64,000 nucleotides of DNA from Bolinopsis microptera (lineage: Eukaryota > Ctenophora > Tentaculata > Lobata > Bolinopsidae), in the NCBI RefSeq assembly GCF_026151205.1, contig NC_087075.1:10648303-10712302 (forward strand), read 5' to 3'. The position numbers were made by a program, and so were the translations under genes. Shown one piece after another: positions 1-64,000 of this stretch; position 1 is the stretch's first letter; every line of letters begins with the position of its first letter. The notes beneath the pieces are model-generated. The model was given only the letters and a program-made list of their open reading frames with translations. It made no database searches and had not been told where the DNA came from.

Positions 1-71
1 CTACATATGCCTCATGATAATAATGTCGTATATTTTTAATTCTCTTTGCTGTATTGTATAATGTACTATTT

Positions 72-109
72 GTAAAAGTTTCAAATCAAATCAAATCAAA
101 TCAAATCAA
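72..109 (+). repeat. 3' tail of a non-LTR retrotransposon
   Basis: A short AAAGTTTC block is followed by five ATCAA-type pentamers. The same block and pentamers end the ORF1-bearing element near 21765-21784, so this is probably the 3' end of another copy of that family. The body of this copy would lie left of the window or is too decayed to see. Confidence 0.5.
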
Positions 110-892
110 CGTTTGTTTTATTTTGTTAAAAATTTGACAGTGGGACTGATAAACATTTTTTTTATATACAATAAAGTAATTCAAGTGTTGCAATTGGCAG
201 AGCACAATACAGAGGTAACGGAAATTGTCCACTGCTACCAATATTATATAATATGGAATATCAAAAATCAAATATATACACATCTACTCCATCATAGGGG
301 CAGGGATGAGGTTATAAGAGACTGATAAACATTGAACCTAAGAATATCCTTAATCTGGCCCCTGTATTGATGGCACATGACTGGCACTTGGCATAGCAGT
401 AATAAAATTTGATCTTTTGAAGCAACGCCTTTTCAACATTTTACAAATTCAAAATTGCAAAAATAACATTACATGTATCACTTTCTCGAGAAAGTTTCAC
501 TGAGGGAAAAGGAGTCTTAAGATCAAGTAGACCCATTCATTCACCATTAGTTTTTTGACGTATTAAGGATCTAAGGATAATATACCTATGAAACATTTTT
601 CTCAATACACAGGGCATCGAAGATACAATCAACATGGCAAAGGTAAATGTCCATTCGAAGATTTAAAATTTTGAGTATTAAGTTGTTGAAAATGTGAATG
701 ATCAAAAACAGTAACCAACAATGAACAAATCAAACTGCCAAATTAATTATTAAATAAAAGTTCTAGACAAGGGATAGTTAAAAACAACACCAAGTCTAAT
801 CTTTCCCCAAAGCAAATAACTAAATATCAAAAGTTCATTGTAATTTTTGTCAATATTTATTGTTTGCTCTAACCAGAGCCCTCTCGCTTGCA

Positions 893-990
893 GTAGCGCG
901 CGACCGTGGCAAGCTAAGGAGTATATTACTGGGCCGCGCTCAGCCTGTCATTCTGCCTAATCTCTATATGTTTATGAACATGATAGCCTG
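893..990 (-). repeat. Interspersed repeat R1, copy 1 (inverted)
   Basis: The reverse complement carries a TCATGTTCATAAACAT block, a TAGAGATT block and a GAATGACAGGCTGAGCGCGG block. The same blocks recur on the plus strand at 3283-3372 and 46507-46560. The left side begins with a small GC-rich hairpin, GCTTGC paired with GCAAGC. No coding frame is visible, and the family is not recognised. Confidence 0.5.
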
Positions 991-1416
991 AGGTCCCCAA
1001 GTAAGGAGTATATTCTACTTGTGAAACAAGCGCGTCACGCAGTACGCGTATACACATGGCTATGCATGAAATCTATTGTCATAAGCTAAATTTCGGAGAT
1101 AATACAGATCAAAAATATTATTCATATAAAGATTTTTTATAATTTTTCATAAATCATGCACAATCAGCGATAATATATTGCTTTGGGGTCTTCCTTTTCT
1201 CAGCTTGGTAAGTCCAGTGTATTGATGGCAAAAATGAGGTAAGAAAACGCTGGTCCGTCAACAGGACCCCTTAAAATATGTTCAATGTTTTTAACTTTCT
1301 CCACCGACTACGGGCCACTTTTTCTGACAATGGTTCAGCATTTGGCATTGCAGCGTTTATACAAGTTTTTGTCAGAGAATTACAAACATTTTGGACTAAT
1401 TATTCGCAACGTTTGT

Positions 1417-2047
1417 TAATTGACGATGTCAATTCATGGCAGCTCGGCGCGGCACAGTAGCGCATCGCGCTACAACAACGGGTGTTACTCTTGACGGATG
1501 GTACTTGTCTAAATTTTATCGAAGTAGAGCGCGACTCAGCGCGCTCCTAGCTTTCTTCTCGAAATATTGGCCAGAGGTATTTAATCATTCATTGTCATAC
1601 GTTGTATGACCAGCCGCGCACGAGTGCGCGGCTCCCCTGTATCGTAGAAATTCTATAGAGTGGGTTCCACCATATAGTGAAACGACCGTGGGGGTCACGA
1701 CGTGATACAAATCATCCAAAAGCTTTGTAAAGTTTTAAAATATTAAATAATTTACTACCAGACGCATACTATTCCATATTTGTATTTATAATTATATTCA
1801 TTAATTCCTCCAAAGTACTTGATTCACGATGTCAATCCTTCGCATCTCGCCGATCTGCATACGTGGTTGCGAGAAGAATTATTTGATGCGCGGCGCGACC
1901 CAGTAGTGCATCGCGCTACAATGAAATTGCTTGTCATACGTTGTATGACCCGCCGCGCACGAGTGCGCGGCTCCCCCTGTATCGCCGAAACTCTACAGGG
2001 GTTTCCACTATAGTGAAGCGACCGTAGGGTCACCACATGATACAAGA
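1417..2047. repeat. GC-rich mini-hairpin island, locus 1
   Basis: Short perfect inverted repeats with 2-4 nt loops stand in AT-rich DNA. Examples are AATTGAC-GAT-GTCAATT near 1417, GTCATAC-GTT-GTATGAC near 1594 and 1933, and CCGCGCAC-GA-GTGCGCGG near 1615 and 1951. Two longer modules end in GCATCGCGCTACAA, at 1417-1475 and 1823-1921. Two others end in a GTGATACAA motif, at 1590-1711 and 1930-2047. The same modules recur in another order and orientation at 40388-41285. Small ORFs here overlap on both strands and look incidental. Confidence 0.6.
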
Positions 2048-2159
2048 AATTGCTACATTACGTAAGCCAAGCTTCGCATACGAACATGTGTAATTTAATT
2101 ATGCATAATGACTTGAAAATTAGTGGAAGATGATTTTTAAAAACGTCTTATTTATAATT

Positions 2160-2479
2160 TAACGGGTGATACTCGTAAAATATTTGTTCCATATATTAGG
2201 ACCGTCGACGAGTCCAACTCGGCGCGCGTCCTAGTAGGTTATAAACCTACAAATATATAATATACTACATACTAGGCACTAGGGATATGTGCGCTTGTGG
2301 CTACTGGCTTGGTAAATCATAAATTTTCGATACATAGCTTGATACATACATATATAGCTTTATTATTGCAGTCTTACTTTATAAGATAACCTATGTTTGT
2401 AGGTTTACAACCTACCGCAAGACGCGCGCCGAGTTGGACTAATATATGGAACAGATATTATACGAGTATCACCCGTTAA
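2160..2479. mobile_element. Short inverted-repeat element with about 80-bp arms
   Basis: The left arm (2160-2252) starts AACGGGTGATACTCGT and ends in a palindrome around AGGTTATAAACCT. The right arm (2398-2479) is its inverted copy, ending in ACGAGTATCACCCGTT, but lacks about 15 bp around a GTCGAC palindrome. The arms enclose about 145 bp of AT-rich DNA. Solo arms occur at 3379-3470 and 40590-40756. The arrangement is that of a foldback or MITE-like element; no transposase is visible. Confidence 0.5.
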
Positions 2480-3282
2480 CTTGTTGTTCATTGTTAATGA
2501 ACTGGCCGACGGCCGTGACCTGGTGAGCGCTTTTTCGTAGCATTTCATGCCTCGGGACATAAGTACTTCGAAGAATGAAGAAATTTAGACAAGTAACATT
2601 AGTCATTGCAATTAATTGAAATTGTTAATCTTTCCGCGCTGCTCGGCGTGGTCCATATAATAATATTATAATTCGAAAGATTCTTTTTTACGACCGCCCA
2701 CGTGCAAATCAGACGAAAAATATGAACTTGCGTAGTAACCATGGTAACGAAGGTTATTACACGTGCACGTGCAATGATTTGTGATTGTTTTAACGTCATT
2801 TTGATCGGTTTTGTTGATCATATTACGCTGTGTTTATATTAGTAGAAACAATATTTAAATTGGCTGTATCTTCGGTTTTGTAGGATATTATTTGACGCGA
2901 TTTAAACTTACTAACAAAAAACACTATTAGCTTCCTCCCTGTGACCACGGGTTTTCTAGTAGTAATATAATACAGTGCATGGCGCATCTGATTGCCTATC
3001 TAACGAAGATCTTAGATCCCAGTAGTGCTAAGTGCAATGCACTAAAAATAGCGCTAACAAATCCGTCAATGTTACTTTGTGCTTTGAAGCTTTTGTAAAT
3101 TGTAAGGATTTGCTCAGTGCATGTAATGGGATAATATTTCGTTATAAGAAATTGATCAGATCCGTCAACAACTTATATCATGCATATTGCATAAGCTGTG
3201 GGAACGTTTTTCAATTTGAATTAACGTTAGATATAAATGCCATGCATATGATTGTGAATTGAACTAAATCTTAACTTACCTC

Positions 3283-3372
3283 AGGCTATCATGTTCATTA
3301 TGCATTATGATTAACATAATAGAGATTCGAATAGAGATTCGGCGGAATGACAGGCTGAGCGCGGCCCAGTAT
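3283..3372 (+). repeat. Interspersed repeat R1, copy 2
   Basis: It shares the TATCATGTTCAT block and the GGCGGAATGACAGGCTGAG block with copies at 893-990 and 46507-46560. It lies immediately before a solo hairpin arm at 3379-3470. Its boundaries are approximate. Confidence 0.45.
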
Positions 3373-3378
3373 AATCTT

Positions 3379-3470
3379 AACGGGTGATACTCGTAAAATA
3401 TTCGTTCCAAATATCAGGACCGTCGACGAGTCCAACTCGGCGCGCGTCCTGGTAGGTTATAAACCTACAA
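3379..3470 (+). repeat. Solo arm of the ACGGGTGATACTCGT hairpin element
   Basis: Nearly identical to 2160-2252: an ACGGGT-GAT-ACTCGT hairpin, a near-palindrome around GTCGAC, a GC-rich CTCGGCGCGCGTCC block and a terminal AGGTTATAAACCT palindrome. The DNA from 2480 to 3282 and from 3471 to 4218 holds no other feature I can support. Confidence 0.5.
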
Positions 3471-4218
3471 ACTAAATCAGTCGATTTAAAGTTATTATAA
3501 TTAACTATTAACTGTCATGCAACGTTAATATAATCGATATTTATTTCTATTGATTCACGTCTCACGATTAACAAAAATGGGGACTTTAGCTTTATCAGAA
3601 ACTGACAAAAAACAATGATCATTAGATCGAAATACGATCAGCTGACGTACTTTATATTGATAATAAACTATTTTAAAAGTATACATATTGTTCTGAGATT
3701 TTAATATAGTAAATACAAATGATAAATTTCAAGATCAATGGCTTTTAAACTTAAAGCACATGCATGATTGAACAAACAAAAAATAACTCCACACTGTACT
3801 ATATTGACATTGTGTAATGTGTATCAGCACTCCAATCGAAGTGATATTATGATATTGATTTTACATCCCAATTTCATCAGAAAGTCTTCCTATTCAATGT
3901 CTCGATCTGAAAGTTCTTTGAAAATCTCAGAAAGTCTTTGAATGGCTCATAAACTCTTGTTATTAGATTTTGTTAAGTCTAACAAGGACGGGTTGCTTTC
4001 GTTTCGAGTGTGGGCTGGGATTGTACGCACAAACGAACTCCCTGAAATTGGAAGGTCATTATTCATCAAGCAGTTATTATTAATTATTATATTTATACGG
4101 CAAAAGATGCACATCATTTTAGGGGTACCACTTTCGTAGATTATTTAATATTTACCTTTTGAAATCTTACTCAGTACTCATATCTGACATAGTGCTAAAT
4201 TCAAAATTTAATTTGATA

Positions 4219-5932
4219 CTAGGTAACTAACTTAAACAAAGAAAGCGGAATATCTGGGGCGGACGAGGGTTCAATGTATTGATCCCGAGATATCACGACT
4301 TGTTGATCCTGACCGTCATGATCTAATTCCCATGCCTTATAGTTGCACCTGTGAAAGTGAGCGTCAAAAATACCTAACATTGTTTGTATTAATTTTCGAC
4401 TTAAGCTTATTCTTAACTGGTTTGACTATCTGAGAAATAATCGATGAGCTTACAGTTATAATTATAGCTAGTACTAGTAGTAGGATAAGTAAGGTTATCT
4501 TTACCTGTCGGAAGTTTTTCTAGGTGTCTCAAGTTCTCCTCCAGCAGTAAAACACAATCTGGGAAATCTTGACTCTTGTTGAGACGATGGTTGAGATTGC
4601 GTTACTCTTGGCGGATTGATCCCTGATGAGTGTAATTCAAAAGTGGATGATCACGTCAAAACACGGTTAATGCTAATACTCATATAATATTACATGTAAA
4701 TCGACATGCACAGTGCCAGCATCATCAATATTTTGACGACCCTCATCTCCTTTGATTTTGATTTATCGGCGTGCGGTTTGAATAAGCGGGGAATGTTTCG
4801 TAACTTGTCACTTGCAAGATCAAAGATGAATCAATGATTTAATATTACTCTATATGCGGCGGTTGGAAAATTGTTTGTAAGACGCTTTGAATGACCACAT
4901 TTAAAACCATTGTTATGCTGATTTTACATTTTCCAGTCGGAATGTCTCATTGCGGTCCGTCAAATTCCATGTTTTTCACAATTTATTCAGATTTAAATAT
5001 CTAAACTTAAAGTGAGGAAAAAAAATGATAAGCACACAAGTGACAAACGAATTAATTTTAAGCAGCTAATTTTTACATAATGAAATCGCAAATCAAACTG
5101 TTTATACTTGAAATCTTAAAAAGTTTGCAGTAACTAGTGGTTTAGAAAGAAAGATCTAGAAAAAAAGATCAACTGTACCTGTTTTGGAACGTTGTATTTT
5201 ATCCTCTGGAATTGTTGGTAGTTCAATAACTGTTGCCTGGTCCCATTTATATTTGTGAATTTTAAATCTGGTGTCCTGTATTAAAAAGAATCAACAAAAA
5301 GAAAATAGTTAACATGTTTTGTTGCGAAGAAAGTTCTAGCAAAAGGACCACATCAATATTTATAGAAAACTTCGAAAGAAAACAAAAGAAAGAAACAAGG
5401 GTTCACAACCAACAACTTTCGCGTACGTTAAACTTGCGTTTTTCCTTTTCCCGGTTCCCTTCTTTTCTCCAGGGATTCGTCCGAGACCGGTTGCTTCTAA
5501 CAACAAGTCTTAATTGCTCTTTAAAGAACAGAAGTTCTAGGTTCCTCTCCATCTTCTCAGTCGGATCCTCCGTCGGAGGAACACATGAAGACGTCATAAT
5601 AACGTTTCCCAGAAGTCTCGATTTTGTTAAAATACAGTGTACAGAAGGTGTTACAATTTTCAAAAGTCTTGAACTCGTTGGTTTGAAATACAGAATATCT
5701 TTTAGTTCTTTCCACCGTATATCTTTATCTATTTACACAAATACAAGCTTAAGAAGACCTACGCCCGAAATAATTTTCCGATATAATCGATTTCAGATCC
5801 GTCACCAATCTCAACAACCACAAAAAGCTATAACTCAAACCGGAAACCAACAGCAATAAAAGGACAATGCGACTTATCCAGCTCCACACGTGACACGACA
5901 AATTATCAATAAGTCGTTTCTTAACCGTTATA
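4219..5932 (-). CDS. Uncharacterised, probably single-pass membrane protein (3' part of gene)
   Basis: Not recognised. Three minus-strand exons fit together in phase: 5179-5275, 4505-4622 and 4219-4348 (stop 4219-4221), each with an AG acceptor and the first two with GT donors. They encode a hydrophilic tail rich in Pro, Gln and Ser, ending ...DIPLSLFKLVT. Two more candidate exons lie upstream. Exon 5427-5728 ends at a phase-0 GTACGC donor. Exon 5763-5932 encodes a hydrophobic stretch (RIVLLLLLVSGLSYSFLWLL) that would be a membrane segment. These two are in phase, but the implied intron is only 34 bp, so that junction is doubtful. No start codon was found and the 5' end is unknown. The plus-strand ORF at 5314-5859 is a shadow. 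The membrane segment recalls the first segment of DEG/ENaC channels, but no second segment exists, so I do not assign a family. Confidence 0.45.
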
Positions 5933-7595
5933 CTGTTGTACAAACCGTGCAACAGTCCGAATCATTTAAACTAACAACAATCGGAATAACAAAGCACGCT
6001 AAGTGCCAATCACATAGTGAGGGAGACGACACCACTAAGGCTGCTTGTTGGGAAAGAAGTGCATGTAAAAATTATTACATAACGTTAAAAGTAATGTGTT
6101 AGAGTTAGACAACGAGTTGCGGCGGGAGTTAATTAACGGAATAACATTTTGAGGATTTATCACTATCAGTTACAGATGTGAATATCTTTAACATCTATAA
6201 CTATAGATGTTAGAGATATACAAAAAACGCACGAAAAAAAAACCTAATGGTACGGTTATCTTACAGTTATATGTTATTAAATAACACTGTATGTCATGCA
6301 GTGTATATAAAAGCAGTGGTCTGTTTGGTTTTCAGCTTTACAACATGTAATCGTGTTAATGTTATCGGCAGCCTGTTATCTATTTGGATTATACATAGAA
6401 AGAGATAATACGGTTTAGAATCGATGACCTCAATCCGAAAAAATTACTTTTTACAGGACGGCACGAAACAGCACAGCACAAAAGGATCCCTGGACACGAC
6501 TCACTCACTCAGCACAATTTTGGGTTCGACACAAAAACTTAAACTAAAAGACATGGCATGGCACGACGAAATCCTTAGACGCCATCAATTTCATCACGCC
6601 AATCGCGGACATTGAATAAACCGTAACGTTGTATAGTTCACCTTGACACACGCTGCAACCCCTTATCATACTCTGCATACCCCGCGCCACCTCTCAGGCG
6701 CGCCACCTCTCAGCCACCACTCGTAGGTACGTGGGAACTCGAGTAGTAAGACTAAGAAGAGTTTAAAATGTTCTAGAATCTTTCTTGCTGAATGAATTAA
6801 CTCTATTTATTGGAGACTATTTTCACTACTAGTACTAACTAAAACCGTCTTTCAAAAGCTCAATATGCTTGTCGTAGCGGTAAAACGATGACTATGGTCA
6901 CAAATTTCAATTTTTTGACGTAAACGTCCTGTATGTAGTAGAAATAAAACCATTTTATCTTGTATAAAATTAAAACCTATCGCAATTTTTTATTACTTCT
7001 TAAAAAATGGGTTTATATTTTAAACTAAAATTTAAATTCAACCAAATCGGTTACGTGTTTGTATAACTGTAAAAATTAGCAAACTCAAGAAAACCGTTAT
7101 AATGATAATAATATCCTTGCCTAAATCTTGTTGGAAATCTAAATGAGAATAAAACATACATAAAACGTAATAATTTCATTTGATCAGCATGATTTGAACA
7201 AGATTTTATTTGTCTTATCAAATCTGCACCAAATAATACCGTTCCACATTAACCACAGCTTAATGTAATAGTCTTCACATACAATAACATTGGCTACCTT
7301 GATTCTTAATTGTAAAATATCTTTACAGTTTAATCTAGATAAAAATCATGAAATGATAACCTCTACAAGGGCGACCTAACAGATAAAAAAACATTATTAC
7401 ATACTAATGAAACGGAAATTCCTAAGCTAAATCCGGTTTCAAAATTGACCAACCCTTCTTTGTTTACAGGTCAACTTGTTCATGCCAAAACCACACAACT
7501 TTATTATGTTGTCCTATACCCAATCAAATAGTTAACCTAATCACTTAATAAACTAGCTAATTACCCGATTAACAAGTCAATCTACCACGTACTAG
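5933..7595. other. Intergenic region between two minus-strand genes
   Basis: AT-rich, with no supported gene. A TATATAAAAG box on the plus strand near 6303 is followed only by very short frames. A reverse-strand AATAAA at 7500-7505, about 90 bp past the NPC1 stop, could serve as that gene's polyadenylation signal. Confidence 0.4.
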
Positions 7596-10500
7596 TTAAT
7601 CGCCAAGGAATCCTAAAAATGCGGGTAAAAATATAATGGTATGTGCCACACACAAAACATTAATTGTAAAGAACATTTTGAAATAAAAGATAACAAAAAG
7701 CTGGGATTTAGCGGCCGCAAGAACTATCACCCCAACAAAGTTCGTCATGGCAATCCCACTTACAATAGCAGGTCCAGTCTTTCTCACCGCACTTCTAGCC
7801 TTCTTCATCCTCCCCACCTCTTTGCTCATAGTATACGCTTGTACAATATTAGCTGAAAACTCCACAGCAATTCCAACTGACATGAGAAGGTTAACCAGAG
7901 ATAAGGCATTTAGAGGGATATCCAGGTACACCATGCTCCCGATCATATCCACTGTGCACATTGTTACAGACAGCATCACACACAGTGCCGCATGGACCTG
8001 GAACCCTAGCAGCACTAATGCGACTATGAAAGTAGCTATTACAGTGACCACCAGATTAACCGCGCATTCACGCACGATAGTATCGTACTGCTCGTAGTAC
8101 GGGTAGAAAGAAGAGTAAGCGTACACTTGGATGATGTCATTGTTAGCGTTCACCTCGTCTGCAATCACCAGGGCTTGTTGTCGGGCGGTGATGAAGTCGT
8201 GAGATGTGGAGAGTCTGCCGTGGGAGGAAGTGAAGCGACCAGAGATAACGGATCTGTTTGAGGAGGAGAACTTGACGCTGTTGGAGTGGGAGACTGCTCC
8301 ACCTGGGGGAGGGAGGCGGTGTTAATTATATAATACCACTTTAACATGTACAATTAATAAACTAACCAATTAAATGGGCACCTTGCAAGAGTGAACTATT
8401 CGGGTGGTTCAAATATTTTACTGTCACTGAAAGAGAAACAAAATATTGTTACCTTTAGAACACCCAGACCCATCTGTTCTAGGAACATCAGATATGAACC
8501 ACTGCATGTACTTATACTTTGTTTCATCAGTCAGACTATCTCTATCACACTCCCCACAACCCTCTCTCTCCTCTATCGACGGACAGAACTGGTCCCCTTA
8601 TTCCAGCAACATGGATCTGATTCCAGCCAGTTTTCACTGAACACTTGCATGAATGAGCTTCCCTTACCGGTGATATACTGAAAATCTACTGAATCTCCGT
8701 ATTTATTGATAGTTCTGAGTAACGAGTCTGTGTTTGAGATTAGCTCTCCGTATGTTTTATCTTCGTATACATCTAAAGGTGAGCCGTCTTTAGATTTAAA
8801 AACAAAAGACATTCCAGGTCCTATCCTATAGTCATTGTAGGCGATGTGGTAATAGTCGAGAAGATACGAGTCACTGGGTAGAGCCATGGTAGGTTCTAGA
8901 CCTAATTTGAGGTCCGGTATCAACATGACGTTAGCAATTGTGAAACAGCCGAAGAAGATGAGGATAAACGCAGGGATCCATTTGTTGTAAAGCAGATATT
9001 TGGACCAGTATTCTTCAATAAACCATCTTGTGGGACCTCTGTCGGCTTGGCTCAGTTCAGTTTTTACGCAGCATAGCACATCGAGCCTGGACAATTTGAA
9101 ATGATTTCAACCGATAGACAAATTAGATTAAAGTTCCAGAATAATCTATGTGATGAGTTGTTCACATGCTCCAAAATCGCATCATTAATATTAATTTTGT
9201 AAATAGTGTATTGTAAAATAATTTTGTAAATAGTGCCTGACACACAACCTATGTGATCTAATAAACCACTGAGGTCACAGCCAGATCACTATTGACCTAC
9301 TTGGCAATGTGAATTATTTACCTGCCGCTGAGCTGCCTCTTGAGATCCAAACGTATAAGAATCAAGAACACAGTGCTCTGTAAGATAAAGTTCATAAGCA
9401 GAGCAATGGTAGCGTTGTAGGCAAAGTTCTGGACAGAGGGCATGAAGGAGAGAGACCCAAGAGCGAATGCTACCTGAATGAAGGGCAGATTAGATACGAT
9501 AAATTTAAAATTTCAGAGAATTAGAGATTAGATAAGATACACAAATCGGATTACCCGTTCAAAAATATCTATCAAAGTCAACGCGTTCTTTGAATCGTAG
9601 ATCATACGTAACGGCGGATTTCAATTTAAGTTACCCGATCAAATGGCAATCACTAAATGTTAAAACGTATAAAATAAAGTTAGAAAACTTACCATCTGAC
9701 AGAGTGAACTGAGGATCATGGCAGGGAACACATCCCTCATCATTGAGCTCAAGATCCCTCTAATAGCTGTAGAGTTGAGGGTCTCATCCCGCTCTATCTT
9801 CTCGCTGATTATCCGCTGTATTCCCTGTTACAATTACTGTTGTTAGGTCGGGCAGATTGAGACTCAGAAGTTTACTGACGCCCGAAGTCATCGCCTATTT
9901 TGTTTTAATGGATTAAATGTCAAAGATGTTCACGTGTAAAATAGAGAATTTTAAAAATTACGTTTCCTTAAAACGGGTTTGTAGGAAGAAAGTCTAGACC
10001 TTTTTATCTGAGAATCACACAAACCTGCACCATGATGTAAACATTGTCCACTCCGACAGCTAAAATCAAGAAGGGTATAACTTCAACAACTATCAGTGTA
10101 GTAGGGAGTCCAGCGTAGGACGTCGCGCCCAGAGCACTCACCACGCTTACCAGTACTATGACGACGCCTCCCACCCCTAGCAACGCCTGGGATTGGTTTG
10201 ATTTTTGCACGTGGGACTTATGAGCGGTTCTGATTGGTTGGTAGTTATAGCTGCTTTGGGAATGACCACGCTGCAAGGGGGGTTCTATTGCACGTTAAAG
10301 AGTGAATTTTACATGCAATAAAACCATGCAGATAGCAGGATCAGCCGTGCAAAAATTAACACATTATGCAATAATAAAAAGACGAAATTTATCAAAATGG
10401 GTTTTTTAACATGTTTTATAACTCAGCTCCTACCTTTGAGTTGAGTAGGCAACCTTTAAAGGAACAGTCAATGTCCCCGAGTGTTATTCCTACATACACG

Positions 10501-13500
10501 AACATTAGAATGTAACTCAGCACAATAGTAAAGATATCCGCGTGAGAGGCCCTGTTTATCTCGTCCTGGGAGAATGTTGAGGTTATTGAGGTTACTGAGG
10601 TTATTATAGAGTTTATTGAGGTTGTAGTTGAGGTTAATGATAATGAAAATGTGGGAGACTGGAGTGTCTTGTAGATTTGTCTGTTAGAGCTTAAACAGAT
10701 GAATGTAACATGTGCAATGCGCATGACTATATTTATACTACTGATAACGTTACACAACTGATGACGTCATACCTCTAAAGCCCTGTCAGTACTAAACGTT
10801 ATCTTCAGATCAGTTCTTCTTCCCGTCTCCTCTAACAAGTACTCCTTCATAGCTGTCTCCCACTTCAAGATATTATCTAGTTTCGTGTCTGATCCGTCTA
10901 GAGCGAAAGTAACCGCCAGTAGGGTTGAGTCCATGTAGTCGAGATCCTTAGCGTCGTAACCACCCAGTACGATGTTAGTAGCAGAGGGTCCCCGGAATGA
11001 GGCTAGACATTCCGGTAAAGCTGTAGCTTCTGCACATAACTCCATTCTGAGAGAGGTATGAGTTATCACTACAACAGTTATCATTCTACACGAGCTTGCT
11101 GCTAGCATTGTTGTTCGAGCAAGGTTCTTTTATCAAATTAGCATGTTTTGATAAGGTGATAAGTATAACTCAGATAAGGTACGGATAAACCTACCTCTTG
11201 ATATACTCGGTAGGGTTATCCAGAATGTTTCTATCGTTATCCATCCACTGGAAGACAGACAGAGTAGCACAATCCTCTCTTGGGTTGGTCTTGTTGAATT
11301 CTCCGAGCGGCTTGTAGCACAAGTCCGAGTATGATACTTCACCCACTGTAAAGGTTGTTTGTTAAACTAAACAAATTTTAAGTTAGCGGTTAAAGTATAG
11401 TAACCATAACTAATCGTTGTTGATTGCTGCTCTTATTGATGATGCAATTTCCAAGATACAGGGACAGCAATGAGCTTGATTCCTTAAAGGGACAAAAGTA
11501 GAACGTACCTTTTAGAGACTCGATAGCAACCATCATGTCGTAAGTTTGTTTCATTATATCGGGGTTAAAGATTCCGTTAACAACTTTATTGTTAACTCCG
11601 AATGTTGAGGGTGATCTCTCTTTGATTACCATCTGAAAGGGAACAAAAACTTTAAACTTAGATTAAGAGAATGTTCCGTGTGAGAATGAATTTAATTATC
11701 TTATCAATGGGTATCTTATCAGTAGGGCGATCTATGAATATTGACTATCATGAATAATGAATATTTGTTTTCTGAGCTTTGAAAATGAGTTATTAAAAGG
11801 GTGAAGGTGAGCAGAAAATGAACAAAAAGGAGAAATATAAACTTTGAGATTACCTGACAAGTACGATACGTAGTTCCAAACTGACTGTCAAAGTCAATCT
11901 TCTGCATCCTACTGATACTGTCTTTTGAAGTCCACAGTTCCACTGGATCCGTCGTGATCCTGAAACAGAAGATTATGTGAATCACTCTCGTGAGATTTGT
12001 ATTAAGAGATTGATATTTAACCGGGGGGGGGGGGGGGGGGGGGGGTGCAGGTACTTTTTTGATGGAACATAACCCTAAAAGTACCCGAGGGGTGGGTGGG
12101 TGTTTATTGAAATTTTCGAAAAGTATCATGGTACTTTTTTTGTCCCAAAAAAAAAGAATTGGTACCCCAAAACATGATTATAAAAGTACATGGTACTTTT
12201 TCATTACCAAAATGTTAGAATTGGGTTTTTCTGAAATTATACCTAGCTTGTTGTAGATCTAATTGGGTTTTTCTGACATTATACCTAGCTTGTTGTAGAT
12301 CTAATTGGGGTTTTCTGAAATTATACCTAGCTTGTCGTAGATCTAATTGGGTTTTTCTGAAATTCCCGAAATTATACCTAGCTTGTTGTAGATCTAATTG
12401 GGTTTTTCTGAAATTATACCTAGCTTGTTGTAGATCTAATTGGGGTTTTCTGAAATTATACCTAGCTCGGTGTAGATCTAATTGGGTTTTTCTGAAATTA
12501 TACCTAGCTTGTTGTAGATCTAATTGGGTTTTTCTGAAATTATACCTAGCTCGGTGTAGATCTAATTGGGTTTTTCTGAAATGATACCTTCCCCCTTTAG
12601 ATATAATTGCAATTTCTGTAGCGGAAAACCTTAAAAAACCTTAAATTTGCACTTTATTGCATTACGTTTGTCCAAACTTTCGCACTGTGGACCTTAAAAA
12701 ACCTTGAATTTAACTGTTTTGGACCTTAAAAATGGGTCAAAAGGGGCCCTAAAAGATGTGAAAAAACCTTAAAAATGACTCTCAAAAATGCCGGCAACCC
12801 TGCTCACAAGTCACATCGAGGTGTCAGAACATCTTCAGTTTAGGAAAACTGATAAACAGGAATTTTTTTAAAAAAAGGAGGGGGTGGGGGGTCATTCGGG
12901 AAAATTTCGAAAAGTACCGTGGTACTTTTTTGAAATTTCGAAAAGTACCGTGGTACTTTTTTGTTATTCCATTCGTGAAGGAGGTGGGTGGGTGGTTTTT
13001 TTCAGAAATTTCGAAAAGTCAGCATTTGTTCCATCAAAAAAGTACCTGCACCCCCCCCCCCCCCCCCCCCCCAATTTAACTGATTAGGTTTTATGAAATT
13101 ATAATTTAGCACTAAGATTAACATTAGATATCGATCTCTAGTGTTTATAATAATAAAGATTATTTTATAAAACAACTAACTAACTAATGTTAATTAATGC
13201 TAATTAATACAATGGTTGACTGACCTGAAGTTGTACCAGCCCCCACAGCATACACCAGCCAGAATGAAACATACTACCAGCACGATGTACCAGTAATCAA
13301 ACACCAAATTGGACCAACAGTCACCTGTTTTGGCAATCAGTTAGATATTATATTATTATCCCAAATAATATTATATTATTAGCTCAAACGTAAACAAAGA
13401 AATCAGTTCGAATTGTTAAGTTGTACTTAGATTAGTTTGGCGAGGGCACTTTAGATTGTTTATCGAATCTTTGCTTAAATTATTCCCTAGCCAAATATCA

Positions 13501-16500
13501 AATATCTTATCAGGATTTAGGATATAAATTTATCTGAACTTACCTAATCATACATTTTATAAATACGTTTAGTTATCTGAACTTACCTAATCTTGGGCCG
13601 AGTCGGAGCCAGCATTGATAAGCAGGTTCCTGTTTCTTCTTTACAAGTGACCTATTTTCGTATTCTGTGGGAGGATTTATGTCATGATTATATTATTTTT
13701 GTGCGATAACTTGAAGAATAAGAACCATAGACTTGATTTAAGAATATAAAATGTTCACAGACAATGAATGTATATTTTGTGAATTGGTTGGAGAGGATCT
13801 AGCTGAATTAACAATCTGTGGGTGCAAATGTAATCACAGAGACATGCTTATAAGATAAAACAATCAAAAAGCGTTAATTGGATGCATCGCTTGTTGAACA
13901 GACATCATTTCAGTTACAAGAGTAAGAATTATCTTCAATAAGAAGAATCAGAGTGATCGGTACTAACTGATAACCCCTGCTATTATATTAATTAAGTGAA
14001 TCTGTACCAATTCCTTCTGTCATAATTAACAGAAGCACTATTCATTTCGGAAAATCACATATTTTTGAGTCAAAACGTTTGACATGATGCATACCGTTAC
14101 TATTTCCATTCACCAACATCACTTCGACTTCTTCTATACAGGCCCCATTTTCACCATGATGATTTGGCATTTCAGAAATTCCATCATCTGAATGTATTAA
14201 AATTCTTTTTTTCTTCGTTCAAAGAGAAATGCAAATTTTTTCCGTACAAATGAACGATAACAATCTTTATGTAAATAGCATGGATTTACTGGATATGTGA
14301 TCATTATTTTGTGATTTTATGATATGTTATTTAGGTGTCTGGTATTAGAAGAGGACTTGAGCTATATAAACTATAAAGTTGAATGAAGGACTAGTTTTAA
14401 TTCTAAATGAAAAGCTCGAATACGATGAGATGTTTAGATACCATGAACAAAAGTGCTATGAAGGTAGATGAAGAGATCATCTTTTTTCTGCCGTCTCTTG
14501 TGAACTAAAAAATGAATAAAATTCCGTTATGTATTTATGCACTTTGAATTATGCTTATCCTGAAAATCGTGTTCATGCTGCTAACTTACGAACTTTTGAC
14601 TCCTCAGTCATTTGTCTCTGTGTCTCATGGTGATATTTGAATGAAGTGAAGGTCTGAGTCACGTTCTCTAAAACATATTTTAAATTCCTGAAACTTCCTT
14701 CTATTCTGGGGATTGTATTGAAAAACATTCAGCAAATACAACAGCAACAGTAACTGCAAGTCAAATGCAGAGCTCACGTTGATCTGGCAACAAGGGTATA
14801 AGTAAGCCACAACGTTGCGAACACAACAGCTAAAAATGCTTCACTCGCTCATGAAAAGGAGAAAGTATGTAGAAACTTCACATATATTACCCAAGCCCTC
14901 CCACTCCCTCCCTCTGTGGCTCTGTAATTACTTTAAGACGCAATAATAGCGTAGAAATTACACTAGCAAGCAATTCTAAACCTTGACCCGAAATGCTAGC
15001 TTACTTTATATGTGAACTCTCCTCTTTGAATTCAATGAACAAAACTGCTTTACATGAATCTATCTAGCAATCATACTTCGAAGAGAACCACCTAATTGAC
15101 TAATTAACTAATTAATTACCAGTAGTAGGCAGAGGGGATGCAGTGCTAGCTACGGAGAGGTTTGGAGAGAGAGGAACATCATTAGGACGGGAAAGTTCAG
15201 GGGAGATTGAGGTGCCGTACTCTGCGTTACCGTTCTGATGCGTCTAATCAGGGTGGAGGTTATTATATTATTACACAAATTGTAGTGTTAAACTACACTA
15301 AATATCTTACTTCATTTCTCCGATATAAATTAAGGGTTAGCATGATTATTATAGCAATCCGAGTGAGTGGAAAAGAATAGAAACTTGAAGCTGATAGTCA
15401 AAGTTGATTAAGCATAAGCTTGATCGAGCCTCGTGAAATGGATTAATAGAAGACTAAAATTACTTACTTAATTAATAGATTAATTAATTAATTAATTACT
15501 TAATTAATTAATATAAGATTAATTAATTAATTGATATAAAACATACAGGAACAGGGCTTGTTAGTTCGGCTCCCTTGTTATCTAGTCCGGTAGCAGCTAC
15601 TTGCTTTATTTCTATAATATCTGAAGTATTAGTAATTTAATTCTTGGATTAAATATTTTCAGACAATAAATATTTTAGTACTTTATTTATCAAACAAATT
15701 AATGATCACAGTGGACAAAAGTTGGTAATTAGATCACTTTACAACATTTGGATCACACATCACAACCACGTATCGCACTCATACATCACAACTTAATATT
15801 GAAAATCTTTGATTTTTAGACCCTACGATCGAAAACTACAGACAAAAAGAACTAAAATCCACTATAATATAATAGTAACTAGCCGAGTTACTAAGGCAAC
15901 TAATTTGGTTGCTATAGTAACTTGTGCCCGTTGCTATGGTAACTAGTGCCCCAAACTAAGAAACACGAAAGTAGAACACCTGTCTGATTACTTGTAGTAG
16001 TTTTAGTTTTGTGTAGGAATGTGAGGACTACAACTAGTATTATCCAGACCAGGCAGAGAGCCAGTCCTACTGGCAGAGTGTAGTGCCAGGTCCTGGGGAG
16101 GATGGGTTAGTGGTTAATAAGTAATTAGTAATTAGTAATTAGTAATTAGTAATTAGTAATTAGTAATTAGTAATTAGTAATTAGTATTTAGTAATTAGTA
16201 ATTAGATATTGAATCATTGATGTGTTAATTGATATGAGACTTGTTTTTAAATTTTTTTGGTTTTAATCTGACAAAAGGTCTTATGAGTTATGTGGACGTC
16301 GAATCATCTAAATCTCACCGATTAAATCGTAAACTTTTTGCAATGGTACTAATATTATAATTAAAACATATCAATATTATTTATTAACAAGTCTGACTTA
16401 GTTATAGTAGTTACTTTATACTTACTTGATTGTGTTCTTATCTACAAACACTGGGCATGTGATCTGCTCACAGTTGTAGCAGTCACATGTCTTGTTGTTT

Positions 16501-19500
16501 ACAGTATCCGAACAGTCAAACACATCCTGATGAAGAATTCAGTGTTAGAAATATAAGTTAAGTTAACAATGTTAGAAATATTGGAAATTTTAAAAGTAAA
16601 GAAAAAAAGTGAAAGGTGAAAAAGCGAGATTCCAAAATTGGATGCAAAGAATCTCACTTTTTTTCACATGGACTACCCCTTCCTACACTTAATGATCTTT
16701 ATTCAACCCAACACACGTTGGTGTATTATTAGCAACTTAAGTTCTAACCTCATCAGTTTTAGGCTTCACGTACTCTACAGAGGAAGTATCCTGGACGATG
16801 AACTCTACTTTTAGGTCTGTGTAAGCGTTATCTCCTAGCTTCACGTAGAATGTCTTCTGGTCACAGTCAGCACTTCCACACACGTACACGATCCCTGGAT
16901 GAGGGTTTAGTTAAAATGTCTACTTGAGATAAAACGCAATCACTTTTAAGATAAGAAGTTCCACTTTCAAACACAGGTTTTAGACGGGATGTTTTAATTT
17001 CGATATTGAGTTTAAATTTTCAACTTTAATCTTTTAATTGAACAGTAAAATTCACATAGGGAAGTAAAAATTATCACCCATCGAGCACAGTTTCCTGAAG
17101 ACCCAAATTTCTCGGTTACCTACCAATTCCGCCGGAGATGGAATCCCGCACGTTCTTGCAAGCGTCGTAAATACGCCGCGCAGCATCTTTAGTGATGAAG
17201 TATCTGATACCGGACACTGTGGTCCTCGAATCAGTGGCATTCAAAGTCGAATTAGTTATCTGAAATAGGGAGAACCATCAATTGCAAAGCTCAAGAATGT
17301 CTGATAGTGATACAAAATATTGCACGAATAAGATAGATAGATAAATATTTCTAACAGAACCAATCATACCAGAAATTTCTAATCACACATGAAGACTATT
17401 ATCAGCATACTTAAAATACCTGAATGAACTGGGCGTGGTTGGGATCACAAAAGAAAGCACATTCTATTGCCTGGAAGTCCCAGTAGCATGCATCACAACC
17501 GCCTATGATGTTCTTCACTACGTCCAACCTGAAATATTAGAGAATGTTAATTTTGTACATATAATACATGTAATAGGTAGGTCTCATCTAAAATTAACTG
17601 TTTTTGAACAAGTTTGATCGTTAAAAAGGTTTGTATCTTACTGTTTGATAAAGTCTTGGAGCTGATCTTTATCACAGCAAACATTCTCTTTATCTGCGTA
17701 CTGGAAAATGTAAATTATACTACAGAGAGAACGGAAAAAGCATATGAAATAACCCCAGCCTCACCAAGATCACCAAGATTACCAAGATCACCAAGATCAC
17801 CAAGATCACCAAGATCACCAAAATCACCAAGATCACCAAGATTACCAAGATCACCAAGATCACCAAGATCACCAAGATCACCAAGATCACTGATCAAACG
17901 TTTTGATAGTCTTTATATTTATGTATATTGTATAAGTAACTTATGTTTAGTTTTATATTTAATAGGCAAGTTATATCGATATTTCGACTAACCATAGGAC
18001 AAGCAGTCTTCAAGAGTTGTAGGTGTTCATCGTCAGGTACTATTGGATCCACTGTATTATGAGCACAGGGTAAACTTGATCCACAGGAATTCTGAGGTGG
18101 GGAATGTGTTAGAAATGAGAATATAACAAGGATATAACAAGAATATAACAAGAATATAACATATAATACCTTCCGGGAATTATATCCACTAAAAGTCTCG
18201 GACACTGAGAGCTGATAATTTGCCGATATATCCCGCAAGGGAAGCATATAATAAACTAGAAACCCGCTAGTTGAAAGCTTTGTTCGAAGAAATTTAAAAA
18301 ATCAGTTATGTTTTAATTTCTATTCATCATCTAGCTCTGTTATACTGTAGAAATTTTGGATTCTTTCGTCAAGTTTTAGATATAAATAGATATATTCTCG
18401 ATTGTATTGCCTGAATAAATAGTATCTGGAGAGAATATTTGTAGGATACAATACTTGAGTAGGAACAGTGTGCCTCGTGACGTGTAAAGCTGTAGGTGCT
18501 TTGCACGACAATAGCTGGATAACGCAACATTGTTCACACTTCACACACGTTTCGTGTACCTTCTTAGCTTATCAATTACAGTGAATGGGATATTGAGTAG
18601 GGATAAGGGAATGTTATGACATGATTGGATCTTGTGATATAAAGTAACAGTAGCTCATCGCATGTAATCCTCAACAAGCTAGTATATTTTTACTACAAGC
18701 TTACAGGAAAAATGTTTCATCCTTTTATTTTGTTCTCGATAGACTCGGCCTGGGTCAGCTGCCTTATAAAGCGAAACAAATCTATTCATTGCTATAGCTC
18801 AATTTAGAACATGTTCACTTCTTAATTTCTAGCTTCTATGTACAGAGTTGTCATATGAACTCTACCCCAGATCTAGCCCATATTTTCTAGGTCAATTATA
18901 TTCAATCCATGGATCACATCACTAATTATACGCCACAAGCTTCAAGCTTATTCACGCTGTTATCAATCTACCTTTTTGTTCGTATTGATTCGTGATCAAA
19001 GGGACCTGGGACAGTTACAATATTCCGTATTATTACAACCTGTTCCTGACCATATATTTATCTTGTACGATTTTAAAGCTTTTTTTTAGTATGAGTGTTG
19101 TGCCTTATAATATGGTAAACACTAGTTTTCTGCCTACCTAGCTCATAGGCTTCCTCAAACCTGTAAATCCACTAGCTGAAAGCTTTATTCAAGGAAATTT
19201 AAAATCAGTTATGTTATAGTTTCTTTTCATCATGAATCATCTATCTATCTACTTATCTATGATCTAGCAGCTAGCTCCGTAATATAAATTATATGGATTT
19301 TTATTTGCTGTTAACGATAAAGGTTTTATTTAATTCCCTAATCGATACTTTTCACCGCATCAAAAAACATCAATCACAACCACAGTTATGGATAAATTGT
19401 AAATTGTAATGTGAGCTGGTTATGACTACGTATCATAGAGCATGGCAACGCGCGTTGCTAATCTGTTCTTGCTCGCGCACGTGCAATCTCTTGATGTTGC

Positions 19501-20035
19501 TAAGCAACGACGCAGTTAACCTTTGCTAAAATAACGCCATTATTCTAACGTTTATTTTACCTCACTTCCGACGTTCGTTAATAATAATTATAAAAAATCT
19601 AAAGCAAGAAACCTCGATCAAAATTTTAAGAATGCTATATTCTATTCCTATCCTTTTTACAACCCTGATAAAAATGGCGAGGTTTCAACTCCATTTGCGA
19701 GCTGAAATTGGTGTCACCATAGGGTAATTTTTTGGTAATGTCCCCGTTGTCGGGGGGATTTCGTCAAGTTAAAATATAATACAGATAATATAGCATGAAA
19801 CACATAACATAATATAACAGTATAAGCTTATAAAGTTATAAGGTATCAGGAATAATATGGCACTTTGCCTAAAATTAAATTGATATGAAACTCAATAATA
19901 ATCTAAAATGATTTCTACCTGTAGGATACATTTCCCAGGTTCGTGTGTGTACTCATCGCTATAGTCCTCCGTATACACACAGAGCAGTAAACACGCTGAT
20001 AGGACCGCCGCGGTAAGGGCTGATCTAGTGTTCAT
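7596..20035 (-). CDS. NPC1: NPC1-type intracellular cholesterol transporter, 25 exons
   Basis: Late-endosome/lysosome membrane protein that takes sterol from NPC2 and exports it. Exons, 5' to 3': 19919-20035, 17993-18091, 17642-17700, 17420-17528, 17124-17259, 16749-16894, 16426-16526, 15980-16092, 15547-15599, 15120-15234, 14590-14667, 14442-14504, 14095-14187, 13587-13664, 13225-13324, 11854-11959, 11509-11632, 11195-11345, 10773-11046 (or from 11085), 10434-10565, 10025-10186, 9693-9824, 9322-9473, 8453-9086, 7596-8302. Phases agree at every junction except across one single-base frameshift in the 634-nt exon. About 1344 residues, close to the usual size. Visible parts are a signal peptide, the Cys-rich N-terminal domain ([17 protein letters not shown]), the first membrane helix, the luminal domain ([13 protein letters not shown]), the sterol-sensing domain ([20 protein letters not shown]) and the C-terminal helices ([15 protein letters not shown]). 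The protein ends ...FLGFLGD, without a dileucine lysosomal tail. Confidence 0.93.
8590..8605 (-). other. NPC1: Single-base frameshift in NPC1
   Basis: The upstream frame reads ...ESDPCCWNK and then runs to a stop within about 30 bases. A frame offset by one base resumes [17 protein letters not shown] and stays open to the donor at 8453. The switch falls in an A/G homopolymer (AATAAGGGG on the minus strand). One missing base there explains it and restores the phase of the last junction. Confidence 0.75.
12023..13072. mobile_element. TIR element with poly-G ends in an NPC1 intron
   Basis: The left end is 23 G followed by TGCAGGTACTTTTTTGATGG. The right end (13026-13072) is the exact inverse, ending in 22 C, giving about 25 bp of matched TIR plus the homopolymers. 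TTAA occurs just outside both ends, but the target duplication is not clear. Inside are AAAAGTACC-GT-GGTACTTTT palindromes at about 12910 and 12945, a degenerate one near 12125, and a 42-bp satellite. No transposase was found, so it is non-autonomous. Confidence 0.65.
12210..12590 (+). repeat. 42-bp tandem repeat, about 8-9 copies
   Basis: The unit contains TTGGGTTTTTCTGAAATTAT followed by ACCTAGCTTGTTGTAGATCT. Units differ by a few bases (TGTTG or CGGTG variants), and one carries a 13-bp internal duplication near 12360. It lies inside the poly-G TIR element. Confidence 0.8.
15471..15535 (+). repeat. TTAA-rich microsatellite
   Basis: Runs of TTAATTAA units lie in the NPC1 intron between the exons at 15547-15599 and 15120-15234. 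Confidence 0.7.
16113..16206 (+). repeat. Heptamer repeat (TAATTAG)n
   Basis: About 12-13 near-perfect copies of a 7-bp unit in an NPC1 intron, immediately upstream (gene sense) of the exon at 15980-16092. Confidence 0.8.
17756..17895 (+). repeat. 9-bp minisatellite (AAGATCACC)n
   Basis: About 15 copies lie in the NPC1 intron between exons 2 and 3. Because the period is a multiple of three it stays open on both strands (Pro-Arg-Ser on plus, Leu-Gly-Asp on minus), but phase-matched NPC1 exons flank it on both sides and it does not encode a protein. Confidence 0.85.
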
Positions 20036-20435
20036 GGTTAGGAGAGAGAGGTTGTTACCGCACCATTACACAGTACCTATAAGTGGGCGGTAAAGTTAGC
20101 GGTGTAGTGAGAAAGGGAGCTTTCACTCGGTTTAAAACAGGGAAATGTATCAACTGTAACAAAATTTTATGATATAATAAAATTTCAAACAATTGAAACC
20201 ATCAAATTGGCGGGCATACGATCCGTTTCATGGTATGGTTATAGAAAAAACAATACCAATCCTCAGTGCAGTTGAGCTCTCTCTTTGGGAAACCAAGCAA
20301 CAACTATTTATTAATAGAATAAAATAAATATAATAATATGTAGTAGTCAGTGTAGCTTACGTTGCAATTATCGAGCTCTGTTATCTTTTGTAAATTGCGA
20401 TAAGTTCAGTTTGATGCTACCGCGTAGTTAGCCTT
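20036..20435. promoter_or_regulatory. Region upstream of NPC1
   Basis: The sequence directly right of the NPC1 start codon should hold its promoter and 5' UTR. No clear TATA box in gene orientation was seen, and the retrotransposon fragment begins about 400 bp away. Confidence 0.3.
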
Positions 20436-20471
20436 TGCGTGTGTACTTGTACATTCCTATACAAGTACACT

Positions 20472-21384
20472 ATGGAGGATGATCGTAAGGTGACCCAATC
20501 TCTGGACCAAATTCAAGGATTCGAGTATGATGAACAGACAAAATTGAAGGACAGTTGTACTAAGTGGTTCATTGCGCTGGGAAAAGAACTGAAAATAGAC
20601 GAAGGAGATATTGGTGGAGAATATGGACAGAGAAATATTTATGGCTCCAACTGTCTATAAAAAGCATCTGGCACTTCGGCTTGTGGAAGCAATAGACCTC
20701 GTTCAACGGCATGAATGCCAGATGGCTAAAATGGAGGAGATCATATATTTCTTGAAGACGGAAGCGTTAGAAGACAAGGATAAGTTGATCAGGCTGCAGG
20801 GCCAGCTGCTTGTGCAGAAGGACAAAGAACTAGAGTTGTTTAAGACATCGGTTAAGAAGACAGTGCAAACAACGGTGGAGTCAGGGATTAAGAGCTACAG
20901 TGCAGCTGTACAACAGAAAGGTGAAAGTGGTACGGTCTGCGACAGTAACATACTGAAGAAGGTGATGAAGAGTGTGGCTGCAGAGGAGGACAGGAGCAAG
21001 AACCTGATTGTGTTTGGGTTGAAAGAAGAAGAGGGAGAACAGCTTCCAGCGCTAGTAACCGCAGTTCTGGAGGAGATTGGGGAGAAACCTCACTTCGAAG
21101 CGACTAGAGTCGGCAGGAAGATGACAGGTAGTACGACTATCCGACCAGTAAAGATCACTGTCCCAAGCTCAACAGCGGTTCAACAGATTCTGATGAAAAC
21201 AGGAAGACTGAGGCTAGTTGAGACCCACAAAAATGTATGGATCTGTCCAGATAGATCTAGCGAAGAACGAGCAACGAGGAAACATCTGGTTACCGACCTG
21301 AAGAAGAAAAGGGCTGAACAGACTCATCTCGACCACTATATCCGGTACGGGAAAGTCTGTAGCCGTGATAAGAAACCACCATGA
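20472..21384 (+). pseudogene. LINE ORF1-type nucleic-acid-binding protein, frameshifted
   Basis: In non-LTR elements ORF1 proteins coat the RNA and form the RNP. The first frame (20472-20660) begins MEDDRKVTQSLDQIQG; the second (20611-21384) continues MAPTVYKKHLALRLVEAIDL, so a frameshift falls near 20605-20625. The second frame has a charged coiled-coil-like segment (KDKLIRLQGQLLVQKDKELE). An RRM-like part follows with SKNLIVFGLKEEEGEQ, then VGRKMTG...RPVKITVPSS, then WICPDRSSEERATRKHL. This resembles the transposase-22/RRM ORF1 of CR1-like and L2-like elements. About 300 residues, the usual size. It stops at 21382-21384. Confidence 0.65.
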
Positions 21385-21510
21385 AGCAACTCATGTCTCT
21401 CGGACACTGATCAGTATTTGAATGAGTATTGTGTATCTTAATAGTTTTCGGACGTTATCTGTATTTGAGAGACAATTTTATAATTTATATACGAGCTATT
21501 TCTTGATTGT

Positions 21511-21590
21511 TTCACACTTCATATTTCATAATTTGTTTCACACTTCATATTTCATAATTTGTTTCACACTTCATATTTCATAATTTTATT
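21511..21590 (+). repeat. 26-bp tandem repeat, three copies
   Basis: The unit TTTCACACTTCATATTTCAT plus AATTTG occurs three times in the 3' region of the ORF1 element. A short 3'-UTR repeat is common in non-LTR elements. Confidence 0.75.
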
Positions 21591-22270
21591 ACTAGGTGGA
21601 GGTGACGTTATTGAGACTTTGGGCGGCCATAAACCTCGTGTTTTAAAAGTTGTCCTCTGTACTTGTTTCACTGACCCACGCTTTATAGCATTTATACATT
21701 TCGGCCCATTTTATATGTTTGTTCGATTTGCTGTACATTTGTATATTTGCTATTTTGTAAAAGTTTCAAATCAAATCAAATCATATAAACGGAAGACAGG
21801 AGACACTTCAAAAGTTCAAAAATACTATTCAATTATCATAAAATTTAAAATATCAATCAAGAAAAGGATAAAACGAATTACTTTTTGAAATATATCTGAC
21901 CATAAACTCAAATTGAAATACACACGTTTTCCGCAAGATACAGCTGATTAACGCTAGAAAACACACAATGATAATCTTGTAATCGAATTTCACCCCACAT
22001 TCATGGACCGGCACAATTGTAAGAATTTCGAACGATTCGTGCTGAATCAAGAGATATATTAGAACTGCTCGAGAAGGTGTGGCTCGGGCAGACTTAGGAT
22101 CTCACCATCAAGTATAAAACAGAAATTAAACAAAGGGATAACATAGAGCAGATGTTGTCACCGCATTATCACGAACAGCACGAACAAAGACAGAATAATA
22201 AGACTGGTACACGTGACCCTATAATGGTGTAGAGTACACACAACACACCGACAGAGATTGCTCAGTATAC

Positions 22271-22348
22271 AAAGTACAAATTGCGTGCGGAGTAAGTAGG
22301 GAGTCAGTGGGGAGTAAGTTTAGACTTACTCCGCACGCAATTTGTACG
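22271..22348. repeat. Perfect 24-bp inverted repeat with 30-bp loop
   Basis: The left arm runs from GTACAAATTGCG to GGAGTAAGT; the right arm is the exact reverse complement. The loop itself contains direct GGGAGTAAGT-like repeats. No gene overlaps it, and the flanking DNA from 21785 to 23017 has no other supported feature. Confidence 0.7.
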
Positions 22349-23804
22349 CAGATTCAGTTCTAGGTATAAATAAGCGTACTGTAACGTACAGTGCCTTGTC
22401 TTTTGTCAGCATTGTTGCGTGTGCACTTTAATTTAGTTTAATGCGTGGTTTGTTCGCTTACCGCTCATTTACCGGAATCCGGATGTTTTGTAATTTGAGG
22501 ATTCCAAATTTGGGGTATTTGAAGCGTGCAGTCTTTGAGCTTATCAGGTTAAATAATTTCGTGTTTTCATGAATCGTATTACAGTTTTTCTGTGAAGATT
22601 CTTTTTGAAAGTTAGTGTGATGTCAGTGTGGAGGTCAGCTGAAAGTCTGAACGGAAACTTTTAACATGGCCTCGTTGTGGTCGGTATATAATCTCTTCAT
22701 GATTTAATTCTGCCATTTTTAATTACAACTTTTAGTCATCGCTTCAATATACTTTGTGCTACCTTATTCAACATGCGTAATGCACTAATACAGCAAGGCT
22801 GGAAGTGGACAAATTCAACCATTCGCCAATGGAAACTAATATGTAAATTGGTTTTGTAGTAAAAAAGCAAGTGAACAGATATAGGTCAAACTGAATGATT
22901 AATGAGGCACTGTAAAATATAAAACTACATCTGAATTTTGCTTGAGAAGAAGCCAAAAAACGAGCATAAGTTTAAAAACGAGTCCTTCATAATTTATCAA
23001 ACCAGTTTCTTAAACCGGTAAATAAAAATACTTGTCAAGGAACTAGCACAACCGCTGTAATTCTAGAGTAAGTGGGAACAAGTGAAACAATCCTATGAGG
23101 TGATTATGATCAGATTATCTATATTACCTGATAAATAATAAAACCTAATTATTTCATTTTCAGAGTTTTATAGTCACAATTTTCGTATTACTCAGTTGAT
23201 GAAGTAAAATATAATGTGACAAAGTAAAATATATTCGAAGAAATAGTGTTAAACATAATTTGTTGCTTACTAAGTTTGTTACTGTTGTCTTAAACGAATT
23301 TGTTGCTTTAATGTTGCCTTACTGTTATCTTAATGTTGTCTTAATGTTGTCTTATCGTTTGTTGTCTTATTGGTGTTTGTTGCGTTAATGCTGTCTTAAT
23401 GTTGTCTTATTGTTGTCTTAATGTTGCATCGGTGTTCATTCTAGTTCCCGTCATAAGAAACAATTTATTGTGTGATAGTGTTAATATAGTTGCTGTTGTT
23501 GTCGTTGTTGAAACTGTGATTGAAATGTCGAGATGTGAAAAGCTGAACACATTTATAGAGGGGGGGGGGGGGGGGGGAGAGGAGGAACTTTGTATGAAAC
23601 CTCGTTAAACTATAAGATCAATGTAATTAAAATTAAACTGGCAAATAAAAATACTTGTCAAGGAACTAGCACTGTAATTGTAAAGTAAGTGGGAACAAGT
23701 GAAACAACCGATTAAGTAATCAATGTCAATTGTAAAGAACCAAAAAGGCCCCGAATAATGTCATAACAAAAAAGCCCTCTGTGAGTTACAACAGGATTAA
23801 ATAT

Positions 23805-23936
23805 CTACACACCGGCAAGGTACACACCGGCAAGGTACAAACCGGCAACGTTATACTTCAACAAGGAATTCGCACAATCTGAATCACTACAGGAGAGCAT
23901 AAAACTCAGAATTAACACAACTCTAGTGTCCACCAT
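23805..23936 (-). CDS. Candidate small secreted peptide or first exon
   Basis: A 43-residue frame starts MVDTRVVLILSFMLSCSDSD and has the layout of a cleavable signal peptide: charged start, hydrophobic core, then small residues and Cys. The last third (LYLAGVYLAGV) comes from a short direct repeat (ACCTTGCCGGTGTGT type). Each repeat offers a GT donor-like site, so the frame may be the first exon of a minus-strand gene ending near 23830. No downstream exon was found and no family is recognised. Confidence 0.3.
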   Translation of the reverse strand: MVDTRVVLILSFMLSCSDSDCANSLLKYNVAGLYLAGVYLAGV

Positions 23937-26703
23937 TGTGCTGATTCTAACTCAACCCCTTGTTAAAATTGGACATATACTAGGCTCTTGGCTATTTTCG
24001 TTGCACGAGTATAAAAGTATAAATGACGTTATCAACAATGAAATATATTGAAATGTGACTCGTGATGTGTTATGTGTAATAATGCACATAATATGCAGGT
24101 TTCTGTGAGTAATATTTGTGTCTAGACCGAGTGAGAGTCCTTGTTCGTTACTATCAGTTTAAGTTGTGAAGTATTCGTTGTGTTGTACTGCCAAATTTGT
24201 CACACTATTTAATCTAAATTGGTAGGGGGTAATAATGATTTTGTCATGAAGATGATAGCTCTAGGATTGAGTTTAACCACGCGAGATAATGTCTTGAGTA
24301 TTTTATTCATTAAACTTAACTTCCTTGTGGACCATTTGCCAGTAAATTAAAGCTTTGTTTTCTATGGTGCATTGACGCCAGTATATTTGTTAAAAACTTA
24401 CGTCTTAAACATGGGATCGATCAAACTTTACGATTTCTCTCCGGTCTATAACATTACCAGTACCATTACCAGTTAAACTATATAACTATATAAGAAGTAT
24501 TGTTGTTATCTGTTTGTTGACGCGGGTGTGTGACGTGTGTTAAACGCATTGTACTGTTACTTCACACCTTTCACACCTTTGACAACGTTGACACAGTGCA
24601 TACACACATGAAGATTGCAGAATACTGCATATGTTGCTTTTATCATGTTGTCAGAGCCACATCTTCATTACATAACACTAGTCATTTCATTATATAACAC
24701 TAAATATAACAAGATTAAATTGATCAAAAACAAATCTACACAAGCTGTAAATACGTAAAGCTGTAAATACGTATACTCAAGCATATACCTAAACTCATTC
24801 ATGTTCTAAATAAGAGTGACAAACGAAAAGGTAGCGACAAAGAGTGACAAAGTGACAAAGAGTGACAAAGTGACAAAGAGTGACAAACGAAAAGGTAGCG
24901 ACTGAAGTAAAGGATATAATGTCGGGTATACTGATATCATTTTCAAAGTGAGCCGTTTGCACACTTGACTGTTACATACCTATTCCATATTTTGTAACTT
25001 TAATTATTTAACAAGATTATTAGTCATTAGTTAATCATGTCTTGCTAATGCTTAGCTTAATTTTGGTAATTATTCAATTATAAACCTGCACAGATTTACC
25101 TCTCAGCGACCCGTCCGTTTGTTGTTGAAGTTTAATATTTTCTTATTTTATTTCTTTTGAAATTTCCTGCCAGTTATTTTCCCGTTAAGTAACGAAAAAA
25201 ATTATCAAAGGGGTTCATTCCTGTTTTTGAAACTTGTTACGTAGTTGCAAATTGTTTGAATTCTCGTGAGATTATGAAATTTTAAAATTAGGATTATGAC
25301 CTTATCGAACGTTAAACCCCATAGCTTTTTACAGGACATCGTAAATCGTTCAATGACTGTAAACAAAGAAAAAGGGACATTATAAGTTGTGCCATTTCTT
25401 GCGTTTAAGTTGTCAGGAATAGGAAACAGCAAGACAATTAAACAAATACTCGCAGCGAAACAGAATTTAGTCGCAAAATAACTGTACAAAGTATTTGACG
25501 CGAATATAACACACCTACTACAACTTTTAAGCAACTCTGATCACTCTTAACAATAACAACAATATTATAAGCACTATAGCACCAGCAGGAGTAGCACCAG
25601 TAGCAACAAGTTAACACTTGTAGGCTTTACACTGCATTACTATCTCTGGTGATGTAATATCGCTATAGAGAGCTATAGAGAGTATGAGGTGATTATGACC
25701 AGATTATCAAACTATTCGCTTATTATTTGCGGGATCAGCTGAAAGTGGAACGCACAAGAAAGTAATATACCCATGCTTCCACAATCCACAACAAGGCGAC
25801 AAGATGATACAGCAAGGGTCAGCATGAACGGGGTATGAAACTTGTGTTCCCGATGAAATTCCTCGCTTACACTAGCTTACACTAACTGGTAACTCTACTC
25901 AGTGCACATACATTATCATATTAATAGCAGTTATAGCTAGATGTGACCAGATCACCGCATTATATGAGGGTATAAGAGACAAACATTGTCTAGTCATTGG
26001 GCACAGTTTATTGTGTGATAGTGTTGATATAGTTGCTGTTGTTGTTGTTGAAACTGTGAATGAAATGTCGAGATGTGAAAAGCTGAACACATGTAGCTAT
26101 AGAGAAGGGGGGGGGGGGGCGGGGAGAGGAGGAACTTTGTATGAAACCTCGTTAAACTATAAGATCAATTTAATTATGGTAAGATTTCCGTTAATGATTC
26201 TTCTGCAATGATTCACAAGACAAGAAATGGCGGTTAGAACTTTGTTTGATATTACTCCTTCCCAGATCGAAAAGAATACATACAGACCACACTAGTAGGA
26301 ACAAGTTAACACTTGTAGGCTTTACACTGCATTACTATCTCTGGTGATGTAATAACACTATGGAGAGCATGAGGTGATTATGACCAGATTATCAAACTAT
26401 TCGGTTATACGCGGGATCAGCTAAAAGTGGAATGCACAAGAAAATAATATATACCCACTTCCACAACAAAGCGACAAGAGTAAGACGATATTACAGCAAA
26501 GGTCAGCCTGAACGAGGTATGAAACTCGTGTTCCCGATGAAATTCCTCGCTTCCACTAGCTCACTACACATACATTATATAAATAGCAGTTATAGCTTGA
26601 TGTGACCAGATCACCTCATTGATGGTATAAGAGGTAAACATTGTCTAGTGCTCGCTTGAGTCTTTAGATACAGTTTATTGTGTGATAGTGTCGATATATA
26701 TAT

Positions 26704-27246
26704 TTGAGGGACCACATGCAAAACTGGTATATCTGTTTTTGATAGTTTTGAGATAAATGTATTTTAATGATTTATAAGATTCTATATCATGTGTAAAACA
26801 CACTTCTAAAAAATGGTATATCTGTCTATATACCATTTTTAAAACTAGAATTATTCCGAACTGGTATATCTCACGATATACCATTTTTTCTATACTATTA
26901 ACAATAAAATAATTTGACTGAGAATGGTATATCTGAAGATATACCATTTGGGTTGGCTAAAGTCTATAAAATGTGTATAGATATACCGGTTTTATAGAAG
27001 ATAAGTTTCTTGAAGGTGGTATATCTGCAGATATACCATTTTGTTTTCATGATTGTTAAAAGCTGAAATGGTATATTGTAACGTATACCAGTTTTGGAAA
27101 AATAAAATTTCACTTTTTTTCAAAAATTTCTTCAAAATTGTTCAAAAAAAGTTCCAAAGATGCACCTTTTCACCCTGAAGACTATGTGCTACCTGCGCAA
27201 AATTGGTATATGTTCAGATATACCAGTTTTGCATGTGGTCCCTCAA
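26704..27246. mobile_element. 543-bp TIR element full of small palindromes
   Basis: Perfect TIRs of about 33 bp start TTGAGGGACCACATGCAAAA and run into CTGGTATATCTG. Inside are about seven palindromes of the form TGGTATATCTG-AGATATACCA, built from the inner TIR sequence. It interrupts module C of the flanking array. The uninterrupted copies at about 26020 and 23485 give the empty site. The exact target duplication is blurred by TA-rich flanks. No transposase frame. Confidence 0.8.
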
Positions 27247-27393
27247 TTTTGCTGTTGTCGTTGTTGAAACTGTGATTGAAATGTCGAGATGTGAAAAGCT
27301 GGACACATTTATAGATAAGAGGGGGGGGGGGGGCGGGGAGAGGAGGAACTTTGTATGAAACCTCGTTAAACGTTCAGAACAATTTAATTATGG

Positions 27394-27447
27394 GGTGAGC
27401 GTCGTCGACGCTCAGCTAAGGATTCTGAGTGAATACCTTTTAAATGG
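27394..27447 (+). repeat. 54-bp insertion carrying a GC hairpin
   Basis: Compared with the paralogous site near 26175, this copy has 54 extra bases followed by a second ATGG, a likely 4-bp duplication of ATGG at 27390-27393. The insert holds TGAGCGTC-GTC-GACGCTCA, an 8-bp stem with a 3-nt loop, of the same kind as the hairpin islands at 1.4-3.5 kb and 40.4-41.3 kb. Confidence 0.5.
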
Positions 27448-28597
27448 TAAGATTTTCGTTAATGATTCTTCTGCAATGATTGACAAGACAAGAAATGGCG
27501 GTTAGAACTTCGTTGGATATTACTCCTTCCCTGATTGAATAAAACACATACGGACCACACATTACGAGTTTTTAAATGTTTTTTTTTCAGTGATGACACC
27601 AATCCACATGCGAAAAGTCAGTATAGTAAAATCAAAGGCCGTTAGAAACACGATAGCTGAGAAAATGCGAACGGAATAGAATAAAAAATACGATTTAATG
27701 TTATGCGCACTGCACCTTTACTTCTCGAGGATCACCTGATTTTAAAAATCTCATAAAATCTTGACATATACTTGACAACCCCAGGCTCGTCATTAAACCC
27801 CTACATTAACAGTTAACTCTGTCATTGTATAAGGTCAAATTAGATTCCAGATTCTAGTCAGTGTAGTGGTACTTGCTACTTGTGTTACACTGCACTGGAA
27901 GCTGTAATTGTTAATCTGAAAGTTTAAACTTTTAATGTTTCCTAGTGGCCGGTGATTTAAGAACTGGCGTATTTTCGGTGTATAATTAGGCACTTTGCAC
28001 ACAGTTCGCACTAGTGTATTAGAGACTTGAGGGCGGGTGTAGACATAATATGCTCTCTCTACACTCACACTTTACACACCCAGACCATATATATATGTGT
28101 AGGTTTTGTTATTAGGGTGTTCAGTTCCAACTTTAGTATTTGTGTTTCGCGTGTTTTCGCTCCTGCCGCTTTTTAGTTTGCGTTATAAAGCGTTCGTTTT
28201 TATGTGTAATTTTACTTTTGCACTTCGATACAAGGTGGAAATTCGTTGAAGAGTTTAACAGATTTCTTGTTAATGTTTACTAATCTTGCAATTGGTAGAA
28301 ATTTACCATGATAAAATATCTTAGAAACGAGGAGCATTTTGAAATTCAAAGTCAACGAAAAAAATTCAAAACGGCCATGCCCACATCGCCAAACAGACAA
28401 CAGTAATACTATTTGGTCAAATAGCTGGCACACAATTACAATATCTGCAGCCATTATCATACCAGCGGCAAAATTACCCATCCTGCTATTTGCTAACAAC
28501 ACGTTTCAACAAACAAGATTTTAAATTTAGATTGGAACAAAACCGCGACGGGATAAAAATAACTGAAAACTAAATAGGCAGGTACTGGTGACTTGAT

Positions 28598-28722
28598 GTC
28601 ACGTGGTACGACGCGCGGCATGGAGTTAGGAATATAAGCGTGTAATCACGTGATACTCCACGTGCCACGTGACATTACACGTGCCACGTGATATTACATG
28701 TGCCACGTGATATTACACGTGT
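28598..28722. promoter_or_regulatory. Cluster of eight CACGTG E-boxes
   Basis: Eight CACGTG hexamers lie in about 125 bp, several in a repeated GCCACGTGAYATTACA context. CACGTG is the canonical site of bHLH-ZIP factors such as USF, MYC/MAX and MITF/TFE. Several cores look like copies of a short unit, so tandem duplication contributed. No convincing gene start lies next to it. Confidence 0.4.
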
Positions 28723-29881
28723 TGCTGCTACTGTCTGCACATTTTTCGCACTTGGTTTGCTAGATATGTGTTTTAATTGTCATTTCCTTCTGGCAGCTAA
28801 TCTATTCGTGCAGATAAGTGCAATGATTAGAAATAGGTCAATTAACGAAGGTTGCAAACAATTATATACTTCTGCTTTCTGACGATTATATCTTAACCTG
28901 GGAGGTAATTTTCACGTCACTAATCACACGTGAAGGAAACAATGATATTCACTACAAAATATACATTATCTTTGTAAAATAGACATTTTGAGATCGCCAT
29001 GATCTCATTAGACTATTTCTGTAAAGTGGCACACAACTTGCCAACACTACTGACAGGGTGTGGTTTTATCCACATCCGCGCTACCATCTGACTACCATTA
29101 AAATTGCGCCACTTTTTGTCGACCTGATTAAATTCTACTTATCCATAACAGATTTAAATATTTTTTCTTCAGAAATCAGACTTGATTGAAGCATCTTTAA
29201 AGAGATTAGTATAATACAAAATAGAGATTCTACAGCCACAAATGCTATAGGAGTTATGGCAATACCCGTAGCGACATACTGATTAAGAAACTAAGGGCAC
29301 TTAGCCTAAACCACTACACATCGTATAAACAATGTATGCACTGTGTAATTGTAAAATGTACCTACTTAGTTATGAAAAGTAATCTTATGGATGGTATCGA
29401 GCTCTATAGTCTACAATATAGCCACAATACGGCCATTGTAACCCAAATACTTCCTCATACGGCCTCTAAAATTTAGCCAGTGATAATTATATGGCCTCTG
29501 TTACACGGCCATTAAAGATTAGATTTACCACAGTGATGTACTCGTACGACTGATGACTGTACGCGGTCCGCTAATTACTTAATTACGTTAAGTACTGCAC
29601 ACGAAACAATAAATACCGTACGGTATTAAGATATAAAACGACTCAACTGTAATACGAATGTTGAGAATGGTTTATAGTATATAAGATTAGGTTGCGAGGA
29701 TTTCTCATTACTGCTCAAAACTGTAGTTGATATATTTCCACTATCTTTGATGTAGCTAATAGTGATAAGATCATGCGTATATAACGCAGGAATGGCAGTA
29801 TAATAGATTGAATTTGTTTTGTTCGTTTGTTGCTGCCTCTGGTAGGACGCCATCCAGCTTTAAATACTTTCTACAGAGGAC
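28723..29881. other. No supported feature
   Basis: AT-rich DNA with short unconserved frames on both strands. Repeated ATGGCC and ATACGGCC motifs near 29420-29510 are too short to call. Confidence 0.4.
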
Positions 29882-29933
29882 GATCTTTTTACTTTATTTT
29901 TGTTGTATAAAACAAAAATAAAGTAAAAAGATC
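29882..29933. repeat. Perfect 23-bp stem-loop
   Basis: GATCTTTTTACTTTATTTTT plus GTT is separated by GTATAA from its exact reverse complement. It could form a hairpin RNA or be a tiny foldback element. The palindrome contains AATAAA on both strands. Confidence 0.75.
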
Positions 29934-32139
29934 TTTCACCTATAGAGTGTACAACTGTACAAATACACTCTGTATTATCTGTTTTGGGGTTTCAAATAAA
30001 AGGTACAGTTGACAGATGATGCTTCAGCAAGGAGTAGGAACTGTCTCTTTAGGCACAAACAACATAATATGACCACTGGGTAAATATGAATTCTTCTCGC
30101 TGGCCCTTACCTAGGAATCTGTCCCTTTATACCTGAGAATTTGTTACTTCAAGCCAACCCCTCGGTCTCGGTAAGCAATTCTCGGTAAGTAAAGCCATGT
30201 TAAACTTCCTCCTGGACAATAGAACGCCAGAAATTTGTCCAATTAAATGATACCTACCTATACATAAAAGGCCAAATTACGGGAAATTTGCACATTCCTG
30301 AACAATTTTATGAGATTTTAAGTCGGATATTTCTAAAGAACTAACTCTCCGCAATTTAAGTGATTTGCAGATAGAGCTTATCAAAAGTGCAAACTTTCAA
30401 ATGTTTAAAATGTGTCACTCCCAAGTAAAGGTCAACAAGCATAGAAAAAAATTAGGAATAAAATATTTGGTTGGTTATCAACTTCAAGTACTAATGTCAA
30501 TTTGATTTCAGCTGAATAAGCTGCTGTAAATAGAATTTATAACTAATCAAATGTTACAGACAAAATTCCGCTTGTTACAGTCAATTGGTTGAACTGGAGG
30601 AAATATTAATAACTCATTACGTCACCCTAGCAAAGCAGTCTAACACACACACGCACACTCCTTTTGCAGCGTGATGTAAAATCTATTAAGAAACAGGGCA
30701 GAAAATCAGTAAAAGTAGCAACCAATTACCGCTCGATTACCGCAACTAATAAGGTAATTACAGACACTAATGTAGTAATTATAGCAAGCCACATTCAGAG
30801 ACAGTGTGCGTACGTTACCGTATATTAAAACGAAACACTTTTATAAATATACCATATCCAGGAAATTGTTTGACAGTGACTCAGTGAGCTAATACTGTAT
30901 AAGCAAGCTGTTAAACTACAGTCTACATGTACTACACTTATATAGTGTACACTTCAGTTCTTTGTGTTTTTGTGATAGCAGTTCGAGGTTCTGGTCGTCA
31001 AGATTCGTGTACTCAGAAATGGTACACGCATGCACTCTAGTTCGACATTTACCTTAGCTCGTTACGTACTGAATTCCGACAAGACAACTTCGACTGTCGA
31101 ACTACGGTACGCTATACCTGGACTCTAGTTCGACACGAATTTGAACGAAATCAACCAATACAAAGCATCGATGGTTGGTATTTTTATAGCATTGATTATA
31201 CCATGAAACTTTCCGTTCGTCAGCCTATTTTGAGTGTTTAACTTGTGCGATGTAATATAATAAAGGTTATGATATTTATTAAAATCCAGCACCGAACAAA
31301 TTGATGAACAAAAGCCATGAAATTAACTTCATTGATTCCAATTGTGTATTTTTTTATACCGTACAGATTCTACCTTATCGGACCTAATTTGGACGAACTT
31401 GCCCTGTGAGACTTATTTCTGGTGAAATTAACATCTGTTGTTGCACGCAGCTCTATCAATCATATTGTAATCGTTTCAAACAGTTTTTGGCGTGTTAAAA
31501 TTCATCATGTATCGAGTAGTCTGGTCAACAAAGCTGAACAGCTCATTCCGACCTAAAAATAACATTATTTAAAACAATTCATCATCAAGCTAGGCAGATC
31601 GTAACAATAAAGCGGCAACTCACTGTATAATAGTCGGCGTGTTAATCGCTTATAAGTTTAGCAACAATTAAAATTAAAACCGTCTGAGATACGTTCAGAT
31701 GTACATAAACTAAATAGTCTTCTCTATAGTATATAGTAAATGCCAGATTTATTTAGTAATTAAGTTCGCATGCATTGATTAATAATGTGTCAGGCCTTTC
31801 CAATCAGTGATGTTCAGCTTTACATTAAGAGCTATTAAGGCTTTTATATTGGCATTTGGCTACCGTTAATATTAGGACGCAATGAAACACCGGATTACAA
31901 GGTATATATCATGCATGGTAACTGTTAAGCGGAGAAGATTAGGATCGACCATTTTAAAATCTTCCTTTAAAATATAGCTAAACCGCCGTTACTGTTTAAC
32001 TTTATTTAAACTTGCCATTCTTTTTGATATCTCGCTCCTTATATATTAGTCAGTGACAGTATAGTCAACAACATCGGATATATTCTGGTCATTCGTTCAA
32101 ATTGATCCACCGCTTAAGCTGCACATGAGCAGCTGAACG
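29934..32139. other. No supported feature
   Basis: AT-rich, with no repeat, exon or conserved motif that I could support on either strand. Confidence 0.4.
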
Positions 32140-32292
32140 ATGAAGCCCGACGAAAACGATCGTAAGGACGATTACAAGCCCTGGAGATATTTGTCAAGGA
32201 AGTCTCAGTTTCAGGCCAGACTGCTGACTGTTAGTAAAAATCGAATGGTTGGAATCGAAATAGAACAAACTTCTAACGGAGCGGAGTACTGA
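32140..32292 (+). CDS. Candidate 50-residue ORF or first exon
   Basis: The frame starts MKPDENDRKDDYKPWRYLSR and ends in TGA at 32290-32292. The composition is hydrophilic and charged, and codon use looks more gene-like than its surroundings. GT sites near 32230-32236 could end a first exon. No signal peptide, known domain or further exon was recognised. Confidence 0.25.
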   Translation: MKPDENDRKDDYKPWRYLSRKSQFQARLLTVSKNRMVGIEIEQTSNGAEY

Positions 32293-32467
32293 ATAGGCAA
32301 ATTATATCTGAAGATTATTTAAACTGATCAATTCTCAACGCAATGTCCGGGACAAGTTGTCCCGAAGCTTGGCATCGGCCAGGAAAACTGTATGTACCAA
32401 AACCTGCAACGAAAATAAACAACTTACTCTAACCAGTTTAGCACAGTGACTGGTGAATGAGCGTGTA

Positions 32468-32520
32468 ACACGTGAGCGCGCGTTTCGTCACGTGACGTCA
32501 CTTTTCGTCACGTGACAAGT
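32468..32520. promoter_or_regulatory. E-box and CRE-like cluster
   Basis: Three CACGTG sites, one overlapping a CRE-type TGACGTCA, lie within about 50 bp. The CACGTGACGTCA fusion is the same motif repeated in the kinase-gene introns at 50-52 kb. No gene start is evident beside it. Confidence 0.35.
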
Positions 32521-35066
32521 ACCCGCCAATCAGACATTGGATCGGCGGTAACGTGGGACGAAGTACTGCGTGTTTAATCTACACTCATAATTTTCTCCGT
32601 CGTTTGAAAATGAATGTACATTTGAGTGTATCCGCTTGTGAATACTGCTCGGTGTTTTACAGAAATTGGACATGGTTGTTCGATATGTTTTATATTTTGC
32701 TGCTCTTCGGTCGCACACGTAATGTCAATTAGTCTGTTGAATTTTGAAATTCAAGTAATTGCCAGTTTTTATTTATAGATCAGTTTGATTTTCGATGAGG
32801 CCAACTTTTAGAGTACCCACCTTTTCAGTTGACTGTTACCACACTTCTAAACTATACAAGCAGGTCAAGTTCACGGCTCGTTAGCTCACTATAATATCAA
32901 TAAAACAAAGATAAGTTGATTGTTGATGTTCCAAGCTGTGTGTAAACACGCTGTTTGCATACCGCTCTAAGGGGATTGTGTAGATGCCAAACATACCGGA
33001 AATTCCATTGAAACTGATCGATCACACAGAGAACAAAGAAGTAGAACGAAGGTCCCGCTGCAATAGATCAACAATAGATGGTTAATTATATAAACTGGCA
33101 ATGAAATTAGTCTCATTTCACAACTTATAGAGCAACGCACTAATTCGACACACGCAATAAAAGTTAAACAATATTATCCAGACTGGCTTATACATTTCTA
33201 TTGACATAACATATCGTTGAGTTGGCATTCGTTTATTAGGTAATATCTCGTTGTCATTTTATGATTTATCCATTTATCGATTTATAGTTATATCTTATAC
33301 CGATAAGATCATTTCCATCCGCCGTTTTTATTTCTTAACGATCGTTAGGAATACGATTGTCTAAAGTAAGCATGCAGTGATTGTTGTGTCAGCTGACTTA
33401 CATTTTGATAAGTATAAAGTTAAACTGTTACCCACAAACTTGATATCATATAAAGAAAATGTTTATAAACAGAAATATTCGATTAATTCATTAAACTTTT
33501 ACGAAATGTTGAGTAACATTCTACCTATCATACACTTACTTAGATTACGCTACTGAAATGCAGGAGTCAACACACATTTAGAAGATTAAATAACAAATAA
33601 AAGGGGCTGTGGACCGAAGATGTTAGGCTAGATTTTGGGAAGGGTATGTTTGTTTCATAAAATGGCATTCACCAGTTTCTCTCAATTGGCAAATTATCAC
33701 GAATGACATGTTCAGCTCCATTGGAATGTAAAAAACCTATTATCTCTTGACTACGGCCGCTAGACGTATCCTAACATAACATGTTAACTGCATCATTGCA
33801 ACTCTTAAGCTCTCAGTCCAGTTATAGAATATATAAGACATTCCTCCGAGGAATGCGAACTAATTTACGGAACGCTAATTGGTCTAAAGCTTCCCAGATC
33901 ACCGATCAATAGTCTGATATTTCACTCCCGTTACAGATCCCTATTTCCTACATATAGCTGCGCTAGCTCTTTGTTGTAAATTATATCCTTGTTATCGTAA
34001 TTGGCGATGTTTCTTTCGTGATGAGAGCGCTGAAATCGGTTTTTACCTGTTCCTTGATCTTTTCACTTGTTTTTCATAAATTCGATAACAATTTCCTCGC
34101 ACATAATATATTAAAGTCATTATTGTAACGGTATGTTAGAACCAGACAGAAACAAAGTGTGAAGGGCCTGAAAGTTTAAAATATAATGTAGATCAGTATG
34201 TATGTGAAAACTCATCTTTCACTCGCTAGTTATTTTCCAAAGTATAAATTGAGCGCAGAAAGCTATCGTTTTCAATCAGCCAGAACTAAGATGTAATTCC
34301 ACAGATCTATTAATAGAACAGCAGGCCGCTTCAACTGTTATCATAATGCACTATTTGCACCTCCTGTATTGTTACATGTACTAGTAGAAGGCGGATGTTT
34401 CTTTTTCACGCTACTTCAAACACACCCTTTTTAACACGTTGTTTCAAGTTGCTTTGCTTTGTGTTATATTAGCCAAGGGAAAAAGGGGCGTTTTGATAGT
34501 TATAATGGGCATTTTCCTCCCCTAAAAATTCTTCAGAAGTAGTGCAAAACTATTTAAAGGTGTTGAATGTTATGAAACAGCACTTAAAGCCCCCTCCCGG
34601 ATTGCAACATTGCCATGTTACGAAAATAATCGCCGAGCTAACAAAATATGCGCCATTCTTAGTAGCAAAATATTCGCCATGTTATAGCAAAATATTCGCC
34701 ATGTTATCATTTATTTGCAATGCTGCGCGCGATGATGCAAATATTTCATAAAGAGGCAAATATTGTGGTTTGAAAAATTTGCCTTCTTAGCAAAATATCC
34801 GCCAAACGCTCAAATGCGCGTAGCAAAATATTCGCCATGTTGTGAATAATTTGCATAACATTTAAAGTTTAAATTTATTTTCTGATCTAGAGCTCGAAAC
34901 TAATCAAAAATATTTATTTAGTTATTTATTTACCTTCATGACTGTTCCTAGCCAAAAATTGCACACTTCCTTATCCCTCGAACGTCATGTTTTATGACTG
35001 AAATCAACATTTCGATCCGGCATTTCATGTTAATTTGTTATGGCTAAAGGGGATTAAATTTAGTCG
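32521..35066. other. Mostly featureless; short dispersed repeat at 34650-34845
   Basis: No gene is supported. Between about 34650 and 34845 the phrase AGCAAAATATTCGCCATGTT occurs three to four times with variants, spaced irregularly. The rest is AT-rich with short random frames. Confidence 0.4.
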
Positions 35067-35074
35067 ATGAGTTG

Positions 35075-36740
35075 CAAGGACAAAAGAAAATCGCGATTAT
35101 TTAGACCAAAAATCGCGGCGCCGCGACAATCCAAACTAAGAATAATCGCGGCGAATTTGCGGCGAAAGATAATGTATTTGCAGAGCTAAATTAGATGTCC
35201 TAATCACACTGAAGTAGCAAAAAAACGAATCCCTCATCGGACTACTGTGATATACTAATCTTACGGCTGGATATTGAAAATGCAGAGGAGTAATAATAAT
35301 ATTATTGTATTGTGCGAGTTAAATTAAAAGTATTGTACCCAGACTTCTACAGGCTAGAAATCTTGGAACAGTAAACAAAATATTGATTTGATTCAGAGAA
35401 ATAAACTCGCTGTTCCATTTTGACACGGTAGGTACTACTCTATCGTAGATTTGGTTCATAATGCAGCATCATGATGAGGAGATACAGTTATTATCTCAAT
35501 TCTCATAGTCACGTGATAGTAGCTGCCAGAGTGACGGGGTCGGGACTCGGGAGAGGCTTATTAGTGAGATAAAAGTCAGATTATATTCGACTATCCTATG
35601 TGATCTGATAACAATATTTTGTTGAGTAGACTAAGAAAAACCATGATTTAACTAGTGGTGAAGCTAGCGAAGAGAGTGATTTAAACAGAATCGCAAAAAT
35701 ACCCCGAATGATGCGATATTTTAAAAACCAAGGGAGGGAGGGAGGCCAGGCAGGGAGGGAGAAAGTTTCCGGTAATAGAACCACCATGATTTATAAATCA
35801 GTGAGCTTGTGGAAAATTAAAATCAGATCATAGATAACACAATCATTTATAATCATATCTCAATTAAGGACAAAAGAAAATCATGATTATTTAGGCCAAA
35901 AATCTACTGATCAACTTTATGTCTATTGGTCAAATGAATGTCTAGTAGTAATGGTCATGTTTATTGTTTATGTCTAGTGGTCAAGATTTAGGGAAGTTCT
36001 TGGCTAACAAGTGACAAGGTTACGTCAGTAGCTTAGATGAGAAGTCGTATTTCAAAAACAATTGTTTGGTTTTTTGGACAGTACTTTTCAATAAAAATTT
36101 AAAATTACGTATGACACCGTCGAATTGAAAAGTGCGACTAGTCCGTACTTTTCATTTTAGGTCAGCAGGCGAGTGGGTTAAGAAATGCTGACGGTTGTCC
36201 ACGGTTCATGCTACCCTGATCATTATGAGCCGAAGTACATATTAATTTCGGTTTTCTAAAGTTCGTTCCTAGTACAAACTCCTCGATGTACAATTTTGGA
36301 CTCGAGACTTCCTCCTTGTAATACTATCCCGGAAGGCAGGCCTCCTTTTGCACTACGAGCTCGGAAGCGGGAGCTCTGCCTTCAGAGGTACGTATCGAGA
36401 ATGACTCTGACCAAAGATTTTTGTAAAGTCAAAATCTTTTCAAAGTTTTTCTGGAAACTAATTTTGTTCACGTTTCATGCTACTCGGATATCCGGCCGGA
36501 ACCGGATTCAGCCGCGTGAATATCCGGTCGGTTCCTAGTCCGTATAGTACCTACATTCGAAAATCGGAAGGCTGTGATTGGTTCCATATACTACTTATAA
36601 AGAACGTACTAATATTAGGCCCTCAGATTTAGGATAAAGGAAAATGCGATTTTTCTCGGAGAGCTAAAAAAATCGCGATTTGTCGCGGAGATTGGGGAAA
36701 ATCGCGATTCCGCACATGCCGCGATTACCTTTTGTCCTTG
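35075..36740. mobile_element. Non-autonomous hAT-like DNA transposon
   Basis: TIRs are CAAGGACAAAAG at 35075 and CTTTTGTCCTTG at 36740. An 8-bp direct duplication ATGAGTTG flanks both ends (35067-35074 and 36741-36748). An 8-bp target duplication with TIRs starting CA is the hallmark of the hAT superfamily. Subterminal AATCGCGATT-type motifs repeat at both ends, as hAT transposase sites do. A second, diverged copy of the left end lies inside at about 35870. No transposase frame is visible. Confidence 0.8.
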
Positions 36741-37064
36741 ATGAGTTGTGTGGCAGACAAGATTCTTTGAGATTCATTCTGTGAACATTATATGAAGCTG
36801 ACTAGGTTTTTTCTATATAAAGGTTTTTTCTATGTATTATAATCATGGTGTCCTTTTAACAATAGGACATCATAATATGATATGTATATAACGGATAACC
36901 TCGCAACCTGCATTTCACTTTTGGTAACCGTAGGACCAAAGGATATTTAAAGACAAATATTTGTACTAATTTTAATTTGATACTAATTCTAATTTCAATT
37001 CTAATTTGCAATTCCACGTGACTTAAAATTATTCGAAACAAATATAACGTTGTGCGACTGCTTA

Positions 37065-37109
37065 GGGGTCGTTCACATATTACGTAATCAAATTTGAACA
37101 AATTTGTTA

Positions 37110-37142
<33 letters not shown>

Positions 37143-37330
37143 AATCAACCGTAATCAGTTTTACCATTTATACGTCATAACTATTGTGTTAATATTTCAC
37201 TAACGTTGTCATTTAGAAACCCCCTCCCTCCCCAGTCCCCGGCCTCAGCAATTACGTAATCTGTGAACTGTGAACTGTGAACTGTGAACTGTGAACTGTG
37301 AACTGTGAACTGCGAACTGTGAACCACCCC
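37065..37330. mobile_element. Harbinger-like MITE
   Basis: The left end is GGGGTCGTTCACATATTACG; the right end is the diverged inverse ...GTGAACCACCCC. TTA flanks both sides (37062-37064 and 37331-37333), a 3-bp target duplication typical of PIF/Harbinger. It contains a poly-C run of about 35 bp (from about 37103) and, at 37255-37325, about nine copies of a CTGTGAA heptamer derived from the right TIR. It is homologous to the outer element at 46977-47746. Confidence 0.75.
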
Positions 37331-37429
37331 TTAGAAGAAAAACTGCCCACCTAAATTATGTAGAAAAGAAATTGTCCCACTATATTATTAAAACTGAAAC
37401 GCATTATCCAGCAAAGAATTTTACCGACA

Positions 37430-39171
37430 ATGTTGAGATCCTGTGCCATTCTCCTCCTCCTTGTCTCTGTCTCCACCGCCCTGACCTGCTACAAATGTGC
37501 GGTATTTAACATGACAGTAATGACAGAGGAGCAGGCCGGTCAGATGACCGGAGCTCTAGTTCTGCTAGGTTAGTTTTTAAATTTATTAGTGTTTAAAAGT
37601 TGTCAGTTTATTAGTTGGTTAGTTTATTAGTTGGTTGGTTTTTTAGTTTGTTAAATTATTAGTATTTGTAAGTAGGTCATTACGCTTAATAAATGTGTTA
37701 CATAATAGTAATTCTGTTTGGTAGAAGATTATCTGATGACTTGAAACATTTGGTTCTGACGAAAATCCAATATTATTATAACGTGACTCCAAATTTGGGC
37801 GGACCATTAACCTGCTAGTTCTCTAACTCATTACAGCTATTAGTATTAGAGACCAATTTCAGGGCACTGTAATCATCTAAGTAAGCACGAAGGTGTTAGA
37901 TTGCCTGGTGTTTAATTGGCCCATTAGGGTAGTCTAAACTCTGATTTCCTTACAATTGCTGTACCAATTAGTTCCAAATCACCGTCCTCAAGTAGCCGAA
38001 AAGATCTGTTTGTCTAATTTGCATAAACTGTAACGTATCAAATCGTTTAGCAACCGCCTGTAAAGGAATGCAGACATTTGACCCGGTCCCCCAAAGCGTG
38101 AATTAACTGAGGAGGATGTGACAATAACAACTTGTCTCAATTTAACAACTTATATCGATAACAACCTGTCCCAATATCTTGTCTCAATAACAACTTGTCT
38201 CAATTTAACAACTTGTCTCAATAACAACTTGTCTCAATAACAACTTGTCTCAATTTAACAACTTATATCGATAACAACCTGTCCCAATATCTTGTCTCAA
38301 TAACAACTTGTCTCAATAACAACTTGTCACAATAACAACTTGTCTCAATAACAACTTGTCTCAATTACAACTTGTATTAATAACAACTTATCTTTGATCA
38401 GGTGCGCCGAAGTGTACCATAATTGAGGAGGATGTTACTCAGCAATGTGAAGCTAATCAGGACCAATGTCAAAAGATATCTGTAAGGTATACTAAAATCT
38501 TTGTTGTAAGCAGTTTCAATTCAAGTTACCTGTTTCTGGTAACTTACATTCTCAAGTTACCATGCTTTGTGGTAACAGGTAGATTCTTATTAGCTTCCTG
38601 TGTTTGATATCTGCTCTATAAATACAGCTGTAAATAACCATTTTTGGTAACCTTAATTTAATTCTTTAAAGCTAACGTTCTGTTTATCACAGTTCTAAGC
38701 TCGGAGGAGATGAAGCCCATGATGGTTATCTCCTACAGTGTGGCCAGTCTTCATCAATCGAAAGTTTATGTCCAACTTATACGGGAATGGCTAGTAAGTG
38801 ACAAAAGTTGATAGTCTTATAAATAACTAGCTTGTTGTTCTTTATCTCCTTTCTATTTCTAATAAATGGGAAAACAACAAAACGATCACTTTTTAGCAGC
38901 TTGATAAACCGAAATTCGTAGCTAATAGCAATTCCCAACATTTACACACAGTATTTATTTCACATGTCACATGACCATCGGTTTAACAAGAATTATGAGC
39001 TAACTAACGAAGATATCCTCAGAACTGGCAGGATTTATTATTGATGGCTGTTCATCTGAAGGGTGTGACTCCAGCAAGTGCTACGATCCAACCAGCGGAG
39101 CTACATTTTCTAACCACAATCTGTACATTCTGATCGCTTCTCTTGCTACTTTCATTTTAGCATCTCTGTAA
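37430..39171 (+). CDS. Ly6/uPAR-type GPI-anchored protein, copy A
   Basis: Probable small cell-surface three-finger-fold protein; function unknown. Four exons: 37430-37568, 38402-38486, 38693-38793 and 39023-39171, all GT-AG and phase-consistent, giving 157 residues. Residues 1 to about 19 are a signal peptide (MLRSCAILLLLVSVSTAL). Ten cysteines follow, beginning TCYKC and ending CSSEGCDSSKC, close to the Ly6/uPAR pattern. The last 20 or so residues (LYILIASLATFILASL) are hydrophobic and end the protein, as in GPI-anchor signals. The start is the first ATG and is conserved, with its upstream sequence, in copy B about 6.6 kb away. AATAAA lies at 39404-39409. Confidence 0.75.
38110..38400 (+). 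repeat. 15-16-bp minisatellite in the Ly6 copy A intron
   Basis: About 16 copies of AATAACAACTTGTCTC with variants, including a higher-order duplication of about 115 bp. It runs to just before the 3' splice site of exon 2. Copy B keeps only one or two units, so the array expanded after the duplication. Confidence 0.8.
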
Positions 39172-40387
39172 TTGTATAGGACCAAGATTTAAGAACGAAG
39201 ATAAATGCTACACATTATTATCAATGATAAGAATAATAATTATAAGTAAAACTGGTGATAGGTGAATCACGCGACTCTTTTTTGTAAAATCAAATCTTAG
39301 CTAGGATATTAATCGTCATTTTATTAGGAAGATATGTTATTAGAAAGATAAAAGGGTAAACCACAGTAATCGATACGCGTATTGGTGGTGTAATTTTATT
39401 TCGCAAATAAAATGTGTGCAAATTTGTTCACTGTATTTTTTCAATTTGCCCATGGAACTTACATAATAATATATTTTATAATATTCATGTTATAATTTTG
39501 TTGTTGCTGTTTAACTTTACCTACGCAGTTACATGGAACGATATGATGTTTATATCTTTTATACACACTAGCAGGAAGATTTATAGTATTGAGGTTTTTT
39601 TCGTTCCGGAAAAATATCAAATTCTGAAACATTTTGATTCAGTATAGGTCCTAATATTAATTAATTTCAATTTCCTCAAGATATTGGGTGTGCAAATTGT
39701 ACTTATTTGTAACATCAAACATAGTACCTGTACCTTTCTGTTTATATTGTAATTTGTTTAGGTTAATACGAGATTTAGATATCATTGTGTGCGTTAATCT
39801 TTTAATTAATTTTAAAATAATATGGCGATTTTTATTTTTTTAAATCCTTGCTGTGTTGTCATATGATTTTTCTTTACGATCGCACGATCCACTAATTTAT
39901 CTACGTTCAAGGCAATCAAGGCAGAAAGACACAAAAACAAAATATTATAAAAATTTGTGATCTAAAAAGAAAATATCTAAACTAAAATCACATTTTAACT
40001 CAAATTGCGTGACATAATTATAAGTATAACAGTAACATGTATAATTAGATATGTCTTCAAGTATAAGTGAAACTTGACTTAGGGGCATAATACAAATTAA
40101 AAGGTGGTTATTGAAGTTTTTTTTATAAGGGACATTCAAATATTACAGACGTAATCACTTAAATTGCAAATCAAAGGGAAGGCCGGGATGTTTTAATTAA
40201 TTTCGCTAGTGTAATTTTAACACTATATGTGTGAAACTGATCACGGAGGGGGGAGTTCAAAATTTGACCGAAAATGTATTCCACAATTTGTGATCAATTA
40301 ATGACCCCAATCCTATTAATAGTTATAGTTTCGTTATGTTCATATCATGAGCTCCAAGTACCCACGTGGCTGTTTTTTGACCGTTCC
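39172..40387. other. 3' flank of Ly6 copy A; no further gene
   Basis: AT-rich, with an AATAAA about 235 bp past the stop. A TATGGCG/TTTTTATTTTTT stretch near 39820 resembles 47817 downstream of copy B, so part of the 3' flank was also duplicated. Confidence 0.4.
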
Positions 40388-41285
40388 AACTTGTATCACG
40401 TGGTGACCCCCACGGTGGTGACCCCCCTTCGACGCTACAGGGGGAGCCGCGCACTTCGTGCGCGGCGGGTCATACAACGTATGACAAGTTCCAACTAATC
40501 TATTCGGTAATACTAATCACTATACACTCATCGTCTCACTTTTCAAGTTTACTTTCGTTCCCCTCGCAAAATTATTCTACCAGGATTTTAACGGGTGATA
40601 CTCGTAAAATATCTGTTCCATACAGGACCGTTTAATTGACGATGTCAATTCATGGCAGCTCGGCGCGGCACAGTAACGCATCGCGCTACAAAGGACCGTC
40701 GACGAGTCCAACTCGGCGCGCGTCCTAGTAGGTTACTAGGTTGTAAACCTACAACCAGGATTCTGCTTAGTCTCGCATATATATATGAATATCGCATGTT
40801 AACTCACATCAGCTCGCCGTTTTAGAAAGCTTGCGTCTTTATTAAGTTTAAAAAAGATATTCTCACCCTCTAAGAAACTCCTTGTATCACGTTGCGACCC
40901 CCACGGTCGTTGTAGCGCGATGCACTACTGGGTCGCGCGCGCATCCAATAATGCTTCTCGCAACGTATGCAGATCGGCGAGATGCGAAGGATTGACATCG
41001 TGAATCAACCACGGTCGTTTCACTATGAGTATGGTGACGATACACTACAGGGGAGCGGCGGGTCATACAACGTATGACAAGAAACTCCCGTTTGGAATGA
41101 ACCTTGTTTTTGACGGATGTTACTCGTCTAAATTTCTTGATCGAAGTAGCGCGCGCCGCTTTCTTCTCGAAATGGCCGCTTTCTTCTCGAAATGGCCTCT
41201 TTCTTCTCGAAATGGCCCAATGGCAAGTGCTAGTGCTACGAAATAGCGCGCGCCGAGCCAGACCATTAACAATGGTCAAACCTTA
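40388..41285. repeat. GC-rich mini-hairpin island, locus 2
   Basis: Modules shared with 1.4-3.5 kb occur here rearranged. A GTATCACGTGGTGACC module and GTCATACAACGTATGAC (40471-40487) come first. At 40590-40756 an arm is interrupted by the TTGACGATGTCAATT...GCATCGCGCTACAA module. The inverted TTCACGATGTCAAT module lies at 40905-41004 and GTCATACAACGTATGAC again at about 41062. At 41155-41220, CTTTCTTCTCGAAATGG occurs three times in tandem; one copy of its core is at about 1551. Short frames here are not conserved. Confidence 0.6.
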
Positions 41286-44056
41286 AGTTTATTCTACTTT
41301 ATATTATGTTTCCTTGTGTTTGACCTCTGTTTGAGTGTCAAAAATCTTAAATATGGGTGCTACTTGTGATGAACTCTAGAAGGATGGGATGGTACAAGTA
41401 ATACTCGGTCTGGCCGTCTGGAAGTGGAAGCCCATATGCCATAGAATTCCAGTTCAGAAACTGAGTAAGGAGGTGGCAGGTGCAGCTACTGATGATCAGA
41501 AGCCTCCTAGTCCTTAAAGTTTATTTGGGTTAGAAACGACATTTGGGTCCCTACCCTCGCACATAATTATTTTTAATTTTCTTCTTGTGTTCCACAACTT
41601 TGGTTTCCGTATTTATGATTTAAGAATTAATTTTAGCGTCCCTCTTTGCTCTTTGACGAATATTTATCAGCATTCCGGTTCCCGTAATTGTTCAATGTTC
41701 ACCCTTCTTGGAGCAGTTGACAGTGACACATATATTCTTAGAAGTTGACCAATAGTTTAACATGATCGTCGCATAGACATAACAATCATGTCATGTTAAC
41801 CTGGTGACAAATATTCGTTAAACCAAACAGGATTTACAAATATTTACAAACAAAACACAACACAACTGTTAACAGTTTTGTTTTATTTGTAAATATCTCT
41901 ACTATTTCCTTGTTGCTGTTTGATCATAATTCACCTCTCGTTCGATTATATTGGTATCATGAATATTGTATTGGCCGAAACAACTAGGAACCGACTGTCT
42001 GGGGTTTCGGTTTAGTTGTCAGATCACCGGAAATGCAGCCGGGTATAAATCTATTTTGCCGTTTGCCGTATTTTGCCGGTCAAGAACCGGCTGTTTAGTG
42101 CATTTACAGAAAAGGAAATTTCAAACTACCGGATCTTGCAGGAAATCTTAAATCATAATTAAGCTTTCTATTAAGATACCTGTTGACACACGTGCAACCC
42201 CTTTTCCCGTCCGGCAAATAGGGAGGGGGTGGTTTTGAAATTTCGGACAAATCTGGACAGAGGGAGGGAGGTTTCTGAAAATCCGGAAATTTTGGCAGAA
42301 TTAACGAAAAAGTCCCATTTATTTCAACTCTTTGAGACTAGTTACTCTGTAAGTTTAGATCCCTGTATTTTGAACGAGTACTTAAATGTATTTAAATGTA
42401 ACTGTGCTAAACTTCAAACTTGTTCGACACTAAATGTATTATTGTCTTTTTTAAGTAACTACACATTTTTATTAACCATGAATTTGAGTTGGTTTTATTT
42501 GTACTTTTAAAAGTAGCTGGAAATCCAGACGTCCGGGGGATCGGAGGGGGGGGGGGGCGTGGTCTGAAAATCTGCGATTTTGGCGGACGTCCGGCCTAAG
42601 TAGATGGGCCCTTAGGCCTTACTGCAACAAGTAGACCCATGACTTAAAAGTAGGTTCTTCAGCTCCAGTACAATGCATTACGTAACAAGGTTTGGTCTAA
42701 GAGTAAGTAGTGTTTCCAATATTTCGATAGGAAGCTGTCCATGTCTTTCAAGATAAAATGAAACCGCACCCTTATATCTCGAACTCAGAATACTACTAAT
42801 ATAGAATACCAAACCCATGACGTACGACCAAACCCACCAACGACTTATACATTCAAGGTCTAAATTGTGTTATAGGCTAGTTTTAAAGTTGAAAATCGAA
42901 AAGTTTGAAGTTGCACACGTGGGAACACGCCCAAATTGATTTAAAATAGCTAATATCACTGAAAATTGCTATTTTCACGATTTTTATCAACTTTGGAGTC
43001 CCGTTGTGATCCTAGTTCTTTTTGAAATCTTCTGAAATTTTGCATGCTTATCAAACTATATATACAATACCACTATGCAAAAATTTACGGTGATTCAATA
43101 TTGTATGCGCACGCAACGTCCGCTCAAAGTTTGCACGGGCAAAAGGTGCAGAGAATTTTGCTCATTCGTGATTTCGAATATATTCTATTTCTGCTTTCCC
43201 ACGATATTTAAATGGCATTATATATGAATTTAATGCCAACTTGAATGATTAAAAAGTGCCATATTCAGTCTGTTATCGACAGATATGCATACCTAAAAGA
43301 GTAAAACAAGGAAACGTTTTCAAAGGTAAAATTTCGAAATCGTTCAAAGTACCTCCTTATTAATGAAGTTTCGACTGTGTAAATTATACGAAACTCGAGA
43401 GACTGTGGGATACTGAAGGAAAAGAAGCAGTTCTAACGAGCGCTTCTCAAACACAAGGATATATCTTGTGAACTTGGTTAGTATATATGAAACATTTGAC
43501 ATGGAGTTGTAGAGTGAGTGCGCTCGCTTTTCGAGTTTTCCCATTCATTCACGGCTTACGAATTGTAATAAAGCTTACTGAATGGGAAAAGCGAGCGACC
43601 GATTTCATTCTCGGTATCAATTTGCATTTGCGGACGGTTCCTCAAATTAATATCATTTTCTTTTGTTTGGAAAAGAGAGACACTGGCAGCGGTTCACTCT
43701 ACCCATGACTATGGGTTTTGGTCAAATCATATAAGCGATTCTACCTTTTAGTTTTAGTCTTTTATAACGGCGTACACAGCTTATCTGCATTGATTGTTAG
43801 TGCAATACATGTTGTTAATAATGATTTGTCCTTTCTATTCTGTATTTGCTTGTTGGTTTTAGTTCAGTACATGATAAATCAAATGTCACTTATCGAGAGA
43901 CCGCAATTTGTATTCGAAACTCACACGTGACACGGCCCCATCCGTAAAAAAGTACGCAACTAAACCATTTAGAATAGAAACTGTCCCACCATATTATTAT
44001 TATTAAAACTCTAAGTCTAACGCATTATGATTATCCAGCAAAGAATTTTACCGACA
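41286..44056. other. No supported gene; minor inverted repeats
   Basis: An imperfect inverted repeat lies at 41840-41896 (ATATTTACAAACAAAAC and its inverse). A CCGGA-rich stretch with a G run lies at 42525-42600. The last 100 bp before 44057 are homologous to the upstream region of Ly6 copy A, probably a duplicated promoter. Confidence 0.4.
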
Positions 44057-46879
44057 ATGTTGAGATCCTGTGCCCTTCTCCTCCTCCTTGTCTCTGTCTC
44101 CACCGCCCTGACCTGCTACAAATGTGCGGTATTTGACATAGCTGCAATGACAGAGGAGCAAGGATCTCTTATGGGCACCGTTCTAACACTGCTAGGTAGT
44201 TTTTAAATTTGTTATTTTTTAAAAGTTGGTAATAAGTTGTTTGTTTGTTAGTTCATTAGTTTTTGTAAATTGTTAATTATGCTGAGTAAAACTAAATGTG
44301 TTTCCCGACCTCATTGTATTTGAAAAAATAAAATATACTACGAAATTATGTGATGACTTGTTAAAGTTATCGGATAATTAAACCTGTCTCAAAAACAACT
44401 TGAAACTTGTCTCAATTAAGACTTGTCTCTGATGAAGTGATCAGGTGCGCCGAAGTGTGACTCAACTGAGGATGATGTTACTCAGCAATGTGAAGGTAAC
44501 GAGGATCAGTGCCACAAGATATCTTTCAGGTAGACTAAAAGTAAAATCCTTCTTTAAGCGTTTCCTGTTGCCATTTATTGGTTACCGTTTTGATCGATGA
44601 TCAACAGCTTGAGCATTAAGTTTGTAACAAAATGTAAGCAGTAATTATTAGTAATCATTTTTGGTTGATTGATTCATTAAAGTTAGTTAAAGTTCTGTTT
44701 ATCACAGTTCTAAGCTCGGAGGAGATGAAGCCCATGATGGTTATCTCCTACAGTGTGGCCAGTCTTCATCAATCGAAAGTTTATGTCCAACTTATACGGG
44801 AATTGCTAGTAAGTGAAAGAAGTTGCTTGTCTTATAAATAACTAGCTTGTTGGACTTGACATCATTTCTATTTCTAATGGGAATCCAATCCGGCATACAT
44901 TGTACATTATATAGATTTACAGTCGAGTTGGTCTCCCATTGAATCGCTAGCCCAAATTATTAAAAAATTCTCGGGAAAAGGCCCTGAGGGTGTGAAAGTA
45001 ATCTGGTTCGGTGTATTTTTGGACGCTGATTTCGAATCACCCCCGGTCCCCATGACGTAGGGTAAAAATGCTTCCCTAGAGAGTTGTGGGCAAAAAACTA
45101 TTTTGGTCACGTGACAGGCTAGTAAAACACGAATTCGATTACTTAGGGCTCGGTTTAGGGTTATGGATAGCTTCGGGGTTATGGTTAGGATAAGAGTTTA
45201 TTTAAAACCGTTTTAATAAAACAAATATTTAATAAAACAAATATTTATTTTTACGGCACAATCAAACAATATCAATAATAAATAAATCAGGGGAGGTTTG
45301 AAGAGGTTTCAAGTGCCGAAGGCCACTGCTTATCTTTAGGATTTGAGAGTGACCTGTGCTTGAAACCCCCTCAACCATCCACTACGTCAATAAACTCATT
45401 ATACAAATATAGAAAAATATAATTATCTAAGCTAAAATTGCTTATTGGTCTAGTTTGGTGACATAGGAGAGCCCAGTTGAGTTTTAGTTTAGGTTTATGT
45501 TTTAAATCATAGTTTGAAAGGTTAGCCATGTTTCATGGCAGAGAGAGATATCATGTGTGCAGAGCCGTACCGGATGTAGAATTTGAGATATAATATAGAT
45601 TAGTTACCATATATTAGGGTCACCTCGATTTTGGAGGGATAGCAAGTGCTTTTTAAGGTTAGATTTAATAATACCTGACGAGGCTGATAAGTCTGAAATT
45701 TTGGAAGAACCCGGGATTATTATCCCATCTTCATTAGCATCACATATTTCGAATACATAGGGGATGAGATCATTCCAAATTTTCGTAGAGGTGTACAAAA
45801 AGTTCTGTTGGGAGATATCTAACCTCAGTAATGGGACAATCAGACGAAGTTTTTCATTTCTAGGACAGAACTTGAAAAGATCTTTAATCGACTGGGGGAC
45901 ATCAAATTTAAGAATTTTGAATAGTTCCATAAATGTATGGTACATGTGCAGATTCTCCAGGTTGATAATTTTCTGCTCAGTGAATAGCGGTTTAGTGTGT
46001 TCAAGACAGTAGTTCTTGCTAGCCATATGTTCGTTATAAGTTCTTGAACGTGCACAGCTTAACCTAGGTTAAGTAGTATTCTTTATGATCAAAATTAGGA
46101 ATGTTACCAAATAGCAGTCTTATACATCGTTTTTGAATTGCAAAGATTTTATTCAGCTTATATTTAGGGATCCCACCCCAGCAACTTATACAATAGCTAA
46201 GATGTGACATAAAAAGAGCATTGTATAGTTTCAAATATTCAGATTTGGGAATGAATTTGCAAATTCTCTTAATCGATACAATACTGGAGTTCAGCTTTAA
46301 AGATAAATGATTAAGATGTGGTTCCCAACATAGCTGTTCGTCTATTATCACCCCAAGAAACTTTGTACATTGAACTTTTTCTAGCTTTTTGCCATCTATT
46401 GAAATCGTTAGATTCCTGTTAAAGGGCCGTGTTCTGGCACAGGTCTGTGTTGCTCTTGACAAACCTGGCTGAAAATGCATATAACAACTTTTCCCTGCAA
46501 AAGTTAGGCTATTATGTTCATAAACATATGAATAGAGATTCGGCGGAATGACAGGCTGAGTAAGTTTTGTTCGGCTGCAAAACCGTAAAAACCAAAGTCA
46601 CGTGATAATTCAATTGGGCGAGCGAATTAGTAAGAGCCGTCTTTAACACAACAAAACAATCACTTTATACAGTTTATAGCTACTTCAATTTGATAAACTG
46701 AGATTCGTTGCTTATACCAATCCCCGATTTTTACACCCGGTATTTATTTCAGTTAGTCATGTCACATGACCATCGGTTTTACAAGAATTATGAGCCAATC
46801 TAATGAAATATCCGCAGGTCTGATGGGATTTGTTATTGATGAGTGTACAACTACTACAATTTCAGCAACTGCTTCATAA
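44057..46879 (+). CDS. Ly6/uPAR-type protein, copy B, lacking the GPI tail
   Basis: Paralogue of the gene at 37430-39171. Exons 44057-44195, 44445-44529, 44708-44808 and 46818-46879 have the same lengths and phases as copy A except the last. The product is 128 residues: the same signal peptide, TCYKC start and GAPKC segment. Exon 3 is almost identical to copy A, with one visible difference giving Ile for Met. The last exon ends early (FVIDECTTTTISATAS), losing two cysteines and the hydrophobic anchor tail. It may be a secreted form or a decaying copy. A LINE fragment has inserted into its last intron. AATAAA lies near 46926. Confidence 0.65.
45604..46490 (-). pseudogene. 3' part of a LINE reverse transcriptase, frameshifted
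   Basis: A non-LTR reverse transcriptase copies RNA at the genomic target. The upstream frame (46064-46480) has KVQCTKFLGVIIDEQLCWEP, then LYNALFMSHLSYCISCWGG and IQKRCIRLLFG. These match the thumb and connector region after the catalytic palm in CR1-like and Jockey-like elements. A frameshift near 46030-46060 leads into 45604-46026, which ends ...LLSLQNRGDPNIW and stops. The catalytic YADD part and endonuclease are absent, so the copy is 5' truncated near 46490. It lies antisense in the last intron of Ly6 copy B. Confidence 0.75.
46507..46560 (+). repeat. Interspersed repeat R1, copy 3
   Basis: It contains TATGTTCATAAACATATG and GGCGGAATGACAGGCTGAG, matching 3283-3372 and the inverse at 893-990. 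It starts about 15 bp beyond the truncated 5' end of the LINE fragment. Confidence 0.45.
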
Positions 46880-46976
46880 TTCAATTCGATTATAATTCAA
46901 TATTAAGTAATTTGTTTCCAGAAATGGAATAAATTTTTCTTGAAGAGATTAATTTTAAAAAATATTGCATAAATTT

Positions 46977-47746
46977 GGGGTCGTTCACATATTAAGTAAT
47001 CACTTTTTGGACAATTTTTACCCCCCCCCCCCCCTCCTCCATAATCAGTTTTACACATAGCTATTGTGTCAAAATTACACAAGCGTGATCATTTGGAAAT
47101 CCCCCCTCCCCCTCGGCTGATTACGTAATATCGTCACCTACAAATAGAAAGGGCCTATGTCGACACAGGCCCTTTTAAAAAACTATACCAGCACGAAAAT
47201 CTGTGGAACCATACCTACCATATCCCCAAATACAAAGTCAATTGGGTGAAAATTGAATATCCTTAATTTGTTAAAAGGGCCTATATATTAACATAGTCCT
47301 TTTTCAATAAACTGAACTGCTACTGATATTGATAAAATAAAAGGGCACATGTCGACATAGGCCCTAACAAATTGTTGGAATGTGATGCTCAAAGAAATAA
47401 ATTTGAAAGTTAAAAGGACCTATGTACACATACGCCCTGTACAGTGTACCGATGCTCACATGTAAGATGTTTCAATTAATTAAGAGGGGCCTATGTAATT
47501 GTATCGAATGTTGTTTTAAGTAAGCCTATGTCAAAATTAAATCAATTACCCCAATTAATCGAAAAGCTTCAGGAACATTTTCAGAGTGTAGGCCAGTCAT
47601 TCTTTCCATTTAGGATACATAGAAATCAAATTCAAATGCCTATCCTAAAATTAATTTCCATAAATAGGTTTTTATGCATTATCTCAAAACGACTTTTTTC
47701 GACATAAGCCCTTTCTATTTGTAGGTGACAATATGTGAACGACCCC
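46977..47746. mobile_element. Harbinger-like MITE (outer element)
   Basis: The left end is GGGGTCGTTCACATATTAAG; the right end is AATATGTGAACGACCCC. TTT flanks both ends as a possible 3-bp duplication. The left 150 bp, including the poly-C run, are homologous to 37065-37330. The rest is interrupted by a second element at 47132-47730. Confidence 0.75.
47132..47730. mobile_element. 599-bp palindrome-rich TIR element nested in the MITE
   Basis: TIRs are GTCACCTACAAATAGAAAGG plus GCCTATGTCGA and the inverse. ATAT is duplicated at both edges (47128-47131 and 47731-47734). Removing the insert restores ATTACGTAATATGTGAAC, the expected MITE end. At least four internal palindromes of the form GGGCCTATGTCGACATAGGCCC (47149, 47272, 47340, 47415) are rebuilt from the inner TIR. 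No transposase frame. Confidence 0.8.
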
Positions 47747-49836
47747 TTTGTAAAATGTTACGAGATTTTGGTATCATTGCATGTGTGCGTTTATCGTTCA
47801 ATAAATTAAAAATAATACGGAGTTTTTTCTTTTTTAATTCTTCATGTCTGTGTTGAAATACGACTTTCCTTTACAATCGCACGGTCTACTCATTTTTCTC
47901 ATTTCTAGGTTAAAGGCACCCACTACGAGCCGCACGTAGAGCAAAATGTTCACCTTGAGTATGGGAAGGTTTAATGCATATTTTCAAATAGTTCATTACT
48001 ACTTAAGGCGTGATTCATTACATTTACAGCCAAAATAATCTTGTAGCACATTCCTGAGACTCGGAATGTTGACTTGAAAACAGTTTTTATTCTCTGCTCT
48101 TCGTACCAGCCTCACAGTTCTGTTAAACATGTTGCTACACGTTAATGTATAGTGCATACGGATACCTCTGTCGGCCGGCGCGCGAAAAGGGGTTGCAACG
48201 TGTTTCAAGTTAAACACTACCGAGTGCCTCGGTCGACAGAACTGGAGGTCCCACTGTACTGCCGCGGATCTTATCCGGCTGATAAATGATAATCCTATAG
48301 GTCTACTCCAAACTAAGCTCCATTCATTCGAAATCTTTACTGTAGTCTGTAGTAGACATGTTCAGAAAAGAAACAACATTTTCAATAAAACTCCGAGAAA
48401 ATTGTGCATTTAAACAATAATAGCGATTATTAATTAGTGTTAAATCCTAATTAATTAATTAATTGGGATCGAGCGGTATAATTGCTCATTTTAAAAACAT
48501 TTACAAAAGTCATTCACTTTCATTTCACAATCTCTCAAATATCTTCATCTGTAAATCTAAAAAGTGACTATCACGCCCGATTTAAATTAAATAATGTGCC
48601 TTCTGACCGATAATATAAATAAGGCCCACGTACCTGGCATGCCAGACCCCTAACTGTGCACGCCTCCTTCCCATGAATACACTTCTTTAATTGTCAGTGT
48701 ATAGTGAGCGAAAAGATCAGCAAGTGATCTTTCAACTTTGTCTATACACCCGGATACTGGTGGAGGCGTGAGCCATGTATTATTTGCTACAGAATATCTC
48801 TTTAATATTAATTATGAAGTATTTCAGGACATATTCTGTTTCAGAATCATAATTTCTAACATTCTGCATTTTGAACGGTAGATGGCATGTTTTATCGATG
48901 TTTAAATTGTAAATTTTATTTATCTTTCTCAAAAATATGGCTCAACCCACCATCAGTCTATTAATCAAGTCTACTTTTCTCATTTTATAACTATATTATG
49001 TATTCTCTAATTTTATATTCGTACTTTCTAAATCGACCAGTGCAAGTATTTTTTACCGTGATACTAATACTAATAGTGATACCAAAAATCATCCCTCTCA
49101 CTCTTAAACGTATTCTGTAGATCAAATTTTCTATGTGTACTTGCTCGATCGGAAAGTGCACGAAATTATTAATCGTGATACTACCAAAAATTCTCTGAAG
49201 AAAACATTAATTAAATCAAACTACTTCGAAATATCTTGACTGATAAAATTGTCATATCCATTAATTCATTAAAAAAATCATCAAATAGGCTTGCAGTTTA
49301 ACCTACGTCTCTTAAATAAAGTTCATCGTTAGACATAATCAATAATCCGCGAACAAATTGACACGTGTTCTCTAAAGAATCTTCTCTTCTAACATTCTCA
49401 CAACAAATCAGCTGATATTATCCATAGTTTCTTGTCCTGTCTTGATACTCAGACATCTTTGTTATTTATCACGTGATTCGTTGCTATAGAGTCACGTGAT
49501 GCGTTGCTATGGAGTCACGTGATGCGCGCAGCGGCGTTTCACGTGGGGGGGGGGGGGGCTTCATTTGTCACGTGGGCACGCTGTTCATACAAAGGACTGA
49601 TGATATCGTGTTTGAAACTGTTTTCTTGTTCGACAGAACTGAAGAAAAATTAAATAAATATCAAAGAAAGAGAATTGTTACGCTACTCTAATCACAGAAA
49701 GCAGAATCATCTTATTGTTGACTGATTGAAGCAGAACTAACTTGATCATTCAGTATTGTGGGCTGAATATAGTGAAATATACATTCAACATCCCATGATA
49801 TAATTACGAAAAGTAATAATAATATAACATATTAAA
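47747..49836. other. Intergenic; CACGTG cluster at 49465-49575
   Basis: No gene is supported. Between 49465 and 49575 five CACGTG sites occur, three of them in a GAGTCACGTGATGCGTTGCTAT-like repeat, beside a run of 12 G. This lies just past the 3' end of the kinase gene. Confidence 0.45.
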
Positions 49837-52800
49837 TCATATATCGCATATATAATACTCACGTGACAGTCGGGAATTGTAACGAGGAAGATTAAATATT
49901 CTACATAGTTGCGCTGTACTGATTCTCTCGTGCGGGTCTGTGTGCCACATTTTATTCGTTATCACTATTAACTGAAATTGTAGTGTTGCAACTTTGCAAT
50001 TTGGAACGTTATTTGGAACGTTATTTGGAACATAATTTAGAACGAAACATGAAATTCTTCGTTTCTTCTCAGATGGCAAGGTTTGGATTTAGGTGGAAAG
50101 AATAAAAAAGCTCATTCAAAGATACGTCGTCATCTGCCAGTACTAAAGGGAAATATAACAAGAATTTATAACAAAAATATTATAATTAAAAGAAGAGCTT
50201 ACCGATTTGATGATAGGAGAAATGGTGGTCCAGTGTGCTGCGATGGGCGGTCTGAATTTAATGTTATTCCTGTACATGTTGCGCATGTAGTCTCTAACAA
50301 CCTGGAGATAGTGAATGTTGAAACTGAAGCACAATTATATCAATATAGTAGAACATGACGTCATTATAATGCTCGGTGACGTCATCATAGCACCACGTGA
50401 TGTCATCATAATACCACGTGACGTCATCACAACACCACGTGACTTTACTCACACTTGACGAGGTGGAGGTGGAGCTAATATCAGGGAATCTATTCAACAG
50501 GTATGCCCCGTACGCCGTATGGTTCTGTATCTGACACCGGGGTATGGTGGTGGTGGTGTAGTCTGAGGGGTGCGGGCGAGAACTGGGGCTCATCTTGGAG
50601 GTCTGAAGGAGAGGTGAGTGTTAGTAGTTAGATAGAAGATCTTCAAATGAAGACGTAGCAAAACATGAATATATATAATCAAACAAGTCCCGTCACCAAA
50701 TAACACGCAAGTTAAAAAATTAGCGTCATCACCATATCACAACGTGACGTCATAACTACACCACGTGACGTCACCACTTCAACACGTGACGTCATCACAA
50801 CACCACCACTCACCTCGTGTCGATTGTGAGGCTCATTGTGCTTGCAGCACACATAAGACAGCAGCTCCCAACTAACAAGGGACATACTGTACACGTCTGC
50901 TTTGTAGAGGTTTATCCTCTCTACTCCGGTGGAGAGCAACACTTCTGGGGCGGTGTATTGGGAGGTGCCTCCGCTACCGTCCCTGGGGGAGAAGGGTGTT
51001 AAGGTATCAATAACAAAATAATAATATTGAAATAATATTCATAAATTATAAATACTATTTCACTAAAGATGAGAGGGGTGGATTACATATTTGTGCAAGC
51101 GATTATCACATTACGATTCCCTTTGGGGAGCCGGACTCTATAGTTCATAAATGGTGGGAGGGCTGGATCGAGTTATAAGCTAACCAACCTGACATAACAG
51201 TCCTGTCTGTGTTTCTCTTGACTATGCCCAAAGTCAGACACCACCAATTTAAAAGGGCAGGAGTTTCCCGTCTTGGTACCGGGCCTGCTACCCACTAGAA
51301 TGTTCGCTGTTTTTAGGTCTCTGTGGAATACCTCCAGGTCGTGGAGATAGGACATTCCGCTGATAATGTCCTGAGCAGTGGAATGTTATGGTGGAATGTT
51401 ATGGTTTAGCAGCGGGAAGTCAAAAAACTAGTGAATCAGAAAGATGATTTATTCATTTGCAGTAGATGAACAGGCGTTTTAAAGTCATAACCGCCATTTT
51501 TATTATGAAAACAGGCGAACCGTGTCATGTTAGAAAGAGTGTTAATTTCAGCAAATAAAAAGAAGAAACAAATAAAGAGAAGAAACAGCGGTTGTTTTTT
51601 AATTTCTAACTCACCCTCATAAAGGATTGAGCCCAGCTATCCCTCATCAAGTAATGACCGCGGGATATTAAGAAGTCCTTCAGAGACCCATAGGCGTAGT
51701 ACTCGGTACAAAAATAGCTGGAAAATAAAAATAATTATTTTCCAAGATACATTTGTAATCGTGATGTATATTTTAATTTGCACCACATTATGAAGTTAAA
51801 TAACTTTATACCGCAGAATGACGTCACCACAACACCACGTGACGTCACCACAACACCACGTGACGTCACCACAACTCACTTGTTTCTGACGGACATGACA
51901 CTCTGGAGGTGTGGTGACATTCCTCTGACGTGGGGTCTGTTTCCCATACTCCTCCAGAGGTACTCACACACGTTGTCATGTGATAGCACTGAGATAACGT
52001 TCAGTTCGTCCTCCATGTGTTTTCTTTTCTTGTCTGTGTAGCATTTTATTACACCTGAAGAGGAAAAGAGATTGGAGAGAGTATGTTTTAGAGCAACAAA
52101 CAATTACTTAATATTTATCTCCAATTATAGTTTACAATTAAATTTCATTAATTTTTATTGATTGGACGCCTTGTTTTTAAATCATAGTTGACCAAATAAT
52201 TTAGGCGTAAAACAATACATATCTAAACTATGATACTTTTAATAAAATAAAATGACTTTACAAAAATACAACATGAAATAAACAACTTCGGGGCTACTTT
52301 ATCTAAAGACTAGCTAAAAACACTTTATCTATATCTTTAAAAAGATGAATAGATCACTCACCAAAATAAAAGAAAATATAACTACAAAAGTACAACACGA
52401 AACTACTTAATCTAAATTTCACTCAAAGTTGAAACTCTTCCGCCAACCCCAACCAATGTTCACAACAGAAAGTGGGTGAAAAGTCATTAACTGGTACCCC
52501 CTTCTTGAACTCCTCACTGGTAAACCACTCCTGTAGCTGAGGTAAATCCTGGAAGTGCTGTAGAAGTCTACCAATATTAGTTGCTTTGGCTACATGCTCC
52601 GGAGCAAACTTATCTATTTGACTTACAAACTCAAACACCATAAAGTCGACATAGGTCAACTTTTCACCCAACACAAACGGATCACCTTCTCCAACAAACT
52701 TGTCCAGAACCCCCAGCTTCTTCTCCAAGTTCTCCAAATATTCCGGATCCATTTCCTTAAACTTCTCCACCTCAAAACATATATCCGTGAAAGCTGCTCG

Positions 52801-55800
52801 GAGATCTGTTACTTCCTGTTCAATCATCTCACACTTCACTATTGTATATCTCCTTCATTATCTCCTGGCACCAGTCCAAACTTCCTGCCCAAATACCTGA
52901 TGATAGCCACGCTCTGAGTTATCTTTATATCACCGTCTATCAGATAAGGAAGATTTGGCAGATCCAATCCTAGATTGTATTTCTCTGCCTTCCACCGAGT
53001 GAACCCTGTTTTATCCAGAGGATCTTGGTCATCTTTCCAGCTCACACCGGAGTATCTGAGTATAAGGCGGGATATCTCACCCATAGCACGCACATTCCAG
53101 TAGCAGAGTGTTATTGACATTCCTTCTACAATCATGTGAAATAATCAGGTTAGAATATAGGCTGACTTTTTGCCGCATTGCAATTTGCAGCACGAATAAA
53201 AAGTATAAAAATGAAGATAAATTGTTGCAAACCTTTCTTTTTGTTTCCAATACCGTCCACCCAGTGAACTAGAGCGATAACTTCATCTTCAGAGGACTTC
53301 CACCGGGACGAGAGAACTCCCTGAAAATGGGAACTTTTAGATCTCTGATTTTTAATCTCTCGAGATATGTTATTAAAGTGAGTGTGCAAGTTAAAGTATA
53401 CAATTAGTTAGGGCAAGAGTTGATTTTTCTGTGAACAAATTCGTAACAAAGGTTTGTATACAGGAATGTGTTGTCCATAGTCCCAGGAACCACAAAAAAA
53501 AACTTTTGGGCAAACATTTTTATAGTCATTTTTCTCCAGGAACCCATACGCCCCACCCCTAATATTGGTTATTCGACTCCCGAAGCACTTGAGATCTCCA
53601 AAGGGGATGCAAAATGACCGCAATGGCCACATTATGGCAGGCGAATGATAGTTTCAGAACGATTGGGGCTTTATTTTTCGAAATAAATGGAATTTTTCTA
53701 AATTTTTCTCAATTTTATTGAAATTTCGAAAAAAAATACACCAAATTATTCTTAACGCTTATTTCAAATCTATTTCAAAACTCATCTACAAATAACAAAT
53801 ACAGTTAATCTAAAATGTGTATTCTCAGTAAATACCATGACAATTATTAATACACAGTTAATATTAATCAAAATTCGCTTGTTCTTCAGGTTCATCATGT
53901 CTAATGTTTGTGCAGTTCATACCATGGCATCGTACACAAATATTGAAGCCATATTTCCTACATGAACATCTGAAAGTCAAACAGGCCTGTTCCACATCGA
54001 CAGAACAGTTACAACATATAAGGTTCAAAATAGACTCTGGAGCATTTATAGCTTTTGTTGCAACTGGTTCGTAAGTGCCACCAGGAGCCAATTTCCAGCC
54101 GTAGTCAAGAGGATTCAGACTGTCAGCGTTGAGCATGACCCAGTTATGGTACTGTAAGTAAGCTCTAAGGATGTGCTCCGTTGCTGAAGCTATTGTTGGA
54201 GGTAGCCTATTCGGATTGAGACTCTTTTTCGCTACCATCCTATTGTATGCTAGGAATCTCAAAGCAGAAAGAGTCTTTTTCTTGTCACCATAAATGTACT
54301 GCAAGAAACAGAGGCCTGCCTCAATAATCTTTTCTTTTGATTCTAACACCGAAAGTAATGTTGCCAACTGACCTTGCTCATCAAAGGTGAGAGCTTTCTT
54401 TAGCACTTTAATTTTTAACCTTACTAAAACCAAACAGTCCACTGACGCTATCACAACCTGAAATACTATGAATTAGAAGAAGTATCTCCTTTTCTTTATG
54501 ATCTAGATGACTTGATATTTCTTTGATTGAATATGTACCCTTCTTCGTTGTTAGATAAATATCATTGTGATGGTCACTGTTGAAATGATGTACTAATAGA
54601 CAAACTATATCGGTATCCTCTGCCTTCAATTCAACATCGCCAAGGAATGACATTTCCAATGTTTTCTTTGCAATTAAAGTATCAGCATCGTTACAAGCTC
54701 TGATCACTTCAATACCATTTACAGTAAAAATGCTTGAGATAAGGTCGATCAGTTCTTTTTTGTTATTGTTGTTGCTCAGAAATGTTGTTTTGGTGACAGT
54801 ACAAAAGGTGGATTTCTTTACAGCAATATTAGCACAGAACGCTTTTACTCTCCTCTTGTGCTCGTGATCTTTAGTAGAAGGCTCATATCCATCAAAAATC
54901 ACAATAACTTCCCGATTTTTTGGGATAAGCTTCAGCCAACCTCCATCAATGACTAGTGGGATCGTGAAGCTGCAAGATTTAAGTGTAGATTGGTTTATGT
55001 TTTTGAGGTAGCTACCAAGAGCAGCCTTATTAGATTTCCTCATCATCTGATATTGATCAAATAAGCTCATCGGCACCACAGTTAACTCGTATGTTAGGCA
55101 TTCCTCTATTGAAGTTTCTCTATCAGCAACCAAGACTAGACGGTTAAAACACTTCAACGGATCGACTGCAACGCTTTTATTATTCACTTTAACCTGCTTT
55201 CTTAGTTGTGTCAAGTTCTTTGCTTTACCTTTGATACTTATCTTATCGATGAATGTCAACCCATCTAGCTCACGTTGAAGGACAGCCCCAACGGCCAAAC
55301 ATTCCTCGGGATTCACCTCATCGTTCCCAGACTGTGATATAAGACCAGTCGAAAAAGATATTAACTTAGTCTTATCTTCGGATTCTGTAAAGTCGACAAT
55401 AACTTTAAACCAAGTTAATAATTTTCCAAATACATCACAGTTTTTCTTGATTGATGACTTGGTAAGATCTGAGTGGATGGCAGCTTTAGTTGGTACTAAA
55501 GCTAATTCAGTACCAACTAGTTGGTAGTTGGTACTGAATTAGCTAATGAATCTCCAAAAGACTGATTTATTAAAGCCATCTGATTCAGGGTGGCCACCTA
55601 TAACTTGTGAGCGGACTCACGATTACGCATCCTTCCACTTGTTAATCTACCACTAGATTTACCTGCCCTCATAAGGCTCTGCTCTATGGAGAGGTCAGTC
55701 CACACCCCGGCCCACTCGTGGTCGTTGTAAAGTTGTAACAAACCGTGTGAAGCCCAGTTACTTTAAAGGTCTTTAAAAGCACCCCATACTTGACTTCAAA

Positions 55801-58800
55801 AATAGCATCCTGCTCCAAATACAGTCTTAAAGCTTTTGCATACTGTCCCCTACCAGCTGCTGCGAAGTAGGGCAGCATCAAAGCTACTGCTGATAAGTGC
55901 ATATTGTAGTCGTGCAACCTCTCTGCTCTTATGAAGTCCTTTACTAGTGTTATCATGTTGTGGTAAGTAACCCATAGAGCTGATGTTCTACTGTTGGAAA
56001 ACAGGTTCTTTAGAAGCAGAGTTATTTTCTCTGATAAATCCTGAATAGATTTAGTCTTAAAGTTAACACCTAGATTTTCGTTCACACATTTGTCGATGTA
56101 ATCTTCCAAGTCTACTAGTTCATCGTCGTAAACTTCTTCCTCTATAATGAAACAACAAAGAGCGGCGTCGATTTAATGTACCCCATACAGTTTTTTTTCT
56201 ACTTTATTCATATTATTTATCATTCTTATCTATACTACGTTTATGTCTCTTTTTATCACCAGCCCTATTTTTCTTATCTGAATTTTCTCTTTTCGTAAAC
56301 AGTTTTCTCTCATCACAATTTGTTCTTTAAATCTGCTGTTGTTTGTTAGTTAACCTTGATATTTGTTAATTGAAGTTATTTCCCGAGTAAGATTTGAAAT
56401 AAGCGTTAAAAATAATTTGGTGTATTTTTTTTCGAAATTTCAATAAAATTGAGAAAAATTGAGAAAAATTCCATTTATTTCGAAAAATAAAGCCCCAATC
56501 GTTCTGAAACTATCATTCGCCTGCCATAATGTGGCCATTGCGGTCATTTTGCACCCCCTATAGAGATCTCAAGACCTTCGGGAGCCGAATAACCAATATT
56601 AGGGGTGGGGCGTATGGGTTCCTGGAGAAAAATGACTATAAAAATTTTTGCCCAAAAGTTTCAGCTGGACAGTTTTTTTTGGTGGTTCCTGGGACTATGG
56701 ACAACACATTCCTGTAGACAAACCTTTGTTACGAATTTGTTCACAGATTGACCCATAAACAGCAATTCTTGCCCTAACTAAATAAGAAAAGTATTTTTTG
56801 TGGGGGCTGACTATATTAAAGTATATTAAAATGTAGGTATTTTTGCCGATTTGACCCCGGGAATATACTTGAACACACTTTAATATAAAGGTTATATCCC
56901 CAATTTTGTTTGCAGGTAAAGCTGTAAGGGGAGGGAGAGAGAAGCAGCTAGAAGTATCGTGATCAAATTAGACCTTGTATATATTTCAGATAGAGTTGCT
57001 GCAGGCCACTGTGCTTTATGGTACGGCACCAGTTTGTCGGGCACGTGATAACCGAGTGACGAAGTCACGAGGAACAGTCACTTGATAGATAACGTGACCT
57101 ATGTTAGCCAGCGAGAAGGGCTGGATTTCATGCTCAAGCAAAATTAGATTCACAATTCACATCATTATAGTTTGAGAGAACAGCAAGGGTTTTACCTGGG
57201 AAGTGGGGACCCCAGGCTATAATGTTCATATAATGTCCAAGTTCTATAACTTACCTTAAAGTTTTATAGGCCATATTTCCGAGTGTCTTCGTGGTTTAAA
57301 TATTTGTGGACGTGTAGTAAGATAAAGCCCCAAGTCATGTAATCAAATTAAGAAATAGACTGAACAATTCGATTCGTTAACTGCTGCCCCCTTTTAATTC
57401 GATTTTCTTTATAATTTTATAACGCTTTTGAAAATTCAGGGTTTTTTATAAATTCAGCTTATAATGGTAATCTTTCTTCGCTCTTATACTTGTTATAAGT
57501 GTGTCGATGGTTTAATAGTTCGTCGACAACTATCAAACTAAATTCTGTTTATAATACTAAATAATCATGGATGGGTTGCAGAATAATTAGGTTTTGATAC
57601 AATTATTAACTTATATAATCATTGACAAATAAAGTTTTTTGATACAACCACAGTGATATCACTGAAGAAAATATAAACATCATACATAATATTACATTGT
57701 CAACTCGAACATAAAAATGCGCAATATGTATAAAATATACACTGTTCAACTAGTTCTTGGCACGGTTAATGCACGGTTAATGCATGGTGAAGGCACGGTT
57801 AAGGCACAAGGGTTACATAAGGCAAGGTTGAGGCACGGTCACTTAATGCACGGTTAACGCACAAACTGCCCATAAGCAACCATTATGGTTGCTTAAGGCA
57901 CGGTTAACGCACGGTTAACGCACGGTTAACTAAGGCACATGATCTGAATGTGACGATCCAGACTCTTCAAATTAAGTTAACATCTCCTGAGCAAGAATCC
58001 CGAGATTCATGCTTACTAATTATGTACTCACTAGACGGAAATTTTCTTCTTCTTGTTACTATAGTTCATCTACCACAGTCCTGAATACACATTATCTTAT
58101 CTCATGGAATGAGATATTCATGGAATGTGTGGCTGTAAGTGTCATTGTCAATTGTTACTATAGTTCATCTACCACAGTCCTGAATACACATTATCTTATC
58201 TCATGGAATGAGATATTCATGGAATGTGTGGCTGTAAGTGTCATTGTCAATTGTTACTATAGTTCATCTACCACAGTCCTGAATACACATACCTTAGTTC
58301 CCAAAAATTTGTGTGCCATTATATTGAGCACAATTTATTTGAGCCCGAAAAATTTGGGCAGAAAATTTGAACTCATTTGGGCGACCGAAAATTTGGGCAC
58401 AAATTCTTCGAAAAATGAACGATTTTCCACTAAAATTTCAGTTAGATATTTGCCTTAGTTCATTATTACTCCTTATAGTTATTATTCCAGTCATTTGCTA
58501 GCTATTCCAGTTATTTCTATTCATTTAAAATATAAGCCTTTTTACTTGGTCAAGCCATGAATGACAGATTAGAAAACCAAAATTTCAAATATTATTTCAC
58601 TTGGATATGAAGAAAAAGCCATCTTTCTATAGATTTCAGGGCCACAGGCCAAATGCCAAAAGTTTGGTTAGCAAAAAATTTGGCAGACGGAAAAGATTTA
58701 TGCAATTAATTTGGTCTGCAAAAAATTTGGGCGAGAGGCCCGCTCAAATTTTTTGTCGCCCAAATTTTTGGGAATTAAGGTATCTTATATCATGGAATGA

Positions 58801-61800
58801 CATATTCATGGAATGTGTGGCTGTAAGTGTCTTTGTCAATTGTTACTATAGTTCATCTACCACATTCCTGAATACACATTATCTTATCTCATGGAATGAC
58901 ATATTCATGGAATGTGTGGCTGTAAGTGTCATTGTCAATTGTTACTATAGTTCATCTAACACAGTCCTGAATACACATTATCTTATCTCATGGAATGAGA
59001 TATTCATGGAATGTGTGGCTATAAGTGTCATAGTCAATTGTTACTATAGTTCATCTACCACAGTCCTGAATACACATTATCTTATCTCATGGAATGAGAT
59101 ATTCATGGAATGTGTGGCTGTAAGTGTCATTGTCAATTGTTACTATAGTTCATCTACCACAGTCCTGAATACACATTATCTTATCTCATGGAATGAGATA
59201 TTCATCGAATGTGTGGCTGTCGGTATCATTGTCAATTGTTACTATAGTTCATCTACCACAGTCCTGAATACACATTATCTTATCTCATGGAATGAGATAT
59301 TCATGGAATGTGTGGCTGTAAGTGTCATTGTCAATTGTTACTATAGTTCATCTACCACAGTCCTGAATACACATTATCTTATCTCATGGAATGAGATATT
59401 CATGGAATGTGTGGCTGTAAGTGTCATTGTCAATTGTTACTATAGTTCATCTACCACAGTCCTGAATACACATTATCTTATCTCATGGAATGAGATATTC
59501 ATGGAATGTGTGGCTGTAAGTGTCATTGTCAATTGTTACTATAGTTCATCTACCACAGTCCCGAATACACATTATCTTATCTCATGGAATGAGATATTCA
59601 TAGAATGTGTGGCTGTAAGTGTCATTGTCAATTGTTACTATAGTTCATCTACCACAGTCCTGAATACACATTATCTTATCTCATGGAATGAGATATTCAT
59701 GGAATGTGTGGCTGTAATTGTCATTGTCAATTGTTACTATAGTTCATCTACCACAGTCCTGAATACACATTATCTTATCTCATGGAATGAGATATTCATG
59801 GAATGTGTGGCTGTAATTGTCATTGTCAATTGTTACTATAGTTCATCTACCACAGTCCCGAATACACATTATCTTATCTCATGGAATGAGATATTCATAG
59901 AATGTGTGGCTGTAGGTGTCATTGTCAATAGTTACTATATAGTTCATCTACCACAGTCCTGAATACACATTATCTTATCTCATGGAATGAGATATTCATG
60001 GAATGTGTGGCTGTAAGTGTCATTGTCAATTGTTACTATAGTTCATCTACCACAGTCCTGAATACACATTATTTTATCTCATGGAATGAGATATTCATAG
60101 AATGTGTGGCTGTAGGTGTCATTTTCAAATTGAAATAGGTATTCCGGAAAGTTCATCTGCCACATCTTCGACGTCGTCGTCTCATCGTGGTTGTCTTCGA
60201 TTCTAATTTCTTACAAGTAAGTTTCCTAATTGTTCATCTGCAACTTTCAGGACATAATTAACGGGTCAAGGAATCTTGACCCGTAATTATAAGTGATTTG
60301 AGAGTTTGAATTACCAACGACTTATTTAATACGATTCAGTAGCAAACAACACTACAGCAAAATGCACACTGCACTCAACTCCTCTCTGCAATTTATCAAT
60401 AGAATTCAAGTTTAATTCAATTCTCTTTCTGGGATATAAAGATAAATAATATATTATATAAATAATATATATATGAATAATATAAGTAATAACCATAATT
60501 GGGTTAGCGGGGTAAGATTCGCTGTCCTTTTATACTATAATCTTATTATGGGAGGGGGCACTATTTGCAGGGTCTGTTTGGACTGCAGAGAGAGTTCATA
60601 CTTTCATACGACAAGGGGCAGGTGTGGTGAGGAGTTAACAAGGGTTAATTTCTAAAACGATTTAAATAAAAATGGAAAGTGGTTCAATACGGGAGTGGTG
60701 AGGTGTAATAGTCGGTGTTCGGACCTTATGATCATGGAATGTGGTGCCTAATAATGACTTAATTATCCACGAGAAAGTAATTAGTTTCAGGAGGCAGGAC
60801 TTACCTCGAAGTAAATAGTTTCAGGAGGCAGGACTTACCTCGAAGTAATTAGTTTCAGGAGGCAGGACTTACCTCGAAGTAAATAGTTTCAGGAGGCAGG
60901 ACTTACCTCGAAGTAAATAGTTTCAGGAGGCAGGACTTACCTCGAAGTAATTAGTTTCAGGAGGCAGGACTTACCTCGAAGTAAATAGTTTCAGGAGGCA
61001 GGACCTCTCCAATAGTACTGACACTGTGATCTGTCTGACAGTAGAAGGTACTAGCACTAGAGTTGAGGGAGTGAGCGTCAAGTTGGTCTAGTGAGATCTC
61101 TGATACGGTGTTGTTGGAGGTGTGGACCAGGTGGTCTAGTTTCATGTTACCTCGCTTCTTTAGCTGCAGACCTCGCTCTCCTGACGCGATAAGGATTTAG
61201 GTCCTTCATTTAGATAACAACAATCTTTTTCAAAAGTTTCTTTTTTAAAAGTTCATTATTATAATTGTTGACCTAGAAAATCTGGTTTTAACTGTGGCAC
61301 CAGCTTTAATCGTCCGATCCTCAAACATTTTACCAACGCGTTGATAGTGTAAAATAAAATACTACATGTACTATACAAATCAAAAATGGTTGTCTAAGGT
61401 AATTTTAACTGATGCCTACCAAGTGAAGGGTTGGCGCGAAGTTGAGGAAACAGGTCACTTTTACTCAAAAACTGTCTGGCTCGCTCACAAACCGGGTCCA
61501 ACATGTCGAACTTAGTAACGTCGTCTCCAATAAACCTGGGAGAATTCGTGATCATTGGAATGTACAGCATGTTTGAAGTAGATCGTTTAAATGTTAGCCT
61601 TTATCTTGGATCATTATTATTATCATTATCACTATTGTTCATTATACCTTACGAGAAATATTTATACTCGACGAAATTCCGGTGACCTATATGATTTGGG
61701 AACGAAAATATGGGATTTTTGCCGAAAAAAGGGATTTTTTTTCATTTCTTAATATTTTACAAAAATAAAACCCAATATTTGAGAAAATCAATTAAATAAA

Positions 61801-63942
61801 ATATGAAATTTGAAAAAATACAAGTCGATTTCTTCTTGATCTTCTTGATCTTCTGGTTCAGGGATGTTTCTCTCTCCAGTGTAGTCCCAGGTGTAATACT
61901 AGTGTTCATTTGTTAGATGAATCATATTGATAGCTTACTATATATAGTAAGCTATCAATATATACTATCTATATATAGATAGTAAATCGACTAAGTTTCT
62001 TTTTATTAATACGTGAAAAATAATTTGGGGGAAAAATTATGGTGACCTAAATTTTGGTAGTCCGAAAATATGGTGTTTTTTTCCCGAAAACCACCGACTG
62101 TCGTACCTTTTAAATATGTATCGTAAGGTATATATAATTCATTATTAAGTGATTATGAATCACTTCAACAAAATAGGGTCAAAATCAAGAAAAAGTTTAA
62201 ACAACCCGGTTTTGGATCCTGCAGTTTCGATGCTTATAAGTTTTAATACAGTGGCTACGCTTTTGTTGACAATGTTGATCAGTTTATGTTGACAGTTGAG
62301 AATGGCGGTAAAATTGTGAAATCGGCGCTTGTAAAATATTGTTAAGCCGTGTGTGTTTATAACTGAATGCTTGACGATTGTACTTTAATCACATGAGCGC
62401 CGAAATTGTGCGCTTTTCTACGCCGCGCAGTAGACTCTACCAGGAGTTAAACGACCAAAAAGCATGTGTGTAGAGAAACCAGATGATGATCAAATTTCAC
62501 GACAGAGAAGACGTAACTCGAAGAAATGCTGGCGGTATTCCATCCACTAATTAATAAAAGCTTCGGTACCAAGGGAATTCAAATTACAGAAAAAGTTAAG
62601 ATGAGATAAACGTCAAACAGGAGGCTGGAATGAAAAAATTTCAGAGTGGGGTATCTAATAACAGGAAGTCTTATTCGTAGATGGAAAGACTCAATAAATG
62701 AGACCCACTTTTTTAACTCGCTCCACAGCACGAAGTAGTAAGAGAAACATACCCTAATAAAGATTGGTCATTATTTTAATATAATAATTATATGGACACT
62801 GTGTACTTTACTACTGTGTAGATGTAAAATAAATCCTCTGTAATGTATACTTACGACGATAAAATGTGGAACATTTTATTAAAATTCTGTGACTTGAACC
62901 ATCAAATGTTTATAACGGTACTTAAAAATAAAAAAAACAAGCATAGAAGCATACAAATTGAGTATAATAAAGAGTGTAAAGAACTTACCCTTGGATCTTG
63001 AGATAGTATCTGACAGCAGCTAGCAGGAATATTATGCTAACAAGAAGAATCGCCGCCCCCGCACTAGCTGACAGTATCGTAATGTAATCTGCCCGAGTTT
63101 TGTGATCTGAGTCCCTCCGAGAATTGTCTGAAATAAAGAGTTTATAGGGGTGTTTATAATCGGTGTGGAGGGAGTTCCATATACTGTTCATAATATAAAT
63201 AGAGCCAAGAAGGCCATGGCGTATACTTGCCAACATTTTGGAGAATGCTGGTACTTGAAATACTATTGGTGTATTTCATATTTGGTGCACTCACGTAATA
63301 TATATTATGCTTTGTGAAAATATTTTGACACGTCAAATTTTCGTCTACATAAAGTGTTAAGTGTAAAGTGTAAAGCTGTGTTCAATATCATGTTCTAAGA
63401 AAATGCGAAAGAAAAAGTTCCCCACAGACAGCGATATCATTATATTATATAAACCATACCGAGATTTTAACCGTTTTGTGTGTTACATTTAGAACACAAA
63501 ACATCTCTCAGTTCCAGTGCCACAGTAACTAAACACCTGGTTCCAGTTCAAGATAAAGGTAAAAGATGTAATGGTCGCATAATACCGCACGGAATCGCAT
63601 CACACTGACATTCATACATATAAATGAATGTACTCTGTTGATATATCATCAGAATAACAGTCAGCAGGCGTTAGCTTGACGATAGCTACTTCACGAATAT
63701 TTATAATCGGACAACTGTAGGCTAATTATCCTGTCAATCAGATATCACACAGAATATAAAAACACAGAAACGCCAAGTCATAATTTAGAGGATGGAATTA
63801 CAGTTCCGGGCCGCTCTTTCATCGCCAATTAATAAGTTTGATACTTATAATTGTCGATATAAGTGAGCTTTCCTAGTTCATCTCGCATAGCTGTGTTATC
63901 AGCACATTCAGTATTAGACTCTGAACACTTACAGGCTGTGGC
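49837..63942 (-). CDS. Receptor protein kinase, TGF-beta-receptor-like (5' end outside window)
   Basis: Probable single-pass receptor Ser/Thr kinase at the plasma membrane. Exons, 5' to 3': 63845-63942 (weak, Cys-rich ACKCSESNTEC), 62989-63127, 61420-61535, 60975-61180, 53233-53320, 51880-52054, 51615-51717, 51189-51370, 50814-50982, 50453-50602, 50203-50301, 49837-49971 (stop). Phases agree from 62989 onward; an exon is probably missing between the first two. Exon 62989-63127 holds the membrane helix (AAILLVSIIFLLAAV). Kinase marks are VIKC (ATP lysine), EDELNVISVL (helix C), HRDLKTANIL, SDFGHS, APEVL and KADVYSMSLVSWELLS. RPPIAAHW and MWHTDPHERISTAQL resemble the end of TGF-beta type II receptors. 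The glycine loop is degenerate. A large intron (53321-60974) carries a transposon and a satellite. Confidence 0.7.
50350..51875. repeat. CACGTGACGTCA motif repeats in three kinase introns
   Basis: A unit of about 20 bp, ACCACGTGACGTCATCACAA with variants, occurs in short arrays at about 50355-50450, 50735-50812 and 51818-51875. Each array lies within a few bases of a kinase exon. The unit fuses an E-box (CACGTG) with a CRE (TGACGTCA). It could be a small mobile repeat or reflect binding sites. Confidence 0.55.
52423..53120 (-). CDS. Mu-class-like glutathione S-transferase with one frameshift
   Basis: A cytosolic GST conjugates glutathione to electrophiles. The N-terminal thioredoxin-like domain runs MSITLCYWNVRAMGEISRL through LPNLPYLIDGDIKITQSVAI to YLGRKFGLVPG. 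The Tyr near residue 7 (CYW), the NLPYLIDG turn and the QS pair are the usual catalytic and glutathione contacts. The helical C-terminal domain has KLTYVDFMVFEFV, the GST N-capping region. The two domains are in different frames, with the switch at about 52838-52850 (one base missing or two extra). About 230 residues, close to the family length. The start is the Met directly before SITLCYW. It lies intronless in a kinase-gene intron, same strand. A pseudogene or sequencing error are both possible. Confidence 0.75.
53864..56141 (-). pseudogene. Decayed element-encoded FEN1/XPG-like nuclease with Cys-rich tail
   Basis: It belongs to a multicopy hypothetical family I recall from invertebrates; no named function. 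In order: a helical part (55684-56141; ALMLPYFAAAGRGQYAKALR), then VWTDLSIEQSLMRAGKSSGR, then the nuclease-like part (54408-55510). Here VIDGGWLKL, VIFDGYEPSTKDHEHKRR, NDADTLIAKK, AEDTDIVCLL and SGCDSVSGLFGFSK parallel the acidic sites and the GIG-type hairpin of FEN1/XPG nucleases. The tail (53864-54420) ends in a Cys cluster: CCNC, CSCRKYGFNICVRC. Breaks are a frameshift near 55735-55760, a TAG at 55598-55600 (probably from Trp), an inverted duplication at 55500-55544, and one extra A near 54415. An AG acceptor-like site at about 56142 may mark an upstream intron. Confidence 0.65.
55500..55544. repeat. Perfect 19-bp palindrome inside the nuclease pseudogene
   Basis: AGCTAATTCAGTACCAACT is separated by a 7-bp loop, AGTTGGT, from its exact inverse. 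In the coding frame this inserts stops and shifts the frame, so it looks like a short templated inverted duplication that damaged the gene. Confidence 0.75.
57735..57940 (+). repeat. Degenerate GCACGGTTAA minisatellite
   Basis: About 13 copies of a 10-14-bp unit, GCACGGTTAAYG with variants, in the large kinase-gene intron. The surrounding 56784-57734 holds no other supported feature. Confidence 0.65.
58056..60140 (+). repeat. 99-bp satellite array, about 16 copies, interrupted once
   Basis: The unit contains CTATAGTTCATCTACCACAG, then a small palindrome ATCTCAT-GGA-ATGAGAT and GGAATGTGTGGCTGTAAGTG. Two and a third copies lie at 58056-58289 and about 13.7 at 58782-60140. Most copies differ at one to three bases. 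Since 99 is a multiple of three, one frame stays open for about 450 codons, but only because of the period. Confidence 0.9.
58290..58781. mobile_element. 492-bp TIR insertion in the satellite
   Basis: The left end is ACCTTAGTTCCCAAAAATTT; the right end is AAATTTTTGGGAATTAAGGT, near-perfect inverse of about 20 bp. Inside, AAAATTTGGGC motifs recur on both strands, echoing the inner TIR. It splits one satellite unit inside ACACATTATCTT. The target duplication is at most 2 bp and not certain. Confidence 0.65.
60250..60293. repeat. Stem-loop around ACGGGTCAAG
   Basis: ATAATTAACGGGTCAAG pairs with CTTGACCCGTAATTAT across a 4-nt loop, with one bulged base. The ACGGGT start recalls the hairpin arms at 2160 and 3379, but the rest differs. 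Confidence 0.6.
60785..61004 (-). repeat. 34-bp tandem array that repeats a splice donor
   Basis: Seven units of TTTCAGGAGGCAGGACTTAC plus CTCGAAGTAAATAG (plus strand). The unit nearest the exon is the true 3' end of the kinase exon 60975-61180, so the minus strand carries six copies of exon end plus GTAAGT donor in a row. The unit is not a multiple of three; using any downstream donor shifts the frame and meets TGA quickly. Confidence 0.8.
61536..62988. other. Kinase-gene intron with two adjacent palindromes
   Basis: Perfect palindromes of 28 bp (61929-61956, GATAGCTTACTAT and inverse) and 22 bp (61963-61984, TACTATCTATA and inverse) lie 6 bp apart. An AAATATGGGATTTTTGCCGAAA-like phrase occurs near 61708 and, diverged, near 62063. 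The rest has no supported feature. Confidence 0.55.
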
Positions 63943-64000
63943 CTATATGACCTAAAGGCAAAAGACTGGCAGTAAGAGGTATTAGACCCATAACACTTAC
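63128..64000 (-). other. Upstream part of the receptor gene, mostly intron
   Basis: Besides the weak exon at 63845-63942, a frame on the minus strand near 63495-63535 reads YCGTGTERCFVF. It could be part of a Cys-rich extracellular exon, but its phase does not fit simply. The gene continues past the right edge. Confidence 0.25.

Follow-up and report, generated by a model that had tools for sequence, protein, structure and literature searches.

The locus described here raises the question of how a transposon might move when its only recognizable gene appears to encode a flap-type nuclease. The element lies at positions 53405-56780 of a 64,000-nucleotide stretch of Bolinopsis microptera contig NC_087075.1 (hereafter, the window), and carries a gene on the minus strand that is split over several frames. 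A sequence-only reading of this stretch had described a unit with long terminal inverted repeats (TIRs), possible AAT duplications and one decayed gene, had seen no DDE transposase, and had proposed that a FEN1/XPG-like nuclease with a Cys-rich tail may drive an undescribed system.

The window element and its family

The inverted ends and the AAT duplications are real. The TIRs extend over about 390 aligned columns, are identical at 356 of the first 400 columns when gaps are counted, were resolved by the inverted-repeat search into three blocks (302, 94 and 28 nt), and are bordered by AAT on both sides (Table 1). All of the acidic motifs quoted for the single decayed gene, together with its Cys cluster, were likewise located in the window. 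As to the surroundings, a minus-strand frame near the insertion (52839-53144) resembles a glutathione S-transferase exon by reading of the frame, and 11-bp tandem repeats (GCACGGTTAAT-like) occur in two clusters about 1 kb past the element (57755-57940).

Table 1. Features of the window element and its immediate borders (window coordinates)
Feature	Position	Strand	Basis or remark
Target-site duplication AAT, left copy	53402-53404		flank reading
Terminal inverted repeat, gene 3' end	53405-53790		inner border approximate
Open frame, C-terminal gene part; Cys cluster (CXC-like) at 53912-54016	53867-54472	-	relative L046 passes PF03638 (CXC); the family profile matches LIN54 at E 0.053
Open frame, FEN1/XPG-like nuclease (VIDGG 54939-54953, IFDGYE 54882-54899, NDADT 54678-54692, EDTD 54609-54620, SGCD 54450-54461, GFSK 54420-54431)	54411-55538	-	motifs and profile comparison
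Frame-shifted piece with one TAG stop; TDLSIEQ at 55679-55699	55538-55729	-	candidate third catalytic E, codon 55682-55684
Open frame, portion of the probable transposase half that lies upstream of the nuclease; IRAERLHDYNMHL at 55894-55932	55687-56172	-	frame listing, comparison with relatives
Stretch marking loss of the gene 5' part	56173-56300		comparison with loci
Terminal inverted repeat, gene 5' end	56390-56780		inner border approximate
Target-site duplication AAT, right copy	56781-56783		flank reading

When one TIR was compared with the 264.65-Mb genome, at least 40 matches of 90-100% identity were obtained, the window's own included; this count is a lower bound, as 298 candidates appeared at first look and 40 were scored. 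The 376-aa window frame gave 179 gene matches in the genome, at more than one per copy. We read 19 loci of this family, designated family A, and both ends were present in 16 (L012, L023 and L027 were dropped for want of one end). Target-site duplications (TSDs) of 3 bp flank 15 of these 16 copies, the exception being L014 with 4 bp (TATT), while mispaired flanks used as a control agreed in 12 of 240 comparisons. The duplicated triplets are diverse (AAT, CTA, TTT, TAA, TTA, AGA, TGA, TGT, TAC and ACT). PIF/Harbinger elements also generate 3-bp TSDs, but prefer TWA targets, and TAA or TTA accounts for only 3 of the 15 3-bp duplications, which does not fit that preference; nor do the duplications fit Kolobok, whose TSD is TTAA, a sequence found in none of the 16.

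Empty sites were sought by comparing the joined flanks of 18 insertions (16 of family A, two of the related family B described below) with the loci read, and three matched across the junction. The L022 insertion has a clean empty counterpart in L040 with a single TGA; the counterpart of the L017 insertion, at window 18540-18790, keeps TAA in a noisy alignment; and that of the L018 insertion, in L028, does not keep the triplet. Window 18540-18790 is 79% like the joined flanks of the L017 insertion, and by this resemblance the stretch belongs to a repeat that is used as a target elsewhere. The duplications and the genomic copies rule out a chance inverted repeat, and the supposition that the family moves as a unit is borne out by the abundance of the TIRs, the recurrent 3-bp TSDs and the one clean empty site. 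The window element is thus a member of a young, multi-copy TIR transposon family that inserts as a unit.

The youth of family A follows from its aligned coding bases, which are 97.4-98.8% identical to those of L009 in 20 of the 21 loci compared, L027 being without such a stretch. Several lesions are also common to multiple copies. For example, a 2-bp insertion in the coding stretch is shared by 8 of the 21 loci (L014 has one a single base away), and an in-frame 15-bp deletion is likewise common to 8 of the 21, the stretch itself being absent in some loci. Such shared lesions indicate that a broken master copy multiplied, which counts against a working nuclease in family A, and multiplication of broken copies in turn implies movement in trans. 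Relative to L009, the family-A coding stretch carries 22 distinct frame-breaking indels, 17 of which are insertions, and 11 of these insertions are 5-8 bp long; the latter are possibly the footprints of other transposons that have since departed.

The nuclease domain and its cysteine-rich tail

After VIDGGWL, the window nuclease frame is missing 54 in-frame bases that are present in sister copies. The profile built for this domain comprised eight relatives, with the window copy left out and its near sister L009 included. Compared by hhalign with a profile assembled from portions of the host's four FEN1-type genes, which were found with PF00867 and which we read as FEN1, EXO1, XPG and GEN1, it gave a probability of 93% and an E-value of 3.4e-7 over 204 columns. 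Controls were clean: the upstream half of the protein (see below) scored 0.2% against the FEN profile and 0.1% against the nuclease half, 20 column shuffles gave at most 0.3%, and the reversed profile gave 0.1%. With pairs of rows left out, the probability stayed at 83-94%. Against the PDB, five exonuclease 1 sequences headed the eight-row search (E 7e-4 to 0.036); next came LIN54, aligned to the Cys tail at E 0.053, then a 5'-3' exonuclease at 0.13 and, at 0.22, an unrelated pyrophosphatase. An earlier four-row profile had placed EXO1 at E 0.22. Single sequences yielded nothing useful against the PDB, single nuclease-family proteins did not reach the Pfam XPG models, and a single-sequence structure model of the window frame had a mean pLDDT of 29.6. 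A pattern search of prokaryote genomes found no FEN1 relatives.

Collectively, these profile comparisons support membership of the nuclease half in the FEN1/XPG family, as the sequence-only reading had proposed from the motifs. The likeness to FEN1, XPG, EXO1 and GEN1 resides in the order of the acidic motifs, the G(C)D region and the profile alignment; the difference is that here the domain is embedded in a longer transposon protein, between an upstream half and a Cys tail.

The Cys-rich tail resembles a CXC (Tesmin/TSO1-like) domain such as that of LIN54, the likeness consisting of a C-terminal Cys cluster, the LIN54 match of the family profile and a PF03638 score above cut-off in the one relative L046. 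By contrast, L042, L047 and L048 fall below the PF03638 cut-off, and the window tail frame has no Pfam match to CXC; the L028 tail scores weakly with another CXC model. Both the tail and the Cys motifs found elsewhere in the protein may bind DNA.

Fuller relatives and a candidate transposase half

Family B, which is about 58% identical to family A, and a set of more distant loci show what has been lost from the window copy. One complete family-B element (L010+L033) is 7.7 kb long, with TIR arms 98.4% alike over 370 bp and a main frame of 1342 aa, upstream of which lie frames with Cys/His motifs that we read as further exons. TSDs read by eye in three family-B elements are GTT (L010+L033), ATA and TAT. 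In two further copies, an inverted duplicate of the gene's 3' end occupies the opposite terminus and lengthens the TIR: the inverted arms are 1,097 bp and 99.5% alike in L029 (774-1870 and 3444-4538), and 616 bp and 99.0% alike in L030 (521-1136 and 4030-4644). Among the distant relatives, L042 has an intact 1550-aa frame between 404-bp TIR arms (97.3%) in an element of about 6.95 kb whose own TSD is not clear. Both halves of the gene are present in one frame in L042, L043 and L044 and in two frames in L028, L045, L046 and L048; in L047 the front of the gene is missing.

Family-A matches to family-B residues 1-624 begin at residue 404 or beyond, and in a locus-by-locus comparison, in which 18 of the 19 family-A loci were matched, none begins before residue 404; the family-A gene therefore begins at the TIR. 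Below residue 356, the only matches besides L010 itself are a short one (9-82) and the distant L028 (from 307). In the window copy, the gene begins at residue 556 (family-B numbering), and positions 55538-56172, upstream of the nuclease, are a remnant of the larger conserved half. Window 56173-56300 has no match in the other loci compared; in its place, L011, a sister copy, carries 323 bases, among them coding DNA for the second candidate D.

The upstream half was aligned over seven sequences, of which L011 falls short of the first candidate D and the L028 frame stops before the candidate E. All six sequences that reach the first D (in DN) retain it; the second D and a G-x-[FL]-H motif are present in 7 of 7, and 6 of 6 have the E, which lies within [LIM]E[QK]. 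These residues correspond to D449, D626, G652/H655 and E880 in L042, and the D, D and E to D312, D481 and E716 in L010. Some DDE transposases have a long insert ahead of the catalytic E. Further residues are invariant in the same alignment, and the D/D/E triad is thus only a proposal. Searches of Pfam, NCBIfam and the PDB gave no match of this half as a transposase; DUF6589 matched it at E 6e-4 in L045 and L047, below the model's cut-off, and in the genome gave two weak matches, one of which was read and held short frames only. We infer that the upstream half probably represents a transposase of the RNase-H/DDE type. The first candidate D is missing from family A, and both D's are missing from the window copy, which keeps the E codon; without the first candidate catalytic residue, family A must be moved in trans.

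Selection was compared by region in L042 and L044, both of which are open throughout. Overall dN/dS for this pair is 0.128, and with region borders set by us the values are 0.236 for the N-terminal region, 0.109 for the upstream half, 0.202 for the middle, and 0.061 for both the nuclease and the tail. Both halves are therefore under purifying selection in this pair, and in this one comparison the constraint on the nuclease is no weaker than that on the transposase half. Other pairs gave 0.328 (L010 vs L030), 0.277 from four changes (L043 vs L046) and, as expected for decay, 0.863 (L047 vs L045); L009 vs L010 was saturated. The copies expected to share TIRs and gene were found as a family, but the fuller relatives show a larger gene than that of the window, and the idea that the nuclease is the only gene content, or the whole machine, gives way to a protein with a conserved upstream half that bears candidate D, D and E residues and is selected in the pair tested.

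Relationship to Academ elements and a possible mechanism

The nuclease of AcademX elements, treated by Kojima in 2020, is reportedly XPG-like. In the accessible portions of the literature searched, no account of an XPG-encoding Academ was found. The available text of one 2023 source assigns TSDs of 3-4 bp to AcademX and 9-10 bp to AcademH and relates them to an encoded nuclease or helicase, respectively (PMC10045372), and excerpts of others count Academ among the DDD/E superfamilies (PMC9587614), name AcademH helicases (PMC10799480), list Academ in Repbase (PMC4455052), and apply Academ DDE/D profiles to bivalves, where Academ elements average 5565 bp (PMC10294476). The window family shares with AcademX, as described there, both the nuclease and the 3- or 4-bp TSDs; it differs in that the front of the gene is missing from the window copy and from the family-A copies read, and the comparison is with a published description. 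AcademH belongs to the same superfamily according to these excerpts, but has a helicase and 9-10-bp TSDs, in contrast to the nuclease and the 3-bp (once 4-bp) TSDs observed here.

We consider it highly probable (about 0.85) that the window element, young yet decayed, is a non-autonomous copy of a cut-and-paste transposon of AcademX type, Academ being compared by description only, and that the complete form encodes a single protein comprising N-terminal Cys/His motifs, the upstream half, the FEN1/XPG-like nuclease and the CXC-like tail. As a nuclease together with 3-4-bp TSDs is already in print for AcademX, at least in the text available, the proposal of an undescribed system without a transposase is most likely wrong, and a transposon driven only by a flap nuclease yields to a known class. 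What this adds is a set of apparently intact relatives within one genome and the comparison of selection on the nuclease and on the transposase half, which together open the nuclease's function in AcademX-like elements to direct testing. The patterns used found no relatives in viral contigs or in prokaryote genomes.

Two alternatives bear on this assignment. A separate, undescribed superfamily outside Academ, in which a DDE-like half and a FEN/XPG nuclease occur together, would be compatible with an agreement that covers broad features only, and by description, but it has little likelihood given that nuclease, TSD length and element size all fit what the accessible literature says of AcademX and Academ. 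That the FEN1/XPG-like domain is itself the transposase, with the upstream half only binding DNA or assembling the complex, is very improbable: while the nuclease has the lowest regional dN/dS (level with the tail) and no transposase model matched the upstream half, conservation of the latter, invariant acidic residues included, extends across six or seven sequences, the half is itself under selection, and FEN enzymes are not known to carry out strand transfer. The placement of Academ among the DDD/E superfamilies, in the text available, also speaks against it (PMC9587614).

For the AcademX-type reading, we infer a division of labour in which the transposase half would bind the TIRs, excise the element and join it to the target with a 3-bp stagger, and the nuclease would trim flaps, second strands or gaps in the course of excision or joining. 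Family A would have depended on proteins supplied in trans, for which a B-type element whose ends are related is a possible source. A stronger version, in which transposition requires the FEN1/XPG domain as a second catalyst, the DDE half joining the ends and the flap-type nuclease cutting or trimming the opposite strand and determining the 3-bp stagger, seems to us unlikely.

Other repeats accompany several relatives. Long minisatellites (HAHRDNITQMNRLY-like repeat; L043:3840-4508 and L046:3-827) adjoin two related Academ-like copies. In addition, L040:2928-6615 contains a nuclease-family fragment between ends (CAGGGACAAAAGG...) that we take to be hAT-like, with an 8-bp repeat (ATAGTGTA) on the flanks; it looks like an element with an 8-bp TSD that holds, or was hit by, an Academ-like fragment.
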